A stretch of DNA of 64,000 nucleotides from assembly GCA_030372985.1 (NCBI GenBank), contig JAUCQB010000160.1, positions 1 to 64,000 on the forward strand, written 5' to 3'. Of this stretch, positions 1 to 64,000 are shown one piece after another (position 1 is the first letter of the stretch; each line of letters starts with the position of its first letter). The notes under the pieces are model-generated. The model did no database searches and was not told the origin of the DNA. It saw only the letters and a program-made list of their open reading frames with translations. This stretch comes from Phycisphaerae bacterium (GTDB lineage Bacteria > Planctomycetota > Phycisphaerae > UBA1845 > PWPN01). Both the position numbers and the translations under genes were made by a program.

Positions 1-1
1 C

Positions 2-103
2 TCGTATGCTGAACTGATCGAACGGTCTGAGTATTACCAGTGGCGGAACGAGGCCTCATACGAAAGCCGCCGCCGGAAGGCAAAAAGAATGAATACGGCG
101 TAG
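2..103 (+). CDS. C-terminal tail of a truncated upstream gene
   Basis: An open frame runs from the left edge of the window to a TAG at 101-103 and encodes 33 residues that end in a very basic stretch (ESRRRKAKRMNTA). The acidic/aromatic first half followed by a basic tail looks like a normal protein C-terminus and not a chance frame. The start and the function lie outside the window. It is followed 29 bases later by the epimerase-like gene on the same strand, so the two could be co-transcribed. Confidence 0.5.
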   Translation, partial: SYAELIERSEYYQWRNEASYESRRRKAKRMNTA

Positions 104-132
104 CGCTGTCATACTAACAGTCTAACAGTCTG

Positions 133-1074
133 ATGAGCTATCACGACATCCATGTTGTCACCGGCGCGTTCGGCTACTCGGGCCGCTATATTGCCGAGCG
201 CTTGCTCGTTCAGAACTCCACGGTCCGGACACTGACCAACTCGCCTGGCCGGGCACACGACTTCGGCGATCGGATTGAGGTTCATCCGTTTCATTTCGAC
301 GACGCCGCGAGAATGAAGCAGTCACTTGCCGGAGCCAGCGTGCTGTACAACACGTACTGGGTGCGTTTCAACCACAAGGGCTTCTCCCACGCAGAAGCGG
401 TGCGGAACACCATCCTGTTGTTCGAGGCCGCCAAGGCCGCCGGCGTCCAGCGGATCGTCCATGTGAGTATCACCAACCCATCGGAGGATTCGCCCCTGGA
501 GTACTTCCGCGGCAAGGCCGTGCTGGAGCGGCATCTGCGCGACCTCGGCGTGTCGTACGCGATCCTGAGGCCGGCCGTTCTGTTCGGCAAGGCAGACATC
601 CTGATCAACAACATCGCCTGGCTGTTGCGGAAACTCCCGCTTTTCGGGGTGTTCGGCGACGGGCAGTACCGTATTCAGCCGGTCTACGTTGACGATCTGG
701 CCCAGTTGGCCGTCGAGCAGGGCCGCAGCAGCGAGAATGTGGTCATCAACGCCATCGGGGTGGAGACGTTCACTTACCGGCAGCTCGTCGAGACGATCGG
801 CGAAATCATCGGCAAGCCACGTCGAATCATCTCTGTTTCGCCGGGTTGCGGATACGCGTTGGGCTGGCTGATGGGGAAGCTGGTCGGCGATGTGATGCTG
901 ACGCGCGAGGAGATCAAGGGGCTGATGCAAGGTCTGTTGTATGTGAATGCACCGCCGACCGGCCAGACGCGCCTGACTGATTGGGTCCGCCGTCACGCCG
1001 ACACGCTCGGGCTGCGTTACACGAGCGAGTTGGCCAGACGGCGCGATCGTACCAGCCGCTATGCCTCGAATTGA
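133..1074 (+). CDS. NAD(P)-dependent epimerase/dehydratase (NmrA/NDUFA9-like atypical SDR)
   Basis: This 313-residue protein starts with a Rossmann nucleotide-binding motif (GAFGYSG, residues 11-17) right after a short beta strand, as in extended and atypical short-chain dehydrogenases. The middle carries a strand and loop typical of NmrA/complex-I NDUFA9-like proteins (RIVHVSITNPSEDS, then YFRGKAVLERHL, where the Y..xK order is kept, followed by ILRPAVLFG). The C-terminal part has no signal peptide and probably forms the substrate domain. Such proteins bind NAD(P) and act on nucleotide sugars or serve as redox sensors; I cannot name the substrate. It starts at the first ATG after a short tandem repeat (two copies of cagtcta). 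The next gene is on the opposite strand. Confidence 0.85.
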   Translation: MSYHDIHVVTGAFGYSGRYIAERLLVQNSTVRTLTNSPGRAHDFGDRIEVHPFHFDDAARMKQSLAGASVLYNTYWVRFNHKGFSHAEAVRNTILLFEAAKAAGVQRIVHVSITNPSEDSPLEYFRGKAVLERHLRDLGVSYAILRPAVLFGKADILINNIAWLLRKLPLFGVFGDGQYRIQPVYVDDLAQLAVEQGRSSENVVINAIGVETFTYRQLVETIGEIIGKPRRIISVSPGCGYALGWLMGKLVGDVMLTREEIKGLMQGLLYVNAPPTGQTRLTDWVRRHADTLGLRYTSELARRRDRTSRYASN

Positions 1075-1140
1075 GAGACGAGTCGTGAGTCATCAGTTCT
1101 CAGTCGTCAGTCGTGGGGCGTAAGAATGTGTGTGAAGACG

Positions 1141-1195
1141 GTAGGACATGGTCGGAGCCCTGCGAAGTCTCACGCACGAAGCAGGGCGGAGACCT
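1141..1195. repeat. dispersed hairpin repeat, copy 1
   Basis: The block starts with GTAGGACATGGTCGGAGC, then has a palindromic segment (GCCCTGC ... GCAGGGC) and ends with GGCGGAGACCT. A shorter version with the same two flanks but a different palindrome lies at 31658-31699. The rest of the 1075-1346 gap holds only short repeats of the type cagtcgtcagtcgtgg and no convincing gene. Confidence 0.6.
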
Positions 1196-1346
1196 TCCGG
1201 TGCTGGCTGCAGAATATGGCAGGTCTCGGACGTCAAGGCGACCTCCACACTGCCCTACCGGCTCGCTCCGTCGGTTTTCGCACGCAGTCCAAGGCGATCG
1301 AAGCCCTGGCCACGAACCTTGTTGCCGACTTCTGAAGAACCGTGGA

Positions 1347-3887
1347 CTATCGAGGTGAGACTCGAATGTTGTCGAATCGCACGTCTATACCCTTATAGGC
1401 AAACAAGCCCACGGAGCCGGATAGGTATGTGTTGTCTTCGGCGGTGATGGTCTCGCGTCCATTTACCAAGCATACGATCTTGCTTCCTTTGACTTCGATG
1501 CGCAGGTGGATCCACGATCCGGGAGCGATCAGATCGGGGGTCTGCTGCTCTGCGATGAGAAAAGGATTGGAGAAATGGTTGACCTCAGCCTCCGAGGTGC
1601 GGTCCGTCGAGCCGGCAGGGCGAAGGCCGTCCTTGCGGGCACGCCAGAGTCTGCACTTCTTGCGTACCGGGTCGAGTACGAGGTAGTAGCCTTGGACTCT
1701 TCGGCCGTTGCCCCCACCCTCATCCTCCATGTCGGCCCGGAACCAGAGTCCGAAAGATCCTTTCTCGGATCGGGCGTCGGCCTCGAAGCTGTAGTCGGTC
1801 CATGTCTCGCCGCCGTGCAGCAGAATCATTGCGTCATGTGCGCCTCGCTCGGCGTTGTCGACGCCGCGCGCAGGATCGTGGCGCAGGCATCCGCCGGGCT
1901 TGCCCCCGTCGTTGCTCCAATACCACTGTTGCGGTTTCAGCCGCCAGTAGTTCAGGAACGGAGCCCACGCCATATCCGACTTCTCGCAATCATTCTGGTA
2001 GGGCAATGACAGCGGCGTGACCGTTTCTTCGGTGCGGATGGGTCGTTCGGGTCGCGTGACGTTGACCATCAGCCGCTCGCTGCCGTATCGAAGATTGACG
2101 ATACCCGAGTCCCATGACGAGGTCAGATAGGGGGACTCAAACGTGCCGTAACTGTCCAGGTCCATCGGCCGGCCGTCCAGCAGGGGAGGCTGGCCGTACC
2201 TCAATGTCAGCATGAACCGTTCCGCCGAGGGTCCGGCATCGGCCTGTGAGCAGCTTTCGTAAGATACCGTGTCCTCCTCCTGTTTGATGAGATTGTCCAG
2301 CACATCCGCCCGGAACCGCGAGAAGTCATCCTTGTAGTCACCTGCTCGTGCGACTTCGAGAACGAAAGGGGCCTGCGCATTCTCGAACTTGACGAAATCG
2401 CCGAACACGGAGGGATCGCCCGCGCCGGCCCACCTCCAGGCGGCACCGATCACCCGGTAAGCGAGGAAGGCCCCCCCGGCCCGGGCGAAGATCCAGCCTT
2501 GCTGTTCGGAGACTTCGTCGAATTCTTTCGTGGCCAGGTAAGCCTGCCCCACGGATCCCCGGCCGAGGACGACGTTTTTGTGTTGCGCGCAGTCGGCCGC
2601 GGAGGAAGTCGAGGCGTCGCGGCTCGACGGCACCAGCTCCGTGTAGACCGTCCGTCGGGTGCTGCCGGCGATCCGCAGAACGCTGGTCAGCGGCAGCGAT
2701 CGGGCTGCACCAAACTGACCTTCGACCTCCTGAAACGATCCCAGGACAAAGTCAGGCGTTACCCATGCGTACACCCGCGAGCTGAACACCTCGGGTGGCG
2801 GCACAGTCTGGCCCGGTTTCTTCCGGAGCAGATGGTGGAACCGGCCTGGCCGGCGGGCCTTGAACTCGTAGCAGCCTCGCTCGGCGCCGGCCGTTGCCAA
2901 CGCCGTGACCGCTTTGGGCGGTACATAGCGGCTGGTGGCCAGAAGAGGGGCCCCGAGCACGCCGTAGTAGTGCGGCTGGCCCTGGCCGAAGAGAATGTAC
3001 ATGCACGGGTAGCTGCCGCTGCATTGAGCGTCCCGACGGCTGTTGTGGTTGAACTCGTCGGGGAGTATGCCGTCGTGGGCGGGCTGGTAAACGCGGCACG
3101 CAGGACCGCAGAGCATTCCCTCGAGGTTCAACGCCGCATGCTCGGCAAAAAGAATGTCCAGGCCAAGCTCGGCGATCTGCCGCAGCCTGGGGTCTTCCGC
3201 CCATTCGGCGACCATGACAAGACAGCCGATTTCCTTCTCGACATAGCACGGCGAGTTGTACTCCAGCCAGCCCTTCTTGATGTGCTCGATGGTGAAAAGC
3301 GCGATGTGCCGCGACATGTCGGCGACCATGCTCTTGTCACGATCCAACTGTGCCGCCAGGAGACGCCAGACGTGACCCATGAACGCGTGGTTCTCCGTGG
3401 CCCCGAATTCCCAGATGGATGGATTGATTCTTTGCGGAGCCGGGCGGAAGCGGATGATATCCAGCAGTCGCCGTCTGGCTGTCGAGCTGAGCGCGGGATC
3501 GTCTCGCAGCAGGTAGTAGCTGTGGATCACCTCGCACACCCGCATGTCCGGATCGATCTTCTCGTCCAGCGGCATCGCGGCAAAGAACGCGTCGGCCTTT
3601 GCGACCTCGTCGGGTTTGCGCTTCAGATACATGGCGGCCAGTGCGCCCGACCAATTTGGCTCGATCTCGTCGAATTTCCACTCGTCGTGTTTCCACTGGG
3701 TCGGGTAGCCTGCGGCCGCCCACTGATCCGCGAGCCAGTTCAGGAATTCGTGCCTTCGCTCTTCCATCGTGACGGCGGGATCATCGTTGCCGCCGGCTGC
3801 CGGGCACACGCCGCAGATGCACGCGGCGATGAACAATGTCGCACATGCCATGCGCCGGACCAGGGATTGCGGAAACAGACTCACCAT
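1347..3887 (-). CDS. large exported protein with C-terminal LamG/DUF1080-like domain
   Basis: The 846-residue product begins with a signal peptide (positive MVSLFPQSLVRRM, hydrophobic stretch, cleavage near CPAAGG). Residues about 45-620 are rich in Trp, His and Tyr and look mostly helical followed by beta; I do not recognise a family there. From about residue 640 the protein resembles a concanavalin-like sandwich of the DUF1080/LamG type (WTDYSFEADARSE, FGLWFRAD, GYYLVLD, WIHLRIEVKGSKI, GSVGLFAYKGIDVRFDNIRV). DUF1080 domains have been linked to 3-keto-glycoside hydrolysis and to carbohydrate binding. The ATG is preceded by GGGAG at 7-8 bases. A secreted polysaccharide-acting enzyme is plausible; the exact reaction is unknown. 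Confidence 0.75.
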   Translation of the reverse strand: MVSLFPQSLVRRMACATLFIAACICGVCPAAGGNDDPAVTMEERRHEFLNWLADQWAAAGYPTQWKHDEWKFDEIEPNWSGALAAMYLKRKPDEVAKADAFFAAMPLDEKIDPDMRVCEVIHSYYLLRDDPALSSTARRRLLDIIRFRPAPQRINPSIWEFGATENHAFMGHVWRLLAAQLDRDKSMVADMSRHIALFTIEHIKKGWLEYNSPCYVEKEIGCLVMVAEWAEDPRLRQIAELGLDILFAEHAALNLEGMLCGPACRVYQPAHDGILPDEFNHNSRRDAQCSGSYPCMYILFGQGQPHYYGVLGAPLLATSRYVPPKAVTALATAGAERGCYEFKARRPGRFHHLLRKKPGQTVPPPEVFSSRVYAWVTPDFVLGSFQEVEGQFGAARSLPLTSVLRIAGSTRRTVYTELVPSSRDASTSSAADCAQHKNVVLGRGSVGQAYLATKEFDEVSEQQGWIFARAGGAFLAYRVIGAAWRWAGAGDPSVFGDFVKFENAQAPFVLEVARAGDYKDDFSRFRADVLDNLIKQEEDTVSYESCSQADAGPSAERFMLTLRYGQPPLLDGRPMDLDSYGTFESPYLTSSWDSGIVNLRYGSERLMVNVTRPERPIRTEETVTPLSLPYQNDCEKSDMAWAPFLNYWRLKPQQWYWSNDGGKPGGCLRHDPARGVDNAERGAHDAMILLHGGETWTDYSFEADARSEKGSFGLWFRADMEDEGGGNGRRVQGYYLVLDPVRKKCRLWRARKDGLRPAGSTDRTSEAEVNHFSNPFLIAEQQTPDLIAPGSWIHLRIEVKGSKIVCLVNGRETITAEDNTYLSGSVGLFAYKGIDVRFDNIRVSPR

Positions 3888-4195
3888 TGCGCGTTCTCCC
3901 GTCGTTCAGGGCCCGATTGCCGATCGAGATGACGCATGGAGCATACTCGCCTTCTGTCGCGCGTCCAGTCGGTTCCGGGTGTTGAGCGGCGGAACGAGCC
4001 GGTTGCCTGAGGCGCGCTCACAGGGCAAGTCAATGACCCATGGCGAAATCGGAATGTCGAAGATCCGCCCTGGTTCGCCACGGCGACCGGGGCGGGCAAG
4101 TTTGCGGCAGGCGCGGACGAGGCTGGCGCGTCTGTTCGGTGATTATCTGCTAATAACTCTAAAAAACACCTGCCACGCACTTTGAGATCCCGCGC
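3888..4195. other. intergenic gap between two minus-strand genes
   Basis: This 308-base gap separates the large exported protein from the first DUF2961 gene. I find no convincing gene. The upstream ribosome-binding site of the preceding protein lies at its left edge. The open frame on the plus strand has no ribosome-binding site and mostly shadows the neighbouring gene. Confidence 0.5.
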
Positions 4196-6229
4196 CTATT
4201 TCAGCAGCACGTAGTCGAGGCCGAACATGTAGTCCTTCTTGGCCTTGGCGTTGGCTCCGACGATGTCGACGGTCAGGAGGTTGCGGCCTTTCTTGAGGTC
4301 GAACGTTCCGAGGTCGAGTTCTTCGGTCCGGCCGACGCCGTCAGCCTGGAACAGGTCGATGGGCTCGCCGGCTTTCTGGCCGTTGACGTAAAGCTGGACG
4401 ATGCCGTAATCGACGGCCTTGGTCAGCCGGACGATCACGTGTTGGCTGCCGGCGTCCTTGGCCGGCAGCGCCAGTGTCAACTTGTCGCCCGGTTTGCCCT
4501 GGGTCCACCACAGATGGGCTTCACTGCTCCATCCGCCGAGTTCCTGCGTGCTGATGGTGCCGGTCTTCTCGACCACCTCCAACTTCTCGCCTTCGATCGC
4601 GCCCGGCACCTTGTTGATCGGCAGGGTGGGCATGGGTTCGATCTTGACGTCGTCTTTGGTGATCGGGCCGAAGAACCACTCGTCCCAGCACCCCGGTCGT
4701 GCGTACCAGTAGCTGATCGCCGCGCGCGTCGTGTCGCACACCGGGTTCCAGTGCCAGTTCTCGATGTCGAACTTGAATGACTTGGTGAACGGTATGTCGT
4801 CGATGACGTGGAAGCGGTTCACGCTGGTGTTGCCGAAGTTGCCCGGGCCGTCACATCGCGGCTGGTTGTGGTAGGCGTGCACAAACCGCTCGTTGCAGCA
4901 CCAGGCATAGCCGTAGTAATCCTCGGTTCCGGTGCCCAGGTGGCTGGGGAACGTCTCGCCGTCGACGTAGATCTTCTCATCGCCCTCGCCCCACCAATCC
5001 TTCACCGGGTTGATGATGTGCAGTGAGCCGCCGACGAAGCGGCCGTTGCCGCTGCAAGCCATATGGCCCCAGTCGGTCATTGGCCGGCTGGGCAGGTTCT
5101 TCTCGATCCGCCACTTGGCGTGGAAGAGCAGGCTCTTGTCGTTCCACTCCCAGGGCATCACGGCGACCGCGCCGGACACGCGGACCTCCTGCTCGCCGAG
5201 GTTCCTGATCTTAATGACCGCCTTTTTGTTGAACGGCATCCACCAGTGGCACCAGAGGTCCTGTGGCTTGTCCTTGGTGATACCCAGCGGCAGCGAATCG
5301 TAGGGTGTCAGGCCGGGGGCGGTGCCGAAGAAGTCGCCGATCGGCGTCTGGACGGTCTGCTCGAGGGCCGGTTGTCCGGTCTTGTCGTCCTTCTTATCGC
5401 CGTGGAAGCTCATGTAGAGGACAATCTGGCGGGCGGCAGCATCGAGGTCGGCGGCATCGAGGTGGACGAGGAAGCCGCAGATGGCCTTCGGACCGTCCAT
5501 CTCCCAGAGCACGGCCTCCTTGTCGGGAGCGAGCTTGACGTCAAACGGTGTCTTGGTTCGCTCGGCCGGCGGGCCGCCTCCCTGGCGAGTGTTGGATAGC
5601 CTCTCGGCCACGTCCTTGATCTTGTCGGCCAGTTTCTGAGTGTCTTCCATCGTGAAGGTCGTGACGTCCGTGCCGGCCGGCCAGGTGCGGTAGTTCACAT
5701 GGTAGTAGAAGCCGCCCTCATCACTGGTTACTTTGCAGTGCTTGGCGTAAGCGATGGGGAAGTACAGGTTCCAGCCGCGGGACCGCTCCCCGGCGATCGG
5801 CTTGGGGAATCCGAGCACTTCGCCGCCGAGCAGCTTGGTCATCGGGGCCTCGATGGTCGGCTTGTCGGCCTTGTCGAGGTAGATCCGCAGGGTGCCCTTG
5901 GGGTTGGCCGACCAGATGCGGACGATTGCACCGGGGCCGGGGGTGTCCATCATGACGTGTTCCTTGCGGCCGTCCTTATCCTCGATCCGCAGGTATTGGC
6001 CGCAGTCGCCGTTGGCGAAGTAGCCCTGGAAATCGCTGTGGCTCCTGGATGCCCGGTCCCAACTCGAAAATTGCCTGGTCACGTAAGCCGGGTCGGGCAG
6101 GGTTGCCAGCCGTTTCAGGTCGGTCATCTCGGTGAGAAGCGATTCGGTAGTGATCGCGGCCATGGCCGGTGACAGCAACACGGCCGTCGCTCCGATTGCC
6201 AACAAGGCGTTCATGCATGTGCGATTCAT
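4196..6229 (-). CDS. DUF2961 domain exported protein (copy 1)
   Basis: The start at 6229 is chosen because AGGAG sits 7 bases upstream; this gives a clear signal peptide (MNRTCMNALLAIGATAVLL...AMA) and a 677-residue protein, 7 residues shorter than the longest frame. The DUF2961 hallmarks are all present: FSSWDRASR near residue 55, GPGAIVRIWSANPKGTLRIYLD, the central PIGDFFGTAPG and YDSLPLGI, and GTGTEDYYGYAW. DUF2961 proteins have a viral-jelly-roll-like fold; one is known as a difructose-anhydride/fructofuranose-acting GH172 enzyme, in which paired Glu residues act. The C-terminal about 130 residues form an extra beta-sandwich. It shares its architecture with the second copy at 12542-14998, separated by two other carbohydrate genes. 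A role as an extracellular glycoside hydrolase is inferred from the family. Confidence 0.88.
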   Translation of the reverse strand: MNRTCMNALLAIGATAVLLSPAMAAITTESLLTEMTDLKRLATLPDPAYVTRQFSSWDRASRSHSDFQGYFANGDCGQYLRIEDKDGRKEHVMMDTPGPGAIVRIWSANPKGTLRIYLDKADKPTIEAPMTKLLGGEVLGFPKPIAGERSRGWNLYFPIAYAKHCKVTSDEGGFYYHVNYRTWPAGTDVTTFTMEDTQKLADKIKDVAERLSNTRQGGGPPAERTKTPFDVKLAPDKEAVLWEMDGPKAICGFLVHLDAADLDAAARQIVLYMSFHGDKKDDKTGQPALEQTVQTPIGDFFGTAPGLTPYDSLPLGITKDKPQDLWCHWWMPFNKKAVIKIRNLGEQEVRVSGAVAVMPWEWNDKSLLFHAKWRIEKNLPSRPMTDWGHMACSGNGRFVGGSLHIINPVKDWWGEGDEKIYVDGETFPSHLGTGTEDYYGYAWCCNERFVHAYHNQPRCDGPGNFGNTSVNRFHVIDDIPFTKSFKFDIENWHWNPVCDTTRAAISYWYARPGCWDEWFFGPITKDDVKIEPMPTLPINKVPGAIEGEKLEVVEKTGTISTQELGGWSSEAHLWWTQGKPGDKLTLALPAKDAGSQHVIVRLTKAVDYGIVQLYVNGQKAGEPIDLFQADGVGRTEELDLGTFDLKKGRNLLTVDIVGANAKAKKDYMFGLDYVLLK

Positions 6230-6713
6230 CTTGGCTCTCCTGTCCGACAAGGGTCACTGGTACGGTCAGCCACTGCGGCAACGGCGTATTGTGGCGAGAT
6301 TGGGTGAAAAGACAAGCGATGCGGTTCTGAGGGATCGGGATGGGTGTCGGAGAAACCAGCGATTCGTAACACCTTTTGAGAAAAGATGATAGGACTGAAA
6401 CGGGAGCTCGTCGGGGGTGGCCAATTGGGTTCGTTTGGCGCGGGGGAGTTGTTAGCTTTCAGCTCTTGGCTCTTAGCCAGAGAAGCCGGGCAGGGTCTCC
6501 TGTGGGAGGATGGTTGCTGACGACCGATCGCTGACTCGTTGGGTTCGTTCCGCACAGGTGAGTTGTCAGTTTTCGGTCGGATGAGGCCGGGTCGCATCGG
6601 AACTGACAACTGAGGACTGAAGACTGATCATTCCCCTTTCTCGGCTCGGCACTTTTCCGTATGGTGATGGCTTTGGGATCATGATCTAACCTGTTTTAAG
6701 GAGGCGGGCCGCG
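6230..6713. other. divergent intergenic region with inverted repeat
   Basis: This 484-base region separates the minus-strand DUF2961 gene and the plus-strand GH-like gene, so both promoters should lie here. No gene is convincing. It contains a perfect 11-bp inverted repeat, AGTTGTCAGTT at 6561-6571 and AACTGACAACT at 6601-6611, and a smaller TGGCT/AGCCA hairpin near 6470. The strong ribosome-binding site AAGGAGG at 6698-6704 serves the gene at 6714. Confidence 0.6.
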
Positions 6714-8765
6714 GTGATGCTGATGCTCCGGATGTCCCGACTGGCGTTGTTCTGGCCGCTTTTTCTGGTTCCGTCGTCGGCGAATGCGGTGGCCGGGGCG
6801 GTGGCGGAAGTGGTCCACACGGTGTACCGGGCGGACCAGCCGTTTCAGCAGTTCCTGCCGTTGTGGCATGAAGGCTTCGAGGAGACGGGGCCTGATGGCA
6901 AGAAGGTCGTCCGGGCCAAGCGACAAGTGCCGCTCGGCGGATACATCCATGTCTACGTGAAGAACACCGGCGGTCAGCCGCTGGTGGTCAAGGACGTGCA
7001 ACTCGAGGGCATCAGTCTGGCCGAGGCCGTGCGGCTCTCAGAGGACCTGAAGGCGGGCGTCCATCCGGCCAGTGTGCGGATCGCGAAGATCCCGAAGCCG
7101 AAGATCGAGCGGCTCCTGCAGTTGGGTGAGCCCGTGTGGTGGAAGGTCGACCCGGACGAGGTGGCGGCCGGGGGCTTCGCTGCTGTCACCATTCGCCTGC
7201 GCCGCGATCCGCTCGTCGACTCGGTCAGCGTGGCAGTCGTCTGTGGCGAGGCGACGCTGCCGACCCGCGTGGAGGTCGGCAAGCCACAGCCCTACCTGGC
7301 CGGCGTCAGTTTTGCGATGGATTTCAGCGACGTCATCACCTATGTCCGTGCGCCCGGAGGGCGGGGGCTCGCTCCAAGCCGGCTGCTGCTCGACGGTCAG
7401 GATGTCACCGGGCAGTCGAGCATTCTCTCGGACCCTTCGCTCGATACGACGGTGATTTCGACGAAGCTCACCGAACCCGTTGATCGCGGATCATACCACT
7501 ACTTCCAGGCCGACTTTGCCGACGGGTCGCGAGCAGCCGCCGGTTTGCGGGCGACGGCCGACGAATTTCGCTATGGGATGTGGGGATACATCAACAAGGG
7601 CGACACGCCCCGCGAGCGAGCCGACTACTTTCTCAAGGACATGGAGTCCCACAACATCAATCTGCTGATGCAGTCGATTTCCAAGGACGTGGTCGAGTTC
7701 ATGCTCAGCGAGGAGGGCAGGGCCTACAGTCAGCGGACGGGCATTCGGATGATGGCCAACTGGCCGGGCAACGCCCCCAAGCCGGTGTACTACTTTCTTC
7801 TTGACGAGCCCGACGCCCACGACCACGCGGTCAGCTTCCTTGAAGCCAACGTGCGGCTCGGTTCGCTGGGCCAGGCGCTTGTGGAGCGAGCCAGGGAAAT
7901 CCGGGCGAAGGACCCGATCCCGCCGATGCTGCTCAATATCGACAACACGTACAAGCCGGAAAATTACTACATGTACGCCCAGCTTCCAGACGTGATGTGT
8001 GCCGATCCTTATTACAGCGCGGCGCTGGAATCGGCGCTGCGCAAGCGGCCCGACGAGGTGAAGTACTTCGAGAAGCCGACGTACGTCTATGGAGTGGCGT
8101 CGATCTGCCGCTGGGCCTGTGCTCCGCGGCCGCTGCACATCATTCTGAACTGCGTGCGCGACGACAACAAGGAGCACCCTTTCCGCTTCAGCACGCCGGT
8201 GGAGAAGCGGATCGAGGTCTTTTATGCCCTCGCGGCCGGTGCGACGAGCCTGTCATATTGGTGGTATACGCCGTATGACGATTGTTACGGTGTCGGGGGC
8301 GACGATCCCCGCGGCAAGGCCCTATGGAGGGAGATGGGCGTACTGGGGGCGGAGGTGCGTACGGCCGGGCCGGTGATCACCCGCAGTTGCCCGGCCGAGC
8401 TGCCGGTCGAGGCGTCGCCCGATCTGTGGGTGCGAACGCTGCTGGCCGGTCCCGATTCCCTTGTCGTTCTGGTGGTCAACGATACCTCGCGCGGCTCCAA
8501 GGAGGGCACCCTGATCCGGAACGTATCCCCAGCCAACGTGACCGTCCGAGTCCCCGTGTGGTTGAACAACGTTCAAGCGGTCGAAGTCGATTCGGGGGGG
8601 GTGAAATTGCCGCTCTGCAAACAGAGCGGAAGCGAAGTAACCCTCACGTTGGGGACGGTGAAGGTGACACGGCTGGTCATTCTGACACAGGACCCAGGCC
8701 TGCGCGCCACACTGACCAAGCACCGTTTCTCCTGGAGAAAGGGCAGCAGAGGCGGCGGCAGGTAG
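6714..8765 (+). CDS. exported TIM-barrel glycosidase-like protein (GH123/DUF4091-like)
   Basis: The protein has 683 residues and begins with a signal peptide (hydrophobic LALFWPLFLVPSSANA). Translation can start at GTG 6714 or ATG 6717; AAGGAGG at 6698-6704 suits either. Residues 30-270 look like beta domains, and from about 280 a barrel with RERADYFLKDMESHNINLL begins. The motif YFLLDEPDAHDH near residue 362 places a Asp-Glu pair at the end of a strand, as in GH123/DUF4091 N-acetylgalactosaminidase-type enzymes that use an Asp-Glu pair and the substrate N-acetyl group. The Trp-rich LSYWWYTPYDD near 520 would be an aromatic substrate wall. Family placement is by motif only; it could also be a catalytically different member. 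Confidence 0.65.
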   Translation: MMLMLRMSRLALFWPLFLVPSSANAVAGAVAEVVHTVYRADQPFQQFLPLWHEGFEETGPDGKKVVRAKRQVPLGGYIHVYVKNTGGQPLVVKDVQLEGISLAEAVRLSEDLKAGVHPASVRIAKIPKPKIERLLQLGEPVWWKVDPDEVAAGGFAAVTIRLRRDPLVDSVSVAVVCGEATLPTRVEVGKPQPYLAGVSFAMDFSDVITYVRAPGGRGLAPSRLLLDGQDVTGQSSILSDPSLDTTVISTKLTEPVDRGSYHYFQADFADGSRAAAGLRATADEFRYGMWGYINKGDTPRERADYFLKDMESHNINLLMQSISKDVVEFMLSEEGRAYSQRTGIRMMANWPGNAPKPVYYFLLDEPDAHDHAVSFLEANVRLGSLGQALVERAREIRAKDPIPPMLLNIDNTYKPENYYMYAQLPDVMCADPYYSAALESALRKRPDEVKYFEKPTYVYGVASICRWACAPRPLHIILNCVRDDNKEHPFRFSTPVEKRIEVFYALAAGATSLSYWWYTPYDDCYGVGGDDPRGKALWREMGVLGAEVRTAGPVITRSCPAELPVEASPDLWVRTLLAGPDSLVVLVVNDTSRGSKEGTLIRNVSPANVTVRVPVWLNNVQAVEVDSGGVKLPLCKQSGSEVTLTLGTVKVTRLVILTQDPGLRATLTKHRFSWRKGSRGGGR

Positions 8766-8867
8766 CGGCAGGGCGGTGTTGCGTACCGTTTGCCGTGGGC
8801 GGTCAGCTGCCGATGCCGATGGCATGGGCATCGAGTCTCACCCGCATTGACCGGCGTGGCCCGTTGG

Positions 8868-11800
8868 TCACCAATCGAGACAACCTGGATCGGCCAGGAC
8901 ACCTTCGCCGCTGAGGCATCGCAGGAAGATGGCCGTGTCATAGTGACTGACGTTCGCGTCACTGTCCAGCTTGGCCTGTGCGCACGCCGGGTCCTCCTGC
9001 GGGACGAAAAGTCCGGTGAGACAGTTCTGAAAGAGGCCGAAATCAACCTGGTCCACATCGCCGTCATGGTCCAGATCAGGGGCAAGCGTCAGGATGCTCA
9101 AGGAAGCGGACGCCGACAGGATTTCGCCCACGGCGTTGCTGACCTTGCAGCGATAAGAGCCTTCAACCGTGCCGCGGGCGTCAGATACGCGAAGCTCAGC
9201 AGTAGCCGCACCCATGTAGCGATCACCGTCTTGAATGTCCGCGCCGTTGTACTGCCATTGGTACGACAGAGGGGGCTCTCCCGTGGCCTGGACGGTGAAC
9301 GTCACGGACTGGCCGGGGTAAACGGTCTGGGACTGCGGTGCCTGGGTGAGCAGTGGCGGCCGGGGCGACGCGTCGGCGAATGCAAGGACCCAGCCTCTGG
9401 CGACGCCGTCGCGGATCCCGTTGCCGCAAAGCATGGTGCCGTCGGCTGACATGCCCACCACGGTTTGCAGCGTCCAGCCGGTCAGATCGAATCCTTGCTC
9501 GGTGAGCACGGATGTCAACAAACGCGTCCCGTTGGCCGCGTCCCAGATGAAGGCTTCGGTGGGACCGGTTGTGGTGTCTTCATAGTAGCTGCTGCCTGCA
9601 GCGACTGAACCGTCGGCATTGAGGGCTGAGATCTCACCGTGGTTGTCGTTGTCTCCGCCGGCAGGAAACGGAAGGGTCACGACGGTCTGGGGATCAGTCC
9701 AGAGCACGGGTTTGAAGCGCGCTGCGCCGTTGAGGTATTCGCTCCACCCGCCTTGGACCTTGCCGTCGCGCGAGATGGCTTTGCAGGCTGCTTCATAAGA
9801 GCTGCTTGGCCCGCCTTGCAGAGAGTTCAGCGCGACAGCTATTCGCTTGTTTGTGTAAAAGATGAACGGGTTGCGCCCTTCGGTGTAAGGTGCGATGAAC
9901 CCCAACTGGTATTGCCCTGCCAGCGTACCCTCGTCGGACACCGTCAGGAGATCAGAGTGATCATGGCCGTAGTCCGGCAGAGGAACGGAGACGGTTTTAT
10001 TGGTGCTCTGACGATAGAAACCGGCCTCTCGCCCGTCGTTCTCGCCTCCGCCGATCGAACTTCCGGCAATCCAGACATCGCTGCCGTCCGTGCCGAGAGC
10101 CCGCGCGGTCCAGTCTTGAGAGCCATCCATCCTGGGCAGGCTTGTGAATGTGGCGGAGCCGTCGACGCGCCCGTCCCAGCGCATGGCTTGAGTGCCGGCC
10201 GCCGTCGTAGCGTTGATCGCTACGACCATGGTACCGTCATTTGTGAGACCCACGCCGGTTGCGGCGACAGCCGTCGCATCGGCGGGCAGGCCCAGATCCC
10301 GAGGGCCGTCGTAGACGTTCCACACAAACGCCCGGTCGTCGCTTGTTCCGCACACGACCGACCCGTCCGCGCTGATGCCGCCCACCGTGCTGGACGACCC
10401 ACCAGGAAGAATGACTTCCGAAAAAACATAAGTGCCGAGCTGTAACTGAGCAGCCTCCGACAACGTCGTACCCGCGGCGTCACTGACCCGACAGCGATAA
10501 GCCCCCTCATCATCGAACGAAACCGAGGCAATCGTCAGCACGGCGGTATCCGTACCGGCGTAGTGACCATCATCGGTCAGGTCATTTCCGTTCTTCTGCC
10601 AGCGGTAGCTCAGCGGGTTGATGCCGGAGGCGGCTACGGTGAACTGAGCGTTGCTGGCGGGCGGAGTTCTCTGAAGGCGGGGCTGCCGGGTGATAACCGG
10701 CGGCTGAAGCACCGTGACCGGTTCGTCGGCCCGGAAGGAGTAGATCGATGCGTTCTGGAGACTGAACCGCAGGCTGATCGGGCCGGCGGTCGTCGGGAGG
10801 ACGGTGAGCGGTCCCCAGGCGACCGCGGCGTCCGTGGCGTCGCCCTGCAGCGGCGTGCACTCTGCCAGCGAGTGGCCCGGGACCGGGTTGCCGTTTTCAT
10901 CCTGAACCTCAACCCGCAGGCTCCCGCCGGCCGCAGCGGAATAATTGACGCGGAGGGTGCCGGCGGCGTTGAGCAGTCTCCGGGTGATCAGAGTCCCGCT
11001 GGTTGAGCCGGCGTCCAGCGATGCGAACCCGTCCTTGCGCATCGTCGCCAGACCGATGCCGCCGACCCAGTTGCTTCCACAATGGGAGCCGTCGATTCCG
11101 CCGTAGTAGAGCTTGAGCTGACCGTTCTCCACCAGCGGCTGTTGCGTGGTGAAGACCATTCCTGCATCCCAGGCGAGCGGGCCGTTCGGCAGAATGGGCG
11201 GGCGATCGCCTTCCTCGCGGTCCCAGTGGACGCCGTCGCGGCTGGTGACCAACTCGACGAAGATCGGTCCGTCCTGGCAGGTACTTACATAGCCGGTGAC
11301 ACGGAGGACCCAAAGGAAGCCGATGTACATCGATTCGTAAGGGAAGGCGCACAGTCCGTAGAAATCGGTTTTTTGGGTTCCGATGGCCCAGCGGTCGTCG
11401 AACTCGTCGGGCTTCAGGATGATTTGGGGGGCGGGCCAGGAAGGCCAGTCATCGGTGGCGGTCAGGGCCACGCAGCGGCGTCTCAGGCCGGCCACGTACG
11501 CATTGAGTTTGACGTACCCGAGGTATCGTGAGGTGTGGAAATCCCAGACGAAGTTGCCGACGTCTCCGGTGCCGGTGATCAGAGGGTTGGTGGGCTCGTC
11601 CGTGAAATGCATTCCGTCGGCGGAGTACGCGCCCAGGAACCCGCCGAGCGGGCCGTTGTAGTTGATCAGCTTGTAGTGGCGCTGAGGCTCTGTCTCCCAC
11701 GGAGTGTGGATGATGGAAGGAATATGCTCCCTGTTGTTGCGCTGGATGAAGATGTTGTTGTTTGTCGAGCCGTTGAACGAAACGATGTCCAGGTTCGGCT

Positions 11801-12164
11801 TGGTCCAGGTGATGCCGTCGTTGCTCGTCGCGTAGAGCAGGCGATAACCGCCATCAGGGGGGAGCGCATGATACCAGATGCGATAACCGGTATGGGTTGG
11901 GTTGGGCAGAACCGTTCCGTAGACGTAGATAATCGGTCCTTCCCAGGGCCTGTCGCCGACGATGACCGGATTGCCGGCGTGCTTCTGGAAAGGATGATAC
12001 ATCCGGACGAGGTCCGATTTCTGCTCGATGGCATAGTCGTCGACGAACAGTTGCCAGGGGCCCGTCAAGTCGCCGAGAGGCTCGACGGCCATGGCCGAAG
12101 CCGCAGCCGATAGGACCGCAGCCAGCAGCGAGTACAAACAACACCGCCTGTGTTTCGTAGTCAT
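8868..12164 (-). CDS. secreted multidomain protein: five-bladed propeller, Ig, HAF propeller, Ig, dockerin
   Basis: The start at 12164 (MTTKHRRCC...) is preferred because a signal peptide follows at once, giving 1,098 residues. Residues about 25-390 resemble the five-bladed propeller of GH32/43/130-type proteins (GYRIWYHAL, GITWTKPNLD, TNPLITGTG, LKLYYGGIDGSHCG). Residues about 490-580 form an Ig-like domain ending AYRCRVSDAAG. About 590-920 carry HAF-type repeats (AVAATGVGLTNDGTMV, AFIWDAANGTR), and about 930-1020 a second Ig domain with SYRCKVSNAVG. The final 70 residues hold two calcium-loop helices (DLDHDGDVDQVD and KLDSDANVSHYD), i.e. a dockerin-type I pair. The second loop is degenerate. 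A cell-surface or secreted glycan-binding enzyme is likely. The gene is between two DUF2961-type neighbours. Confidence 0.8.
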   Translation of the reverse strand: MTTKHRRCCLYSLLAAVLSAAASAMAVEPLGDLTGPWQLFVDDYAIEQKSDLVRMYHPFQKHAGNPVIVGDRPWEGPIIYVYGTVLPNPTHTGYRIWYHALPPDGGYRLLYATSNDGITWTKPNLDIVSFNGSTNNNIFIQRNNREHIPSIIHTPWETEPQRHYKLINYNGPLGGFLGAYSADGMHFTDEPTNPLITGTGDVGNFVWDFHTSRYLGYVKLNAYVAGLRRRCVALTATDDWPSWPAPQIILKPDEFDDRWAIGTQKTDFYGLCAFPYESMYIGFLWVLRVTGYVSTCQDGPIFVELVTSRDGVHWDREEGDRPPILPNGPLAWDAGMVFTTQQPLVENGQLKLYYGGIDGSHCGSNWVGGIGLATMRKDGFASLDAGSTSGTLITRRLLNAAGTLRVNYSAAAGGSLRVEVQDENGNPVPGHSLAECTPLQGDATDAAVAWGPLTVLPTTAGPISLRFSLQNASIYSFRADEPVTVLQPPVITRQPRLQRTPPASNAQFTVAASGINPLSYRWQKNGNDLTDDGHYAGTDTAVLTIASVSFDDEGAYRCRVSDAAGTTLSEAAQLQLGTYVFSEVILPGGSSSTVGGISADGSVVCGTSDDRAFVWNVYDGPRDLGLPADATAVAATGVGLTNDGTMVVAINATTAAGTQAMRWDGRVDGSATFTSLPRMDGSQDWTARALGTDGSDVWIAGSSIGGGENDGREAGFYRQSTNKTVSVPLPDYGHDHSDLLTVSDEGTLAGQYQLGFIAPYTEGRNPFIFYTNKRIAVALNSLQGGPSSSYEAACKAISRDGKVQGGWSEYLNGAARFKPVLWTDPQTVVTLPFPAGGDNDNHGEISALNADGSVAAGSSYYEDTTTGPTEAFIWDAANGTRLLTSVLTEQGFDLTGWTLQTVVGMSADGTMLCGNGIRDGVARGWVLAFADASPRPPLLTQAPQSQTVYPGQSVTFTVQATGEPPLSYQWQYNGADIQDGDRYMGAATAELRVSDARGTVEGSYRCKVSNAVGEILSASASLSILTLAPDLDHDGDVDQVDFGLFQNCLTGLFVPQEDPACAQAKLDSDANVSHYDTAIFLRCLSGEGVLADPGCLDW

Positions 12165-12541
12165 ACCCTGTCTTGTTTCCTGGCGAACCCCGGCATGCCC
12201 CCTCCAGGGGATGACCACGCAACGAGTTGCCTTTCTCGGACCAATTGTGGCAGTACCCTTGACCGGACATCCGCGTTCCGGCCGGTCATTTCATTATACA
12301 CGATGCCGTCGAGATAGAGAAGCCCTGCTTCAACCGCCGTTGAGCGCATGACGATGTGCCGCTCGGTATCGATCCCCGAAATGGGTGCCACTTTCCGGGG
12401 GCCTCGTCCGTGCCAACGCCTTGTGGTTGAATCTCCACGGCGTCCATGTGGAATTCCTCGCCCTGCACCTGCCTGGCGTCGGCGCCGTGGGCCTTGCTCA
12501 GGCCTCGTGAGCTTGCAGAGAGATATCTGGGATTGGCGAAC
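12165..12541. other. gap with possible decayed coding sequence on the minus strand
   Basis: Reading the minus strand from 12540, one frame gives GEEFHMDAVEIQPQGVGTDE and, after a shift near 12395-12400, another continues with IDTERHIVMRSTAVEAGLLY and DGIVYNEMTG. Together they read like one protein tail with a frameshift, but GC at third positions is only moderate and I recognise no family. No promoter or terminator is obvious. Confidence 0.25.
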
Positions 12542-14998
12542 TTAAGGCATCTGGTACTGCAACCGGTCTTCGGGGTCATCGATCCTGAAGGTCAAGCCCC
12601 ACGGCCCGCTGCCCTGTGTCAGTTTGATCAGGACTGTGTTACGACCGCTCAGGAGGAGGATGTCGAAGTGGTCCTGATCGGGCTGAAGGGCCCGGTCGAC
12701 GCTGTTCGCGTGTACCAGCTTGCCGTTGACCCAGACCTTGGCCCCGTCGTCGCTGCCGAGGTAGGCCGTGGTCTGGCGGTCGTCGGGCGACATGACCTCG
12801 GTGTAGGCGTAGAGGACGATGTCTTCATTGATCTTGAGGTAGTTGCCCTCGGAAAGGAGCAGGCCGTTGGGGACGCGGATCTTCTGCCACGCCACCCGGC
12901 CGCCCTTGCCGCCGAAGGTCTCGTCCGCCTTGAATGCCGCGGTTTCCGGCGGATAGACCCGGTCGAAGCCGACCTTTCCGCTGTTCTCGAACGGGCCGAC
13001 CACGTACCAGTTGCGAACGAAATTGCGGTAGGGTTCCACAACAAAGAAATCGACGATGACCGAGCACTGATTGCCTTCCACCGGCTTACCGGTCAGGCGA
13101 ATAGCGAGCGTATGAGGCCCCTTGGCCAGATGCACCGATTCGCCGATCGGGTTGCCGTTCTGGAGGATTTCGAAGTCAGAGGCCTTTACGCCCCTGGCCG
13201 TCCGAGCTTCGATCGAGAACCGACCGTCATCCGGGGCGGTCAGGGTGATCGGGACGGTGGTCCCGGACGGACCGCTGATCTTCACCCCCTTGCCAAAACA
13301 CATCTGTTCGGGCAGCTCGTCGTCGGTGACGATCTCGGCGCCGGCCGGCGGCTTGTCCGTTGGGATCATGGTCTCGGCGTCGATGCCGTTGGGGTGCCGC
13401 GGCCCTTGAGGGATGCGCGACTCGACGGGCGCCGGAGCGAAGAAGTCGGGGCCCGGAGCCTGGTACCAGTAGGTCATCGAGCTGTAATCGTTCGGGATCG
13501 GGTGCTTCTGGATGGCAGCGTAGTTCTCGATCGTCATCCTGAACGACTTCTCGAACGGTATGTTGTCGGCGATGTGCCAGCGATAGCAGGACTGCCGTCG
13601 GCTGTCGTTGAACTCGCCCCGGGTGGGGCAGCCGTGGAAGGCATTGGCGAAATGGCGGATGCCCCAAGCGTCGCCGAAGTAGTCCTCACTGCCGGTCCCG
13701 AAGGTTGAGGGGAACTTTTCGCCGTCCACCCAGACCTTTTCATCTCCTTCGCCCCACCAGCCGCCGGCGATGTTGTCGATGAACAGAGCCGCACCGACGA
13801 ATCGTCCTCGGCCGGTACATTCCAGGAAGGGGTAGTCGAAGTCCTTGCTGACCGGGTCGCGACGCCACTTGGCGTGGAAACGGGCGGCCCCGGCCGGTGG
13901 CTTGCCCTGCTGGTAGGCGATTCGGGTGCGGAGCTGGGCCGGTTTGCGGCCTTGGTTGGTGACCATCACACGCGCCGACTTTGCGAAGGGCATTCGCCAA
14001 TAGCAGTAGTTCAGGTCCTCGGTGATGCCCAGCGGCAGGCTCTTGTATGGGGTCTCGTCCCAAGCATCGCCGAAGAAGTCGCCGATCGGGGCGTCCACCG
14101 CCGGCGTTGTGTCACCGTCAAAGAAGATTTGCAGCAGCACCTTGCGGCGGGCCCAGCGCTCGTCGGAGGCCTGCCCTGAGCCTGTGGAAGGGGTCAGCTT
14201 GGCCAGGAACTGGCGGACGGTCCCGGGACCTTTCAGGTCCGCGACCGGAATGGACTGGCCGGGAACGAGCGTCGTGTTTTTTTCGATGGTGAGAACGTCC
14301 TGGGCCGGCTGCGGATCAGTGCCGCATTCGGCCAGGGCCTTGCACACCCGTTGGATTGCGGCCTCCTCGGCCGGAGTGTGCTCGAGGCCGAAGGTCTTGA
14401 TCCTCCAGTCCTTCGGAAAAGTGGTATACCCGATGTGGTAGTACTGCCGCACGGGCGTGTCGGCCGTTACCTTACAGCTTTTGGCGTAGGGGATGGGGAC
14501 GTAGCAATTCGAAGCGGGGTTGTCGCCACCCAGATCCGTGCGCCGCTGCCACACGAGCGGCTTGGGGAAGCCGGTGATCTTGCCGGTGAATAGAGCGGCG
14601 AACTCATACTCAAGCTGCGGTTTTTCCGCGCCGTCCAGGTAGAAGCGGATCCGGCCTTGCGGATTGGCCGACCAGATTCGCCAGATGCAGCCCGGGCCCT
14701 CCATCTCGGCCATGACGCCCTCGCCGGTGGCCGGGTCAGTGCGAACGTACTGGCCGCTGTCGCCGTTGGCATCCCAGTTGACATACTGGCCGGTGGCCTC
14801 GTCGTACCTGGACGCCCGGTCATAGCTGGAGAACTGCTTGCAGGCCTGCCCGTTTTCCGGAACGACGAGATGATCGAGATCGATCAGCCGGTTGAGGAAC
14901 CAGGCGTAGTCTTTGACACCGTCGTTCGCGCCCAGGGTGGTTGCGGAAGACAAAGTGCAGGCAGTGACGGCCGCCAGAATCAGGTGCGAGGTTCGCAT
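12542..14998 (-). CDS. DUF2961 domain exported protein with extra C-terminal sandwich (copy 2)
   Basis: The 818-residue product has a signal peptide (MRTSHLILAAVTACTLSSATTLGA) and the same DUF2961 core as the protein at 4196-6229: FSSYDRASRYDE near residue 58, GPGCIWRIWSANPQGRIRFYLD, PIGDFFGDAWD, YKSLPLGI and GTGSEDYFGDAWGIRH. Compared with copy 1 it carries a short insertion, TPSTGSGQA near residue 270, encoded by a widespread repeat. About 150 extra residues at the C-terminus (WYVVGPFENS, YLGSDDGAKVWVNGKLV, WGLTFRIDDPED) look like a PA14/carbohydrate-binding-type sandwich. The role is inferred as extracellular glycoside hydrolysis. It is the first gene of a minus-strand group with the dockerin protein. 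Confidence 0.87.
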   Translation of the reverse strand: MRTSHLILAAVTACTLSSATTLGANDGVKDYAWFLNRLIDLDHLVVPENGQACKQFSSYDRASRYDEATGQYVNWDANGDSGQYVRTDPATGEGVMAEMEGPGCIWRIWSANPQGRIRFYLDGAEKPQLEYEFAALFTGKITGFPKPLVWQRRTDLGGDNPASNCYVPIPYAKSCKVTADTPVRQYYHIGYTTFPKDWRIKTFGLEHTPAEEAAIQRVCKALAECGTDPQPAQDVLTIEKNTTLVPGQSIPVADLKGPGTVRQFLAKLTPSTGSGQASDERWARRKVLLQIFFDGDTTPAVDAPIGDFFGDAWDETPYKSLPLGITEDLNYCYWRMPFAKSARVMVTNQGRKPAQLRTRIAYQQGKPPAGAARFHAKWRRDPVSKDFDYPFLECTGRGRFVGAALFIDNIAGGWWGEGDEKVWVDGEKFPSTFGTGSEDYFGDAWGIRHFANAFHGCPTRGEFNDSRRQSCYRWHIADNIPFEKSFRMTIENYAAIQKHPIPNDYSSMTYWYQAPGPDFFAPAPVESRIPQGPRHPNGIDAETMIPTDKPPAGAEIVTDDELPEQMCFGKGVKISGPSGTTVPITLTAPDDGRFSIEARTARGVKASDFEILQNGNPIGESVHLAKGPHTLAIRLTGKPVEGNQCSVIVDFFVVEPYRNFVRNWYVVGPFENSGKVGFDRVYPPETAAFKADETFGGKGGRVAWQKIRVPNGLLLSEGNYLKINEDIVLYAYTEVMSPDDRQTTAYLGSDDGAKVWVNGKLVHANSVDRALQPDQDHFDILLLSGRNTVLIKLTQGSGPWGLTFRIDDPEDRLQYQMP
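14172..14193. repeat. short palindrome-type repeat (PEPVEG/STGSGQA class) inside a coding sequence
   Basis: The word TGCCCTGAGCCTGTGGAAGG lies in frame in the DUF2961 copy 2 gene and adds a TPSTGSGQA peptide. The opposite frame reads PEPVEG. Sequences of the type cctgagcctgtcgaaggg are common dispersed repeats in many bacteria. A related degenerate copy is at 28322-28339. Confidence 0.65.
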
Positions 14999-15217
14999 GT
15001 TCGCGGGTCTCCTCTATCTTCCCGGGGAGATGGGCGTATCCGTGCGTGGGGGTTTCCCGACGCGCATCTGAAACAATATCTCGTAGTGTACATTGACCTT
15101 CGTGCTGCACAAGTCCCGGTCTGGAAAGCGCTTGCCATCAGGGCCTGACAAGTACTATACTGTAGGCGTTCGCTGGGAGTCTCATTTCACATACCCGGCC
15201 CTTCGGCGGAGTGGGTC

Positions 15218-15997
15218 ATGCGGAGCCATCCAGGCCATCGAGGCTTCACGCTGATCGAGATGCTCGTGGTGGTGGCGATCATCGCGCTACTGGTGGCCAT
15301 TCTGTTGCCCGCGCTTCAGGGAGCCCGACGGAGTGCCAAGTCGGTACTGTGCCTGTCCAATCTCATGAGCATCGGCTCGGCCATGAAGCTCTATCAGGGC
15401 GATCACCACGGGTGGCTGCCGGTCGGGCCGCCGGACAAGCTGTGGTACATTGACAGCGTGCTCGGGACCGTGCGCGAACCCGGTCCAGGCAGAAGGCCGT
15501 TTCCCTGGTCGAACTGCCATTGGGGCGGAAAGCGGGCTGCCTGGATCCACGACGTTGAGAACATTCCGCCGAAGCCGGAGGTTCTCGGTCGGCCGCTGAC
15601 CCGATACCTCTATCGGGGAACGGGACTGGACCAGCCGACACCGCTGTTTGAGTGTCCCAGCGACGTCGGCATCCCGTTGATCGAGAACCCGGTGGGCGAC
15701 TTCCCGATTCACTATCTCTGCGGCAACAGCTACTACACGAACCCGTGGAACCGCTACAAGTCCCCCGGCCGGCGACGTCCTTCTCCATCCTCGATTGTGC
15801 TTGTGGAAGACGCCCCTATGTTCATGGATCTTCTTTACAGGCAGCAGGGGATGGGCTGGCATGGCCGGTTCTCCGTGCATAATGTGCTGTTTCTCGACTT
15901 CCATGCGGAAGCCAAGTACATGGACACGCGGTCGTTCGTGGGCCCCGGCTGGTTCGTTGAGAACTATTTCAACATCATGGATTTCTACAAGTACTGA
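15218..15997 (+). CDS. type IV pilin-like protein with prepilin N-terminal cleavage/methylation domain
   Basis: The 259-residue protein has the classic type II/IV prepilin signal [27 protein letters not shown]: a Gly-Phe processing site (G9/F10), Glu at +5 and a long hydrophobic helix. It should be processed by a PilD-type peptidase and assembled into a pseudopilus or surface fibre. The C-terminal part has features found in planctomycete prepilin-like proteins of the DUF1559/H-X9-DG kind, such as a [19 protein letters not shown] stretch near residues 210-230. The first ATG gives the short positive leader MRSHPGHR, so the start is well supported. It stands alone between DUF2961 and toroid-protein genes; a possible terminator follows. 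Confidence 0.88.
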
Positions 15998-16007
15998 CGT
16001 CGGCGAT

Positions 16008-16030
16008 GAGCCGAACGGCGTCGGTTTTTT
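16008..16030 (+). terminator. possible rho-independent terminator after the prepilin gene
   Basis: A short GC-rich stem (GCCG/CGGC or CCGA/TCGG) is followed by TTTTTT at 16025-16030, 10-30 bases after the prepilin stop codon. The stem is only 4 bp, so the call is weak. Confidence 0.35.
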
Positions 16031-16216
16031 CTTCTCCAGGGTTTCTTCAATTCATCACCTGGCGGTTGTGCATTTGGGACGAGGCAGTATCATCACCTGC
16101 GGCCGGTTTGGGCCAAGGCTCGCCCTTGACCGACTGACGGGGGTCGGTCAAGGTCCCGCGAAAAAAGGGGGGTCCGAAACAGCATTCGTCGCGGTCTATG
16201 GGTGCGGAGAGGGTTC

Positions 16217-17437
16217 ATGACAACAACTCGCCCGGCAGCAGGTGAGCCCGAGTCTCCAGAGGTCCGCGAGCGGGTCGATGCGGCTCGGCGCGGCCTGGCG
16301 GAGGCGATGCTGAAACAGGACGCCAAGGCTGTTGAATCGGCCGTCGCCCGGATGCATGAGGCCCTGGGCGAGTGGGTGGCGGTTCCCGAAACGGCTCCGC
16401 GTTTTGCGGGTTCGCCCAAGCCTGACGTTGCCGTCTCGCCTGAACGGTTACGGCGATTGTGGGCCGCCGGGTGGGCAGCGGTGGAGAAGAAATATGGCGG
16501 AAAGGGGCGATGGGGGCTTCCGGCCGATCATCCTGAGGTGCGCCACACGTTACTGCGTCAGACGGCTTACGTCATCATCGGCGGGATCGCTGCGATGCGG
16601 CAGGGCTACGGTGATGACGCGGCAATCGGCAAACGGATGAAGGAGGGACTCGACTACCTGCTCTCGGTCCAGAAGCCGAACGGTCTGTTCCCGTTCCCCG
16701 ACATGCGCGGCTGGCATCAGCACTTCTCGCCGCCGCTGGAGTCGCTCTACTACCAGCACCCCGAGGCCTTCCAGGACGGCTGGGTGATCGATGACTTCGG
16801 CGACGGCGGCCTGCAGTTCGACAACGGCGTGTGCGCGGTAACCATGCTGGCGGCTTTCGAGTACTTCAAGACGGCGGCGTACCGCGAGTCCGCCGACCGG
16901 GCCTGCCGCTGGGCGGCCGGGCGGCCGGTTGTGCCGAACTGGAACTACAACGCGTTTTCGGTCTGGGCCCTGGCCCGGCACGTCGAAGTCACGGAGGAGG
17001 AGGAGTCCCGTGCCCCGGCCATTCAGAAGGCGGTGCTCGGCATTCTGCCGGGGCAACTGCCGGCGGGGCGCTGGCTCGATCGCCACAACTGTCGGACGGT
17101 GTACCATGCGATCAACCTGCGCGGATTGGCCGTGCTGTATCGCGTTCTGCCGGATGAGCCGTCGTTGCGGCGATGGGCCCGCAGCGCGATTGAGCGAGCC
17201 GAGGCGGTTCTGCTCGACGAACTGTATACCGCCGGGGCGTCTGATGCGGATCATTCGCTGACGGCGTTGTGCGAGGTTGAGAAAGCCCTGGGGCCGTCCG
17301 CGCGGCGTCTCGGCGCGATGCGGGTGATCGTCAATGCGATGATCGCGCGGCTGGTTGATGGTCGAGCGATGGGACTGGGCGATGTCAGCCTGCTGTCGGT
17401 GGGGCAGGCGGTTGAGGCGTTTGCGAAACGGCAATAG
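16217..17437 (+). CDS. predicted (alpha/alpha)-toroid protein of unknown function
   Basis: A start at ATG 16217 is preferred over GTG 16202 because GGAGAGGG precedes it. The protein has 406 residues with no signal peptide. It is helix-rich with recurring aromatic/Ala-rich helices (LRRLWAAGWAAVEKKYG, GLDYLLSVQKPNGLFPFPD, NWNYNAFSVWALARHV, AINLRGLAVLYRVLPD), the pattern of a six- or seven-hairpin toroid such as heparinase/terpene-cyclase-like lyases and glycosidases. HQHFSPPLESLYYQHPEAF holds candidate polar residues. The gene precedes a DegT aminotransferase and a polysaccharide deacetylase on the same strand, suggesting a job in glycan or amino-sugar handling. I cannot name its substrate. Confidence 0.6.
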   Translation: MTTTRPAAGEPESPEVRERVDAARRGLAEAMLKQDAKAVESAVARMHEALGEWVAVPETAPRFAGSPKPDVAVSPERLRRLWAAGWAAVEKKYGGKGRWGLPADHPEVRHTLLRQTAYVIIGGIAAMRQGYGDDAAIGKRMKEGLDYLLSVQKPNGLFPFPDMRGWHQHFSPPLESLYYQHPEAFQDGWVIDDFGDGGLQFDNGVCAVTMLAAFEYFKTAAYRESADRACRWAAGRPVVPNWNYNAFSVWALARHVEVTEEEESRAPAIQKAVLGILPGQLPAGRWLDRHNCRTVYHAINLRGLAVLYRVLPDEPSLRRWARSAIERAEAVLLDELYTAGASDADHSLTALCEVEKALGPSARRLGAMRVIVNAMIARLVDGRAMGLGDVSLLSVGQAVEAFAKRQ

Positions 17438-17481
17438 CCTGGTGAGGGGCGGGGGACGAGGGACGCGGGGCGAGGGCTGAT

Positions 17482-17646
17482 ATGAGCTCGCAGAGTAACA
17501 AGAAGGAAAATGTTCCGGTTTTCGTTCAGACCGCTGGTGCGAGAATCCTTTCTCGCACCTGTTTGCGAGGCGAATCCTTTCGCGCCCTGGCGGGATCGGA
17601 ATCCCGCGGTTTGTGGGGCCGAGATGGGAATCTCGGCCCAGCGTAG
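17482..17646 (+). pseudogene. 54-codon remnant duplicating the start of the DegT aminotransferase gene
   Basis: This frame (ATG 17482, TAG 17644-17646) encodes MSSQSNKKENVPVFVQT, which matches the N-terminus of the downstream aminotransferase (MCAQDDTKSDVPIFVQT) at 9 of 17 positions; DNA identity is high over gttccg..ttcgttcagaccg. The G-rich leader upstream is duplicated as well. After the shared part the frame runs through a cluster of four small hairpins, so it is unlikely to make a working protein. It is too short to have been a full enzyme; a partial tandem duplication about 190 bases upstream of the real start is the simplest reading. Confidence 0.6.
17536..17639. repeat. cluster of four small hairpins with conserved TCCN loops
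   Basis: Hairpin 1: GGTGCGAGAA 17536-17545, loop TCCT, TTCTCGCACC 17550-17559. Hairpin 2: GCGAA 17570-17574, loop TCCT, TTCGC 17579-17583. Hairpin 3: GCGGGAT 17590-17596, loop CGGA, ATCCCGC 17601-17607. Hairpin 4: GGGCCGAGAT 17616-17625, loop GGGA, ATCTCGGCCC 17630-17639. The last two read as loops TCCG and TCCC on the minus strand. Stems differ but loop type is kept. Confidence 0.75.
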
Positions 17647-17672
17647 GACGAGGGGAGAGGGGAGGGTCAGAC

Positions 17673-18944
17673 ATGTGCGCCCAGGATGACACAAAGAGCG
17701 ACGTTCCGATCTTCGTTCAGACCGGTCAAACCGACGCCGGCGGGGACTTGGATCGCTGGCGCCAGGTGGGCGAGGAAGAGGCTCGCCAGGCCTATGAGAT
17801 GGTGCTGCGCAACGAGCTGTCGGGCGGGACGCCGGTAGTGCGAGAGTTCGAGCAGGCCTGGCGCGAGATGACCGGCTTGCAGTATTGCCTGACCACCTGC
17901 AACGGCACGCTGGCGATTTACAGTGCGTTGTTTGGACTGGGCGTGGGACCGGGCGACGAGGTGATCTGCCCGACGTACACGTGGATCTGCTCGATCAGCC
18001 CGGCGCTGTTTTTGGGCGCCCGGCCGGTGTTCTGCGACTCGGATCCGGCGACCATGCAGCTCGATCCTGCGGACCTTCGCCGCCGGATCACGCCGCGCAC
18101 GCGGGCCATCGTGGTTGTTCATCTGTGGGGCTGGGTGGCGGACATGGACGCGATCATGGCCATCAGCCGCGAGACGGGCGTGCCGGTGCTCGAGGACTGT
18201 TCGCACGCCCACGGAGCCATGTACAAGGGACGACCGGTCGGATCGATCGGGCAGGTCGGCTGCTGGAGCCTGCAGGGCACCAAGCCGGTCAGCGGCGGCG
18301 AGGGCGGCGTGCTGGCGACGAACGATGTCGAGGTTTTCGACCGAGCGTGCCTGCTGGGGCAGGTCAACCGCATGGCGGGTATGGACTTGCAGACCGCCGG
18401 TTACCAGCAGCATCAGCCGCTCGGCCTGGGCATGAAAACGCGAGCTCATCCGCTGGGCATCGGCATCGCCCTGGTGCAGTTGCGCAAGCTGGCTGAGTTG
18501 AACGAGCGCCGGCGGCAATATGTCGAGACGGTCGAGGCGGCGTTGAAGGACATGCCGGGCGTGGCCCCCGTGCCGACGTCCGAAGGCTCCGTGCGCGGCG
18601 GGTACTACTCTTTCCCAATCCACTACAAGCCGGAGGAACTCGGCGGCCGGCCCGCCGGCGAGCTGATCGACAAGCTGAAGGCCCGCGGCATCCCAGCCAC
18701 CGGGAGCACCTACCAGTTGCTGCACCGGTTGCCGCTGTTCGCGCAGGGTTTTGACATCTTCACCCGCGGGCGTGGCCCGCTGTGCGAAGGTACCTGGCGG
18801 CGACCTCACGAGGGTGATTTCCCTGTGGCCGAGAAGCTTCATCGCGACCTGGTGTTCCTGCCGGTGCTGAGCGATCCGGCGCCGGGGGCAGTAGAACGCG
18901 TGGTCGCGGCCTTGCGGGACAGCGTGCGAGAAATGGCGAATTGA
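17673..18944 (+). CDS. DegT/DnrJ/EryC1/StrS family PLP aminotransferase
   Basis: The start at ATG 17673 has GGAGGG about 8 bases upstream and gives a 423-residue protein. Features of the sugar-aminotransferase family are clear: GTLAIYSALFGLGVGPGDEV near residues 75-95, YTWICSISPALFLGARPVFCD, PRTRAIVVVHLWG, and EDCSHAHGA near 175. The lysine of SLQGTKPVSGGEGG near residue 200 is the candidate Schiff-base lysine (H-to-K position of the DegT motif). These enzymes make amino sugars or their relatives (for example AHBA synthase types). The N-terminal 20 residues are echoed by a remnant just upstream. The polysaccharide deacetylase gene follows with a 36-base gap, so an operon is likely. Confidence 0.92.
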   Translation: MCAQDDTKSDVPIFVQTGQTDAGGDLDRWRQVGEEEARQAYEMVLRNELSGGTPVVREFEQAWREMTGLQYCLTTCNGTLAIYSALFGLGVGPGDEVICPTYTWICSISPALFLGARPVFCDSDPATMQLDPADLRRRITPRTRAIVVVHLWGWVADMDAIMAISRETGVPVLEDCSHAHGAMYKGRPVGSIGQVGCWSLQGTKPVSGGEGGVLATNDVEVFDRACLLGQVNRMAGMDLQTAGYQQHQPLGLGMKTRAHPLGIGIALVQLRKLAELNERRRQYVETVEAALKDMPGVAPVPTSEGSVRGGYYSFPIHYKPEELGGRPAGELIDKLKARGIPATGSTYQLLHRLPLFAQGFDIFTRGRGPLCEGTWRRPHEGDFPVAEKLHRDLVFLPVLSDPAPGAVERVVAALRDSVREMAN

Positions 18945-18980
18945 GAATGAAGAGTTGGGAACTGCCGCGGTGAGGCGAGT

Positions 18981-19763
18981 GTGAGCAGCGAATCATTCCA
19001 ATGGCCGAGCGGGCAGCAGGGGGCGGTGAGCCTGCGTTTTGACGACGGCTTGGATTCGCACATTCAGCGGGCCGCGCCGTTGCTGGAGCGGCACGGGTTG
19101 CGGGGCACGTTTTACGTTTGCCCGGCCGGGTCGGACGACCAGTGGCTGGCTCGGGCCGCCGAGTGGAAACCGGTCCTGGAGGCGGGCCACGAAATCGGCA
19201 ACCACACCCTGAGCCACCCGATCCCGGCGGCGCTGGCCGAGCGGCCGGGACCGAACTGCTACGAGAACCTCACCCTGGAGCAGTACGCGGCCGACGTGCT
19301 GGCCGCTCACCACCGGCTGGAGAACGCCTTCGGGCGGCGGGAGTGGACCTTCGCCTACCCGTGTTACCAGACCTGGGTCGGCCGGGGCCGGCAGTGCCGC
19401 AGCGTTGTCCCCTTCATCGCCGAGCACTTCCTCGCAGCGGCGGCCGGCGGCGAGATCTCCAAACCTTTCAACGATCCGCGCTATTGCGACCCGCACCTGC
19501 TGCTCAGCCTGCGGGCCGACAATCTGCCGATTGAGGATCTCATTCGCCGCGTCGAACAAGCGGTTTCGATGGGTCGATGGGCCATCCTCATCTTCCACGG
19601 CGTCGAAGAGGGGCATCTGCCGGTGAGTATCGCAGTACTGGAGGAGTTGGTGGCGTATGTCGCTGCGAAACGAGAACGCATCTGGGTTGCTCCCGTAATC
19701 GAAGTGGCGAGGTACATACGGCAGAGCTGCGACCGCAGGATTCGAGACCGAGAATTCGGCTGA
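18981..19763 (+). CDS. polysaccharide deacetylase (NodB homology domain)
   Basis: A GTG start at 18981 gives a 260-residue protein without a signal peptide. The NodB motifs are visible: LRFDDGLDS (motif 1, catalytic-base Asp plus metal Asp) near residues 18-26 and HEIGNHTLSHP (motif 2, the HxxxH metal pair) near 70-80. FAYPCYQTW near 115-123 fits motif 3. The C-terminal LIFHGVEEGH fits the last motif with the metal-cycle His. The enzyme should remove N- or O-acetyl groups from a polysaccharide or sugar; with the neighbouring aminotransferase and toroid protein it may process an amino sugar in the cytoplasm. Spacing to the aminotransferase gene is short and co-oriented. Confidence 0.88.
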   Translation: MSSESFQWPSGQQGAVSLRFDDGLDSHIQRAAPLLERHGLRGTFYVCPAGSDDQWLARAAEWKPVLEAGHEIGNHTLSHPIPAALAERPGPNCYENLTLEQYAADVLAAHHRLENAFGRREWTFAYPCYQTWVGRGRQCRSVVPFIAEHFLAAAAGGEISKPFNDPRYCDPHLLLSLRADNLPIEDLIRRVEQAVSMGRWAILIFHGVEEGHLPVSIAVLEELVAYVAAKRERIWVAPVIEVARYIRQSCDRRIRDREFG

Positions 19764-19983
19764 CAGCCTGGAGTGCACGTGTACATGGATACAAATGCTC
19801 GAGCCACGAGAAGAATCCTTTACAGGGCGGCGCAGCGGGTTGTCTTCAGAGCGACGAGGGATTGCCGCTCTATCAGGACATGAGTAGATTGAGTTCACAA
19901 AGGAGGCGATCCGACAACTGTCTGGAAGGTTTTGTCCCTGTGCGGCGAGACAAACTCGAGCGCCCAACGGAGCGAAGGAATCC

Positions 19984-21909
19984 ATGTCGAGTCGAAACAG
20001 GAAGACCCAATCGAAGTCCTCAGACGTCATAGCCGACCGCACGACACCGAGTGCTGCGCTTGTCTCGAAAACGGGGATTCGCGAGGTCATTCTGAGCCTC
20101 ATCATCGTAGCGGCCGTTGCGGCATCACAGGCGAACGGCCTCAAGGGTGTTTTCGTTTTCGACGATTTCTCGGCCATTCGCGACAATCCTCACGTGCGGC
20201 AGGTTTGGCCGCTTTCGCAATCGATGTCGGCGCCGCGCGAGACGCCGGTCGCCGGCCGTCCTGCGGTGGCGTTTTCACTCGCCGTGAACTACGCGCTGGG
20301 CGGCCTGGATCCGAAAGGTTACCACGTCTTCAACATTGCGGTGCACCTGCTCTGTACGCTGCTGCTATTCGGAATTGTCCGCCGGACACTCCTCAGCCCT
20401 CGCTTGGGCATGCGGTTTTCGCACTCGGCGCCTTATTTGGCCGGGGCGACCGCACTCCTCTGGGCCGTCCATCCGCTGCAAACCGACGCGGTGACTTATA
20501 TCGTCCAGCGCACCGAATCGCTGATGGCACTGTCCTACCTGCTCACGCTGTATTGCGCGATCCGGGGGTGGTCCGCGGTGCACCGCCGCGCGTGGAATGC
20601 GGGGGCCGTCGTCTCGTGCGCGCTGGGGATGATCAGCAAGGAAGTGATGGTTTCGGCGCCGTTCATGGTCCTTCTGTACGACCGTGTTTTTGTCTCCGGT
20701 ACGTGGCGGGAAGCGTTGCGCAGGAGCCTGGGACTGTACGCAGGGCTTGCCGCGACATGGGTCGTCCTGGCCGCACTGGTCGTCGGCGCGCATCGGACCG
20801 AGACGGTGGGATTCGCGCTGGGAGTCACCTGGCGGGAGTACATGTGGACACAGACGGGTATCATCCTCCATTACCTGCGTTTGTGTTTCTGGCCGACACC
20901 GCTGCTGATCACTTATGACTCCTGGCCGATCGCCCACGAGGCGACGAGGGTCTGGCCGCATGCCGTGGCGGTGCTTGCACTGCTGGCCGCGACGGCCTGG
21001 GCGTGCAGGTTTCGACCTTCGATGGGTTTTGCTGGCATATGGTTCTTCATCATCCTTGCGCCAACGTCCAGCATTCTCCCAATCATCACGGAGGTTGCGG
21101 CTGAGCGAAGGATGTATTTGTCCTCGGTAGCGGTGGTTGTGCTCACGGTGACGGGCGTCTACCTGGGGGCAGCGTGGCTGGCGAAACGTCTGGCGTTACC
21201 GCGGTCCACGGTCCCTGTCTGCCTGGGCGCCCTCGTTGCGGTGGCGACCGCGCTGCTCGGCCAAGCAACGATCAAGCGAAACCGGGACTACCACAGTGCC
21301 GCCCTCCTGTGGACCGATATGCTCGCTAAGCGGCCTAACAGCGCCATAGCGCAGCATGGTATGGGCGAGGTGTGCCTCAATGCGGGCCGGTCAGATGAGG
21401 CAATCAGGTTTTTCAACAGGGCACTCGAACTCAAGCCTGCATTCCCGGAGGCTCTGACCAACCTGGCGACCGCACTGGCTCAGCAGACGCGGTATTTCGA
21501 GGCGGCGATTTACTACCGTGAAGCACTTCAGCTGAGGCCGGATTCGGCCCTTGTCTGCAACAACCTGGCCAACGCCCTTGCCGCGCAAGGAAAGACCGAC
21601 GAGGCGATCGAATACTACGAGAAGGCCTTAAGCCTCGATGCGAGATCCTTTCAGGCTCACAACAATCTGGCGAATGCCCTCGCCGGCCGGGGCCTCTTTG
21701 AGAAGGCCCTGCCCCATTATGTGGCGGCTCTCCGGGCCTACCCGGATTTTGCCGAGGGCCATGCTAATTTCGGGTATGTCCTGGAAAAAACTGGACAAAA
21801 GCCCGAAGCAATTGCCCATTATCAGGAGGCCCTGAGACTCAAACCGGAACTCACCATGCCTCGCGCCAGGCTTGACAACCTGCTCAATTCTCCGCCGCCG
21901 CGACAGTGA
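19984..21909 (+). CDS. TMTC-like membrane glycosyltransferase (GT-C type) with C-terminal TPRs
   Basis: The 641-residue protein has a cytoplasmic N-terminus, then a first transmembrane helix (VILSLIIVAAVAAS), a luminal-type loop with FDDFSAIRDNPHV (DD pair near residues 59-60, the position of the catalytic acidic pair in PMT/TMTC-like GT-C enzymes), and at least eight more membrane segments up to about residue 425. The motif HPLQTDAVTYIVQRTESLM is characteristic of bacterial TMTC-type proteins. Residues about 440-635 form five TPRs (for example RSDEAIRFFNRALELKPAFPEA). The role is probably protein or lipid glycosylation at the membrane, with the TPRs binding the acceptor. The ATG has GAAGGAA 5 bases upstream. 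Confidence 0.85.
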   Translation: MSSRNRKTQSKSSDVIADRTTPSAALVSKTGIREVILSLIIVAAVAASQANGLKGVFVFDDFSAIRDNPHVRQVWPLSQSMSAPRETPVAGRPAVAFSLAVNYALGGLDPKGYHVFNIAVHLLCTLLLFGIVRRTLLSPRLGMRFSHSAPYLAGATALLWAVHPLQTDAVTYIVQRTESLMALSYLLTLYCAIRGWSAVHRRAWNAGAVVSCALGMISKEVMVSAPFMVLLYDRVFVSGTWREALRRSLGLYAGLAATWVVLAALVVGAHRTETVGFALGVTWREYMWTQTGIILHYLRLCFWPTPLLITYDSWPIAHEATRVWPHAVAVLALLAATAWACRFRPSMGFAGIWFFIILAPTSSILPIITEVAAERRMYLSSVAVVVLTVTGVYLGAAWLAKRLALPRSTVPVCLGALVAVATALLGQATIKRNRDYHSAALLWTDMLAKRPNSAIAQHGMGEVCLNAGRSDEAIRFFNRALELKPAFPEALTNLATALAQQTRYFEAAIYYREALQLRPDSALVCNNLANALAAQGKTDEAIEYYEKALSLDARSFQAHNNLANALAGRGLFEKALPHYVAALRAYPDFAEGHANFGYVLEKTGQKPEAIAHYQEALRLKPELTMPRARLDNLLNSPPPRQ

Positions 21910-22037
21910 CTGGCTGGAAGACGTAGCTCTCTGTGGCATAGGCCCGTCTTGCTTCACCAAGGGCGGTCGGGTAGTTTATCGCCGTTGTCGCGGCCGGTCG
22001 CTCGCGATGTTACCGTTCATCTGGAGAGATCACGATC

Positions 22038-23288
22038 ATGGCGAACCAAAGCACCATTGTCAGCAAGAACATCGGTCAGATCTTAACCAGCGCATTGGAT
22101 GCCGGTCAGGGCGTGTTGCGGCTGACCCCGACGTGGGTCCCGCGGAGCTTCCTGCACCCCGGACGGCGGATCAAACTGCACCCGGACGACTACTACGCCC
22201 TGGGGGCCGACCGCGGCGGCATCGACGAGCGGTGGTTCGCCAGCACCACCGAGGCCATGAACGAGAACCGGCTGCCCGACGAGGGTTTGAGCTATATCTC
22301 CTTTGAGGGCAAGCGCTTCCTGATGAAAGAGGCAGTGGCCGAGGCCGGCGTTCGGATGATCGGCAAGGCCATGTGGGACAAGTACAAGCGCTGGCCGGTG
22401 TACTCGAAGTTCTTCGACAACCTGGGGCCGATCCCGCATCACATGCACCAGCAGCACAAGCACGCCAAGCTCACCGGCCAGGAGGGTAAGCCCGAGGCAT
22501 ACTACTTCTCGCCGCAGATGAACAACTGCGACAACCACTTCCCGTACACGTTCATGGGGCTTGAGCCAGGCACGACCAAGGCGGACATCCGCCGCTGTCT
22601 GGAGAATTGGAACAAGGGCGACAACGGCATCCTGTACCTGACGCGGGCGTACCGGCTGATGCGCGGTTCGGGCTGGCTGATTCCGGCCGGCGTGCTGCAC
22701 GCCCCCGGTTCGCTGTGCACCTACGAGCCACAGTGGGGTTCGGACGTGTTCGGCATGTTCCAGAACATCGTCGAAGGGCGGTTCGTGCCCTGGGACCTGC
22801 TGGTCAAGGATGTGCCCAAGGACAAGCACCAGGACCTGGACTACATTGTCGAGCAGCTCGACTGGGAGAAGAACGTCGATACGCACTTCATGGAGCACAA
22901 CCAGTTGATCCCGATCGTGGACAAGGCCGCCAGCGGTCCGGGCTACACCGACAAATGGATCGTCTACGGCACGATCGACGGCCAGCAGGTGGTCAGTGCC
23001 AAGGAACTGACCGTCCAGCCCGGGGCCAAGTGTACGCTCAAGGACCCCGGGGCCAGCGGTTGGATCACTGTCCAGGGCAGCGGGCGGATCGGGAAGATGA
23101 AACTCCAGACGCCGGCGATGATCCGCTTCGGCGAGGAGACCGATGACGAGGTCTTCATCACCTACGAGGCGGCCACCCGTGGCGTGGAGATCGAGAACAC
23201 AGGCACCGAGCCGCTGGTGGGGCTGAGATACTTCGGGCCGGATGTGCATGCGAATCTGCCGAAGATCGGCGACCACAAAAAACAATGA
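22038..23288 (+). CDS. phosphomannose-isomerase-like cupin protein
   Basis: The 416-residue protein has a cupin with a metal site, GPIPHHMHQQHKHAKL near residues 128-143 followed by GKPEAYYF about 10 residues later, as in type I phosphomannose isomerases (His, His, Glu, His ligands). PAGVLHAPGSL near 225 matches the family PAGxxHA motif. Size and C-terminal beta domain also fit. These enzymes interconvert aldose and ketose phosphates, but homologues in this phylum are uncharacterised and the substrate could be another sugar or sugar acid. GGAGAG lies upstream of the ATG. It is followed by a TIM-barrel isomerase and a Gfo/Idh/MocA dehydrogenase, with an inserted four-helix-bundle gene in between. 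Confidence 0.75.
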   Translation: MANQSTIVSKNIGQILTSALDAGQGVLRLTPTWVPRSFLHPGRRIKLHPDDYYALGADRGGIDERWFASTTEAMNENRLPDEGLSYISFEGKRFLMKEAVAEAGVRMIGKAMWDKYKRWPVYSKFFDNLGPIPHHMHQQHKHAKLTGQEGKPEAYYFSPQMNNCDNHFPYTFMGLEPGTTKADIRRCLENWNKGDNGILYLTRAYRLMRGSGWLIPAGVLHAPGSLCTYEPQWGSDVFGMFQNIVEGRFVPWDLLVKDVPKDKHQDLDYIVEQLDWEKNVDTHFMEHNQLIPIVDKAASGPGYTDKWIVYGTIDGQQVVSAKELTVQPGAKCTLKDPGASGWITVQGSGRIGKMKLQTPAMIRFGEETDDEVFITYEAATRGVEIENTGTEPLVGLRYFGPDVHANLPKIGDHKKQ

Positions 23289-23303
23289 CCAATGACCAGA
23301 ACC

Positions 23304-23856
23304 CAATGACCAATGAATGACGAAGCCCGAATGACGAAGTTCAAATGACGAGGCTGCCGAACAGCGAGATGCTGATGAGCGAACACCTCCGAAACACGGA
23401 CCGACGAAAGGTGGGCTCAGAAAGAACATATGATCTGGAGGAACGTACGGCGAGGTTTGGCGAGGCGATCATTCAGTTCGTCAAGAAGGTGCCGGTTAAT
23501 CCGATTACCGAGCCTCTGATTGGGCAGTTGGTCAGAGCAGGGACAAGTGTGGGCTCGAACTACTGTGAGGCCGATGAGGCTGGTTCGGCGAAGGAGTTTC
23601 GATACCGGATCAGCGTCTGTAAGCGAGAGTCCAAAGAGAGCAAGTACTGGTTGCGGATGATCGCGGCCGCAGTTCCGGCGTTGAAGGATGAAGCCCGGGT
23701 CCATTGGCTTGAGGCCAGGGAGCTTACCCTGATTTTCGGTGCGATCCACCGAAGCAGGAAAGGTCGACGACAAGCAGTCGGACAGGCTTAGCCCAGCACG
23801 AGAAGCAGTCGCGATGGGCCGCTTCGTCGTTCGGGTTTGGTCATCGATTGGTCATT
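23304..23856. repeat. IVS-like element 1: inverted-repeat arms around a four-helix-bundle gene
   Basis: The left arm 23304-23339 (units of AATGACCAATGA/AATGACGAAG) is an imperfect reverse complement of the right arm 23822-23856, over about 36 bases with a 3-base gap and few mismatches. Between them lies the gene at 23345-23791. More degenerate copies of the unit extend the arms on both sides (23283-23303 and 23857-23880). The element is about 550 bases. Confidence 0.7.
23345..23791 (+). CDS. four-helix-bundle protein (23S rRNA intervening-sequence family), element 1
   Basis: The family core begins near YDLEERTARFGEAIIQFVKK and continues with QLVRAGTSVGSNYCEADEAGS and ESKESKYWLRMIA, the classic pattern of the S23/bIVP family (TIGR02436): helix 1 with DLEERT, then LxRAGTSVGSNYxEA, then E(S/T)xYWL. 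The family folds as a pentameric helical bundle like the Avd subunit of diversity-generating retroelements. The 148-residue frame includes a N-terminal extension; start sites at 23369 or 23375 would also serve. It sits inside an inverted-repeat element between two sugar-metabolism genes. Its function is unknown; two more family members are at 25649 and 47206. Confidence 0.85.
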   Translation: MTRLPNSEMLMSEHLRNTDRRKVGSERTYDLEERTARFGEAIIQFVKKVPVNPITEPLIGQLVRAGTSVGSNYCEADEAGSAKEFRYRISVCKRESKESKYWLRMIAAAVPALKDEARVHWLEARELTLIFGAIHRSRKGRRQAVGQA

Positions 23857-23897
23857 CAAGCTTGGACATTGGTCATTATGAGTAGGGAGGAATACCT

Positions 23898-24953
<1,056 letters not shown>

Positions 24954-25056
24954 GTTTATGATCCCCTGGCATTGGCTGTTGCGGTCACGTAGAAGCTCGC
25001 CCGTAGGTAAGAATGCGATCGTTACCCGCGGCTTCTCAAATCCGGCGGCGGAGGAG

Positions 25057-25321
25057 ATGTATCAGAATGGTTGGCCCGATGAGCCGGAGTTGAAAGAGAG
25101 AGCTGAGGAAAGGGGGCGAGCAATGTGGCGGCTGTTCTTTCTTCGCTCCATTCAACGCGGACTATGGCCTGTGCTGTCATCGGATGTCGAGGCATCATCT
25201 GGAAACCGTGTTCGAGCATTTCACCTGCCCGGTTTATGAGCAGGAAGGATGGGGGCCTCACAGCTTCACTACCATGACGGAGCACCATTGCCGCTGCAAC
25301 GGGGAGGGCTCTGAATACTGA
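25057..25321 (+). pseudogene. small cysteine-rich protein, frame broken by one extra G
   Basis: The ATG 25057 frame gives [20 protein letters not shown] and then breaks at the run GGGGG (25112-25116). Reading the run as GGGG restores an 87-residue protein that continues [20 protein letters not shown], then [20 protein letters not shown], and ends [14 protein letters not shown] with TGA at 25319-25321. It has seven cysteines (CxxC at 23-26, a CC pair at 39-40, C57, C78, C80) and several His, so it is probably a small metal-binding protein. The downstream part cannot start on its own: a TGA precedes it at 25091-25093 with no ATG. It may be a sequencing error, a recent pseudogene or a programmed shift; I recognise no named family. 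Confidence 0.6.
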
Positions 25322-25419
25322 GACAACCTCCTGGCGGCGATCAGTGCGCATGGGCGGGGTGAACGGATAGAGGAGGGCTGCGAGAACGATCAGACGCCGG
25401 AGTGCCGCAGGGAAGAGCC

Positions 25420-25559
25420 GATCTGAGATCTGAGATTTGAGAGTTGGAATCCAGGATCGGAGACTCAGAACGCGGGATTTGAAATCTGAGTTTTGAATGT
25501 CGAAGGTCTGAGACTCGGGACATGGGATTTGAGATCTGAGATTTGAGATCTCAAATTTG
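25420..25559. repeat. degenerate gatttgagatct tandem repeat upstream of four-helix-bundle gene 2
   Basis: About ten imperfect copies of units such as GATCTGAGATTTGAG and GGGATTTGAAATCTGAG fill this stretch and end in the palindrome ATTTGAGATCTCAAAT. The same unit recurs inside the gene (25926-25957) and after it (26333-26362). Confidence 0.75.
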
Positions 25560-25648
25560 TCAATCGCGAATTCGTGCTTGCGACGTGGTGTTTGGGATTC
25601 TCAGTGCTCTGGGGCGTCCCGGTTTACAGTCTGCGAAAGGAGCCAGCA

Positions 25649-26188
25649 ATGACCTACCAACGTTTCGAAGACCTGCCCGTTTGGCAGGCGGCGATGGAAC
25701 TGGCTGTGCGGGTCTTCGCCCTGACTGAAGACCGGGCTTTCGCGAACAAAGGCGACTTGCGGAACCAGCTACAGCGGGCGGCCATTTCGGTAGGTAACAA
25801 CATCGCCGAGGGCTTCGAGCGGGGGACAACGCAGGAATTGCTGACCTTCCTGTATATCGCGCGGGGCTCGGCCGGCGAGGTGAGATCGATGCTGCTGTTG
25901 ACCGATCGGCTTCCGCATTTCAGCCATTTGAAATCTGAAATCTCAGATTTGAAATCCCTGGCCGAATCGATCTCGCGCCAGCTCCGCGGCTGGGCCGACA
26001 GCCTGCAGAACTCGCCCATCACCGGCCAGCGGCATCTCAACGAGCCGACGCGTCAGCAGCACCAGCATCAACGTCGGTCAAACGAATTCTGGCAGAAGCT
26101 GGAGGCCGATCACCGTCGGCGGATAGAGGGACATATCACCGGCCAGCCGGGTCTTGGCAGAGAATCAAAGGCGACCGATACACCTTAG
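25649..26188 (+). CDS. four-helix-bundle protein (23S rRNA intervening-sequence family), element 2
   Basis: ATG 25649 is preferred because AAAGGAG lies 6 bases upstream, giving 179 residues. The family core runs FEDLPVWQAAMELAVRVFAL, RNQLQRAAISVGNNIAEGFE, RGTTQELLTFLYIARGSAGE and a long C-terminal helix ISRQLRGWADSLQNS, which is typical of planctomycete members. Between the third and fourth helices, SHLKSEISDLKSLAES is encoded by the same degenerate repeat that lies outside the gene (25926-25957). The residues after about 130 form an extra, charged tail (QHQHQRRSNEFWQKLEADHR). Function unknown; the whole element lies between the broken Cys-rich gene and the Gfo/Idh/MocA gene. Confidence 0.82.
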   Translation: MTYQRFEDLPVWQAAMELAVRVFALTEDRAFANKGDLRNQLQRAAISVGNNIAEGFERGTTQELLTFLYIARGSAGEVRSMLLLTDRLPHFSHLKSEISDLKSLAESISRQLRGWADSLQNSPITGQRHLNEPTRQQHQHQRRSNEFWQKLEADHRRRIEGHITGQPGLGRESKATDTP

Positions 26189-26262
26189 ATCTCTGGAGAT
26201 CCGAATGCAGACTAAGGGTTACCGTCTTGGCCGGTCGTAAGGGGGCCTTGACCTGCCGTCAT

Positions 26263-26328
26263 GGCAGTTCGCCCTGCAGCCACAGCCAGTTCGCCCTGCA
26301 CCCGGAGGCGGTTCGCCCGCGGCTGTGC
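26263..26328. repeat. three tandem copies of a 22-base unit
   Basis: Units start at 26263, 26285 and 26307 and share GGCAGTTCGCCCTGCA or variants (GCCAGTTCGCCCTGCA, GGCGGTTCGCCCGCGG), each followed by 6 variable bases. The gap 26189-26521 otherwise holds only a gatttgag-type repeat at 26333-26362 and no gene. Confidence 0.7.
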
Positions 26329-26332
26329 GGCT

Positions 26333-26362
26333 ATTTGAGATTTGAGATTTCAGATTTGAGAT
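26333..26362. repeat. right-hand gatttgag repeat of four-helix-bundle element 2
   Basis: TTTGAGATTTGAGATTTCAG and the following GATTTGAGATCCC repeat the unit seen at 25420-25559. The unit is nearly self-complementary, so the arm can be read as direct or inverted with respect to the left array. Confidence 0.6.
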
Positions 26363-26521
26363 CCCCGTTACCGGCCGCGTGCATGGGGCCTTCTGCGGTC
26401 TGGATGTCAGGCTCGTCGCCCTTGCCTCCTTCGGTACTCGCTATTACGATTCGACTCATCGCCGATGCTGATCGGCGGCATTTGAGAAGGGTCTGCAGCG
26501 AGTTTCAGGAGTGTTTACACC

Positions 26522-27658
26522 ATGTCCAAACCACTGAACGTCGGATTGATCGGTTGCGGTTTCATGGGCCGGACGCATTCGAACGCGTACCGCAAGGTCT
26601 ACAACTTCTTCCGGACGCCGTTGCGGCCGGTGCTCAAGGCGATCTGCGACGTCAACGCCGACAAGGCTAAGACTTTCGCGGATACCTGGGGCTATGAGTC
26701 GGTCGAGACCGACTGGCGCAAGCTGTTGGACCGCAAGGACATCGAGCTGGTCGATATCTGCGTGCCGAACAACATGCACAAGGAGATCGCCATTGCCGCC
26801 GCCAAGGCCGGCAAGATGATTATTTGCGAGAAGCCCCTGGCGCTGAACGTGGCCGAGGGCCAGGAGATGGTCGCGGCGGTCGAGAAAGCCGGCGTGCCCA
26901 ACCTTGTTTCGTTCAATTACCGGCGGGTACCGGCCGTGACGTTGGCCAAGAACCTGATCGACCAGGGTCGGCTCGGCCGCATCTTCCATTATCGCGCGGT
27001 CTTCCTGCAGGACTGGACCATCTCCGCCGACCTGCCGCAGGGCGGCGACGCGCTGTGGCGGCTGGATGTGAAGGCGGCCGGCTCGGGCGTGACCGGCGAC
27101 CTGCTCGCCCACTGCATCGACACGGCCATCTGGCTGAACGGACCGATCAAGAGCGTCACCGCGATGACCGAGACGTTCATCAAGGAACGCAAGCACACCC
27201 AGACCGGCAAAGTCGAGGCCGTGGGCATCGACGATGCGTGTGCGTTCCTGGCCCGGTTCGCCAACGGCTCACTCGCGGTCTTTGAGTCCACCCGCTACGC
27301 CCGCGGCCACAAGGCCCTGTACACCTTCGAGATCAACGGTGAGAAGGCATCGATCGCCTGGGACCTGCACGACCTGCATCGGCTGAGCTACTTCGACCAT
27401 CGCGATGATTCGCTCGTCCGCGGGTGGCGGAGCATCCACGTTACCGACGGCGACATGCCCTACATGAACAAGTGGTGGGTGCCCGGCCTGCAGATTGGCT
27501 ACGAGCACAGCTTTGTGCATCAGGCGGCCGACTTCCTGGAGGCCGTCGCCAAGGGCCAGACGGTCGGCCCGACTTTCCGCGACGCCCTCGACACGCAGAA
27601 GGTCTGCGAGGCCGTCCTGGAGAGCGCCCGCAAGGGGACGTGGGTGGATGTCGCCTGA
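26522..27658 (+). CDS. Gfo/Idh/MocA family oxidoreductase
   Basis: The 378-residue protein starts at an ATG with AGGAG about 9 bases upstream. It opens with a Rossmann fold, [18 protein letters not shown] (residues 5-22, GxGxxGxxH pattern), continues with [17 protein letters not shown] and the family motif [10 protein letters not shown] near residues 102-111. The C-terminal alpha/beta domain has [19 protein letters not shown] near 187-205 with the catalytic-type His, and [16 protein letters not shown] near the end. Such enzymes use NAD(P) to oxidise or reduce sugars, inositols or glycosides at C3 or C2. It is the third member of the cupin/isomerase set and may feed or follow the ThuA protein downstream. 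Confidence 0.92.
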
Positions 27659-27699
27659 GGGCAGATACTGCGGCGGACAGGATACAGAGGAGTAGGCAT

Positions 27700-28203
27700 A
27701 TGTCATGCCTTGGCGTCCATTTCGCGCTGTCTGCTGAGGAAGCAGCCACACTGCGATCCCTGCCGGACGACGAGTCACGGCTCAACCATCTCCAGGTGGT
27801 CATCGAGGAGGTGTACTTCGCCAGCCATCGCGAGTACCTCGCCGAGAGCGACAAATCCTGGGATGCCATGCATCGTGCCCTGTCCGACGGGCGTTTGACC
27901 TGGATCGGCGGGGAGTATCCGCTGAATCACGTGGTCCTTGCCGGGGAGTCGTTGTACTCCAAGACCGACTGGATCATCAGCCTGAAAAGCCCTGGACAGG
28001 TCCGAGACATTGCGGCGGCCCTCCCAGCCATCACCGAGGCTGACTTCCGGCGCCGTTACTTCGCGATTGACGAGCGGGATTATGACTGTGCATTAGACGA
28101 GGGAGATTTTCAATACACCTGGGGCTGGTTTCAAGGTGTGCGAGATCTTTATGTCAAGGCCGCACGAACGGGTCGATGTGTTCTCTTCAGTGCCGATCAG
28201 TGA
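27700..28203 (+). CDS. DUF1877 (YfbM-like) protein
   Basis: ATG 27700 has GAGGAG about 7 bases upstream, so the longer frame that overlaps the dehydrogenase gene is rejected. The 167-residue protein matches the DUF1877 pattern: MSCLGVHFALSAEEAATLRS, ESDKSWDAMHRALSDG, NHVVLAGESLY, then DFRRRYFAIDERDYDC and WGWFQGVRDLYVKAA. This family has a small alpha/beta fold and no known reaction; it is often found near toxin-immunity or unrelated genes. Here it follows the Gfo/Idh/MocA gene with a 41-base gap, yet has no obvious link to sugar metabolism. Confidence 0.85.
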   Translation: MSCLGVHFALSAEEAATLRSLPDDESRLNHLQVVIEEVYFASHREYLAESDKSWDAMHRALSDGRLTWIGGEYPLNHVVLAGESLYSKTDWIISLKSPGQVRDIAAALPAITEADFRRRYFAIDERDYDCALDEGDFQYTWGWFQGVRDLYVKAARTGRCVLFSADQ

Positions 28204-28321
28204 AATGACTCGCGTGATTGACGAGCCTCTCGGACTCTGGGGTACGGCAAGTTGCGAGCAGCGCTGAATGCGCCCCCCGCCCTGAAGAGGCAACATCCCG
28301 CCAACGGACCGGTGGCATGAC

Positions 28322-28339
28322 TTCGACGGGCTCAGTCCA
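28322..28339. repeat. degenerate copy of the PEPVEG-type short repeat
   Basis: TTCGACGGGCTCAGTCCA resembles the common dispersed word cttcgacaggctcagggc; the minus strand reads TEPVEV. It is the opposite-strand relative of the copy at 14172-14193 and lies in the non-coding gap 28204-28499, where I see nothing else. Confidence 0.5.
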
Positions 28340-28499
28340 AGCAAGCCACCGGCTCGCCAACAGACCGTCATTGTCCTGCTCCGAGCGCCGATTTGAACGC
28401 TCCCCCCTCTGGTGGTAGGCTGTCACGCCGTTTGGACCGGGGACCGACCCCCGCCTGGTGTGCGATGAGAGACTCAAACAGAGAGCAAAGGGAATGATC

Positions 28500-29348
28500 A
28501 TGAGAAAGATCCATTGGTTGTTGACGGTTGGTGCAGTGCTGTGCGTAGGTGGATGCACGCAGATCGGTCAGCGTCAGGTTGCTCAGAAGCCCGAGACCCA
28601 CGCGGGGGAAGCCAAGCCCACTGCCCCTGCCAAGAAGATCCTGTTCTATTCGCAATCGTTCGGGTTTCGCCATTCGGTGGTCAACCGGCCGTTGACCGGC
28701 GAGATGGCCCACGCCGAGAAGGTGTTCAAGGAGATCGCAACCAAGGCCGGATATGACGTCTTCTTCTCTCAGGATCACAACGATCTCACCGGCGACCAGT
28801 ACAAGCAATACGATGCCATCGTGTTCTACACCTCGGGGAATCCGCTGATCAGTCGTGAGCCGCTGATGAAGTGGATCCGGGACGGCGGGGCGTTTATCGG
28901 CATTCACTCGGCCACCGACTCGTTCCGGGGCGAGGACAAGGGCATCCCCGGCTGGCCGGAGTACGTGAAGATGATCGGGGCGGCTTTCGAGACACACCAT
29001 GCCCAGAGGGTCGCCACGCTCAAGATCGACGTGACCGACCACCCGGCCACGAAGATGCTCGAGCAGGGGTGGAAGCTGCAGGACGAGTACTACTTGTTCG
29101 GCGACAGCTTCTCCACCGAGAGTTCGCGGTTGCTGGTCAGCGTGGACACGCAGAAGACTTCCGAGGACGACCTCAAGGCGATGGGCATGAAGCCGGGCAG
29201 CGTCGTTCCGATCGCCTGGACCCGGACGGAAGGCAAGGGCAAGGTCTTCTACACCTCGCTAGGCCACCGCGAGGACGTCTGGACCAACCCGGCCTACCAG
29301 AAGCACCTGCTCGGCGGAATCGCCTGGGCCTTGGGCCTGGAGAAGTAA
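28500..29348 (+). CDS. ThuA domain lipoprotein
   Basis: ATG 28500 has AAGGG about 7 bases upstream and gives a lipoprotein signal: MRKIHWLLTVGAVLCVGGC, with the lipobox Cys at residue 19. After a Pro/Ala-rich linker the ThuA domain starts near residue 45 (KKILFYSQSFGFRHS). It shows FYTSGNPLISREPLMKWIRD, the marker GIHSATDSF, and ends with YTSLGHREDVW and GGIAWALGL, which is the typical last helix of the family. ThuA is a glutamine-amidotransferase-like fold implicated in 3-keto-sugar (trehalose-type) processing. Being anchored in a membrane and near an oxidoreductase and a DUF1080-like protein, it may take part in handling oxidised glycosides; this is inference. Confidence 0.88.
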   Translation: MRKIHWLLTVGAVLCVGGCTQIGQRQVAQKPETHAGEAKPTAPAKKILFYSQSFGFRHSVVNRPLTGEMAHAEKVFKEIATKAGYDVFFSQDHNDLTGDQYKQYDAIVFYTSGNPLISREPLMKWIRDGGAFIGIHSATDSFRGEDKGIPGWPEYVKMIGAAFETHHAQRVATLKIDVTDHPATKMLEQGWKLQDEYYLFGDSFSTESSRLLVSVDTQKTSEDDLKAMGMKPGSVVPIAWTRTEGKGKVFYTSLGHREDVWTNPAYQKHLLGGIAWALGLEK

Positions 29349-29418
29349 GCTCGTATCATCAACGGGCCGGTAGTCCTCGGGCTGTCGGCCCGCTGTCTTG
29401 CGCTGAGGTCGCGGCAAG

Positions 29419-31632
29419 ATGACCCGTGCGATGTCTTTGTGCCTGCTACTGTGCTTGCTGCACGGTGGTTGCGTCCAGCTCGCAACCGATCGCATTGTCA
29501 TCGATGATCTTCTGCACCGCCCCGATGCCCGCCACGGCACGCTCGGGCCGACCGGCAAACGATTGTTCACCGAACGGCTGGATCCGGGCCTCGGCTTCCG
29601 CGGGCAGTTCTCCTACATCCATTACGCGAAGATCGCCGACCCGATCATGTTTCAGCCGCTTGACTGGGCCATATCGAGTTCAAATCACAACGTCTTCAAA
29701 CACGACAAGCCCTTCGTTTCGGCAACGGACCGAGTCGATTGGTTCCCGAGCCACCTCGTGACTCACTCGCGGTTCGGCCGCTTCGCGGTCACCGAGCGCA
29801 AGTTCATCACCGACGACGATACGCTGGTGGAGCTGGTGACGGTCACGAACGACTCGAAGGTCTCCGCCGAATGCCTTCTTCAGGTCTCCAGCGGCTTCGC
29901 CCGCGAGCGCGGCTCGGACAATACCCTGACCGGCGCGGCTGATTTCCGCGGGGTTCGCGGGCATGCAGTTCTGGTCGCGCCTCGTTTCACGCTGGCGGGC
30001 AACGGGCCGTCGCTATGGCGATGTGTCGGCATCTGGCCCGGCCAGTCGGTCAGTTTCCGTATCGTCATGTCTTTCCAGGAAGACGCCGCCACGGCCGTGA
30101 AAACCGCTCGCGAATGGGCGGTGCGATCGGACCCGCTCGGGCACCAGCGAGCCGTCTATCAGAAATGGTTCGATGACAACTGTCCGCGCTTCGAGTGCGA
30201 CGATCCGTACATAACGAAGCTTTACTGGTATCGCTGGTTTGTCGCCCGGCACTGTCTGAGCCGGGCCTGCACCGGCAACCTGCCGTATCCGTACTTCTTC
30301 GAGGGGACGCACCAGCCACACTTTCCGCGGTTGATCTCCTTCAGTTCGCCGCACATCATCGCCGAGACCCGCTGGCTGCGCGATCCGCAATACGCATTCG
30401 GGCAGGTCAGCAACCACTGCCTCAATCCGGACGACACGAGCGGGTTCTTCATTTCCGCACGGATCAACGAAAAAGGAGGCGACTACAACAACTGGATCGT
30501 CAGTGCCGCCTGGGAGGCGTTCAAGGTCCACCCTGACCGCCAGTGGCTTCAGTCGGTGATCGAGCCGATGTCTGAGGACGTGCGCGGCACACTTCGTCAG
30601 TTCGACCGCGACGGTGACTTTCTGCCCACACCGCGCAAGCACGGGACGACCGGCATGGAGTACCAGCCGTCGTTCTTCTACTTCAACGAGAACTACGACG
30701 ACAGCAAGCCCGATGCCCCGCTCGAACGCGGTGATTACGCCGCCTACCTGTACGGCAACGCGAGCGCGCTGGCCGAGGCATGGCGGTTTCTTGGCAACTC
30801 AGCCCGGGCCGCCGAGTTCGAGCAACTGGCGGGCAAGATCCAGGCGGCGTGCCTGGAGAAGCTGTGGGACCCCACGGACCGGTTCTGCTATGCCGTCCGT
30901 GAGGCTGACGGGGCGGTCGCCCGGGTTCGGGAGATCGTGGGTTTCTATCCTTTCATGAGCCGGTTGGTGCCCGACGAACCGGAGTACGTGGCCAGCTTGG
31001 CGTACCTGGTCGATCCGGCCGAGTTCTGGACGGCCTACCCCCCGGCGACGGTCACCCAGAAATGCCCGGCCTACACCCCGCATGTGGCCACTTGGCCGGC
31101 GGCAGGTGGCAAGACCCATGGCTGCATGTGGAACGGACCGGCCTGGCCGCACGCCACCAGCGTTATCCTGGACGTCCTGGCCACGGCTCTGCGGGAGTAC
31201 AACCAGCCGTATATCAAATCCGAGCACTTCTGGCACATGCTGGACCGCTACACGCACTTGCAGTATGAAAATGGCGACCTTACCCGGCCGTTGGTCACCG
31301 AGTACTACGATGGCCAGAGCGGCACGCCGGATCCTACGGGCTGTCCGGACTACTTCCACAGCACCTATTGTGATCTGGTCATCCGACACGCGGTCGGCCT
31401 GCAGCCGTCAAATAGCGACCGGGTGGTGATAGACCCGATCCCAGGCCCGCTGAAGTGGTTTAGCTTGCGGAGGTTGCGGTATCGCGGCCATGAGCTGGAT
31501 ATCGTGTACAGTTCCGCCGACGCCGGGCCGGAAAGGGGCCTGACGGTCTGGGTGGACGGGAGGCGGGTGGCGCATCGGCCGGGGACACTGGGGCGGGTCG
31601 AATTCGTTTTCCCGGCCGGCGACGATTGGTGA
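29419..31632 (+). CDS. MGH1-like (alpha/alpha)6 glycoside hydrolase, lipoprotein
   Basis: The 737-residue protein has a lipobox (SLCLLLCLLHGGC, Cys 18). The first 270 residues form a beta domain (FGRFAVTERKFITDDDTLVELVT). The remainder is an (alpha/alpha)6 toroid with features of the mannosylglycerate-hydrolase/GH63-like group: YKWYRWF-type helix near 275, GGDYNNWIVSAAWEAF near 350, GDYAAYLYGNASALAEAWRF near 440, KLWDPTDRFCYAV, VGFYPFMSRLVPDEP and CMWNGPAWPHATSVILD near residue 575. These enzymes cleave alpha-glycosides at the cell surface. The gene sits between ThuA and a GH113-like gene, all on the plus strand, so a glycan-degrading cluster is likely; the sugar is not known. Confidence 0.8.
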   Translation: MTRAMSLCLLLCLLHGGCVQLATDRIVIDDLLHRPDARHGTLGPTGKRLFTERLDPGLGFRGQFSYIHYAKIADPIMFQPLDWAISSSNHNVFKHDKPFVSATDRVDWFPSHLVTHSRFGRFAVTERKFITDDDTLVELVTVTNDSKVSAECLLQVSSGFARERGSDNTLTGAADFRGVRGHAVLVAPRFTLAGNGPSLWRCVGIWPGQSVSFRIVMSFQEDAATAVKTAREWAVRSDPLGHQRAVYQKWFDDNCPRFECDDPYITKLYWYRWFVARHCLSRACTGNLPYPYFFEGTHQPHFPRLISFSSPHIIAETRWLRDPQYAFGQVSNHCLNPDDTSGFFISARINEKGGDYNNWIVSAAWEAFKVHPDRQWLQSVIEPMSEDVRGTLRQFDRDGDFLPTPRKHGTTGMEYQPSFFYFNENYDDSKPDAPLERGDYAAYLYGNASALAEAWRFLGNSARAAEFEQLAGKIQAACLEKLWDPTDRFCYAVREADGAVARVREIVGFYPFMSRLVPDEPEYVASLAYLVDPAEFWTAYPPATVTQKCPAYTPHVATWPAAGGKTHGCMWNGPAWPHATSVILDVLATALREYNQPYIKSEHFWHMLDRYTHLQYENGDLTRPLVTEYYDGQSGTPDPTGCPDYFHSTYCDLVIRHAVGLQPSNSDRVVIDPIPGPLKWFSLRRLRYRGHELDIVYSSADAGPERGLTVWVDGRRVAHRPGTLGRVEFVFPAGDDW

Positions 31633-31657
31633 ATCGATGTCTGAGCGAGTGAGAAAG

Positions 31658-31699
31658 GTAGGGCACGGTCGGAGCTGCCGCAGGCGGCGGAGACCTGCC
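31658..31699. repeat. dispersed hairpin repeat, copy 2
   Basis: GTAGGGCACGGTCGGAGC, then GCTGCC/GGCGGC hairpin, then GGCGGAGACCT. It shares both outer blocks with 1141-1195 but has a different and shorter palindrome between them. Confidence 0.55.
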
Positions 31700-31740
31700 G
31701 ATCCAGCCTCTCGCATTTGCTCTGAGGGAGACTGAACCGG

Positions 31741-32910
31741 ATGAAGGTGGTTTGGCAGGTTGCAGGCGGTCTCTGCGTCATCGGGGCGGCGTTCTGGTGG
31801 ACGTGCACGGGCCGCGGAGACGGCGGGCGCGAGCCGAGCGGCCGGTCGGCCAATCGCGGCGGCGATGTCGCCCAGTCGTTCGCTCCGCGGAGGACCCCCT
31901 CGGGTATGGCGAGCGGCCCATATCATGGCATGTCATGGCAAATACACTACTCGGCCACGGCCGTCGAGCAGGCCAAGGTCATGTGCCGCGAAATCGCCGA
32001 TCTGGGCGCCGACACGGTGATGATCAGCAATCCCGGCTATCAGGAGCACGCCGGCTCCGATTCATTCAAGATCGACCCGGTCGTCACGCCAAGCAGGGAG
32101 CAGTGGCTCGAAATCTTCAGAATCGCCCACGACAACGGCCTGCGAATTATTCTCATGCCGATCATCCTGCTGTCCGACCCGCGGGGCAACGAGTGGCGCG
32201 GCGTGATCAGCCCGCCGAACTGGGACGACTGGTTCGAGCAGTACCGCAAGTTCATCCTGCACTTCGCCCGCATCGCCGAGGAAGGCAAGGTCGAGGTCTT
32301 CATGGTCGGCTCGGAACTGGTCAGCACCGAGAAGTTCACCAACCGCTGGCACGAGGTGATTCGCGAGGCTCGCAAAGAGTTCTCCGGAAAACTGTCCTAC
32401 TCGGCCAATTGGGATCACTACAAGGTGGTCGAGTTCTGGGACGAACTGGACCTCGTCGGGATGACCAGCTACTACAAGCTTTCGTCTGAACCCCGCCCGT
32501 CGCTCCACGACCTCATCAAGGCCTGGGGACCGCTCAGGAAAGGGTTGCTCAAGTGGCAGGCCACGGTCAACAAGCCGCTGCTGTTCACCGAAGCCGGATG
32601 GTGCAGCCAGGAGGGCGCGTCCATTGAACCGTGGAATTACTACTACAAGCAGGAAGCCACGCCTGCCGGACTGGAAGAGCAACTCAACTGCTACCTCGCG
32701 TTCATGGAGACCTGGAAGTACTCCGATGAGCCGGGCAAACGCCTGACGCCCGAGCAGTTGGGCGGGGTCTTGTGGTGGGAGTGGAACGACACGCCCGGCG
32801 GCAAAAACGACTACAACTACACCCCGCGTGGCAAGCCCGCCGAAAAGGCCTTGCGAGACTGGTTCGCCGCCGCCCGGAAAAGGTGGCCCGCGACCTCGCC
32901 CGCGAAGTAG
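31741..32910 (+). CDS. GH113-like TIM-barrel glycoside hydrolase, exported
   Basis: The 389-residue protein has a hydrophobic N-terminus (VVWQVAGGLCVIGAAFWWTCTG) and a Ser/Arg/Gly-rich linker. The barrel runs from about residue 60. Two motifs fit a retaining clan-A enzyme such as GH113 beta-mannanase: VFMVGSELVS near residue 190 (acid/base Glu) and LLFTEAGWCSQEGAS near 282 (nucleophile Glu). GGVLWWEWNDTPGG near the end is an aromatic substrate-wall motif. It probably cleaves beta-linked mannan-like or related glycans. It closes the sugar region, 108 bases after the MGH1-like gene; the next gene is on the other strand. Confidence 0.72.
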   Translation: MKVVWQVAGGLCVIGAAFWWTCTGRGDGGREPSGRSANRGGDVAQSFAPRRTPSGMASGPYHGMSWQIHYSATAVEQAKVMCREIADLGADTVMISNPGYQEHAGSDSFKIDPVVTPSREQWLEIFRIAHDNGLRIILMPIILLSDPRGNEWRGVISPPNWDDWFEQYRKFILHFARIAEEGKVEVFMVGSELVSTEKFTNRWHEVIREARKEFSGKLSYSANWDHYKVVEFWDELDLVGMTSYYKLSSEPRPSLHDLIKAWGPLRKGLLKWQATVNKPLLFTEAGWCSQEGASIEPWNYYYKQEATPAGLEEQLNCYLAFMETWKYSDEPGKRLTPEQLGGVLWWEWNDTPGGKNDYNYTPRGKPAEKALRDWFAAARKRWPATSPAK

Positions 32911-32920
32911 GTCCCGGTGG

Positions 32921-33361
32921 CTATTCCTTCGTCTCGGGCAGATGTTCCTTGATCAGCTTCGGCACATCCATCAGCAGTTCGCGCAGGCCCTTTCGCCCGG
33001 CGTTCTCGACGGCAGCGTTGAAGGGGAACCATTCCCGTTCGCGGCGATACTGCTCCGGGTACTCGGCCTGAACCCCGGTCACCCGCAGCAGGAACACGCT
33101 GACGTGGACCATGGCGTCCCATTTTCTCTTGTTGAACGAGAAGAAACCGACGGGTTGCTCGGAGAGCGTGCCCACCACGCCGGCCTCCTCGATGGCTTCA
33201 GCACGGGCGGTCTCCCTTGGTGTGACGCCCGGATCGATCAGGCCCTTGGGGATCCCCCATTTGTCTTTGTCGATCCGGCGGATCAGGAGAATCTCGATCC
33301 GGCCGTTGGGGTCGTAGCGATAGGGAATCGCTCCAGCCTGGGCATAGATTTCGGTGCTCAC
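32921..33361 (-). CDS. Nudix hydrolase
   Basis: The start is set at GTG 33361 because GGAGG lies 6 bases before it; the longer frame is a shadow of tyrS, and the ATG at 33391 has no ribosome-binding site. The product has 146 residues: AGAIPYRYDPNGRIEILLIRR opens the Nudix fold and KGLIDPGVTPRETARAEAIE followed by EAGVVG is the Nudix box. The first Glu of the canonical GX5EX7REUXEE box is replaced by Val and the Arg by Ala, so catalytic efficiency or specificity may differ from classic members. It likely hydrolyses a nucleoside diphosphate derivative. It diverges from tyrS across a GC-rich hairpin region. Confidence 0.85.
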   Translation of the reverse strand: MSTEIYAQAGAIPYRYDPNGRIEILLIRRIDKDKWGIPKGLIDPGVTPRETARAEAIEEAGVVGTLSEQPVGFFSFNKRKWDAMVHVSVFLLRVTGVQAEYPEQYRREREWFPFNAAVENAGRKGLRELLMDVPKLIKEHLPETKE

Positions 33362-33423
33362 CGGCAACCTCCACAACTCGCTGCCTGGCATAATATCGTT
33401 CAAAGGAGCGATCTGATAGTATG

Positions 33424-33507
33424 AGACGGGGCTGGGGACTTGGGGCTGGAGCCTGGGGAGCGGGACCGGTTTCCCGCTAGCCCCCAGCCCCCAATCCCCA
33501 GTCCCCG
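33424..33507. repeat. long imperfect G-rich/C-rich hairpin in the nudix-tyrS gap
   Basis: Left arm 33428-33465 (ggggctggggacttggggctg...agcggga) pairs imperfectly with 33472-33507 (tcccgctagcccccagcccc...agtcccc); the inner stem is AGCGGGA 33459-33465 with TCCCGCT 33472-33478. It lies in the divergent promoter region of two genes. Confidence 0.6.
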
Positions 33508-33568
33508 CAGCCTGCCCGTGCAGAGGGCGGGCTGTTGAACGGTCGTTGTTGGCAGGGATAATAACCGC

Positions 33569-34813
33569 ATGAGCTTCGCAAGTGTTGAAGAACAACTGAA
33601 GGTGCTGACCCGCGGGGTCGAGCGGATCGATACCCTGGACGAACTGCGTCACAAGCTGCAGCGGTCCCGGGAAACGAACACGCCTCTGCGGATCAAGCTT
33701 GGACTGGACCCGACGGCTCCGGACATCCACCTCGGGCACACCGTGGTTCTTCGTAAGATGCGTCAGTTTCAGGACTTAGGGCACAAGGCGGTGCTGATCA
33801 TCGGCGACTATACGGCCAAGGTCGGCGACCCATCGGGGCGCAGCAAGACCCGGCCGGTCCTGGATGACAAGGCCATTGAGGCCAACGCCAAGACCTATTT
33901 CGAGCAGGCCGGCAAGGTGCTGGACACCTCTCCCGGCAAGCTGGAGGTCCGGCCCAACAGCGAATGGCTGGCGGGGATGACCTTTGCCGATGTGCTCAAG
34001 CTGGCCGGGCAGATGACGGTCGGCCAGATGCTCAAGCGGGAGGACTTCCGCAAGCGTTTCGAGGCTGAGATTCCCATCGGCGTTCACGAACTGCTCTACC
34101 CCCTGATGCAGGGCTGGGACAGCGTGTGCGTTCAATCGGACGTCGAACTGGGGGGCACCGACCAGACGTTCAACAACCTCGTCGGCCGCGATCTTCAGCG
34201 AAACGCCGGCCAGCATGCCCAGGTGGTCATGGTGATGCCCATTCTGGTCGGTCTTGACGGCGTCGAGAAGATGAGCAAGTCGCTGGGCAACTATGTCGGT
34301 ATACACGAGCCGCCGCACGACATGTTCGGCAAGCTGATGAGCGTTCCCGACGGCTGCATGGTGAACTACCTGACCTTGCTGACCTCGATCCCCGAGAACG
34401 AGATCCGCGAACTGACCAATGCGAGCAAGACGCACCCCATGGAGGCCAAGAAACGGCTGGCAGTGGGGGTGGCCTCGGGCTTTCACGACCGCAAGCTCGT
34501 CGAGCAGGCCCGGGAGGAGTGGGAGCGGATTCACCAGAAGAAGGCTTCGACCGGCGATCTGGTCGTGCCGGCCGACACCCCGACGATCCAGGTGCCGGAA
34601 GCGGTCATGCAGGACGGCCGGGCCATGACCCTCAAGCTCATCGTTGCCTGCGGTTTCGCCGCGACCAATAGCGAAGCCCGCCGGCTGATCGACGAAAAGG
34701 GCATCCGCCTCAACGGCGAGGTGGTCGAAGAGGCCACCGGCACCCTGGCCGTCAAAAGCGGCGATATCCTCCAGCGCGGCAAGCGGAAGTTCGTGAGATT
34801 GGGGGTTTTATAG
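33569..34813 (+). CDS. tyrS: tyrosyl-tRNA synthetase
   Basis: A 414-residue class Ic aminoacyl-tRNA synthetase: the HIGH box is HLGH (residues 54-57), preceded by LGLDPTAPDI. The KMSKS signature is at residues 234-238. GGTDQTFNNLVGRD near 195-208 fits the tyrosine-binding region, and an S4-like RNA-binding domain covers about residues 350-414 (LIVACGFAATNSEARRLIDE). It charges tRNA-Tyr. The combination of HLGH, KMSKS and length matches the TyrZ-type bacterial form. Only weak Shine-Dalgarno sequence precedes the ATG. It is divergent from the Nudix gene and I see no T-box leader. Confidence 0.97.
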   Translation: MSFASVEEQLKVLTRGVERIDTLDELRHKLQRSRETNTPLRIKLGLDPTAPDIHLGHTVVLRKMRQFQDLGHKAVLIIGDYTAKVGDPSGRSKTRPVLDDKAIEANAKTYFEQAGKVLDTSPGKLEVRPNSEWLAGMTFADVLKLAGQMTVGQMLKREDFRKRFEAEIPIGVHELLYPLMQGWDSVCVQSDVELGGTDQTFNNLVGRDLQRNAGQHAQVVMVMPILVGLDGVEKMSKSLGNYVGIHEPPHDMFGKLMSVPDGCMVNYLTLLTSIPENEIRELTNASKTHPMEAKKRLAVGVASGFHDRKLVEQAREEWERIHQKKASTGDLVVPADTPTIQVPEAVMQDGRAMTLKLIVACGFAATNSEARRLIDEKGIRLNGEVVEEATGTLAVKSGDILQRGKRKFVRLGVL

Positions 34814-34846
34814 GAGTTTTTAGCTCTTAGCTATTAGCCGGGCACA

Positions 34847-34884
34847 GATGGGTGGCTGGGTGGCCCATCCCCGCCGCAGCGGGG
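34847..34884. repeat. paired hairpins after tyrS
   Basis: GATGGG 34847-34852 pairs with CCCATC 34864-34869, and the adjoining CCCCGC 34869-34874 with GCGGGG 34879-34884 around CGCA. The first hairpin could help end tyrS transcripts, though no T run follows. Confidence 0.5.
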
Positions 34885-34959
34885 GTGGGGGCACCCGACA
34901 CCCGCCCCTGATCGCCGAGTCCGAGAACCCCGACGCTTGAACCCTGGACTCTGAGCTCT

Positions 34960-34987
34960 GAACCCCGAACCCTGAACCCTGAACCCT
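34960..34987. repeat. four tandem copies of a 7-base unit (GAACCCY)
   Basis: GAACCCC at 34960 is followed by three GAACCCT copies ending at 34987. A looser run of ctgagctctgaacccc-like words begins near 34935. The repeat lies between tyrS and the pilus-like gene. Confidence 0.7.
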
Positions 34988-35067
34988 GCCGGCTTTACGG
35001 CCGACCCTCGTCTAGTCACTTGGTCCCCCGTATATTCCGATGGAGTTTTAACGGAGGATTTGGGCCG

Positions 35068-38000
35068 ATGTATGCCCCGACTGGACAAAATAAAGCTAGT
35101 AGCAGGCGCGGGACCGTCATGGTCATGGTGGTCGGCGTTCTGGCGATGCTTTTCATCATCGGCTCGACCCTTCTGATCGTCGGCCGGTTCGAACGCCAGA
35201 CCGTACAGATCAGTGCCAGCGCCCGGAACCTGGACGCCGTCAGCCAGGGCATCCTGGAGCCCGTCTTCGTCGCGCTGCGGGCGGAACTGCTTGGTTCGGA
35301 CGATAAAGCCTACAACCGTGGGTGGTTGCCGGTCGTTCCGGGCGACGACTATTTTCTCGGTGCCGACTACGGCGACTATCCCGGTTTCCTGAACGCCAAT
35401 TCCCCGCGGAACGGGGACCTGCTGCTCAGCAGTGTCGAGCCGTACAAGGTGCCCTGCTGCTGGGACCTCTTCTCGGCTTCCTGGTTCCGTGACGCGATCA
35501 CCCCTCCCCCTCCCGCGAACATCCTGCCTCCCGGAACCATCAATATCGGATTGATCGACAATCCTGATTTTGGCGGGATCGTCGAGGACGCCGATGGCGA
35601 CGGGATCCGGGACACGATCAGGCTTGTGAACGTGGGTTTCAGCGACTCTTTCGGCGGCTCTTTCAGCATGGGCCTTCGAGTGATCCCCCATAACGCCATG
35701 GTCCGGCTAAGCCGCATGACCCACCCGACCTTGCTGGCACAGGTTGTTCATCCGACAGACCTCGCGGCCGTGGGTAGTATGGATACACTCCGCACGGCCA
35801 TCGCGAACATCGATCTCGGCCCGACGGACGAGAACCGGCTGCGCCGGCGGTTCATGCTCCCGCCCGCGTTGCCGACTCCGGATGGAAACCAGACCTACTT
35901 TGATCTCGCCTCGTCGCTTGTGCAGTTACTACCGATCACCACCGGATATGCGCGGCCCAATAACCCGGGCGGATGGGTGAACAATGCCCAGGATCACCGT
36001 CAGTCCGTCATGTTCGGCCAGGGCGACGAGGCCATTTGGGAAAGTCTGATCCAGCCGACGTATGCCGGTCTGACCGATCCGAATTACAGCGCCGCGCTTG
36101 ACACCTACGACCGCCGCCGCCTGATCACCACCGAGAGCTCCGACGACGCCCTCCGGCCGCAGCGGGATGAGCGCAAGCTGCAGGCGTTCGCGCTTGCTGC
36201 GCCGTTTACGGGGCATTTCGAGAATATCATCAGCCCGGTGAACGCGAACTTGTCACTGGCCTATGGTGTCATGGATTACACCGCCAGCGGCGGGACTGTG
36301 GAGCACGTCTTTAACACCGACGGTCTGCGGACCCAGTTCAGCCTGCGGGATGTGCTGGAACCCAACGGCCAGGCCTCTTACCGTCGCGCGATGCAACTGA
36401 CGGCCTACTTTTTGGCCATGATTCAGCACACGACGGCGGCCAACTCCACCTCCTCTGCACAACTGCGTACGGCCATGCAATTGGCGGTCAACGCGATCGA
36501 CTTCGCGGATTTTGATGACCCGGAGAGCGACGGGTTTGACAACCACATACCCACGTACTTCGAATTCAATGGGATCAAGGTTGTCGGCGTCGAGAAGCAG
36601 CCGTATATCACCGAGGCGTATGCAAAGGTTGTTCGCAAGCCCGTACTTGACGGCCCTGGTTTCAAGTGGCCGGACAGCACCGCTCCTGAATACCGGTCCG
36701 ACGAATCAGTCTACGCGGTCGAACTATACAACCCCTATGCTACCGATCTGGTCTTGTCAGATTATGACCTTGTGTTAGTGGGTGGTGGCAGCACTATTGA
36801 AGTCGACCTCTCGTCGTCAGGCACGATCACGATTCCGTCTTACAGCTATGTCGTGCTCGCCAACAATGACAAAGATCCTTCACGGACACCAGGGCAGACT
36901 GCGACCGAGGATTTGCTGAGTTCTGGGAGCCCGGTGGTCTTTTCAACCATCAAGATGGATGCCGGACAACCGGTTGTCCTGCAGCGCAAGGCCGCCAAGG
37001 TATATCGGCTGGATTCTACAAACCCATGGGGGCCGCCAGTTCTGGGAATCTCCGACGCTGTTGATGTCGATACGATCAGACCAGTCGGTCTCGGAGGGGC
37101 TGACGCCGACTGGGCAGAAGGGGCACCCGTTCCTGGTGGCACACCCGGCGCCAATGATCGCTTGGTTCGTGACAGTAGCCTGCAGCGGCACAAAGAGATC
37201 GCCGGACAACCTCCGGTTCGTTGGCATTTCACGCTGTCACGCCAGATGCTGTTCCCGTTGCCTTGGTGTGAAGACGATGAGCACCCCACTCCGCTCACAA
37301 CGGACAAGGATCGTCTATCGCAGCACAACCTGCTGGGGACAAGTATCTTCACCCAGAATATGGTCGTCGGCGAGGCCCCAACGGCAACATTGGTGTCCGT
37401 GACAAACCAGCAGATCATGGCTCTGGAGTCTGCTGGTCTCAAGATCAGTTATGATACACAGAATGGTGCGATTAACCCGAGTACGGCGCCAGCCTTCTTC
37501 CCGCTGCTGTCCGGCTCGAAGGATCCAATTGCCCCGTTCCCGGTACTGGTGGCCGATCGTGGCGTGCACCCGAACACCGGCGGCACGATGGCCTTCCCGA
37601 CAACCGGCACACTCCTGCTGGTGACGCGGTATGCCCATTTGCCTGAGCAGACGGTTGACATGATAACCATACCTGCGACACCTATAACGGTCGCTGCAAC
37701 GCAGGTGCCTGAGGGCATCGCTGGCCGGCAAGTCCTTACGCTCTACCCGGATAACAACCCCGGGCAACTCCAGATCCTCGACAACGGTCACATGCCGGTT
37801 TTCTACATTCCCAGCCTGCCCTCTCAGCCTGTGGACCCGTCAAAGGTCGAGAGGTGCCTGGACGGCAACAACTCGCGGTTCAACGACCTGCCCTGGGGCC
37901 AGTTGGCATTCGAGTACTTCACGGCGCTGCCGATGGAGGAATTGGCGAGGTACATCGACCTCGATCCGGGGCCGAGCGTGAGCTCTGGACGTCTGATGGA

Positions 38001-38916
38001 CTTGGATTCGACGGTCTATCAAGAGCAGTACGGCGCCTTCGGCGGTTTGTCGAACTGGAACAACGCAGCAATGATTCGTTTCCTGAACTACCCGGTGATG
38101 ATGCCGGTGTCGCAGGCCTCTTCGCCTCTGGGGCCGCGGGTGGAGGGGCGAATCGGCATCGGCACAGCCCCGTGGTGGGTGCTCGACGGCCTGCCGGTGC
38201 TGCCGGATGCGATGCCCGGTACCGTTAATGCAATACCATCTAATCTTCCCAGCACGAGTGCGCTGGCTGGTCTGCCGGTACCCGAGATCGAGGCTTGGCG
38301 GCTTGCCCCGTACCTCCACAACGCGTATCCGAAATCCATGGCGGGTGCTTGGTTTGTACACCATCTGATTGACGAGAAGTACGCGAGTGCGGTGTCGCCA
38401 TATAGCTCGGTCCCGCCGTCACCGCCCGCCGGGATGCCCAGCATTTCGCCTTTGCTGGCTAAGTACATGGTGTCCTATCGGGAGCAGCGGCCAGTTGAGG
38501 TGTTTGACGCGGCATATGCCGACCGGATCGGTTTTGCGACCGCCGGCGAGATCTGCAACGTCCTTACGAAGGTGCAATTGGGTGGCCTGTATCACCCAAC
38601 AACGAACACGCTGATTAATGAGAACCACCCCTTGCATGAATGGCGGCTTTGGGTGGACGGCAACAACGATCGGCCGTTCAGTTATCTCGGCTACCTGCAA
38701 CTGGTCGCCCCGATCGTTCGGATGCAGGACTGGATGACGGTGAAGAACCACGTGTTCACGATCTACGCGACGATTCAGAGCAGCGGCCAGCCGCCGGTGA
38801 CGGTGCGGACGCAGGTGACCGTGGACCGCACGCGGTGCCTGTACAACTCGAGCGATCTGCCCGAGCGGATCACCGAGACGCCGCCGATCAGCTACTATAA
38901 TGCGGTGGATGATTAG
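35068..38916 (+). CDS. giant PilX-like pilus/secretion protein containing a lamin-tail-like domain
   Basis: ATG 35068 is preferred: GGAGG precedes it by 10 bases and a short basic leader then a hydrophobic helix follow (SSRRGTVMVMVVGVLAMLFI), giving 1,282 residues. The N-terminus resembles PilX/minor-pilin-assembly proteins (RGxxMVMVVxVLAxLFIIGSTLLIVGRFERQ). Residues about 545-695 look like a lamin-tail domain: YAVELYNPYATDLVLSDYDL, ITIPSYSYVVLANN and the closing GGTPGANDR. The rest is long, extended and Pro/Gly-rich. It may anchor type IV pili or a surface structure, with the Ig-like lamin-tail domain as an attachment module. The extreme size for a PilX-like protein is unusual; I know no exact function. 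Confidence 0.75.
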   Translation: MYAPTGQNKASSRRGTVMVMVVGVLAMLFIIGSTLLIVGRFERQTVQISASARNLDAVSQGILEPVFVALRAELLGSDDKAYNRGWLPVVPGDDYFLGADYGDYPGFLNANSPRNGDLLLSSVEPYKVPCCWDLFSASWFRDAITPPPPANILPPGTINIGLIDNPDFGGIVEDADGDGIRDTIRLVNVGFSDSFGGSFSMGLRVIPHNAMVRLSRMTHPTLLAQVVHPTDLAAVGSMDTLRTAIANIDLGPTDENRLRRRFMLPPALPTPDGNQTYFDLASSLVQLLPITTGYARPNNPGGWVNNAQDHRQSVMFGQGDEAIWESLIQPTYAGLTDPNYSAALDTYDRRRLITTESSDDALRPQRDERKLQAFALAAPFTGHFENIISPVNANLSLAYGVMDYTASGGTVEHVFNTDGLRTQFSLRDVLEPNGQASYRRAMQLTAYFLAMIQHTTAANSTSSAQLRTAMQLAVNAIDFADFDDPESDGFDNHIPTYFEFNGIKVVGVEKQPYITEAYAKVVRKPVLDGPGFKWPDSTAPEYRSDESVYAVELYNPYATDLVLSDYDLVLVGGGSTIEVDLSSSGTITIPSYSYVVLANNDKDPSRTPGQTATEDLLSSGSPVVFSTIKMDAGQPVVLQRKAAKVYRLDSTNPWGPPVLGISDAVDVDTIRPVGLGGADADWAEGAPVPGGTPGANDRLVRDSSLQRHKEIAGQPPVRWHFTLSRQMLFPLPWCEDDEHPTPLTTDKDRLSQHNLLGTSIFTQNMVVGEAPTATLVSVTNQQIMALESAGLKISYDTQNGAINPSTAPAFFPLLSGSKDPIAPFPVLVADRGVHPNTGGTMAFPTTGTLLLVTRYAHLPEQTVDMITIPATPITVAATQVPEGIAGRQVLTLYPDNNPGQLQILDNGHMPVFYIPSLPSQPVDPSKVERCLDGNNSRFNDLPWGQLAFEYFTALPMEELARYIDLDPGPSVSSGRLMDLDSTVYQEQYGAFGGLSNWNNAAMIRFLNYPVMMPVSQASSPLGPRVEGRIGIGTAPWWVLDGLPVLPDAMPGTVNAIPSNLPSTSALAGLPVPEIEAWRLAPYLHNAYPKSMAGAWFVHHLIDEKYASAVSPYSSVPPSPPAGMPSISPLLAKYMVSYREQRPVEVFDAAYADRIGFATAGEICNVLTKVQLGGLYHPTTNTLINENHPLHEWRLWVDGNNDRPFSYLGYLQLVAPIVRMQDWMTVKNHVFTIYATIQSSGQPPVTVRTQVTVDRTRCLYNSSDLPERITETPPISYYNAVDD

Positions 38917-38935
38917 GAGCTGTCAGCGGTCAGCT

Positions 38936-39098
38936 TTCAGCAATCAGCTTTCGACGATCAGAAGCGGCCGACCATTGGGTCGGCCACTTCATTTCGCTGA
39001 ACTGAACCGAACGCCGCACGTGAGCAATGAAAACACTCCTACACAGACAGGATTCCGGCGATCCGTAGCTGAAAGCTGAGAGCTGAAAGCTGAGAGCT
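38936..39098. other. degenerate agctgaaagctgag repeats between the pilus-like gene and hemA
   Basis: Copies of AGCTGAAAGCTGAG-type units lie at 39067-39098, and related cagctttcagcaatcagctttc words at 38936-38957. The gap (38917-39096) holds no gene. Confidence 0.55.
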
Positions 39099-40389
39099 AC
39101 TCTTCGATCTTCAGATCGAAGAGTGCCCTCAGCATCTCCGCATACACGCGTCCCGCGCCGGGGGCTGAGTCGCCGGTGAGGCGGCTGACCGGTCCGTGGA
39201 GGAGCTTGCCGGTCAGGCGGTGGAGCATCTGTTCGATCAGTTCGCGGTCGTGGGGCGAGGCGTTTTCGAGCTTGGGCAGAATGCGCTCCAGTTCCTGACG
39301 GCCGATCTCGCGGAAGTGCTTTTCGAGGGCGGCGATCAGCGGGCCGACATCCTCGCGTGACTGCCGGTCGGCCAGTTCGACCACGGCGGCCTCGATGATC
39401 TCGTGGCACTTGGCAACGGCCTCCTTTCGCTGGGCGAGGTGGGTCTCAGTCACGGACTGCAGGTCGTCGATATTGTACAGGTAGACGCAGTCGCAGCGGC
39501 CGACGGCGGCGTCAACGTCTCGCGGCAGGGCGATGTCGATCAGCAGGATCGGACGATAGGCACGCCGGGCCGGCACCGGGGAAAAGGCCTCGGCGGTGAG
39601 GATCGGTTCGCGAGAACCGGTGCAGGTGATGACGATATCGGCCTCGGCCAGCCGCTCGACCCAGTCGGCAAAGGCGATCGGCTCGACGGCCAGGTCGTGC
39701 TGCCGGCTCAGCCGCTTGGCCACCTCGACGGCCCGGGCGTCCGTCCGGTTGGTGACCCAGACACGTTGCGGCCGGGTCTCGATCAGATGAGTCAGGGTCA
39801 TCTCGCCCATGCCGCCGGCGCCCACCATCATCACCGTCTTGTCGGCAAAGTGGGAGAAGATCTGCCTGGCCAGATCGACGGCCGTGCTGCCCACGCTGAG
39901 CCGGCCGGTGGCGATGCCCGTGGTGGCATGGATGGTCTTGGCCACCGCCAGGGCCTGCTGGAACAGCGGGCCGAGCCGCCGGCCGACCGTTCCGGCCGTG
40001 CGGGCGGTCTCAAACGCGTCACGCGTCTGCCCGACGATCTGCGACTCGCCCAGGACCATCGAATCGAGCGAGCTGGCTACCCGCAGCAGGTGCCGGACCG
40101 CCTGCACGTCCTCGTGGACGTACAGGGTGTCGGCGAACTCGTGCATCTCGATGCCGTGAAACTCGCCGATGAAGGCGATCGTTTCGTCGATTCGCGGCCG
40201 GCCCTGCATCGGTCGTGAAACATAGAACTCGACCCGGTTGCAGGTTGACAGCAGCACCACCTCGGCGTCCGGGAACCGCTGCTTGAAGCGTTCGAGGGCG
40301 GCCGGCACCGCGGCCTCGCCGAAAGCGATTTTCTCACGCTTCTCGACGGGTGCGGAACGGTGATTGCAGCCGACGACGAAAGTTCTCAT
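39097..40389 (-). CDS. hemA: glutamyl-tRNA reductase
   Basis: The 430-residue protein catalyses the first step of C5 tetrapyrrole synthesis, reducing Glu-tRNA to glutamate semialdehyde with NADPH. The N-terminal catalytic Cys is C50 in LLSTCNRVEF, exactly where it is in the family. VGAGGMGEMT near residue 190 is the NADPH-binding motif, and the C-terminal helices form the dimerisation domain. It overlaps the upstream CcsA/HemX-like gene by 4 bases (40386-40389), so the two are translationally coupled, as in hemA-hemX operons. The last codons contain a perfect 12-bp inverted repeat (39099-39110 with 39113-39124). Confidence 0.96.
   Translation of the reverse strand: MRTFVVGCNHRSAPVEKREKIAFGEAAVPAALERFKQRFPDAEVVLLSTCNRVEFYVSRPMQGRPRIDETIAFIGEFHGIEMHEFADTLYVHEDVQAVRHLLRVASSLDSMVLGESQIVGQTRDAFETARTAGTVGRRLGPLFQQALAVAKTIHATTGIATGRLSVGSTAVDLARQIFSHFADKTVMMVGAGGMGEMTLTHLIETRPQRVWVTNRTDARAVEVAKRLSRQHDLAVEPIAFADWVERLAEADIVITCTGSREPILTAEAFSPVPARRAYRPILLIDIALPRDVDAAVGRCDCVYLYNIDDLQSVTETHLAQRKEAVAKCHEIIEAAVVELADRQSREDVGPLIAALEKHFREIGRQELERILPKLENASPHDRELIEQMLHRLTGKLLHGPVSRLTGDSAPGAGRVYAEMLRALFDLKIEE
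39099..39124. repeat. 26-base hairpin at the 3' end of hemA
   Basis: ACTCTTCGATCT and AGATCGAAGAGT form a 12-bp stem with a two-base centre, encoding the last residues of HemA. No T run follows on either strand, so it is more likely a structural or protective 3' hairpin than an intrinsic terminator. Confidence 0.65.
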
Positions 40390-41204
40390 GCGTGCATCAG
40401 CGAGAAAAACACCCGGAACAGATACGCGACGACGATCAGCCCCAACCCGTAAGTGGACAGCACCGCCGCCCGCTTTCCACGGATCTGGGGTTTATACAAC
40501 GACCCGTAGCACAAGTAGCCAAAAACAGCCCAGGCCAGGAGCGACGAGATAAAGACCGGGTCCAGGTACCAGACGTTTGCCTGGAGGTCCGGGCGGTGCG
40601 AAATGCCGCACAGACCGGTCAGAATCCCATAGGTGAAAAACGGAAACCCGATGATCGGCGTCCATCTGCCGAACCGCTCAAGCGATTCGAGCGAGGCGAC
40701 GTTGCCGACCAGGGTCGAGGGTCGCTTGCGCCGCAGCATCCAGTTGACCAGCAGATAGGCCACGCCGGCGACGCCGCCGGCGATGAACAGCGTTCCGCTG
40801 ATCGCGAAGGCGATGGAGTGGCTCACGAACCAGACGCGGCCGGTGACGCGCATTTCTGGCTGGTTCACGATGGCCAGGGCCGCGCACTGCAGGACGGTTG
40901 CGATGATGAACAGGAAACCGTCCACGCCCCGCAGGGTGCGAGCCAGGTGCGTGCCGATGCCCATCAGACCGAGCAGTGTCGCCAGCAGGATGGCGTCGTC
41001 GAAGCTGTAGTAGAAGGTCTCGACGACGCCGATGTTCCGAAATCGGGTTGCCAGGTAGCCGATGTTGGCGACCAGGGCGAGGGTGACCGCGACCCGCAGA
41101 ACCGCCGGGGCCCACCGGACCTGGCGTCTCAGGCGCAGGTATGAACAGACCGCTCCGATCGCGAATCCCAGGCCGCCGATGATGCATGTCATGACTTGTT
41201 GCAT
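40386..41204 (-). CDS. HemX/CcsA-like cytochrome c assembly membrane protein
   Basis: The 272-residue protein has about eight hydrophobic segments and the CcsA-type motif WYLDPVFISSLLAWAVFGYL near residues 210-230. An earlier ADTVLQCAALAIVNQPEM-type loop and a conserved His-containing helix (VWFVSHSIAFAISGTLF) are also typical of heme-handling proteins. It is either HemX, a regulator/partner of HemA, or CcsA, the heme-delivery subunit of system II cytochrome c assembly. Coupling to hemA (4-base overlap) favours a heme-related function. It lies divergent to an exported protein gene. Confidence 0.8.
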   Translation of the reverse strand: MQQVMTCIIGGLGFAIGAVCSYLRLRRQVRWAPAVLRVAVTLALVANIGYLATRFRNIGVVETFYYSFDDAILLATLLGLMGIGTHLARTLRGVDGFLFIIATVLQCAALAIVNQPEMRVTGRVWFVSHSIAFAISGTLFIAGGVAGVAYLLVNWMLRRKRPSTLVGNVASLESLERFGRWTPIIGFPFFTYGILTGLCGISHRPDLQANVWYLDPVFISSLLAWAVFGYLCYGSLYKPQIRGKRAAVLSTYGLGLIVVAYLFRVFFSLMHA

Positions 41205-41341
41205 GGTTCATTCCGGCGGGCAGAGCCGTTGTCAGCGAACGGAACGGCCAGAGACTTACAGCCGAAGACTGACAACCTCTACCGATTGTATTAGCATACC
41301 CCAGGGTCAGAGGGATTTCGATTCCTCGCGAGGGACGGTGG

Positions 41342-42658
41342 ATGCGGGGCGCAGGATTTGTCTTAGGGGCCGGGTTGTTGACCGTGGCGATCGCGATGTC
41401 GCCTGCCATGATGGGGGCCAACGCGGCCTCCGCGCCGGCCACCCGCACGGCCGAGCCGAAAGCCGAGGAGATCCGCCAGGCGGTCTCGCAACTGGCGCAC
41501 CCTGTCCCGTCACAGCGACAGGCCGCCCGGCGGCAATTGGTGCAGTGGGGTCTTCGCGTCACCGACGAACTGAAGCGGGTGGCAGAGGGGCCGAATCTGG
41601 AGGCGGCTCTTCAGGCGCGCGACCTGCTTGAGTCGCTGGATTCGGCTTTTTTTCAGGGCGGGCAGATCAGCCTGGAGGCGGATCGGGCGGAGGTCAACTG
41701 GGATGAGCCCTTTGCCCTGACGGTTACGGTTCGCAACCCCACCGGGGGTCCGCTGAAGGTGACTTGGGCGGCTCCGACGACGGCTCCCGCCGTCCCGCCT
41801 CCCGCTGAGGCGACTCAGGTTGCAGCCCTGCTCGATGTTGCCGATTTTCTGGTTGTACGTGGTCCGGATGGTGAGGAGGTGGAGGTACGGATCGACCCGA
41901 TCGAGCGAGACCCGGTTGTTCGAGCGGTGGTTGAACGGCGAGCTTCCGGTGTGCAGCCCACCCACCTGTTGGAACCGGGTGGCGAGGCCCGTTTGCGGAT
42001 TCCTGAATTCAACCGTGGCTGGGCCCGGTATCCCACGCTGTCACCCGGCACGTATCGGATCTCGATTCGCTATCAGCCCGCGTGGAAGGATCAGAAGTGG
42101 GTGGAAGAAGGGCTCGGCCTGACCGAGAGCGCGCCGATTGAGGTCCGGGTGCGCGGCGGAGCGCCCAAGTCGATCTGTGACTCCAATCGGCCGATGGGGC
42201 TCAAATTGAAGCAGTCGGGCGGCGACCTGGTGGTGGAATTGCAGAACCTTTGGGATCGCCCGCAGTGGGTCAACCTTGATTTCGGCGACGACCTGGAGGT
42301 CCAGGCCCGGCTGACCTGGCAGGCGCAGCGGCTGACCCTCTTCGGCGAAGATGGCGTTGAGGTGTCACCGCGATTGACCGCTGTCGAGCGCCGGGAGCCT
42401 CTGCTGCGGCTGGCTCCGGACGAGGCGATCACGGTGGGTCGGGTCTCGATGGGCGATTTCCGCGAGGCGCTGATCAAGGCCGGGCGCCGCCGATCCGGTC
42501 GGTATGAGGTCACCGTTCGCTACCAGTTTCTGAGCGAAGTGCAAAACTTCCGCGCGGCTCTCGCCGCCCGCAAACGTACAATCGAGGTCCCGACTCATCT
42601 GTATACCGGGGTTGCATTCTGTCGCGAGTATGTCAGCGTGCAGAACGAAGCGAAGTAG
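41342..42658 (+). CDS. exported protein with short helical repeat and beta domains, function unknown
   Basis: The 438-residue protein has a signal peptide (FVLGAGLLTVAIAMSPAMMGANA). Residues about 40-100 contain HEAT-like helices (VPSQRQAARRQLVQWG, LEAALQARDLLESL). The rest is beta-rich with TVTVRNPTGGPLKVTW, LEPGGEARLRIPEFNR, YRISIRYQPAW and VELQNLWDRPQWVNLDF, the pattern of successive Ig/jelly-roll-like domains that would hold other surface components. I recognise no enzyme motif. It is probably periplasmic or outer-membrane associated. It converges with the lipoprotein gene downstream; degenerate aatgacgaa repeats lie between. Confidence 0.6.
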   Translation: MRGAGFVLGAGLLTVAIAMSPAMMGANAASAPATRTAEPKAEEIRQAVSQLAHPVPSQRQAARRQLVQWGLRVTDELKRVAEGPNLEAALQARDLLESLDSAFFQGGQISLEADRAEVNWDEPFALTVTVRNPTGGPLKVTWAAPTTAPAVPPPAEATQVAALLDVADFLVVRGPDGEEVEVRIDPIERDPVVRAVVERRASGVQPTHLLEPGGEARLRIPEFNRGWARYPTLSPGTYRISIRYQPAWKDQKWVEEGLGLTESAPIEVRVRGGAPKSICDSNRPMGLKLKQSGGDLVVELQNLWDRPQWVNLDFGDDLEVQARLTWQAQRLTLFGEDGVEVSPRLTAVERREPLLRLAPDEAITVGRVSMGDFREALIKAGRRRSGRYEVTVRYQFLSEVQNFRAALAARKRTIEVPTHLYTGVAFCREYVSVQNEAK

Positions 42659-42664
42659 ATGGGT

Positions 42665-42683
42665 GACCGGCAAGATGCCGGTC
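42665..42683. repeat. GACCGGCAAGATGCCGGTC hairpin
   Basis: GACCGGC 42665-42671 and GCCGGTC 42677-42683 around AAGAT. The same hairpin with small changes is the second inner stem of the junction elements at 53130-53148 and 60383-60401. Confidence 0.65.
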
Positions 42684-42705
42684 GGTCGAAGGCCCGATGA
42701 GCAAA

Positions 42706-42810
42706 ACCTAATGATGAATGAATGACGAATGACGAAGTCCGAATGACGAAGGAATGATGAAGTCCGCCTGCGGCGAGATTCGCCGTGGCGAACCCGAATG
42801 ACGAAGGAAA
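42706..42810. repeat. gene-less array of aatgacgaa units
   Basis: Units of AATGACGAAGTCCG-type (atgacgaatgacgaagtccgaatgacg...) recur through this stretch, interrupted by a CTGCGGCGAGATTCGCCG hairpin. The unit is the same as in the arms of the four-helix-bundle element 1, yet no four-helix-bundle gene is present here. Confidence 0.7.
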
Positions 42811-42892
42811 TCCGAATGTCCCCTCGCTTGCGTGCTTCGCCGTGGCGAGCGCTCGGGGTTCTTAAAGGACCGCCCAGAGTGTCAGGGACCGG

Positions 42893-43597
42893 TCACGGAT
42901 TGGTCGGGCGGGAGACGGGGGCAGCCGGTGACGGTTGGGCCATGACCGGGACAGGCTCGCGGCGCAGGGCGTCGAAACGATCGTCATCCTTGTCATATTT
43001 GATGGTCATGGTCGAGCCGGTGCTTTGGCCGTAGAGGGACGTGATGGCCAGGAGCATCGCGGGCATGGTCTGCTTGAGGTTCGAATCGTCAGCGATGAGG
43101 TCCGCGCGGCCTTCCCAGAGGACTTTTCTCCCGGCCGGCAACCCCTGGTCGGCGATCCATGCCGAGAGGCTGAGCAGGTGGTGGTAGCCGAGATCGACCA
43201 CTCGCACCTCGGTCATGATGTAGGGGTCGAAGAGCGGGTCTCCGAACGGGCCGAAGCCGTAGCCCGGCCGGAAGTCGGGATATGTCTCGATCGCCTGCCC
43301 GCGGTACAGGACGCTATAGGCCATGGTCATCTGCAGGTTGGCAGTCTGGCCGATCGGGACCCGACGCAGGGTCGGCCGCTGTTGCCTCAGGGCCCGGGCC
43401 AGCATGGCCGAGTAGTCCTCGAACTCGAGCGTCGATTCGATCTGCGGCGTCGGACCGTGGACGACAAAGACCGGCCCGTCCAGGCGGCGCCAGAGCGAGC
43501 TGTCGGTTGTCAGGCGGCAATCGACCTGGACACGGTAGGGTTCACAACCTGCGGCGGCCAGTGCCGCGATCGCAACCGCCATACCAGCCGAACGCAT
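42893..43597 (-). CDS. predicted lipoprotein, DUF4136-like
   Basis: The 234-residue product has a lipobox (AIAALAAAGC, Cys 18) and the start is supported by GAGGAGG 7 bases upstream. GPVFVVHGPTPQIESTLEFEDYS near residues 41-63 and LMTMAYSVLYRG-like strands resemble DUF4136-type lipoproteins; a Tyr/Pro-rich middle (DFRPGYGFGPFGDPLFDPYI) and a Pro-rich tail follow. It is probably an outer-membrane or periplasmic lipoprotein of unknown role. It precedes gltA on the minus strand but with no evident functional link. Confidence 0.65.
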   Translation of the reverse strand: MRSAGMAVAIAALAAAGCEPYRVQVDCRLTTDSSLWRRLDGPVFVVHGPTPQIESTLEFEDYSAMLARALRQQRPTLRRVPIGQTANLQMTMAYSVLYRGQAIETYPDFRPGYGFGPFGDPLFDPYIMTEVRVVDLGYHHLLSLSAWIADQGLPAGRKVLWEGRADLIADDSNLKQTMPAMLLAITSLYGQSTGSTMTIKYDKDDDRFDALRREPVPVMAQPSPAAPVSRPTNP

Positions 43598-43623
43598 GAC
43601 AGGACCTCCTCATCGATGGTTGC

Positions 43624-44913
<1,290 letters not shown>

Positions 44914-45239
44914 GCTGATGCCCTTGTCTGTCGGCGGCCGCCGGTGGCCGTCGCGCATGCGTGTCCCTGTACGGTGTTCGTGCGGGCCGGCGACAGGACA
45001 GGTGACGGCCTTCATGGGCCACCCATTCGGCCATGCCGCTCAGGCCATTTGTGCCGGTCCCCCCGAACCGGCTCGTGGGTTCACCGGAGCCGGGGGATTG
45101 TACCAGAGTCTGCCGATCTGCGAAACCGGCGCGGCAACCATGAGAAGGCTTGACTGACTGAACAGTCGCCGGGAATATGACTCCCGATCGCCTGCGGCAT
45201 TCGTTTTTCCACATGGTCTCTCTTATCGAGGACCCAGCC
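44914..45239. other. divergent promoter region between gltA and the SDR gene
   Basis: This 326-base gap should carry both promoters. I see no gene, no strong repeat and no obvious operator. Confidence 0.5.
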
Positions 45240-46022
45240 ATGCCTGAACTCGATGATCGGGTGGCCGTCATCAGCGGCGGCCTGGGTGATATCGGCCGGG
45301 CCTGTGCGGTCGAGTTGGCCCGGCGAGGGGCGGATATCGCCGTGGGCGACCGCGACGATGCCGGACGGGCCGAGCCCCTGCGGGCGGAGATCACCCGCCT
45401 CGGCCGACGCTTTCAATTCGCTCTTGTGGACGTGTCCGACGCGGAGGCCGTCCGGAGATGGGTCGCCTCGGTTGAGAAGGAACTTGGACTGCCGACGATC
45501 GCCGTACCCAACGCCGCGATCGTTGAGATGGCCTCGATGGCAGAGCTGACCTCGGCGATCTGGCAGCGGCACCTGGACGTGAATCTGACCGGCGCCTTTC
45601 ACCTGGCTCACGCCGTCGCCCAACGCCTCGTCGAGTTGAAACGGCCGGGACGCATCGTATTCATCGGCAGTTGGGCGGGCCACACCGCCCATGCCCATAT
45701 TCCCGCCTACTGCGTGGCCAAAGCCGGCCTGCGGATGGTCTGCAAGTGCATGGCCCTCGAATACGCCCGTCACGGAATCCTGGTGAACGAAGTCGCCCCC
45801 GGGGTGGTGAACGCGGGCCTGTCGCGCAGCCTCTTCGACAAGGATCCCGCGCTGACCCGTCGCACCGCCGCAAGCATTCCCACCGGCGAGCTGATGCAGC
45901 CCGAGGAGGTGGCCGTGCACGTGGCCCACCTCTGCGATCCCCGCAGTCGCAACGCGACAGGAAGCGTCCTGCTGTGCGATGGAGGCCTCTCGCTGGTCAC
46001 TGCCACCGCCAGGCAGCCGTGA
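45240..46022 (+). CDS. short-chain dehydrogenase/reductase
   Basis: ATG 45240 is preferred because GAGGA precedes it and the Rossmann fold follows directly, giving 260 residues. The motifs of classical SDRs are present: SGGLGDIG near residues 13-20, NAAI in place of NNAG near 88-91, Ser in FIGSWAG near 142, and YCVAK near 157-161 for the YxxxK pair; NEVAPGVVNAG near 186 ends the core. It should be an NAD(P)-dependent oxidoreductase of a small alcohol or sugar; the substrate is unknown. The next gene, a dihydrouridine synthase, starts 44 bases later. Confidence 0.9.
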   Translation: MPELDDRVAVISGGLGDIGRACAVELARRGADIAVGDRDDAGRAEPLRAEITRLGRRFQFALVDVSDAEAVRRWVASVEKELGLPTIAVPNAAIVEMASMAELTSAIWQRHLDVNLTGAFHLAHAVAQRLVELKRPGRIVFIGSWAGHTAHAHIPAYCVAKAGLRMVCKCMALEYARHGILVNEVAPGVVNAGLSRSLFDKDPALTRRTAASIPTGELMQPEEVAVHVAHLCDPRSRNATGSVLLCDGGLSLVTATARQP

Positions 46023-46066
46023 GCTGCGATCAGGGCTGAATCCTGGCGGTTTGTTACAATACGGCG

Positions 46067-47146
46067 ATGCTCCGAATGGGCTCTCTGTCGCTCGATTTCC
46101 CCGTCGTTCAGGCCGCGTTGAGCGGCTACAGCGATCTGCCCATGCGCCGGGTCGCACGCATGCTCGGGGCATCGTACGCCCTCAACGAGGTGGTGCTCGA
46201 TCGGCTGGTCATCCAGAAGGGCCGCAAACGCCGGGCGATCACGACTGTTCATCCCGACGATCATCCTGTCGGCGGCCAGCTCATGGGGGCTGAGCCCAAC
46301 GCCTTTGCCCAGGCGGCCGACGCCCTGGTGCAGGCTGGCTATGACGTGGTGGACATCAACTTTGGCTGCCCGGTCAAGAAGGTGCTCGGCCGTTGTCGGG
46401 GTGGCTATCTTCTGTCCGACCCTGAAGGGGCGCTGGCGATTGTTCGGGCCGTCGTCGAGGCCGTCGATCATCGCCGGCCGGTGACACTCAAGATGCGGCG
46501 GGGCATGGACGACAGCCTCGAGAGCGAGCGGAAGTTCTTCACCATTCTCGACGGTGCCTTTGCCGCTGGCATCGATGCAGTGACGGTGCATCCGCGCACC
46601 GTCCGCCAGCGGTATGTCGGGCCGAGCCGATGGCCTTTCCTCAGGCGGGTCAAGCAGCACGTCGGCGACCGGATCGTGCTGGGCAGCGGTGATTTGTTTT
46701 GTGCGGAGGATTGCCTCCGCATGATGGCCGAGACCGGCGTGGACGGCGTGGCCGTCGCCCGCGGCTGCATCGGCAACCCGTGGCTCTTCCGGGAGTGTCG
46801 CGAACTGCTGGCCGGACGGCCGGTCCCGCCGGCTCCGTCGGTGCCCGAGCAGGGAGACGTCATCGCTCGCCACTACGCCTGGACGGCCGAGTCTTACGGC
46901 GGGAAGGCCGCGGGCAAGGTCATGCGCAAGTTCGGCATCAAGTACAGCGAATTGCACCCTATGGCACGGCCGGTTCGCGACGCCTTCATCGCCGCCAAGA
47001 CCAGTGCCGACTTCCAGGCCGTCCTGACGCAATGGTATGATCCCGGCCGACAATGGCCGCCGGGCATCCGCCGAACCGGTCCGGGCCATCTGGTGGCGGC
47101 AGGAGCGAGGATGGACGTCCAGGCATCTAGCCTTCTAGACCTCTAG
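46067..47146 (+). CDS. dus: tRNA-dihydrouridine synthase
   Basis: The 359-residue protein is an FMN TIM-barrel: VVQAALSGYSDLPMRRVA opens the fold, VGGQLMGAEPNAF and VDINFGCPVKKVLGRCRGG follow, the Cys of GCPVKKV near residue 104 being the active-site general acid. VTLKMRRGMD and VTVHPRTVRQRYVG and ARGCIGNPWLFRE close the flavin site. It reduces uridine to dihydrouridine in tRNA. Which position (D16, D17, D20) is not clear, so a DusA/B/C letter is not assigned. The ATG at 46067 and 46076 are both possible starts. Confidence 0.93.
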   Translation: MLRMGSLSLDFPVVQAALSGYSDLPMRRVARMLGASYALNEVVLDRLVIQKGRKRRAITTVHPDDHPVGGQLMGAEPNAFAQAADALVQAGYDVVDINFGCPVKKVLGRCRGGYLLSDPEGALAIVRAVVEAVDHRRPVTLKMRRGMDDSLESERKFFTILDGAFAAGIDAVTVHPRTVRQRYVGPSRWPFLRRVKQHVGDRIVLGSGDLFCAEDCLRMMAETGVDGVAVARGCIGNPWLFRECRELLAGRPVPPAPSVPEQGDVIARHYAWTAESYGGKAAGKVMRKFGIKYSELHPMARPVRDAFIAAKTSADFQAVLTQWYDPGRQWPPGIRRTGPGHLVAAGARMDVQASSLLDL

Positions 47147-47644
47147 GCATTTAGGCCTTCGGGATTTGAAGTTGTCAGGTTGTCATACGAGAGGAGGCCG
47201 AGACCGTGAGAGATCATAAGAGGCTCAAAGCCTTTCACGCCGCTGACGAGTTGGCGTTGCTTGTCTACAAGGGTACTCGGAGCTTTCCGCGGGAAGAGCA
47301 GTCTGGCCTGACGTCGCAGATGCGACGAGCCGCCGTCTCAGTTCCCTCCAACATCGTCGAAGGTTGCGCGCGCCCGACCGAAACCGACTACATTCGCTTT
47401 CTTGGGACCTCGTTTGCGTCGCTTCAGGAATTGCAGTATCAGGGATCTCTGGCCAACCGGCTGGGCTATCTGCGAGACGAGTCGTATTGGGCCTTCGACA
47501 GCCGGTGCACAGAGGTCTCGAAGATGCTGGCCGCCCTGATTCGATCCCTGCGGAAAGCTCGATCAGTCGCAGTCCGAATGGCTGGAGGCCGGGATGCCTA
47601 GATATCCAGAAGACTCAATGTCTAGAAGTCTAGAGGTCTAGAAG
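47132..47644. repeat. IVS-like element 3: perfect 15-bp inverted repeat around a four-helix-bundle gene
   Basis: CTTCTAGACCTCTAG at 47132-47146 is the exact reverse complement of CTAGAGGTCTAGAAG at 47630-47644. Further degenerate copies of tctagaagtctagagg-type units (47599-47655) and of catctagccttctagac (47124-47150) extend the arms. The enclosed gene is at 47206-47601. Length about 510 bases. Confidence 0.75.
47206..47601 (+). CDS. four-helix-bundle protein (23S rRNA intervening-sequence family), element 3
   Basis: A GTG start with GAGGAGG nearby gives 131 residues, the usual size of the family. The pattern is complete: LKAFHAADELALLVYKGTRS (helix 1), LTSQMRRAAVSVPSNIVEGC (helix 2), RPTETDYIRFLGTSFASLQE and LQYQGSLANRLGYL (helix 3), and CTEVSKMLAALIRSLRKA (helix 4). 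It lies between the dihydrouridine synthase gene and a membrane protein gene, inside a 15-bp inverted repeat element. It is the best-preserved of the three members. Function unknown. Confidence 0.9.
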   Translation: MRDHKRLKAFHAADELALLVYKGTRSFPREEQSGLTSQMRRAAVSVPSNIVEGCARPTETDYIRFLGTSFASLQELQYQGSLANRLGYLRDESYWAFDSRCTEVSKMLAALIRSLRKARSVAVRMAGGRDA

Positions 47645-47691
47645 ACCAGAAGTCCAGTAATCCGCGAGTCCCATTGTCCTGGAGATCGATC

Positions 47692-48270
47692 GTGTCCTTC
47701 CTCACCCGCATCCTCTTCGAAGACCTCGCGATCCTGCTCATGATCGAGTTTCTGGTGCTCATGTCCGTGCTGGCCGTCCACCGGCGGCGGATGACGCCCC
47801 GCACGCGCCGGGCGGTGTATATCACGCTGGCTTGTTGTGCGGCCGTTATCGCTCTCAACAAGCTGGTGAGCACTGACGGCGAGCGGATTGTTGAAACAGT
47901 CTCGGCCATCGCCAAGGCGGTCGATGAGGGTGATGTCCCTGCGATTGCCGAGGACCTGGATGACGAGTTTCGGTACCGCCACTGGGACAAGGACGGTTTC
48001 GTGGCGGAGCTGAACAGCAAGCTTCAGCGGTGGCGGATCGACGAAGTCAAGGTGGGTCGGTTTGAGACCCGGGTAGATGGTGACGTGGCCACGACCTCCT
48101 TCCGGGCATCCTGCGACTGGAGGGGCGGCCACGACTCCCAGGCCGGGGTGGCCAGCGCCTGGACACTGGAGCTGGTCCGCCGGCCTGGCGGATGGAAGCT
48201 GCGACGCGTCGTGAGCGCCAAGGTCGGCCCCGGCTACAAGATCGACCTGAACGACGTTTGGAACTACTGA
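47692..48270 (+). CDS. membrane-anchored protein with NTF2-like C-terminal domain
   Basis: A GTG start at 47692 has GGAG 7 bases upstream and is preferred to the TTG at 47674; the product has 192 residues. Two transmembrane segments (FEDLAILLMIEFLVLMSVLAV and AVYITLACCAAVIAL) are followed by a globular domain (TVSAIAKAVDEGDVPAIAED, DDEFRYRHWDKDGFVAELN, WRIDEVKVGRFETRVDGDVA, WTLELVRRPGGWKLRRVV) that has the alpha-beta pattern of NTF2/SnoaL-like folds. It probably faces the periplasm. I recognise no catalytic motif; the role is unknown. Confidence 0.65.
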   Translation: MSFLTRILFEDLAILLMIEFLVLMSVLAVHRRRMTPRTRRAVYITLACCAAVIALNKLVSTDGERIVETVSAIAKAVDEGDVPAIAEDLDDEFRYRHWDKDGFVAELNSKLQRWRIDEVKVGRFETRVDGDVATTSFRASCDWRGGHDSQAGVASAWTLELVRRPGGWKLRRVVSAKVGPGYKIDLNDVWNY

Positions 48271-48505
48271 GCGATCACCTGGCGCCCTGGGAAAGGGCGG
48301 TGTGCCACTGTTCTGTGAGCAATCCTGACACGTGCACACCACGGCGTCTGCCCGCTCTGGCAGCCCCACAGTCTGGCGGATGCACCTTCGTGCGAAGAGC
48401 TCTCATCTCCCGGCCGTTGCCAAGTGGCTGCAAAACGGGGTACAATAGCCGTTTCTTTCTTGGCCGGCCGGACCGGCCGAGTATGGGTGCTATGGAGTGC
48501 TGGAG

Positions 48506-49705
48506 ATGACCTCTCAGGAAGTGTTTGATCTCTACGGTCGGTGCGTGATCGGCAACTACGGTCGCCTGCCGGTGGTGATCGTGAAAGCCCAGGGTTCGCA
48601 GATGTGGGACATCGAGGGCAAGCGATACCTCGATCTGTTCCCGGGCTGGGGCTGCAGCCTGCTGGGGCATTGTCATCCCCGCGTCGTCGAGGCGATCCGT
48701 GAGCAGGTCGGCCGGCTGATCCACGTGGACAACACCTTCTACACCGTCGAGCAGGGACGTCTGGCCGAGTTGCTGAGCAAGCACAGTTTCGGCGGGCAGT
48801 GCTTCTTCTCCAACAGCGGGGCGGAGGCCAACGAGGGAGCCATCAAGCTGGCCCGCAAGCGTGCCGGCCAAGGGCGATACAAGATCATTACCATGGAGAA
48901 GAGTTTCCACGGCCGGACCTTTGGGGCGATGTCCGCCACCGCCCAATCCAAGACCCACGCCGGCTTCGAGCCGCTGCTGCCAGGCTTTGTCTACGTCCCG
49001 TTCAACGACGTCGACGCGGTCGCCAAGGCGATCACCGACGAGACCGCCGCGATCATGTTCGAGCCGGTTCAGGGGGAGGGCGGGGTGAACATTCCCTCCG
49101 ACGACTACCTTCCCAAGATCCGCGAGCTGTGCGACGAGCATAACCTGCTTCTCATCCTGGACGAGGTGCAGACCGGCGTCGGACGGACGGGCAAGTGGTT
49201 CGGTTACCAGCACAGCGACATCGAGCCGGACATCGTCACGATGGCCAAGGCCTTGGGCAACGGCGCGCCCATCGGGGCGATCATCGCCCAGCCGGAGGTC
49301 GCGTCCGTCTTTACCCCCGGTTCGCACGCCTCGACCTACGGGGCGAACTGCCTGGTGGTCTCAGCGGCCATCGCCACGCTGGAGACCATCGAGTCCGAGG
49401 GCCTTCTGGACCGCGTGGGGCAGATCTCGGCTGATATCGTGGACCGGGCCCGGGCGATGCAGCAGCGGTTCGGTTTCATTGAGGAGGTCCGGGCTCGCGG
49501 GCTGATGATCGCCATTCAACTGTCGCTGCCCGGGGCGGCGATCGTTTCGTCGGCCCTGGACAAGGGGCTGCGCATCAACTGCACCCAGGGCAATGTCATC
49601 CGGCTGCTGCCGGCGATGACCATTACCACGCAGGAGGTTGACGAGGCTTTCGAGATCATGGCCGCAGCCTTTGCCGAATCCGAAAGCAAACTGGTGACCA
49701 CATGA
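48506..49705 (+). CDS. argD: acetylornithine aminotransferase
   Basis: ATG 48506 has GGAG 8 bases upstream; a GTG at 48497 would add three residues. The 399-residue protein is a class III PLP aminotransferase: SNSGAEANEGAIKLARK near residues 102-118, HGRTFGAM near 135, EPVQGEGGV near 186, ILDEVQTGVGRTG near 217-229 and the PLP Lys 248 in MAKALGNGAPIGA. It makes N-acetylornithine in arginine synthesis, and may also act as a succinyldiaminopimelate aminotransferase. Its stop overlaps the start of argF by 4 bases (49702-49705), so the two genes are translationally coupled. Confidence 0.95.
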   Translation: MTSQEVFDLYGRCVIGNYGRLPVVIVKAQGSQMWDIEGKRYLDLFPGWGCSLLGHCHPRVVEAIREQVGRLIHVDNTFYTVEQGRLAELLSKHSFGGQCFFSNSGAEANEGAIKLARKRAGQGRYKIITMEKSFHGRTFGAMSATAQSKTHAGFEPLLPGFVYVPFNDVDAVAKAITDETAAIMFEPVQGEGGVNIPSDDYLPKIRELCDEHNLLLILDEVQTGVGRTGKWFGYQHSDIEPDIVTMAKALGNGAPIGAIIAQPEVASVFTPGSHASTYGANCLVVSAAIATLETIESEGLLDRVGQISADIVDRARAMQQRFGFIEEVRARGLMIAIQLSLPGAAIVSSALDKGLRINCTQGNVIRLLPAMTITTQEVDEAFEIMAAAFAESESKLVTT

Positions 49706-50661
49706 GCACTGAAATCCCCGAATGTCTGCAATCGCTGAAGCACTTCCTGTCCATCCAGGACCTGAGTTCAGAGGCCCTGCAGGCCCTGATTGACTTCTCG
49801 ATCCGCCGAAAAGGGCAGTTCAAGCGAGGTGAGCTGAAGCCGGTTCTGGAGCGCAAGGTGCTCGCGATGCTCTTCCAGAAGTCCTCGCTCCGGACGCGTC
49901 TGGGCTTTGAAACGGCGATGATCCAGCTCGGCGGCTACGCCGTCTGTCTGGAAGACCACCAGATCGGCTTGGCCAAACGCGAAGAGCCCAAGGACATCGC
50001 ACGGGTCATGTCGGCGATGTGTGACGGCATCATGGCCCGGGTGAAGGCCCACCAGATCCTCATCGAGCTGGCCGCCCGCAGCACCGTGCCGGTCATCAAC
50101 GGCCTGAGTGACTGGAGCCACCCCTGCCAGGCACTCGCCGACGTGATGACCCTTCAGGAACATTTTGGCAGCCTGACCGGCCGGAAGCTGGCGTTCATCG
50201 GCGATGGGAACAACGTGGCTCGTTCCCTGCTCAGCGCCGGCGTCAAGCTTGGCATGAGTTTCGCCCTCGCCGCCCCGAAGAAGTACCAGTTTGACGATGG
50301 TGTCATTCAGTCGGCTCACGACAAGGCGGGCAAGAATGGGGCCACGATCATTCAGACCGAACAACCCGATGAGGCGGCCGCCGACGCTGACGTGTTGTAC
50401 ACCGACGTCTGGACCAGCATGGGCCAGGAGTCGGAACGGTCCGCCCGCGAGGCCGATTTCACCGGCTATCAGATCAACGCCGCCCTGGTGAAGAAGGCCA
50501 GGCCCAAGGCGGTGGTCATGCACTGTCTGCCGGCCTACCGGGGTCTGGAGATCACCGATGAGGTGATGGACAGTTCGCAGTCGGTCGTCTTCCAGCAGGC
50601 CGAGAACCGGTTGCACTCCCAGCGGGCCCTGCTGGAAGTGCTCCTTGGCAGGCGAAAGTGA
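49702..50661 (+). CDS. argF: ornithine carbamoyltransferase
   Basis: A 319-residue transcarbamoylase: the carbamoyl-phosphate loop is SSLRTRLGFE (residues 61-70, SxxRT form), HPCQ is in SDWSHPCQALADVMT near 134-149, the FIGDGNNVARS ornithine region near 172, and HCLPAYRG near 275 carries the Cys of HCLP. The C-terminal SVVFQQAENRLHSQRALLEV is standard. It forms citrulline from ornithine and carbamoyl phosphate. With argD it belongs to an arginine operon; ornithine can also feed speA-type polyamine synthesis. RNase PH starts 43 bases downstream. Confidence 0.95.
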   Translation: MSTEIPECLQSLKHFLSIQDLSSEALQALIDFSIRRKGQFKRGELKPVLERKVLAMLFQKSSLRTRLGFETAMIQLGGYAVCLEDHQIGLAKREEPKDIARVMSAMCDGIMARVKAHQILIELAARSTVPVINGLSDWSHPCQALADVMTLQEHFGSLTGRKLAFIGDGNNVARSLLSAGVKLGMSFALAAPKKYQFDDGVIQSAHDKAGKNGATIIQTEQPDEAAADADVLYTDVWTSMGQESERSAREADFTGYQINAALVKKARPKAVVMHCLPAYRGLEITDEVMDSSQSVVFQQAENRLHSQRALLEVLLGRRK

Positions 50662-50704
50662 GAACAGAGCAGCCTTGCCGCTGTCGGCTGCCGGGTACTC
50701 AGTC

Positions 50705-51442
50705 ATGCCTATTTGCCGTTCCGATGGTCGTCGCGTTGATGAGCTGCGCCCGGTGCAGATCGTTCGCGGTTACACCCGGTGTTCGCCGGGTTCGGTTCTG
50801 ATCCATACGGGCGACACGGTGGTACTCTGTACCGCCAGCGTGGCCGAGGCGGTCCCGGAGTGGCTGGCCGGCAAGGGCCGGGGCTGGGTGACGGCCGAGT
50901 ACGACATGTTGCCCGGCTCAACCGGGCAGCGGCGCGACCGCAGCCGCAAGCGGCTGGACGGCCGCACGACCGAGATTCAACGGATGATCGGCCGGGTCCT
51001 GCGGGCGGTCGTGGACATGCAGGCCCTTGGGGAGCGATGCATCTGGCTGGACTGCGACGTGATCCAGGCCGACGGCGGCACGCGGACCGCGGCGATCACC
51101 GGTACTTTCGTGGCCCTGTGTGACGCCGTCCAGTGGATGCGGAAACAGGGCATGATCGACCGATCTCCGATCGTCGAGCCGGTGGCGGCCGTCAGCGTGG
51201 GCAAGGTCAATGGCCGGGTCCTGATCGATCTCGATTACAGTGAGGACTCCCGTGCACAGGTCGATCTCAATGTCGCCATGACGGCCTCCGGTAAGCTCGT
51301 TGAAGTGCAGGGCACCGGCGAGGGCGGGGCCTTTACCCGGGAGGAACTGGACCGGATGCTGGACCGGGCCGCCTTGGGCATTCGCCGGTTGATCGAGGCT
51401 CAGAGACGCGCGCTGCGTCGCCGGCCAAGCGGAAAGCGGTGA
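50705..51442 (+). CDS. rph: ribonuclease PH
   Basis: ATG 50705 is preferred since the residues before it (MAGESENRAALPLSAAG...) are not conserved; the product has 245 residues. RNase PH motifs are clear: SDGRRVDELRPVQIVRGY at the N-terminus, GSVLIHTGDTVVLCTASV, EYDMLPGSTGQRRDR, RLDGRTTEIQRMIGRVLRA, CDVIQADGGTRTAAITG, VGKVNGRVLIDLDYSED and VEVQGTGEGGAFTREELD. It trims tRNA 3' ends with phosphate. It follows argF by 43 bases; its stop codon overlaps the next gene's GTG, so the operon continues. Confidence 0.95.
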   Translation: MPICRSDGRRVDELRPVQIVRGYTRCSPGSVLIHTGDTVVLCTASVAEAVPEWLAGKGRGWVTAEYDMLPGSTGQRRDRSRKRLDGRTTEIQRMIGRVLRAVVDMQALGERCIWLDCDVIQADGGTRTAAITGTFVALCDAVQWMRKQGMIDRSPIVEPVAAVSVGKVNGRVLIDLDYSEDSRAQVDLNVAMTASGKLVEVQGTGEGGAFTREELDRMLDRAALGIRRLIEAQRRALRRRPSGKR

Positions 51443-52302
51443 GAAACATGGAACAGGAGATCTCGATTCTCGGACGACTGGCGACTCGTCTCGGCACCCT
51501 TGTGATCGGCACATTGCTGCTGGGGTCGGGCTGTGACACCGTGGGCAACAGCGGGGGAGCGTGGACCGCGCAGCCCGGGCCCGGAGCCGAAAAGTGGACG
51601 ATCAACTGCCTCCGCTCCTCGGCTCCCAACCACGCCGAGTTATGCAACGGCCTGGCGGATCTGCTCCGAAAGACCAACGGAATCGATCCCCAAGCGGTCC
51701 GCGTGCAGTCCGACGCGCTGGGCAGCACCATCTACTACGGCGAATACACCCGCGTGCCCGGTGCGGGCGGGCAACTGGTCTTTCCGTCGAAGATGCAGCA
51801 GGATATCGAGCGAATCAGGCTGCTGACCTACAACCAGACGCTGCCGTTCGGCCTGGCCACGCCCGAATCACTCGGGGGCGACGCGGCCGGCGGCGCGCAG
51901 GGCCAATACAACCTCACGACCGCCCGCGGCAAGTACTCACTGTGGATCGCGGTCTTCTTCAACACCCCGACCTTCGACCAGCGCCGCGAAGTCGCCGAAC
52001 AGTACGTGCAGCAGCTTCGGAACGAGGGTGTTGAGGCCTACGTTTTCCATGAGCTGGTCAAGAGCTACGTTTTCGTGGGCTCTTTCGGTGCGGACGCCCT
52101 GACGCCGCTGCCGAACGGGACGTGGCAAGTCAGCAAGGAAGTCCAGGACTTCGCCGCCGCTCGGGCCGGCGAGGAATTCCTGTACCTCATGGAAAACGGC
52201 TACCGCCAGAAACGCCTCGGCCCCGACGGCGAGTATATTCTTGTGCCGTCCCAGTTGATGCCGGTTCCTCGCCCGGGGGCGACCAGTCTCCACGACCGGT
52301 AG
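51439..52302 (+). CDS. exported SPOR-like lipoprotein
   Basis: GTG 51439 overlaps the rph stop by 4 bases; ATG 51448 is an alternative. A signal sequence ends in a lipobox (LVIGTLLLGSGC, Cys 32 of the longer form). The middle has a strand-helix pattern: WTINCLRSSAPNHAELCNG, LRKTNGIDPQAVRVQSD and SLWIAVFFNTPTFDQRREVA then EQYVQQLRNEGVEAYVFHEL, SYVFVGSF. The second half closely resembles a SPOR-type fold (helix-strand with an exposed sheet that binds peptidoglycan). It may link the outer envelope and the cell wall; the position between rph and rdgB is probably only operon hitch-hiking. Confidence 0.6.
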   Translation: MRNMEQEISILGRLATRLGTLVIGTLLLGSGCDTVGNSGGAWTAQPGPGAEKWTINCLRSSAPNHAELCNGLADLLRKTNGIDPQAVRVQSDALGSTIYYGEYTRVPGAGGQLVFPSKMQQDIERIRLLTYNQTLPFGLATPESLGGDAAGGAQGQYNLTTARGKYSLWIAVFFNTPTFDQRREVAEQYVQQLRNEGVEAYVFHELVKSYVFVGSFGADALTPLPNGTWQVSKEVQDFAAARAGEEFLYLMENGYRQKRLGPDGEYILVPSQLMPVPRPGATSLHDR

Positions 52303-52340
52303 AAGCCGTTTCTCTGAGCCGATGTCCCAGGGAGAAGGTG

Positions 52341-52970
52341 ATGCGCGAGATCCTGCTGGCCACCGGCAACGCCGGTAAGGCCAGAGAGATGAGTGAGATC
52401 TTGAGTGGGGCGAACGACGAGGTCTCTCGCAACGTTTGCTGGCGACACCTGCGCGAATTCACAGGTTGGCCGGAGGCCGTCGAGGAGGGCCAGACCCTCC
52501 TGGAGAACGCCCGGAGCAAGGCGTTGCACTATGCCCGACTGAGCGGCCTGTGGACCATCGCCGACGATTCCGGCCTGGAGGTCGATGCCCTCGGCGGCGA
52601 GCCCGGGGTTCGATCGGCCCGGTATGCCGGTGAGCCCAGGAGCGATCAGGCAAACAACGCCCTTCTGGTCGAGCGGCTGGCCGGCGTACCCGACGAGCGG
52701 CGAACGGCCCGTTTTCGCTGTGCGGTCGTGCTGGCCGACGGTCGGCGAATCCTGGCCAGCGCCGAGGGGGCGGTGGAAGGGCGGATCATTGACGATCCTC
52801 GCGGCGTGAACGGTTTCGGCTACGACCCTCATTTCTGGGTCACCTCGGTCGGCATGACCGCCGCCGAAATGTCCTCCGAGCAAAAGCACGCCGTCAGCCA
52901 CCGGGGCCAGGCCCTGCGGAAGCTGGCCGCCTACCTCGCCGCCATCCTCTCCGCCGAACCCACACGATAA
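52341..52970 (+). CDS. rdgB: non-canonical purine NTP pyrophosphatase (RdgB/HAM1)
   Basis: ATG 52341 has GGAGAAGG just upstream; the longer frame would overlap the SPOR-like gene. The 209-residue protein starts LLATGNAGKAREMSEIL (phosphate loop), then EEGQTLLENARSKALHYA, DDSGLEVDALGGEPGVRSARYAG, and VNGFGYDPHFW followed by EMSSEQKHAVSHRGQAL. This is the full set of the Ham1-like family; it hydrolyses ITP/XTP/dITP to keep nucleotide pools clean. It is the last gene of the argD-argF-rph group. A 413-base gap with hairpins follows before speA. Confidence 0.96.
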   Translation: MREILLATGNAGKAREMSEILSGANDEVSRNVCWRHLREFTGWPEAVEEGQTLLENARSKALHYARLSGLWTIADDSGLEVDALGGEPGVRSARYAGEPRSDQANNALLVERLAGVPDERRTARFRCAVVLADGRRILASAEGAVEGRIIDDPRGVNGFGYDPHFWVTSVGMTAAEMSSEQKHAVSHRGQALRKLAAYLAAILSAEPTR

Positions 52971-53098
52971 CGCCCGTTCTCATTCTCAAGCTCTCCGATC
53001 TCGCGGTCGATGAAAAATCTTGCAGGAATCGTGCCCAACATCTTGACCTTCGGAAATCCGATGCCACAATAGATCCAAGTAGGAACGCATAGCGCTTT

Positions 53099-53157
53099 AC
53101 AGTGTGGGACGGGCTTAAATCCCGTCGTTGACCGGTAAGATGCCGGTCCCACACTGT
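53099..53157. repeat. three-way-junction element, copy 1
   Basis: Outer stem ACAGTGTGGGAC 53099-53110 pairs with GTCCCACACTGT 53146-53157. Inside are two hairpins: GACGGG 53108-53113 with CCCGTC 53121-53126, and GACCGG 53130-53135 with CCGGTC 53143-53148 around TAAGATG. The outer and inner stems share a few bases, so they compete at the edges. Confidence 0.7.
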
Positions 53158-53192
53158 GGTTGTATTTGCGGTTCTACCTGGATCGCGGGACA

Positions 53193-53233
53193 AGCAGGCG
53201 TTCGGCGCGTGCGATCTTCCGCGAACGCCTGCT
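53193..53233. promoter_or_regulatory. 12-bp perfect hairpin in the speA leader
   Basis: AGCAGGCGTTCG 53193-53204 pairs with CGAACGCCTGCT 53222-53233 around a 17-base loop, about 150 bases before the speA start. It has no T run, so a role in attenuation or RNA stability is possible but unproven. Confidence 0.5.
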
Positions 53234-53384
53234 CACGAATGGGGCCGGCAAAAAGGCAGGTCTCCTCGACCTGAAATGACACGGCTCCGTGTTCGACGTC
53301 CCTTGCGAAGTGGCAAAAAAGTGCCGATGAGTTGGCTGGGGGGCTGCTGCATGCAGGGGGCAGCGGTCGATGAGGACTGCTTGA

Positions 53385-55358
53385 ATGGGAAAACTCTATC
53401 ATCCGGTCTTCACCGAGAAGACTGATGCCGTTCGCAAATGGACCGTCAGTGACGCGATGGATTTGTACAACATCCGAAACTGGGGCCATCCGTATTTCTC
53501 AATCAACGATCATGGCAACGCCTGTGTTCACCCTCAAGGCCCCCACGGTCCGATGCTCGATCTCAAGCAGTTGGTGGATGAGCTCCAGCGTCGCGGCATA
53601 TCGCTGCCCATTCTCATCCGCTTCTCGGACATCCTTCGAGCCCGTGTCGAAGCCCTGAATGAGGCCTTCCACCGGGCGATCCAGGAATACGGCTACAGGA
53701 GCCGTTACCTGGGTGTTTACCCCATCAAAGTGAACCAGCAGCGGCAGGTTGTCGAGGAAATCGTGACCTACGGCACGCCCTACCAGTTCGGGCTCGAGGC
53801 CGGCTCCAAGCCTGAGCTGCTGGCCATTCTGGCCCTGTTGGATTCGACCGAGTCGCTCATCATCTGCAACGGCTATAAGGACCTGGAATACATCGAAATG
53901 GCCTTGCTGGCCAGCAAGATGGGCAAGGCCGTCATGATCGTGGTCGAGAAATTCACAGAGTTGCCGCTGATTATGGAGGCCTCTCAGAGGCTGAACGTGG
54001 TGCCCCGACTGGGCATCCGGGTCAAGCTCTCCAGCCGCGGCTCCGGCAAGTGGGAGTTCTCCGGCGGCGATCGTTCCAAGTTCGGCCTGACCATCGCCGA
54101 ACTGGTGCAGGCGGTTGACTACCTCCGGGCAAATGGGACACTGGACTGCCTTCAGCTTCTTCACTTTCACCTTGGAAGCCAGATCACCAATATCCGCTCG
54201 ATTCGCGAGGGTCTGGAAGAGGCCTGCCGCATCTATGTCGAAATGGCCCAGCTCGGGGCCGCGCTGCGGTTTCTTGACGTCGGCGGCGGTCTGGCCGTCG
54301 ACTACGACGGGTCCAAGACGAATTTTGCCAGCAGCCGTAACTACTCCATGCAGGAGTACGCCAACGACGTCGTCAGTGCGGTGCTGGAGGCCTGCGACGC
54401 CGCCGAGGTACCCCACCCGGTGATCGTCTCGGAGTCCGGCCGGGCGATCACGGCGCATCACTCGGTTCTGGTCTTCAACGTCCTGGGCGTCAGCTCGTAC
54501 AGCGAGGTCGACGTCCCCAAGGAAATCCCCGAGGACAAACCCGACCTGATCCGCAATCTGCTCGAGTGCTACCGGAACATCACTCGCAAGAACTTCCAGG
54601 AGAGTTACCACGACGCCCTGCACTACCGCGAGGAATGCATGAGCCTCTTCCGGCACGGCTATCTGACCCTCAAGGACCGGAGCATGGTCGAGTCCATCTT
54701 CTGGGCGGCCATGCAGCGGATCCTGAGGATCGTGCAGGAACTGGAGTACGTTCCGGACGATCTCGAAGGGCTCCGCCGGTCCTTGGCCGACACCTACTTC
54801 TGCAACTTCTCGTGTTTCCAGTCCCTGCCCGACTTCTGGGCGGTCCAGCAGCTTTTCCCGATCCTGCCGATCCACCGGCTGGACGAAAAGCCCACGCGGC
54901 AGGGGATCCTGGCCGACATCACCTGTGACTCCGACGGCAAGATCGACCGGTTCATCGACCTGCGCGATGTCAAGGACGCCCTGGAACTGCACCCCCTCAA
55001 CGGCGAAGATTACATTCTGGGCGTGTTCCTGACCGGGGCGTATCAAGAGACGCTCGGCGACATGCATAACCTCTTTGGAGACACGAACGTCGTGCACATC
55101 CGGCTTGGCCCCGAGGGCGGCTACGTGATCGAGCAACTGGTCAAGGGGGACACGATCAAGGAGGTCCTGCAATTCATGCAGTACTCCCCGAACGATCTCT
55201 CCAACCGGATGCGAACGACGGTCGAGTCGGCCGTCCGGTCGGGCACGATCTCTTTCGAGGAGGCCGGCCACTTCCTGGAGAAGTACGAGCGAGGTCTGCA
55301 GGGCTACACGTATCTGGAGCGGCGTGCTCCAAAGCCGACTGCCACCGATCATGTCTGA
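53385..55358 (+). CDS. speA: biosynthetic arginine decarboxylase
   Basis: The 657-residue protein is of typical SpeA length. The PLP lysine is K115 in YLGVYPIKVNQQR. Other family features: RGSGKWEFSGGDRSKFGLT near 225-243, FHLGSQITNIRSIREG near 262, LDVGGGLAVDYDGS, SESGRAITAHHSVLVFNV near 350, and DITCDSDGKIDRFID near 510. It decarboxylates arginine to agmatine for polyamine synthesis. The N-terminus DAMDLYNIRNWGHPYFSIN is standard. GAGGA precedes the ATG. The PAP2 gene downstream overlaps by 8 bases. No agmatinase is visible in the window. Confidence 0.96.
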   Translation: MGKLYHPVFTEKTDAVRKWTVSDAMDLYNIRNWGHPYFSINDHGNACVHPQGPHGPMLDLKQLVDELQRRGISLPILIRFSDILRARVEALNEAFHRAIQEYGYRSRYLGVYPIKVNQQRQVVEEIVTYGTPYQFGLEAGSKPELLAILALLDSTESLIICNGYKDLEYIEMALLASKMGKAVMIVVEKFTELPLIMEASQRLNVVPRLGIRVKLSSRGSGKWEFSGGDRSKFGLTIAELVQAVDYLRANGTLDCLQLLHFHLGSQITNIRSIREGLEEACRIYVEMAQLGAALRFLDVGGGLAVDYDGSKTNFASSRNYSMQEYANDVVSAVLEACDAAEVPHPVIVSESGRAITAHHSVLVFNVLGVSSYSEVDVPKEIPEDKPDLIRNLLECYRNITRKNFQESYHDALHYREECMSLFRHGYLTLKDRSMVESIFWAAMQRILRIVQELEYVPDDLEGLRRSLADTYFCNFSCFQSLPDFWAVQQLFPILPIHRLDEKPTRQGILADITCDSDGKIDRFIDLRDVKDALELHPLNGEDYILGVFLTGAYQETLGDMHNLFGDTNVVHIRLGPEGGYVIEQLVKGDTIKEVLQFMQYSPNDLSNRMRTTVESAVRSGTISFEEAGHFLEKYERGLQGYTYLERRAPKPTATDHV

Positions 55359-56106
55359 GTTGTCAGCACCACAACGAGCGAATCGGCTCAAACGCGGCCT
55401 GCTCGCGGTTGTGGTTGTCGTGGCATGGCTGCTCCTGTTGTGTTTCGACGTTCGGATCATGCGGTGGGGTGCCGGCGTCTTCCCTGACAACCCGCGCGGC
55501 TGGACGGAGCAGTTCCTGCTGGGCCTGCGGGACTTCGGGCAGATTCTGCCGGTGCTCGTGACCTGCGTCATCGTGGCCGCCTTTGATGCCCGGTGGCGGC
55601 AGGTGGTTGCGGCCATCCTGTTGGCCCAACTGCTGGCGATGCTGGTCTACAACGGCGGCAAGTATACGATCGTCCGGTATCGCCCAAATGCCGACGTGGT
55701 CGACGTTCGCGACCCGGTCGCCCGCTCGGCCGATTCGTGGGCCGGCTGGGCTCCGGGTAACACCGAAGAACGCAGCGTGTCCTTTCCTTCAGGCCACTCC
55801 GCGGCCGCCTTTGCCTTCGGCACGGTGCTGGCCGCGTTCTACCCCCGCCTGGCTTGGCTGTTCTGGACCCTGGCCGTCGGCTGCGCCGCCTCCCGGTTTA
55901 TCCAGTTCTTTCACTGGCCCAGCGACTGCCTGGCGGGCGGGACGATCGGGTACCTGAGTGCCTGTCTGGCGTTGGGGGTCTTTGGACCCGGCCGCAGATA
56001 CACCCTTGGTGAGCGAATGGAACCGGTTGCAGGCGTCGCCGAGGGGCTGCCGCCGGACCCCGCCGAGCACCATGATCGTGCCCTCAGCGGGCATGCCAAG
56101 GAATGA
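55351..56106 (+). CDS. PAP2-family membrane phosphatase
   Basis: ATG 55351 overlaps the speA stop by 8 bases; the earlier frame has no support. The 251-residue protein has several hydrophobic segments and the three PAP2 phosphatase motifs: KYTIVRYRP (KX6RP), SFPSGHSAAAFAFG (PSGH) and SRFIQFFHWPSD (SRX5HX3D). It is a membrane lipid phosphatase such as an undecaprenyl-pyrophosphate or phosphatidic-acid phosphatase. Coupling with speA is probably transcriptional only. The charged C-terminal tail (ERMEPVAGVAEGLPPDPAEHH) is unlike most relatives. Confidence 0.88.
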   Translation: MSELSAPQRANRLKRGLLAVVVVVAWLLLLCFDVRIMRWGAGVFPDNPRGWTEQFLLGLRDFGQILPVLVTCVIVAAFDARWRQVVAAILLAQLLAMLVYNGGKYTIVRYRPNADVVDVRDPVARSADSWAGWAPGNTEERSVSFPSGHSAAAFAFGTVLAAFYPRLAWLFWTLAVGCAASRFIQFFHWPSDCLAGGTIGYLSACLALGVFGPGRRYTLGERMEPVAGVAEGLPPDPAEHHDRALSGHAKE

Positions 56107-56219
56107 CCGTTCGGCCTGCCGACAGCTTCTTCTTCCAGGCCGCTTGCCGGTAAGCCCAGATCGGCTGCGTCTTGGCCCGGCAGTCCTCGTTTTCGGCCGG
56201 TGACGTTATCATATCGCCG

Positions 56220-57362
56220 GTGTTTGAGCTTGAGATTCATCATTGTGAGCCCGGCGGGCAGGCTCGGGTGGGCACCGTGCATACGCCGCATGGGCCGGTA
56301 CGCACACCGGCGTTCATGCCGGTCGGCACGCGGGCTTCGGTGAGGGGCCTCTGGCCCGACCAGGTTCGCGACAGCGGCGCGGACATCATTCTGGCCAACA
56401 CTTATCACCTGGCTCTGCGGCCGGGAGCGGAACTCATCGGGCAACTCGGGGGGCTGCACCGGTTTATCGGCTGGGACGGCCCGATCCTGACGGACAGCGG
56501 CGGCTACCAGGTCTTTTCCCTGGCGGAGCTGAACCACATTACCGACGACGGTGTGACTTTCCGTTCGCACATCGACGGGCAGTGGCTTCATCTCGACCCC
56601 GTATCGGCCACTCGGATTCAGAACCTGCTTGGTGCCGACATTATCATGGCCTTTGATGAGTGTCCTCCCGGCGATGCCGGCCGTGAGGTGGTGGCCCGAG
56701 CGGTGGATCGAACCATCCGCTGGGCCGCCAGCTGCAAGCAGACTCACCCGCGGGATGATCAGGCTTTATTCGGTATCGTCCAGGGTGGTGTGTTTCACGA
56801 CCTAAGGCGGTTGTGCGCCGACCGGCTGATCGACCTGGACTTCCACGGGTACGCGGTCGGCGGACTGTCTGTGGGCGAGACGCGAGAGAGCATGGTCGAG
56901 GTCCTGACTGAGCTGGTTCCCCGTTTGCCGCCGGGCAAACCGCGGTACCTGATGGGCGTGGGCATGCCGCGAGATATCCTCGCGGCCGTGCGTGCGGGCG
57001 TGGATATGTTCGACTGCGTGCTACCGACGCGGAACGGTCGAAACGGCTACGCCTTCACCGCGACGCTTCCGCTCAGGCTTCGCAATGAGCAATACCGCGG
57101 CCAGGACCTGCCCCTGGAGGCCGACTGCCCATGTCCGACCTGCCGGCGGTTCAGCAGGGCCTACATCCGGCACCTGTTCCTCGCCGGCGAGATGATGGGG
57201 CCTATCCTCCTGTCGCTGCACAACTTGTGGTTCTTCCAACGTTTCATGTCGCGGGTGAGAGACTTGATTCCCAGCAGGGATTGGCGCACACTGCTGGCCG
57301 AGTTCCCGGTAGCCGCCGAAAGCGGCCCGAACAAGGTCGACGATGAAGGAGCCTGCGAGTGA
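56220..57362 (+). CDS. tgt: queuine tRNA-ribosyltransferase
   Basis: GTG 56220 gives 380 residues, the usual Tgt length; the longer frame begins at a TTG and is not supported. No clear ribosome-binding site precedes it, so the start is moderate. The nucleophile region is PTRNGRNGYAF with the aspartate of FDCVLPTRNG, the base-binding loop is DSGGYQVFSLAE, and FGIVQGGVFHDLR is the Gln-Gly-Gly motif. The zinc ligands CPCPTCRRFSRAYIRHL lie near residue 305. It exchanges guanine 34 for preQ1/queuine in GUN tRNAs. Its TGA overlaps the yajC start (57359-57362). Confidence 0.95.
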   Translation: MFELEIHHCEPGGQARVGTVHTPHGPVRTPAFMPVGTRASVRGLWPDQVRDSGADIILANTYHLALRPGAELIGQLGGLHRFIGWDGPILTDSGGYQVFSLAELNHITDDGVTFRSHIDGQWLHLDPVSATRIQNLLGADIIMAFDECPPGDAGREVVARAVDRTIRWAASCKQTHPRDDQALFGIVQGGVFHDLRRLCADRLIDLDFHGYAVGGLSVGETRESMVEVLTELVPRLPPGKPRYLMGVGMPRDILAAVRAGVDMFDCVLPTRNGRNGYAFTATLPLRLRNEQYRGQDLPLEADCPCPTCRRFSRAYIRHLFLAGEMMGPILLSLHNLWFFQRFMSRVRDLIPSRDWRTLLAEFPVAAESGPNKVDDEGACE

Positions 57363-57694
57363 CGCACCTGTTTGCCATACCCGTTGTTGCCCAGAACGGC
57401 GGTGGCCCTCCGACAATGTGGATCGGACTGATCCTGATGATCGTGGTGTTCTACGGCATGGTGGCCTGGAACAGCCGCAAGGACAAGAAACGCCGCCAGG
57501 ATATGCTTAATGCGGTCAAGAAGAACGACCGCGTCATGACCATCGGTGGCATCATCGGCACGGTGGTGACCGCCAGCGACAGTGAGGTCACACTCAAAGT
57601 TGACGAATCCGCCAACGTGAAGATCACCTTTACCCGCGGCGCCATTCAGAAGGTCCTGACCGAAGGCGAGAAGCCGGCCGAGATAGGCAACTGA
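57359..57694 (+). CDS. yajC: preprotein translocase subunit YajC
   Basis: The 111-residue protein starts at GTG 57359, 4 bases into the tgt end. It has one N-terminal transmembrane helix (MWIGLILMIVVFYGMVAW) after a short Gly-rich segment, a basic loop (NSRKDKKRRQDMLNAVKKND), then a small beta domain RVMTIGGIIGTVVTASDSEV, which is the YajC hallmark. It accompanies SecDF in protein export. In many bacteria tgt-yajC-secD-secF is one operon; here trkH on the opposite strand follows, so secDF must be elsewhere. Confidence 0.95.
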   Translation: MTHLFAIPVVAQNGGGPPTMWIGLILMIVVFYGMVAWNSRKDKKRRQDMLNAVKKNDRVMTIGGIIGTVVTASDSEVTLKVDESANVKITFTRGAIQKVLTEGEKPAEIGN

Positions 57695-57840
57695 TTCGCT
57701 TGACCAGTCCCGCCTTGCCCAGGCAGGGCAGAGTCGCTGTTGATACCGATCGGCATGCTCACGCGATAAAAGAAAGATGATCGCCGACCGAGGGATTTGC
57801 GCTCAGGTCGCGTCGAGGGGGTTCGGCGACTTTGTAGGAT

Positions 57841-59805
57841 TCAAGCTGTTCCCGCAGCATTCAATAACGGGGGCTGTTTGCTCTTGACGGCGACCCCGCG
57901 CAGGAGGAGAGCGACCGGGAGCACCCGACCGAGAAGCATGGCCAGAATCAGCACGCTGCGGCTGCTCACGCGCACCCAGACCGGTCCGCTCAGGCGGTCC
58001 TCGGTTGGCAGTTGGCTGGTCAGTCCGGCGGACAGCCCGGTGTTGGTGCAGACGCTGACCGACTCGAACAGGGCGCTGCTTGATTCGTACACATAGGCCT
58101 CCGACGAGGCACCTTTCTGACGATAAGTGAGCACGAAGCTCGTGAGGGCGATCAGCAGGGCCATCGCTGCGACCACCGTGCCGGCCGCGGCCAGGGCCTG
58201 TCGACCGGCACCGCTGTTGAAGTCTGCTTCGCTGCGCCACAACCGTCCCCTGGGTCGAACAATCGCCAGCAGCAGCAGCCCAACGACACAAATCCGCACG
58301 CCGCCGGCGGTCCCACCCACCGAGCCGCCGATGACCATCCAGATCATGAGCAGGTGGCGGCTGGCGGGAGAGAGTGACTTGTCGTCCAACCGGGCGGTCC
58401 GCATGCCACATGTCCTGGCTGCCGCGCTGTGGAAAAAAGCCGCCCCGATCCGCGGACCGCGTGCCATGGTCGGCATCCGCTCGGCCTGCACCCGCTCGCT
58501 GCCGTCGGAACTGAACACGATTTCCCCGGCCGGAGCGGAGGATGTGCCGTTCCATTGGAGGCTGCCGAGCGTTTTCTCCTGGGGGTATCGAAGCTGCCAT
58601 GCGTAGCTGCTCTCGATGCCGTACAGCAGGACGGCGCCGACCACCAGGAGCAGGGCCGTGGCGACCAGCGTTAACCAGACATCCGCAGGCATGCGGGTAC
58701 CGCGGTCGCGAAGTCTGCGGTAGATCGAGAACAGTGCGGGCCCGCCGATGCTGCCCAGGACCATCAGTGGCAAGATCACAGCATAGGTGGTGGCCAGCCC
58801 GCGGGCCCCGACCATGCTGTCGCTGTTGAGCGTCAGGCCCACGTTGCAGACCGCACTGACCGTATGGAACAGGGATCCCATCAGTTTGGGCCGCAGCGGC
58901 TCGGCGGAATTGAACCACTTCGGTTGCGAGAAAAACAACGCCAGGAAGCCGATGAGTTCGACCGCCAGGAGCAGGACGCACGAGAACCTGATCCCCCTCC
59001 AAAGCCCCTGGGGGGTGGTATCATCCTGATGCGTTTCCCAGCCGAGCATGGCCCGCAGCCGCAGGCCGAGCACCGTACCGATCGACAGGATGGCCAGTCC
59101 GCCGAGCTGCATCAGCAGCAGAATCACGATCTGCCCGCCGAGACTGAAGTCATGGCCCACGTCGTGAACCGACAGGCCGGTACCGGTGATCGCCGACGTC
59201 GAGGTGAACAGACAATTGAGGGCATGGGCCCCGAGTTCGTAGCGGAACTGGCCCGCGTAGCTGCTCTCGGAAAGGGCAGGATAGGTCCGGGCCCAACATC
59301 GCGGCAACGACAAGATCAGGCCGCCGACGATCGACATGAAAAAGCCAGCGAGGAACAGCCTCCGGACCGGACCGGGATGCACGCCCGGCAAAGGCCCTTC
59401 GGTCAGCCACTTGATCCCTGCCTGGGCCGTGGCGACCAACCCGGCTGCCGCGCTGTAACCGGCGATGATCTCGAGGACTTCCCGCTCCCGGTCGTGATCC
59501 AGAGTCCACCACACCGTACCGGCCAGCAGAACCGCGAAGTCCAGCCAGCATCGCCCGATCCGGGCGGAGATTTCGACGGGCGGGATGAGCAGCATGATGC
59601 GGCTGAGCAGAAAGAGGGCCCCGGCGGCGACCAGGAGCTGATAGATGTGCCGGTCTTCGACGGCCGGCTCATCAAAGCCATAGGTGAGGGCCAGGCCCAC
59701 GGCTCCGGCCAGTGCGGACGGCCACCATAGCCACCGCGCACGTCTGGGAAACAAGGGCAGGTATTCCTGGGTTGCCAAGCGTTGCTCCCCCGCCGGCCGA
59801 CTCAC
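57841..59805 (-). CDS. TrkH/KtrB-type potassium uptake membrane subunit
   Basis: The longest form has 654 residues from GTG 59805; a TTG at 59778 with GGGGGAG 6 bases upstream is the likelier start. The four K+-selectivity loops are visible: AITGTGLS near 215, AVCNVGLTLN near 320, GGSVGGTAGG near 500 and VCTNTGLS near 590. It has about ten membrane segments. Compared with typical TrkH (about 480 residues) the N-terminus (about 140 residues with four extra helices) and a loop near residues 400-465 are longer. No TrkA/KtrA partner is in the window, so regulation is unknown. It converges on yajC. Confidence 0.9.
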   Translation of the reverse strand: MSRPAGEQRLATQEYLPLFPRRARWLWWPSALAGAVGLALTYGFDEPAVEDRHIYQLLVAAGALFLLSRIMLLIPPVEISARIGRCWLDFAVLLAGTVWWTLDHDREREVLEIIAGYSAAAGLVATAQAGIKWLTEGPLPGVHPGPVRRLFLAGFFMSIVGGLILSLPRCWARTYPALSESSYAGQFRYELGAHALNCLFTSTSAITGTGLSVHDVGHDFSLGGQIVILLLMQLGGLAILSIGTVLGLRLRAMLGWETHQDDTTPQGLWRGIRFSCVLLLAVELIGFLALFFSQPKWFNSAEPLRPKLMGSLFHTVSAVCNVGLTLNSDSMVGARGLATTYAVILPLMVLGSIGGPALFSIYRRLRDRGTRMPADVWLTLVATALLLVVGAVLLYGIESSYAWQLRYPQEKTLGSLQWNGTSSAPAGEIVFSSDGSERVQAERMPTMARGPRIGAAFFHSAAARTCGMRTARLDDKSLSPASRHLLMIWMVIGGSVGGTAGGVRICVVGLLLLAIVRPRGRLWRSEADFNSGAGRQALAAAGTVVAAMALLIALTSFVLTYRQKGASSEAYVYESSSALFESVSVCTNTGLSAGLTSQLPTEDRLSGPVWVRVSSRSVLILAMLLGRVLPVALLLRGVAVKSKQPPLLNAAGTA

Positions 59806-59820
59806 GGGCGGGATGACCGG

Positions 59821-60210
59821 TCATGCCTTCTTATACACCTTGTCCGGATTCAGCAGACGCCGGGCACAGACCGACCACTGCCCGGTTGCCGCGTCATACT
59901 TGCGAAAGAAGCAGTTCCTGTAACCCTCATGACAAGCGGCACCGTTCTGCTTGACTTTCATGAGAATCGTGTCGGCGTCGCAGTCGATGAACACCTCGCG
60001 GATTTCCTGGGTGTGACCGCTGGTTTCGCCCTTCATCCAATACTGTTGACGCGAGCGTGACCAGAAGTGCGTCGTACCTGTCCGGATCGACTCTCCCAGA
60101 CTGTGCTTGTTCATGTAGGCCATCATCAGCACTTCGCCGGTATCGGCGTCCTGAATGATCGCCGGGATCAGGCCGTTCGCGTCATACTTGAGGTCATCGA
60201 GCCCCTGCAT
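59821..60210 (-). CDS. hisI: phosphoribosyl-AMP cyclohydrolase
   Basis: ATG 60210 has GGAG 6 bases before it, so the first four residues of the longer frame are dropped; the product has 129 residues. Family motifs are [59 protein letters not shown] and [17 protein letters not shown] holds the zinc/magnesium Asp-Asp pair and a later Cys (AACH) the other ligand. It catalyses the third step of histidine synthesis. It is single-domain (no HisE part). It is just downstream of an unusual repeat region and close to trkH on the same strand. Confidence 0.96.
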
Positions 60211-60235
60211 GTGGCGCTCCATCCGTCAAATCGGC

Positions 60236-60341
60236 GCGTTTCACGCTGGCTTGTAGCCGCCGCCCTCCGAGTCGGCCGTCGCCGGCTGAGCCTGCCTCGC
60301 CGCAGACGAGACGTCGGCCGCTACAGACGATGGTGAAACGC
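60236..60341. repeat. imperfect palindrome with GCGTTTCAC/GTGAAACGC ends
   Basis: GCGTTTCAC at 60236-60244 is the reverse complement of GTGAAACGC at 60333-60341; inside, TGTAGC 60252-60257 pairs with GCTACA 60320-60325, and GC-rich segments fold further. The element lies upstream of hisI. Confidence 0.6.
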
Positions 60342-60349
60342 TTCAAGGA

Positions 60350-60423
60350 ACTCTAACGGGCTGGCTTCCAGCCAGTCGATTGGACCGGCCAGATGCCGGT
60401 CGCACACAGGGTTTTGTTAGAGT
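60350..60423. repeat. three-way-junction element, copy 2
   Basis: Outer stem ACTCTAAC 60350-60357 with GTTAGAGT 60416-60423 encloses hairpin GGCTGG-CTT-CCAGCC (60359-60373) and hairpin GACCGGC-CAGAT-GCCGGTC (60383-60401). Layout and inner words match the element at 53099-53157, while the outer stem differs in sequence. Confidence 0.7.
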
Positions 60424-60467
60424 CCATGACACCCCCCGGCTACCCCTGAACCGGAGGGCATACTGTA

Positions 60468-62654
60468 TCATCCGACGTGGATGAAGGCCACTTTGTCGCG
60501 GAACCGTCGGCGGAGATCGGCCTTCAGGGGTGCGTAGACGGGGTTTTGCAGGCTCGGGTCCTCACGGACCAGCGAGGCGGCGTCGTCGCGTGCCTGCATC
60601 AGGAGATCAGCGTCTTCCAGGAGGTTGGCGACCCGAAACTCGGGCCAGCCGTGCTGGCGGGTGCCCAGCAGCTCACCGGGCCCCCGCAGTCGCAGGTCCT
60701 CCTCGGCGATCCGAAAGCCGTCGGTGGTCCGGCAAAGGATGTCCAGTCGCTCGGTGGCCAGGCCGGACGGCGAATCGGTCATCAGAAGGCAGATCGACGC
60801 CTTTGACCCCCGCCCGACGCGCCCGCGAAGCTGGTGCAGGGCGGCCAGGCCGTATCGCTCGGCATGCTGCACGACCATGACGGTGGCGTTGGGCACATCC
60901 ACGCCGACCTCAATGACCGTTGTGCACACGAGGGCGTCAAGACGACCGGCGGCAAACTCCCGCATGACCGCCTGTTTGTCGGCGTTCTTCATACGTCCAT
61001 GGAGCAAGCCCACCTTGCTGTTCGGCAGAAGATCCCGAGCCACGCGACCGACCTCTACCGTGGCCGCCTTCAGATCCAGCTCGTCCGACTCTTCCACAAG
61101 AGGGTAGACCACGTACACCTGGTCCCCTTCGCAAATTCGCTGTCGAACCGCCAGCCATGCCCCGGCCTCTTCTTCCGGCCGCACGATCTTTGTATGGATC
61201 GGCTGCCTTCCGGGTGGCAGCGAGTCGATCGTCGAGATATCCAGGTCGCCGAAGACGGTCATCGACAACGTCCGCGGGATCGGCGTGGCCGTCATGACCA
61301 GATAGTGCGGCACAACCGTGGTGGCACCCCGGCGAGGAGCGGTCTTTTTTCCTCGCATCGTGGCCCGTTGAGAGACGCCGAACTTGTGCTGTTCGTCGAC
61401 GATGACCAGACCAAGATCCGCGAACTCCACAGCCTTCTCCAGGAGTGCCTGGGTGCCGACAATGAGGTTGATCTCCCCCTTGGCGATGGAGGCCAAAAGC
61501 CTGTCTCTCTGAGATTTGGGCGTCTTACCGGTCAGCAGGCACCTTTCGACGCGACTGCCGGCCAGGTATCGCTCGATCCCGGCAAAGTGCTGCGCGGCCA
61601 GGACCTCCGTCGGTGCCAGGATGGCACACTGTGTCTTGTTGGCGATGGCCGTCAAGGCCGCGTACAGGGCGACCACTGTTTTACCGCTGCCGACGTCGCC
61701 CTGTAACAGGCGGGTCATCGGCTTGTCGCGGGCGAGGTCCGCGCTGATCTCGGAAATGACCTTGTTTTGCGCGGCGGTCAGCGAAAACGGGAAGCGGCGA
61801 CGGATTCTCCGATCAATTTCCGGCGTCACCGGGAGTCTGGGCGCCTGAGCTCTGGTGGCCGTCCATCGGCGTTGCAGCGAGATCGCCAGTTGCATGGTAA
61901 AAAGCTCGTCGTAAGCCAGGCGTCGTCTGGCTTCCACGGCTTGGCTCGGCTGATCCGGATGGTGCATCCGGCGAACGGCTTCCTGGCGACCCATCAGTTG
62001 CCGGCGTTGGCGCAAAGACGCCGGCAGGGGCTCGGTGATGGAACTGATCGCTTCCTTGAGGGCGCTCTCGACGATTCGAGCGATGTGGATGGTCGATAGC
62101 GAGGCGGTCGCCTTGTAGATCGGCACCACCCGCTCGAAATCCCACGTTTTCGGACTGGCCTTGGGGTCGAGCTGTTCAACGGTCGGGTTGACGAATTGAC
62201 CGAGGCCTTCGAATTCTCCGACTTGCCCGTGGATTCGCAGCACCTGTCCCCGCTGGAAGCGGTCTCGCAGGTAGGGGGCGTTGAACCATGCAACCCGCAC
62301 AGTTCCCGTGCCGTCGCTGAGTCTGAGAGTGACGCTCGGGCCGCCGCGGCGGGCAGGGCTGCTCCGCACCGAGTCGACCACGCCGATCACCGTCGCGTGG
62401 GCGTCAAGGACCAGGCTGTCGACGGATTGAGGACGGCCCTGGTGCTCGTGCCGAAACGGGAAATACTCGATCAGGTCGCCGACCGTCTGGATTCCGATCT
62501 TCGACAGCAGTCTGGCTCTTTGAGGACCAACGCCTCGTACGAACTGGACCGGCTTGTCGAGCGGCGACTGAGGCTTGAACGCGACGGGGGCTGGAGAATG
62601 CGGAGTGGCGGGGCGGAACTGCCTCGATGCATGATCCGCCGCCGCCGGTCCCAC
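60468..62654 (-). CDS. recG: ATP-dependent DNA helicase RecG
   Basis: GTG 62654 is supported by GGAGG 8 bases upstream. The 728-residue protein starts with a wedge/OB domain (VQFVRGVGPQRARLLSKIGI, GVVDSVRSSPARRGG). The helicase motifs are LLQGDVGSGKTVVAL (Walker A), DEQHKFGVSQR (DExH), MTATPIPRTLSM (motif III), LLHGRMKNADK, TTVIEVGVDVPNA and QLRGRVGRG (motifs V-VI). The C-terminal ELLGTRQHGWPEFRVANLLED is the family tail. It reverses stalled forks and processes Holliday junctions. Size and motifs are all normal. Confidence 0.97.
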   Translation of the reverse strand: MGPAAADHASRQFRPATPHSPAPVAFKPQSPLDKPVQFVRGVGPQRARLLSKIGIQTVGDLIEYFPFRHEHQGRPQSVDSLVLDAHATVIGVVDSVRSSPARRGGPSVTLRLSDGTGTVRVAWFNAPYLRDRFQRGQVLRIHGQVGEFEGLGQFVNPTVEQLDPKASPKTWDFERVVPIYKATASLSTIHIARIVESALKEAISSITEPLPASLRQRRQLMGRQEAVRRMHHPDQPSQAVEARRRLAYDELFTMQLAISLQRRWTATRAQAPRLPVTPEIDRRIRRRFPFSLTAAQNKVISEISADLARDKPMTRLLQGDVGSGKTVVALYAALTAIANKTQCAILAPTEVLAAQHFAGIERYLAGSRVERCLLTGKTPKSQRDRLLASIAKGEINLIVGTQALLEKAVEFADLGLVIVDEQHKFGVSQRATMRGKKTAPRRGATTVVPHYLVMTATPIPRTLSMTVFGDLDISTIDSLPPGRQPIHTKIVRPEEEAGAWLAVRQRICEGDQVYVVYPLVEESDELDLKAATVEVGRVARDLLPNSKVGLLHGRMKNADKQAVMREFAAGRLDALVCTTVIEVGVDVPNATVMVVQHAERYGLAALHQLRGRVGRGSKASICLLMTDSPSGLATERLDILCRTTDGFRIAEEDLRLRGPGELLGTRQHGWPEFRVANLLEDADLLMQARDDAASLVREDPSLQNPVYAPLKADLRRRFRDKVAFIHVG

Positions 62655-62717
62655 TATTCCAGCCTCCGTCTGAGGGAGCAGGCATCCCTGCCATGCGGTC
62701 GATGACCTGGACCCGGA

Positions 62718-63122
62718 TCAATCCGGGATCTTGATCTTGGTGCCGACCTTGAGCGTATTCTTGTCCTTCAGCACATCCTTGTTCGCTTGATAGATCTTGT
62801 CAAACTTCTTCGTGGTGCCGTAGAACTTCTCGGAGATCTTCTGGAGCGTGTCGCCCTTCTGAATCACGTAGGTCTTGGGTGCCTTCGGCTCGGCATAGCT
62901 TTCCTTCGGTGCGGGCTTCGGCGCAGGTGCCGGTTCCATCGCCGTCGCGTCCAGGGGGGCTGGTGCCGGTGCCGGCTCAGCCTTTGGCACCGTCTCCTCC
63001 GGGAACATCGGCGGTTCGCCCTGCTCTGCCGGGGTCGCTGTCACGTCCTTGTTCTGGTTGCAGCCGATTGTCAGGCACATGCACAACAAAAAGGCGATGG
63101 ACCAACCAACCAAGTATTTCAT
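62718..63122 (-). CDS. LysM domain lipoprotein
   Basis: ATG 63122 has GGAG 8 bases upstream and gives a 134-residue protein; the longer frame lacks a proper start. A lipobox follows a signal helix (IAFLLCMCLTIGC, Cys 21). A Pro/Ala-rich linker of about 50 residues (PKAEPAPAPAPLDATAMEPA) leads to one LysM motif: YVIQKGDTLQKISEKFYG, ending LKVGTKIKIPD. LysM binds N-acetylglucosamine polymers, so the protein is probably anchored in the outer membrane and contacts peptidoglycan or chitin-like glycan. A single LysM is typical for such lipoproteins. Confidence 0.9.
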   Translation of the reverse strand: MKYLVGWSIAFLLCMCLTIGCNQNKDVTATPAEQGEPPMFPEETVPKAEPAPAPAPLDATAMEPAPAPKPAPKESYAEPKAPKTYVIQKGDTLQKISEKFYGTTKKFDKIYQANKDVLKDKNTLKVGTKIKIPD

Positions 63123-63508
63123 CTCTGTTCTCCTTGAATAGACTTCCACTTCAACCGCGCCAAACCCGGCGCGTGAATCATATCGTCCAATAAGGGCTCA
63201 TCAATGAATTAGCCGCCGTCGAATATCGCGCCACAATAAAGTATGCGCTCTTTTTCCGGTACCTGCTGCCTTGCGGAGAATATTCGGACCAAGACCCTTC
63301 CATCAGAGCGAGTGATGCCCGGCGCCGACTCTTTTTCGTCTAAGATCGACGCTTATTCGACAGACGATCGTCCCGAAATCGGGACAATCGACGCATGTGC
63401 GTCAGCTTCTCGACGTAATACATCGGCGAAGTGCGAGCTGCTTCACGAATGGCATGGGATGGATTGCCCTGCGAATCTGTGGCAAGGGCGGTGTGTTGTC
63501 GCGAGGTC
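63123..63508. other. gap between the LysM gene and the TPR gene
   Basis: No gene is supported in these 386 bases. A hairpin GTCCCG/CGGGAC around AAAT lies near 63370-63385, and CGCGAGG/CCTCGCG around TCTCATT near 63500-63520 overlaps the end of the TPR gene. The latter resembles the first hairpin of the 17.5-kb cluster in its stem. Confidence 0.5.
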
Positions 63509-64000
63509 TCATTCCTCGCGCGTGCTGGGAGCACCGTTGCTGGGCGCGGTCGCGGGGTCCGACAGATAGGGCTCGAGGCTTCGGCGGAGTGAATCGGCCA
63601 GTTTCTCTTGCCTGTTGGTCGAGGCCAGCCGGACTGCCTGCTCGGCCGCTTGACGAGCCTCTTCGAGCCGGCCGTCGGCCGCGCAGGCGACGGCCAGTGT
63701 CGCCCAGGCGCGAGGTTCGCGATCGGAACCGAGGCGGCAGGCCTGTTCGGCCAGGGCGATTGCTTTTTGGGGGTTCCGCCAGACCGGGTCAGGGCTGGTG
63801 GCATAAACGGTTGCGAGGCGGTCGACCGGTTCCCACCATTCGGGCCGACATCGCATCGCTTCCTCAAGATGTCGGATGCCGTCCGAGAAGTTGCCCCGCA
63901 GACACAACAGTTCACCCAGATTGCTGTGCGCGAAGGCGTGGTCCGGGTTGATGCCCAGTGCGGCCCGGTATTGATCGATCGCCGCGAGGACATCGCCCTG
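63509..64000 (-). CDS. TPR protein, truncated by the right edge
   Basis: The frame continues from the window edge (codon boundary at 64000) with QGDVLAAIDQYRAALGINPD and HAFAHSNLGELLCLRGNFSD, both good TPR patterns, then HLEEAMRCRPEWWEPVDRLA and PQKAIALAEQACRLGSDREP, then a helix pair and a short tail ending SNGAPSTREE. At least four TPRs are visible. It has no start in the window. The repeats resemble those of TMTC-like proteins such as the one at 19984-21909, and it may be the C-terminal part of such a membrane protein; this cannot be verified here. Confidence 0.75.
   Translation of the reverse strand, partial: QGDVLAAIDQYRAALGINPDHAFAHSNLGELLCLRGNFSDGIRHLEEAMRCRPEWWEPVDRLATVYATSPDPVWRNPQKAIALAEQACRLGSDREPRAWATLAVACAADGRLEEARQAAEQAVRLASTNRQEKLADSLRRSLEPYLSDPATAPSNGAPSTREE

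What the first reader, a model, noticed from the sequence alone, without database searches (positions are those of the whole stretch)
47132..47644. Second IVS-like element with perfect 15-bp inverted repeats
CTTCTAGACCTCTAG (47132-47146) and CTAGAGGTCTAGAAG (47630-47644) are exact reverse complements and enclose the four-helix-bundle gene 47206-47601. The unit sequence is unrelated to that of element 1, yet the length (about 510 vs 550 bases) and layout are the same. This separate sequence family with shared layout suggests the structure, not the sequence, is selected.
Basis: partly seen in the sequence, partly recalled or inferred. Interest (0 to 1): 0.75.

Follow-up and report, generated by a model that had tools for sequence, protein, structure and literature searches.

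The report
Tiny mobile element, inverted eight-base-word arms
A small gene of unknown function is bracketed by two mirror-image runs of a short repeated DNA word; the same arrangement recurs across many bacterial phyla and behaves like a tiny mobile element that lands at the ends of genes, which would explain several dispersed seven-base repeats described earlier without a known source.

Summary
In detail: the 15-bp arms are exact and enclose a four-helix-bundle gene (PF05635/TIGR02436, "S23p/IVP"). The perfect repeat is the best part of two longer arms (47112-47165, 47604-47656), each a degenerate tandem array of an 8-nt word (about TCTAGAAG), in opposite orientation. This is general. About 80% of 170 PF05635 genes examined, in Planctomycetes, Cyanobacteria, Proteobacteria, Bacteroidetes, Acidobacteria and others, have inverted arrays of a 7- or 8-nt word (other periods are rare), and the word differs by element. 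Words follow protein lineage. Empty sites at up to 98% identity, a transposed copy and gene-less derivatives show the unit is mobile. It lies at the stop codon of the neighbouring gene far more often than chance. In Xanthomonas, where the heptamers GGGAATC/GGGATTC are scattered in tens to hundreds of copies, the resident IVP gene carries those words, and genomes that lost the gene have fewer. The element works like REP/RAYT elements or 23S rRNA IVSs, but has no nuclease and is not in rRNA. "Structure, not sequence, is selected" is only partly right. The movement mechanism is inferred. No paper found links the gene to the heptamers.

The parts
47112..47165 (+). left arm: degenerate tandem array of an 8-nt word (CTTCTAGA-like); contains the exact 15-mer 47132-47146
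47604..47656 (-). right arm: same word in reverse orientation (TCTAGAAG array); contains the exact 15-mer 47630-47644
47206..47601 (+). four-helix-bundle gene (PF05635 23S_rRNA_IVP / TIGR02436, S23p), 131 aa, relative of the solved protein 2gsc (XCC0516)
46067..47146 (+). upstream tRNA-dihydrouridine synthase gene; its frame runs into the left arm and stops at a TAG of the array (47144-47146)
   Evidence: relative L010 ends right after ...DVE
47674..48270 (+). downstream DUF4440 gene; in relatives it follows dus directly, without the four-helix gene
23284..23877 (+). related element of the same window: PF05635 gene (match 23441-23665) with AATGACC heptamer arms 23284-23339 / 23822-23877
25524..26365 (+). 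related element: PF05635 gene (match 25667-25987) with GAGATTT heptamer arrays at 25524-25556 and 26333-26365; the arrays match in direct as well as inverted orientation
38918..39105 (.). gene-less inverted pair of heptamer arrays (TCAGCNN word), putative non-autonomous derivative; the left neighbour's stop codon TAG is at the array edge

Best explanation
The feature is a small mobile element of about 540 bp: an IVP/S23p gene plus two arms made of a lineage-specific 7- or 8-nt word (here 8) repeated in tandem and inverted. Shown: the arms accompany the gene across phyla; the word follows protein lineage; the unit occurs filled or empty at otherwise matching sites, in transposed copies and as gene-less derivatives; and it lies at the stop codon of a neighbouring gene far more often than chance. 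Inferred: the IVP pentamer recognises the word arrays as its ends and, with host enzymes, copies or moves anything bounded by two inverted arrays. Insertion at a stop codon does little harm, because the array supplies a new stop and the element closes into a hairpin between two genes. In RNA the hairpin may be trimmed by RNase III as in rRNA IVSs. The logic is that of RAYT transposases and REP repeats, with a different protein and a different repeat.
For: Arms vs permuted arms: median 24 vs 11, 68% above the permuted 99th percentile, direct orientation 1%, Dus-locus control 1%; a broad set of 75 across phyla: 22 vs 11, 80% above the permuted 95th percentile; all eight cyanobacterial plasmid loci read (L130 and L131 near-identical). 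Period 7 or 8 in 139 of 144. Word similarity vs protein similarity: Mantel 0/500, also in 51 pairs with different flanking genes (0.42 vs 0.21 background). Period on the protein tree: 16 changes vs 27.6 shuffled, minimum 22. Empty sites: Trichormus/Scytonema filled vs Microchaete/Nostoc empty at about 98%, with a 5-bp duplication GTAAT; Nostoc plasmids; cas6|cas4; integrase locus. Transposed copy L234. Gene-less element inside an IVP gene, L233. Upstream stop within 15 nt of the array in 62% of 82; 71% vs 14% for random positions among stops within -75..+60. Xanthomonas: word abundance follows the resident IVP word (p=2e-4) and falls where IVP is absent or decayed (0-64 vs median 135, p=2e-4). 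IVP under purifying selection, dN/dS about 0.28.
Against: No nuclease, transposase or RT domain: PF05635 has no known catalysis, and most Xanthomonas genomes rich in arrays have no RVT_1 gene, so the catalytic step is unexplained. Some IVP loci are conserved at the same site across genera (31 of 35 Xanthomonas species), which looks like a resident, perhaps useful, gene. About 20% of PF05635 genes show no arms. The 5-bp duplication is exact at one site, 4 of 5 at another and unclear elsewhere. The window's own element has no close relative with a base-exact empty site. The Xanthomonas correlations are not corrected for phylogeny.
Confidence: 0.72

Rival explanations
1. RNA-level intervening sequence: the arms are kept because they pair in the transcript into a long stem that RNase III cuts, separating the mRNAs of the flanking genes, as in 23S rRNA IVSs; mobility is secondary.
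For: The arms pair in the predicted RNA fold (z -3.3). rRNA IVSs with the same gene are excised by RNase III, and the Coxiella IVS has GACAGAT heptamers upstream of S23p (PMC4990558). Elements sit mostly between co-directional genes, 70 (+,+) vs 24 (-,-).
Against: No G-U preference among arm mismatches in the sense strand; weak unit-by-unit mirroring; antisense and convergent placements occur; not in rRNA.
Confidence: 0.15
2. Host module: the inverted arrays are bidirectional terminators or mRNA 3'-end protectors at gene ends, and IVP is their resident binding regulator, not a mobility protein.
For: Arrays sit at stop codons. Gene-less pairs lie between convergent genes (window 38918-39105). 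Purifying selection on IVP; loci conserved across genera.
Against: Polymorphic presence at near-identical sites, transposed copies and insertions inside an IVP gene and between cas genes need a mobility step.
Confidence: 0.08
3. Avd-like retroelement: IVP partners a reverse transcriptase, and the element spreads through an RNA copy.
For: The fold matches Avd of DGRs (4dwl, TMq 0.73; 8ub7), and bAvd is the second Pfam match.
Against: No RT gene in or beside the elements; 23 of 35 Xanthomonas genomes, including the array-richest, show no RVT_1 match.
Confidence: 0.04
4. Ordinary microsatellite slippage beside an unrelated gene, or chance.
For: Arrays are short degenerate tandem repeats.
Against: Inverted pairing around PF05635 genes is far above all controls. 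Only periods 7 and 8 are common. Words follow the protein.
Confidence: 0.01

Closest known systems
23S rRNA intervening sequences with S23p ORF (Coxiella, Leptospira)
   Same: Same protein family, gene in a loop closed by complementary ends, described as selfish; the Coxiella IVS has heptamer repeats upstream of S23p (PMC4990558).
   Different: Here between protein genes, at stop codons; arms are tandem 7/8-nt word arrays; gene-less copies; no rRNA; RNase III excision untested.
REP/RAYT (REP-associated tyrosine transposases, REPINs, BIMEs)
   Same: Single small gene flanked by two inverted copies of its own repeat; repeat abundance tracks the gene; gene-less inverted pairs scattered in intergenic space (PMC2817692).
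   Different: IVP has no HUH/tyrosine nuclease domain; repeat units are 7/8-nt tandem words, not GTAG-headed palindromes.
Heptanucleotide repeats: cyanobacterial STRRs, Xanthomonas GGGAATC, Beggiatoaceae TAACTGA
   Same: Intergenic 7-nt tandem arrays; Xanthomonas has 70-75 inverted pairs per genome (PMC4692102); MacGregor proposed that a repeat-binding protein might be the mobile element (PMC4679880).
   Different: Neither paper mentions an S23p or four-helix gene; here the arrays are found as the arms of that gene, and the window's word is 8 nt.
Avd of diversity-generating retroelements
   Same: Fold.
   Different: No RT, template or variable repeat.

Membership tests
23S rRNA IVS | encodes S23p/IVP (PF05635) | tested here: met
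23S rRNA IVS | complementary termini that can close a stem | tested here: met
23S rRNA IVS | inserted in an rRNA gene helix | tested here: not met
   no Rfam match in the window; neighbours are dus and DUF4440
23S rRNA IVS | excision by RNase III | not testable with these tools
   needs RNA data
REP/RAYT system | gene flanked by two inverted copies of its own repeat | tested here: met
REP/RAYT system | repeat abundance tracks the presence of the cognate gene | tested here: met
   in Xanthomonas only, not corrected for phylogeny; not tested in the window's genus
REP/RAYT system | HUH/Y1 transposase with catalytic tyrosine | tested here: not met
   Pfam and fold give only PF05635/bAvd four-helix bundles
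classical insertion sequence | transposase of a known class | tested here: not met
classical insertion sequence | target-site duplication | tested here: inconclusive
   exact 5 bp at one site, partial or ambiguous at others
diversity-generating retroelement | reverse transcriptase with template and variable repeats | tested here: not met
   no such gene in or beside the element; RVT_1 absent from many array-rich Xanthomonas genomes
cyanobacterial STRR / bacterial heptamer repeats | 7-nt tandem arrays in intergenic DNA | tested here: met
   for the class; this element has 8 nt

The most novel reading that the evidence does not exclude
A class of autonomous mobile elements unlike the known ones, present across many bacterial phyla: a nuclease-free pentameric four-helix protein reads a lineage-specific 7/8-nt word in inverted tandem arrays and directs insertion at stop codons. 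It is the common source of the dispersed heptamer repeats (STRRs, GGGAATC, TAACTGA) and of rRNA IVSs.
Probability: 0.45. Interest if true: 0.93.

Novelty: new variant of a known kind. Interest (0 to 1): 0.85.

Why it matters
Dispersed heptanucleotide repeats in cyanobacteria, Xanthomonas and giant sulfur bacteria have been reported repeatedly with no known source, and PF05635 is a widespread family with solved structures and no known function. If the link is right, each explains the other. It would reveal a mobile element that moves without a recognisable nuclease and prefers stop codons, and give a direct test (IVP binding its own word) in several lineages.

Tried and rejected
Stop codons in the words as the reason for periods 7/8: only 54% of words hold a sense-strand stop trinucleotide vs 44% when letters are shuffled, so it is at most a partial cause. 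Sense-RNA hairpin as the selected feature: no G-U bias, weak mirroring. RT dependence: RVT_1 missing from array-rich genomes. Rfam family or tRNA in the window: none. An empty-site search for the Nostoc nrd element found no relative. Literature searches for a stated link between the four-helix gene and heptamers found none; preprints and most subscription journals are not in that library.

Full report
Observation. The two 15-mers are exact reverse complements at the stated places. Such pairs within 600 bp were absent from 20 block-shuffled windows. They are the best-matching stretch of longer imperfect arms, 47112-47165 and 47604-47656, each an array of an 8-nt word close to TCTAGAAG. A scan of the 64-kb window for degenerate arrays found ten of period 7 or 8 and none of period 5, 6, 9, 10 or 11. 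The gene inside is PF05635/TIGR02436. Its model is a confident four-helix bundle closest to 2gsc from Xanthomonas, then 2rld, then Avd.

The arrangement is general. The genome of the window has eight PF05635 genes, and all have inverted short-word flanks with different words. In 95 elements of the same order, the left flank matches the reverse complement of the right flank with median score 24, against 11 for flanks exchanged between elements and 12 in direct orientation. A scan of named genomes gave 75 more with usable flanks from many phyla, with the same result, as did all eight cyanobacterial plasmid loci read (L130 and L131 are near-identical). Best periods were 7 and 8 in 139 of 144. In 284 kb of the own genome, arrays of period 7 and 8 number 20, while periods 6, 9, 10 and 11 together number 4.

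Words belong to the protein lineage. Word similarity rises with protein similarity (0 of 500 permutations as high), also for 51 pairs of related elements whose flanking genes differ (0.42 vs 0.21 background). The 7-versus-8 state changes 16 times on the protein tree, against 27.6 for shuffled labels. At orthologous loci both arms changed word together, as in L007 vs L060/L096 and L084 vs L121/L122, and in Xanthomonas between accB and accC (GGGAAT in one group, GGGATTC in the other). Yet the arms are not strict mirror images: unit order mirrors in 13 of 105 at p<0.05, and mismatches show no G-U preference. I read this as a shared vocabulary of binding sites more than a selected base-paired stem; that reading is inference.

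Mobility. Trichormus and Scytonema plasmids carry an IVP element where Microchaete and two Nostoc plasmids with about 98% identical flanks have none. The empty site reads AAGTAATTAAC, and the filled site has GTAAT on both sides, one base after the upstream gene's TAA. Nostoc plasmids show a second polymorphic site inside an upstream stop codon and a third just after a stop codon, where TAATG/TTATG flank the element. Elements also sit between cas6 and cas4 in two cyanobacteria whose relatives lack them and after an integrase gene. L234 carries an element 83% identical to that of L137 with different neighbours. L233 has a gene-less element of about 185 bp with the same arms inside its IVP gene. 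L223 is a decayed copy. For the window's own element, five relatives of the same family have dus followed by the DUF4440 gene without IVP. One of them, L013, has a gene-less pair with another word at that junction.

Place of insertion. For 82 elements with a gene reading toward the left arm, that gene's stop codon lies a median of 1 nt before the array start and within 15 nt in 62%. Among stops within -75..+60 it is 71%, against 14% for random positions. In the window the dus frame runs seven codons into the arm and ends at a TAG of the word (47144-47146), whereas a relative ends just before. The gene-less pair at 38918-39105 likewise begins at a stop codon.

Abundance. Rehm et al. reported 186 GGGAATC arrays in Xanthomonas campestris, many as inverted pairs, without mentioning this gene (PMC4692102). 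Here the IVP gene of Xanthomonas, orthologous to the solved protein, carries that word as its arms. Across 35 species, genomes whose IVP carries GGGAATC have relatively more GGGAATC arrays, and those with GGGATTC relatively more GGGATTC arrays (p=2e-4). The five genomes with no or decayed IVP have 0-64 matches against a median of 135 (p=2e-4). These tests ignore phylogeny and are supporting evidence only. At the accB|accC site, four species lack the gene and carry a gene-less GGGACCC pair. The IVP gene is under purifying selection, dN/dS about 0.28.

Mechanism and standing. Shown: association, lineage specificity of words, presence/absence polymorphism, gene-less derivatives and stop-codon placement. 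Inferred: that IVP recognises the words and drives movement, with an unknown catalytic partner; no RT appears to be needed. The logic resembles REP/RAYT (PMC2817692), but the nuclease that defines RAYTs is absent. The protein and layout resemble rRNA IVSs (PMC4990558), but the location differs. I therefore do not file it as a member of either. The literature searched holds no statement of the gene-heptamer link; MacGregor came closest by suggesting that a repeat-binding protein might itself be mobile (PMC4679880).

Noticed in passing
window 38918-39105: Gene-less inverted pair of TCAGC heptamer arrays; the left gene's stop codon is at the array edge, and a convergent gene on the right also seems to end inside the right array.
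   Followed up: partly
window 17441-17484, 33471-33517, 34938-35001, 1079-1127: Further solitary heptamer arrays with other words.
   Followed up: no
L132 2001-2360 and L135 1995-2363: Four-helix genes with arms inserted between cas6 and cas4 of type I-D CRISPR operons on cyanobacterial plasmids; cas6 now ends inside the array.
   Followed up: partly
L233 about 830-1010: Gene-less element of about 185 bp with the same arms inserted inside the four-helix gene of a Nostoc plasmid.
   Followed up: partly
L007 right flank: IVP element next to a gene that reads like a bacterial microcompartment vertex protein (EutN/CcmL); judged by eye from the translation.
   Followed up: no
L266-L269 (Xanthomonas accB|accC junction): Four species lack the IVP gene there and carry a gene-less inverted GGGACCC heptamer pair instead.
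   Followed up: partly
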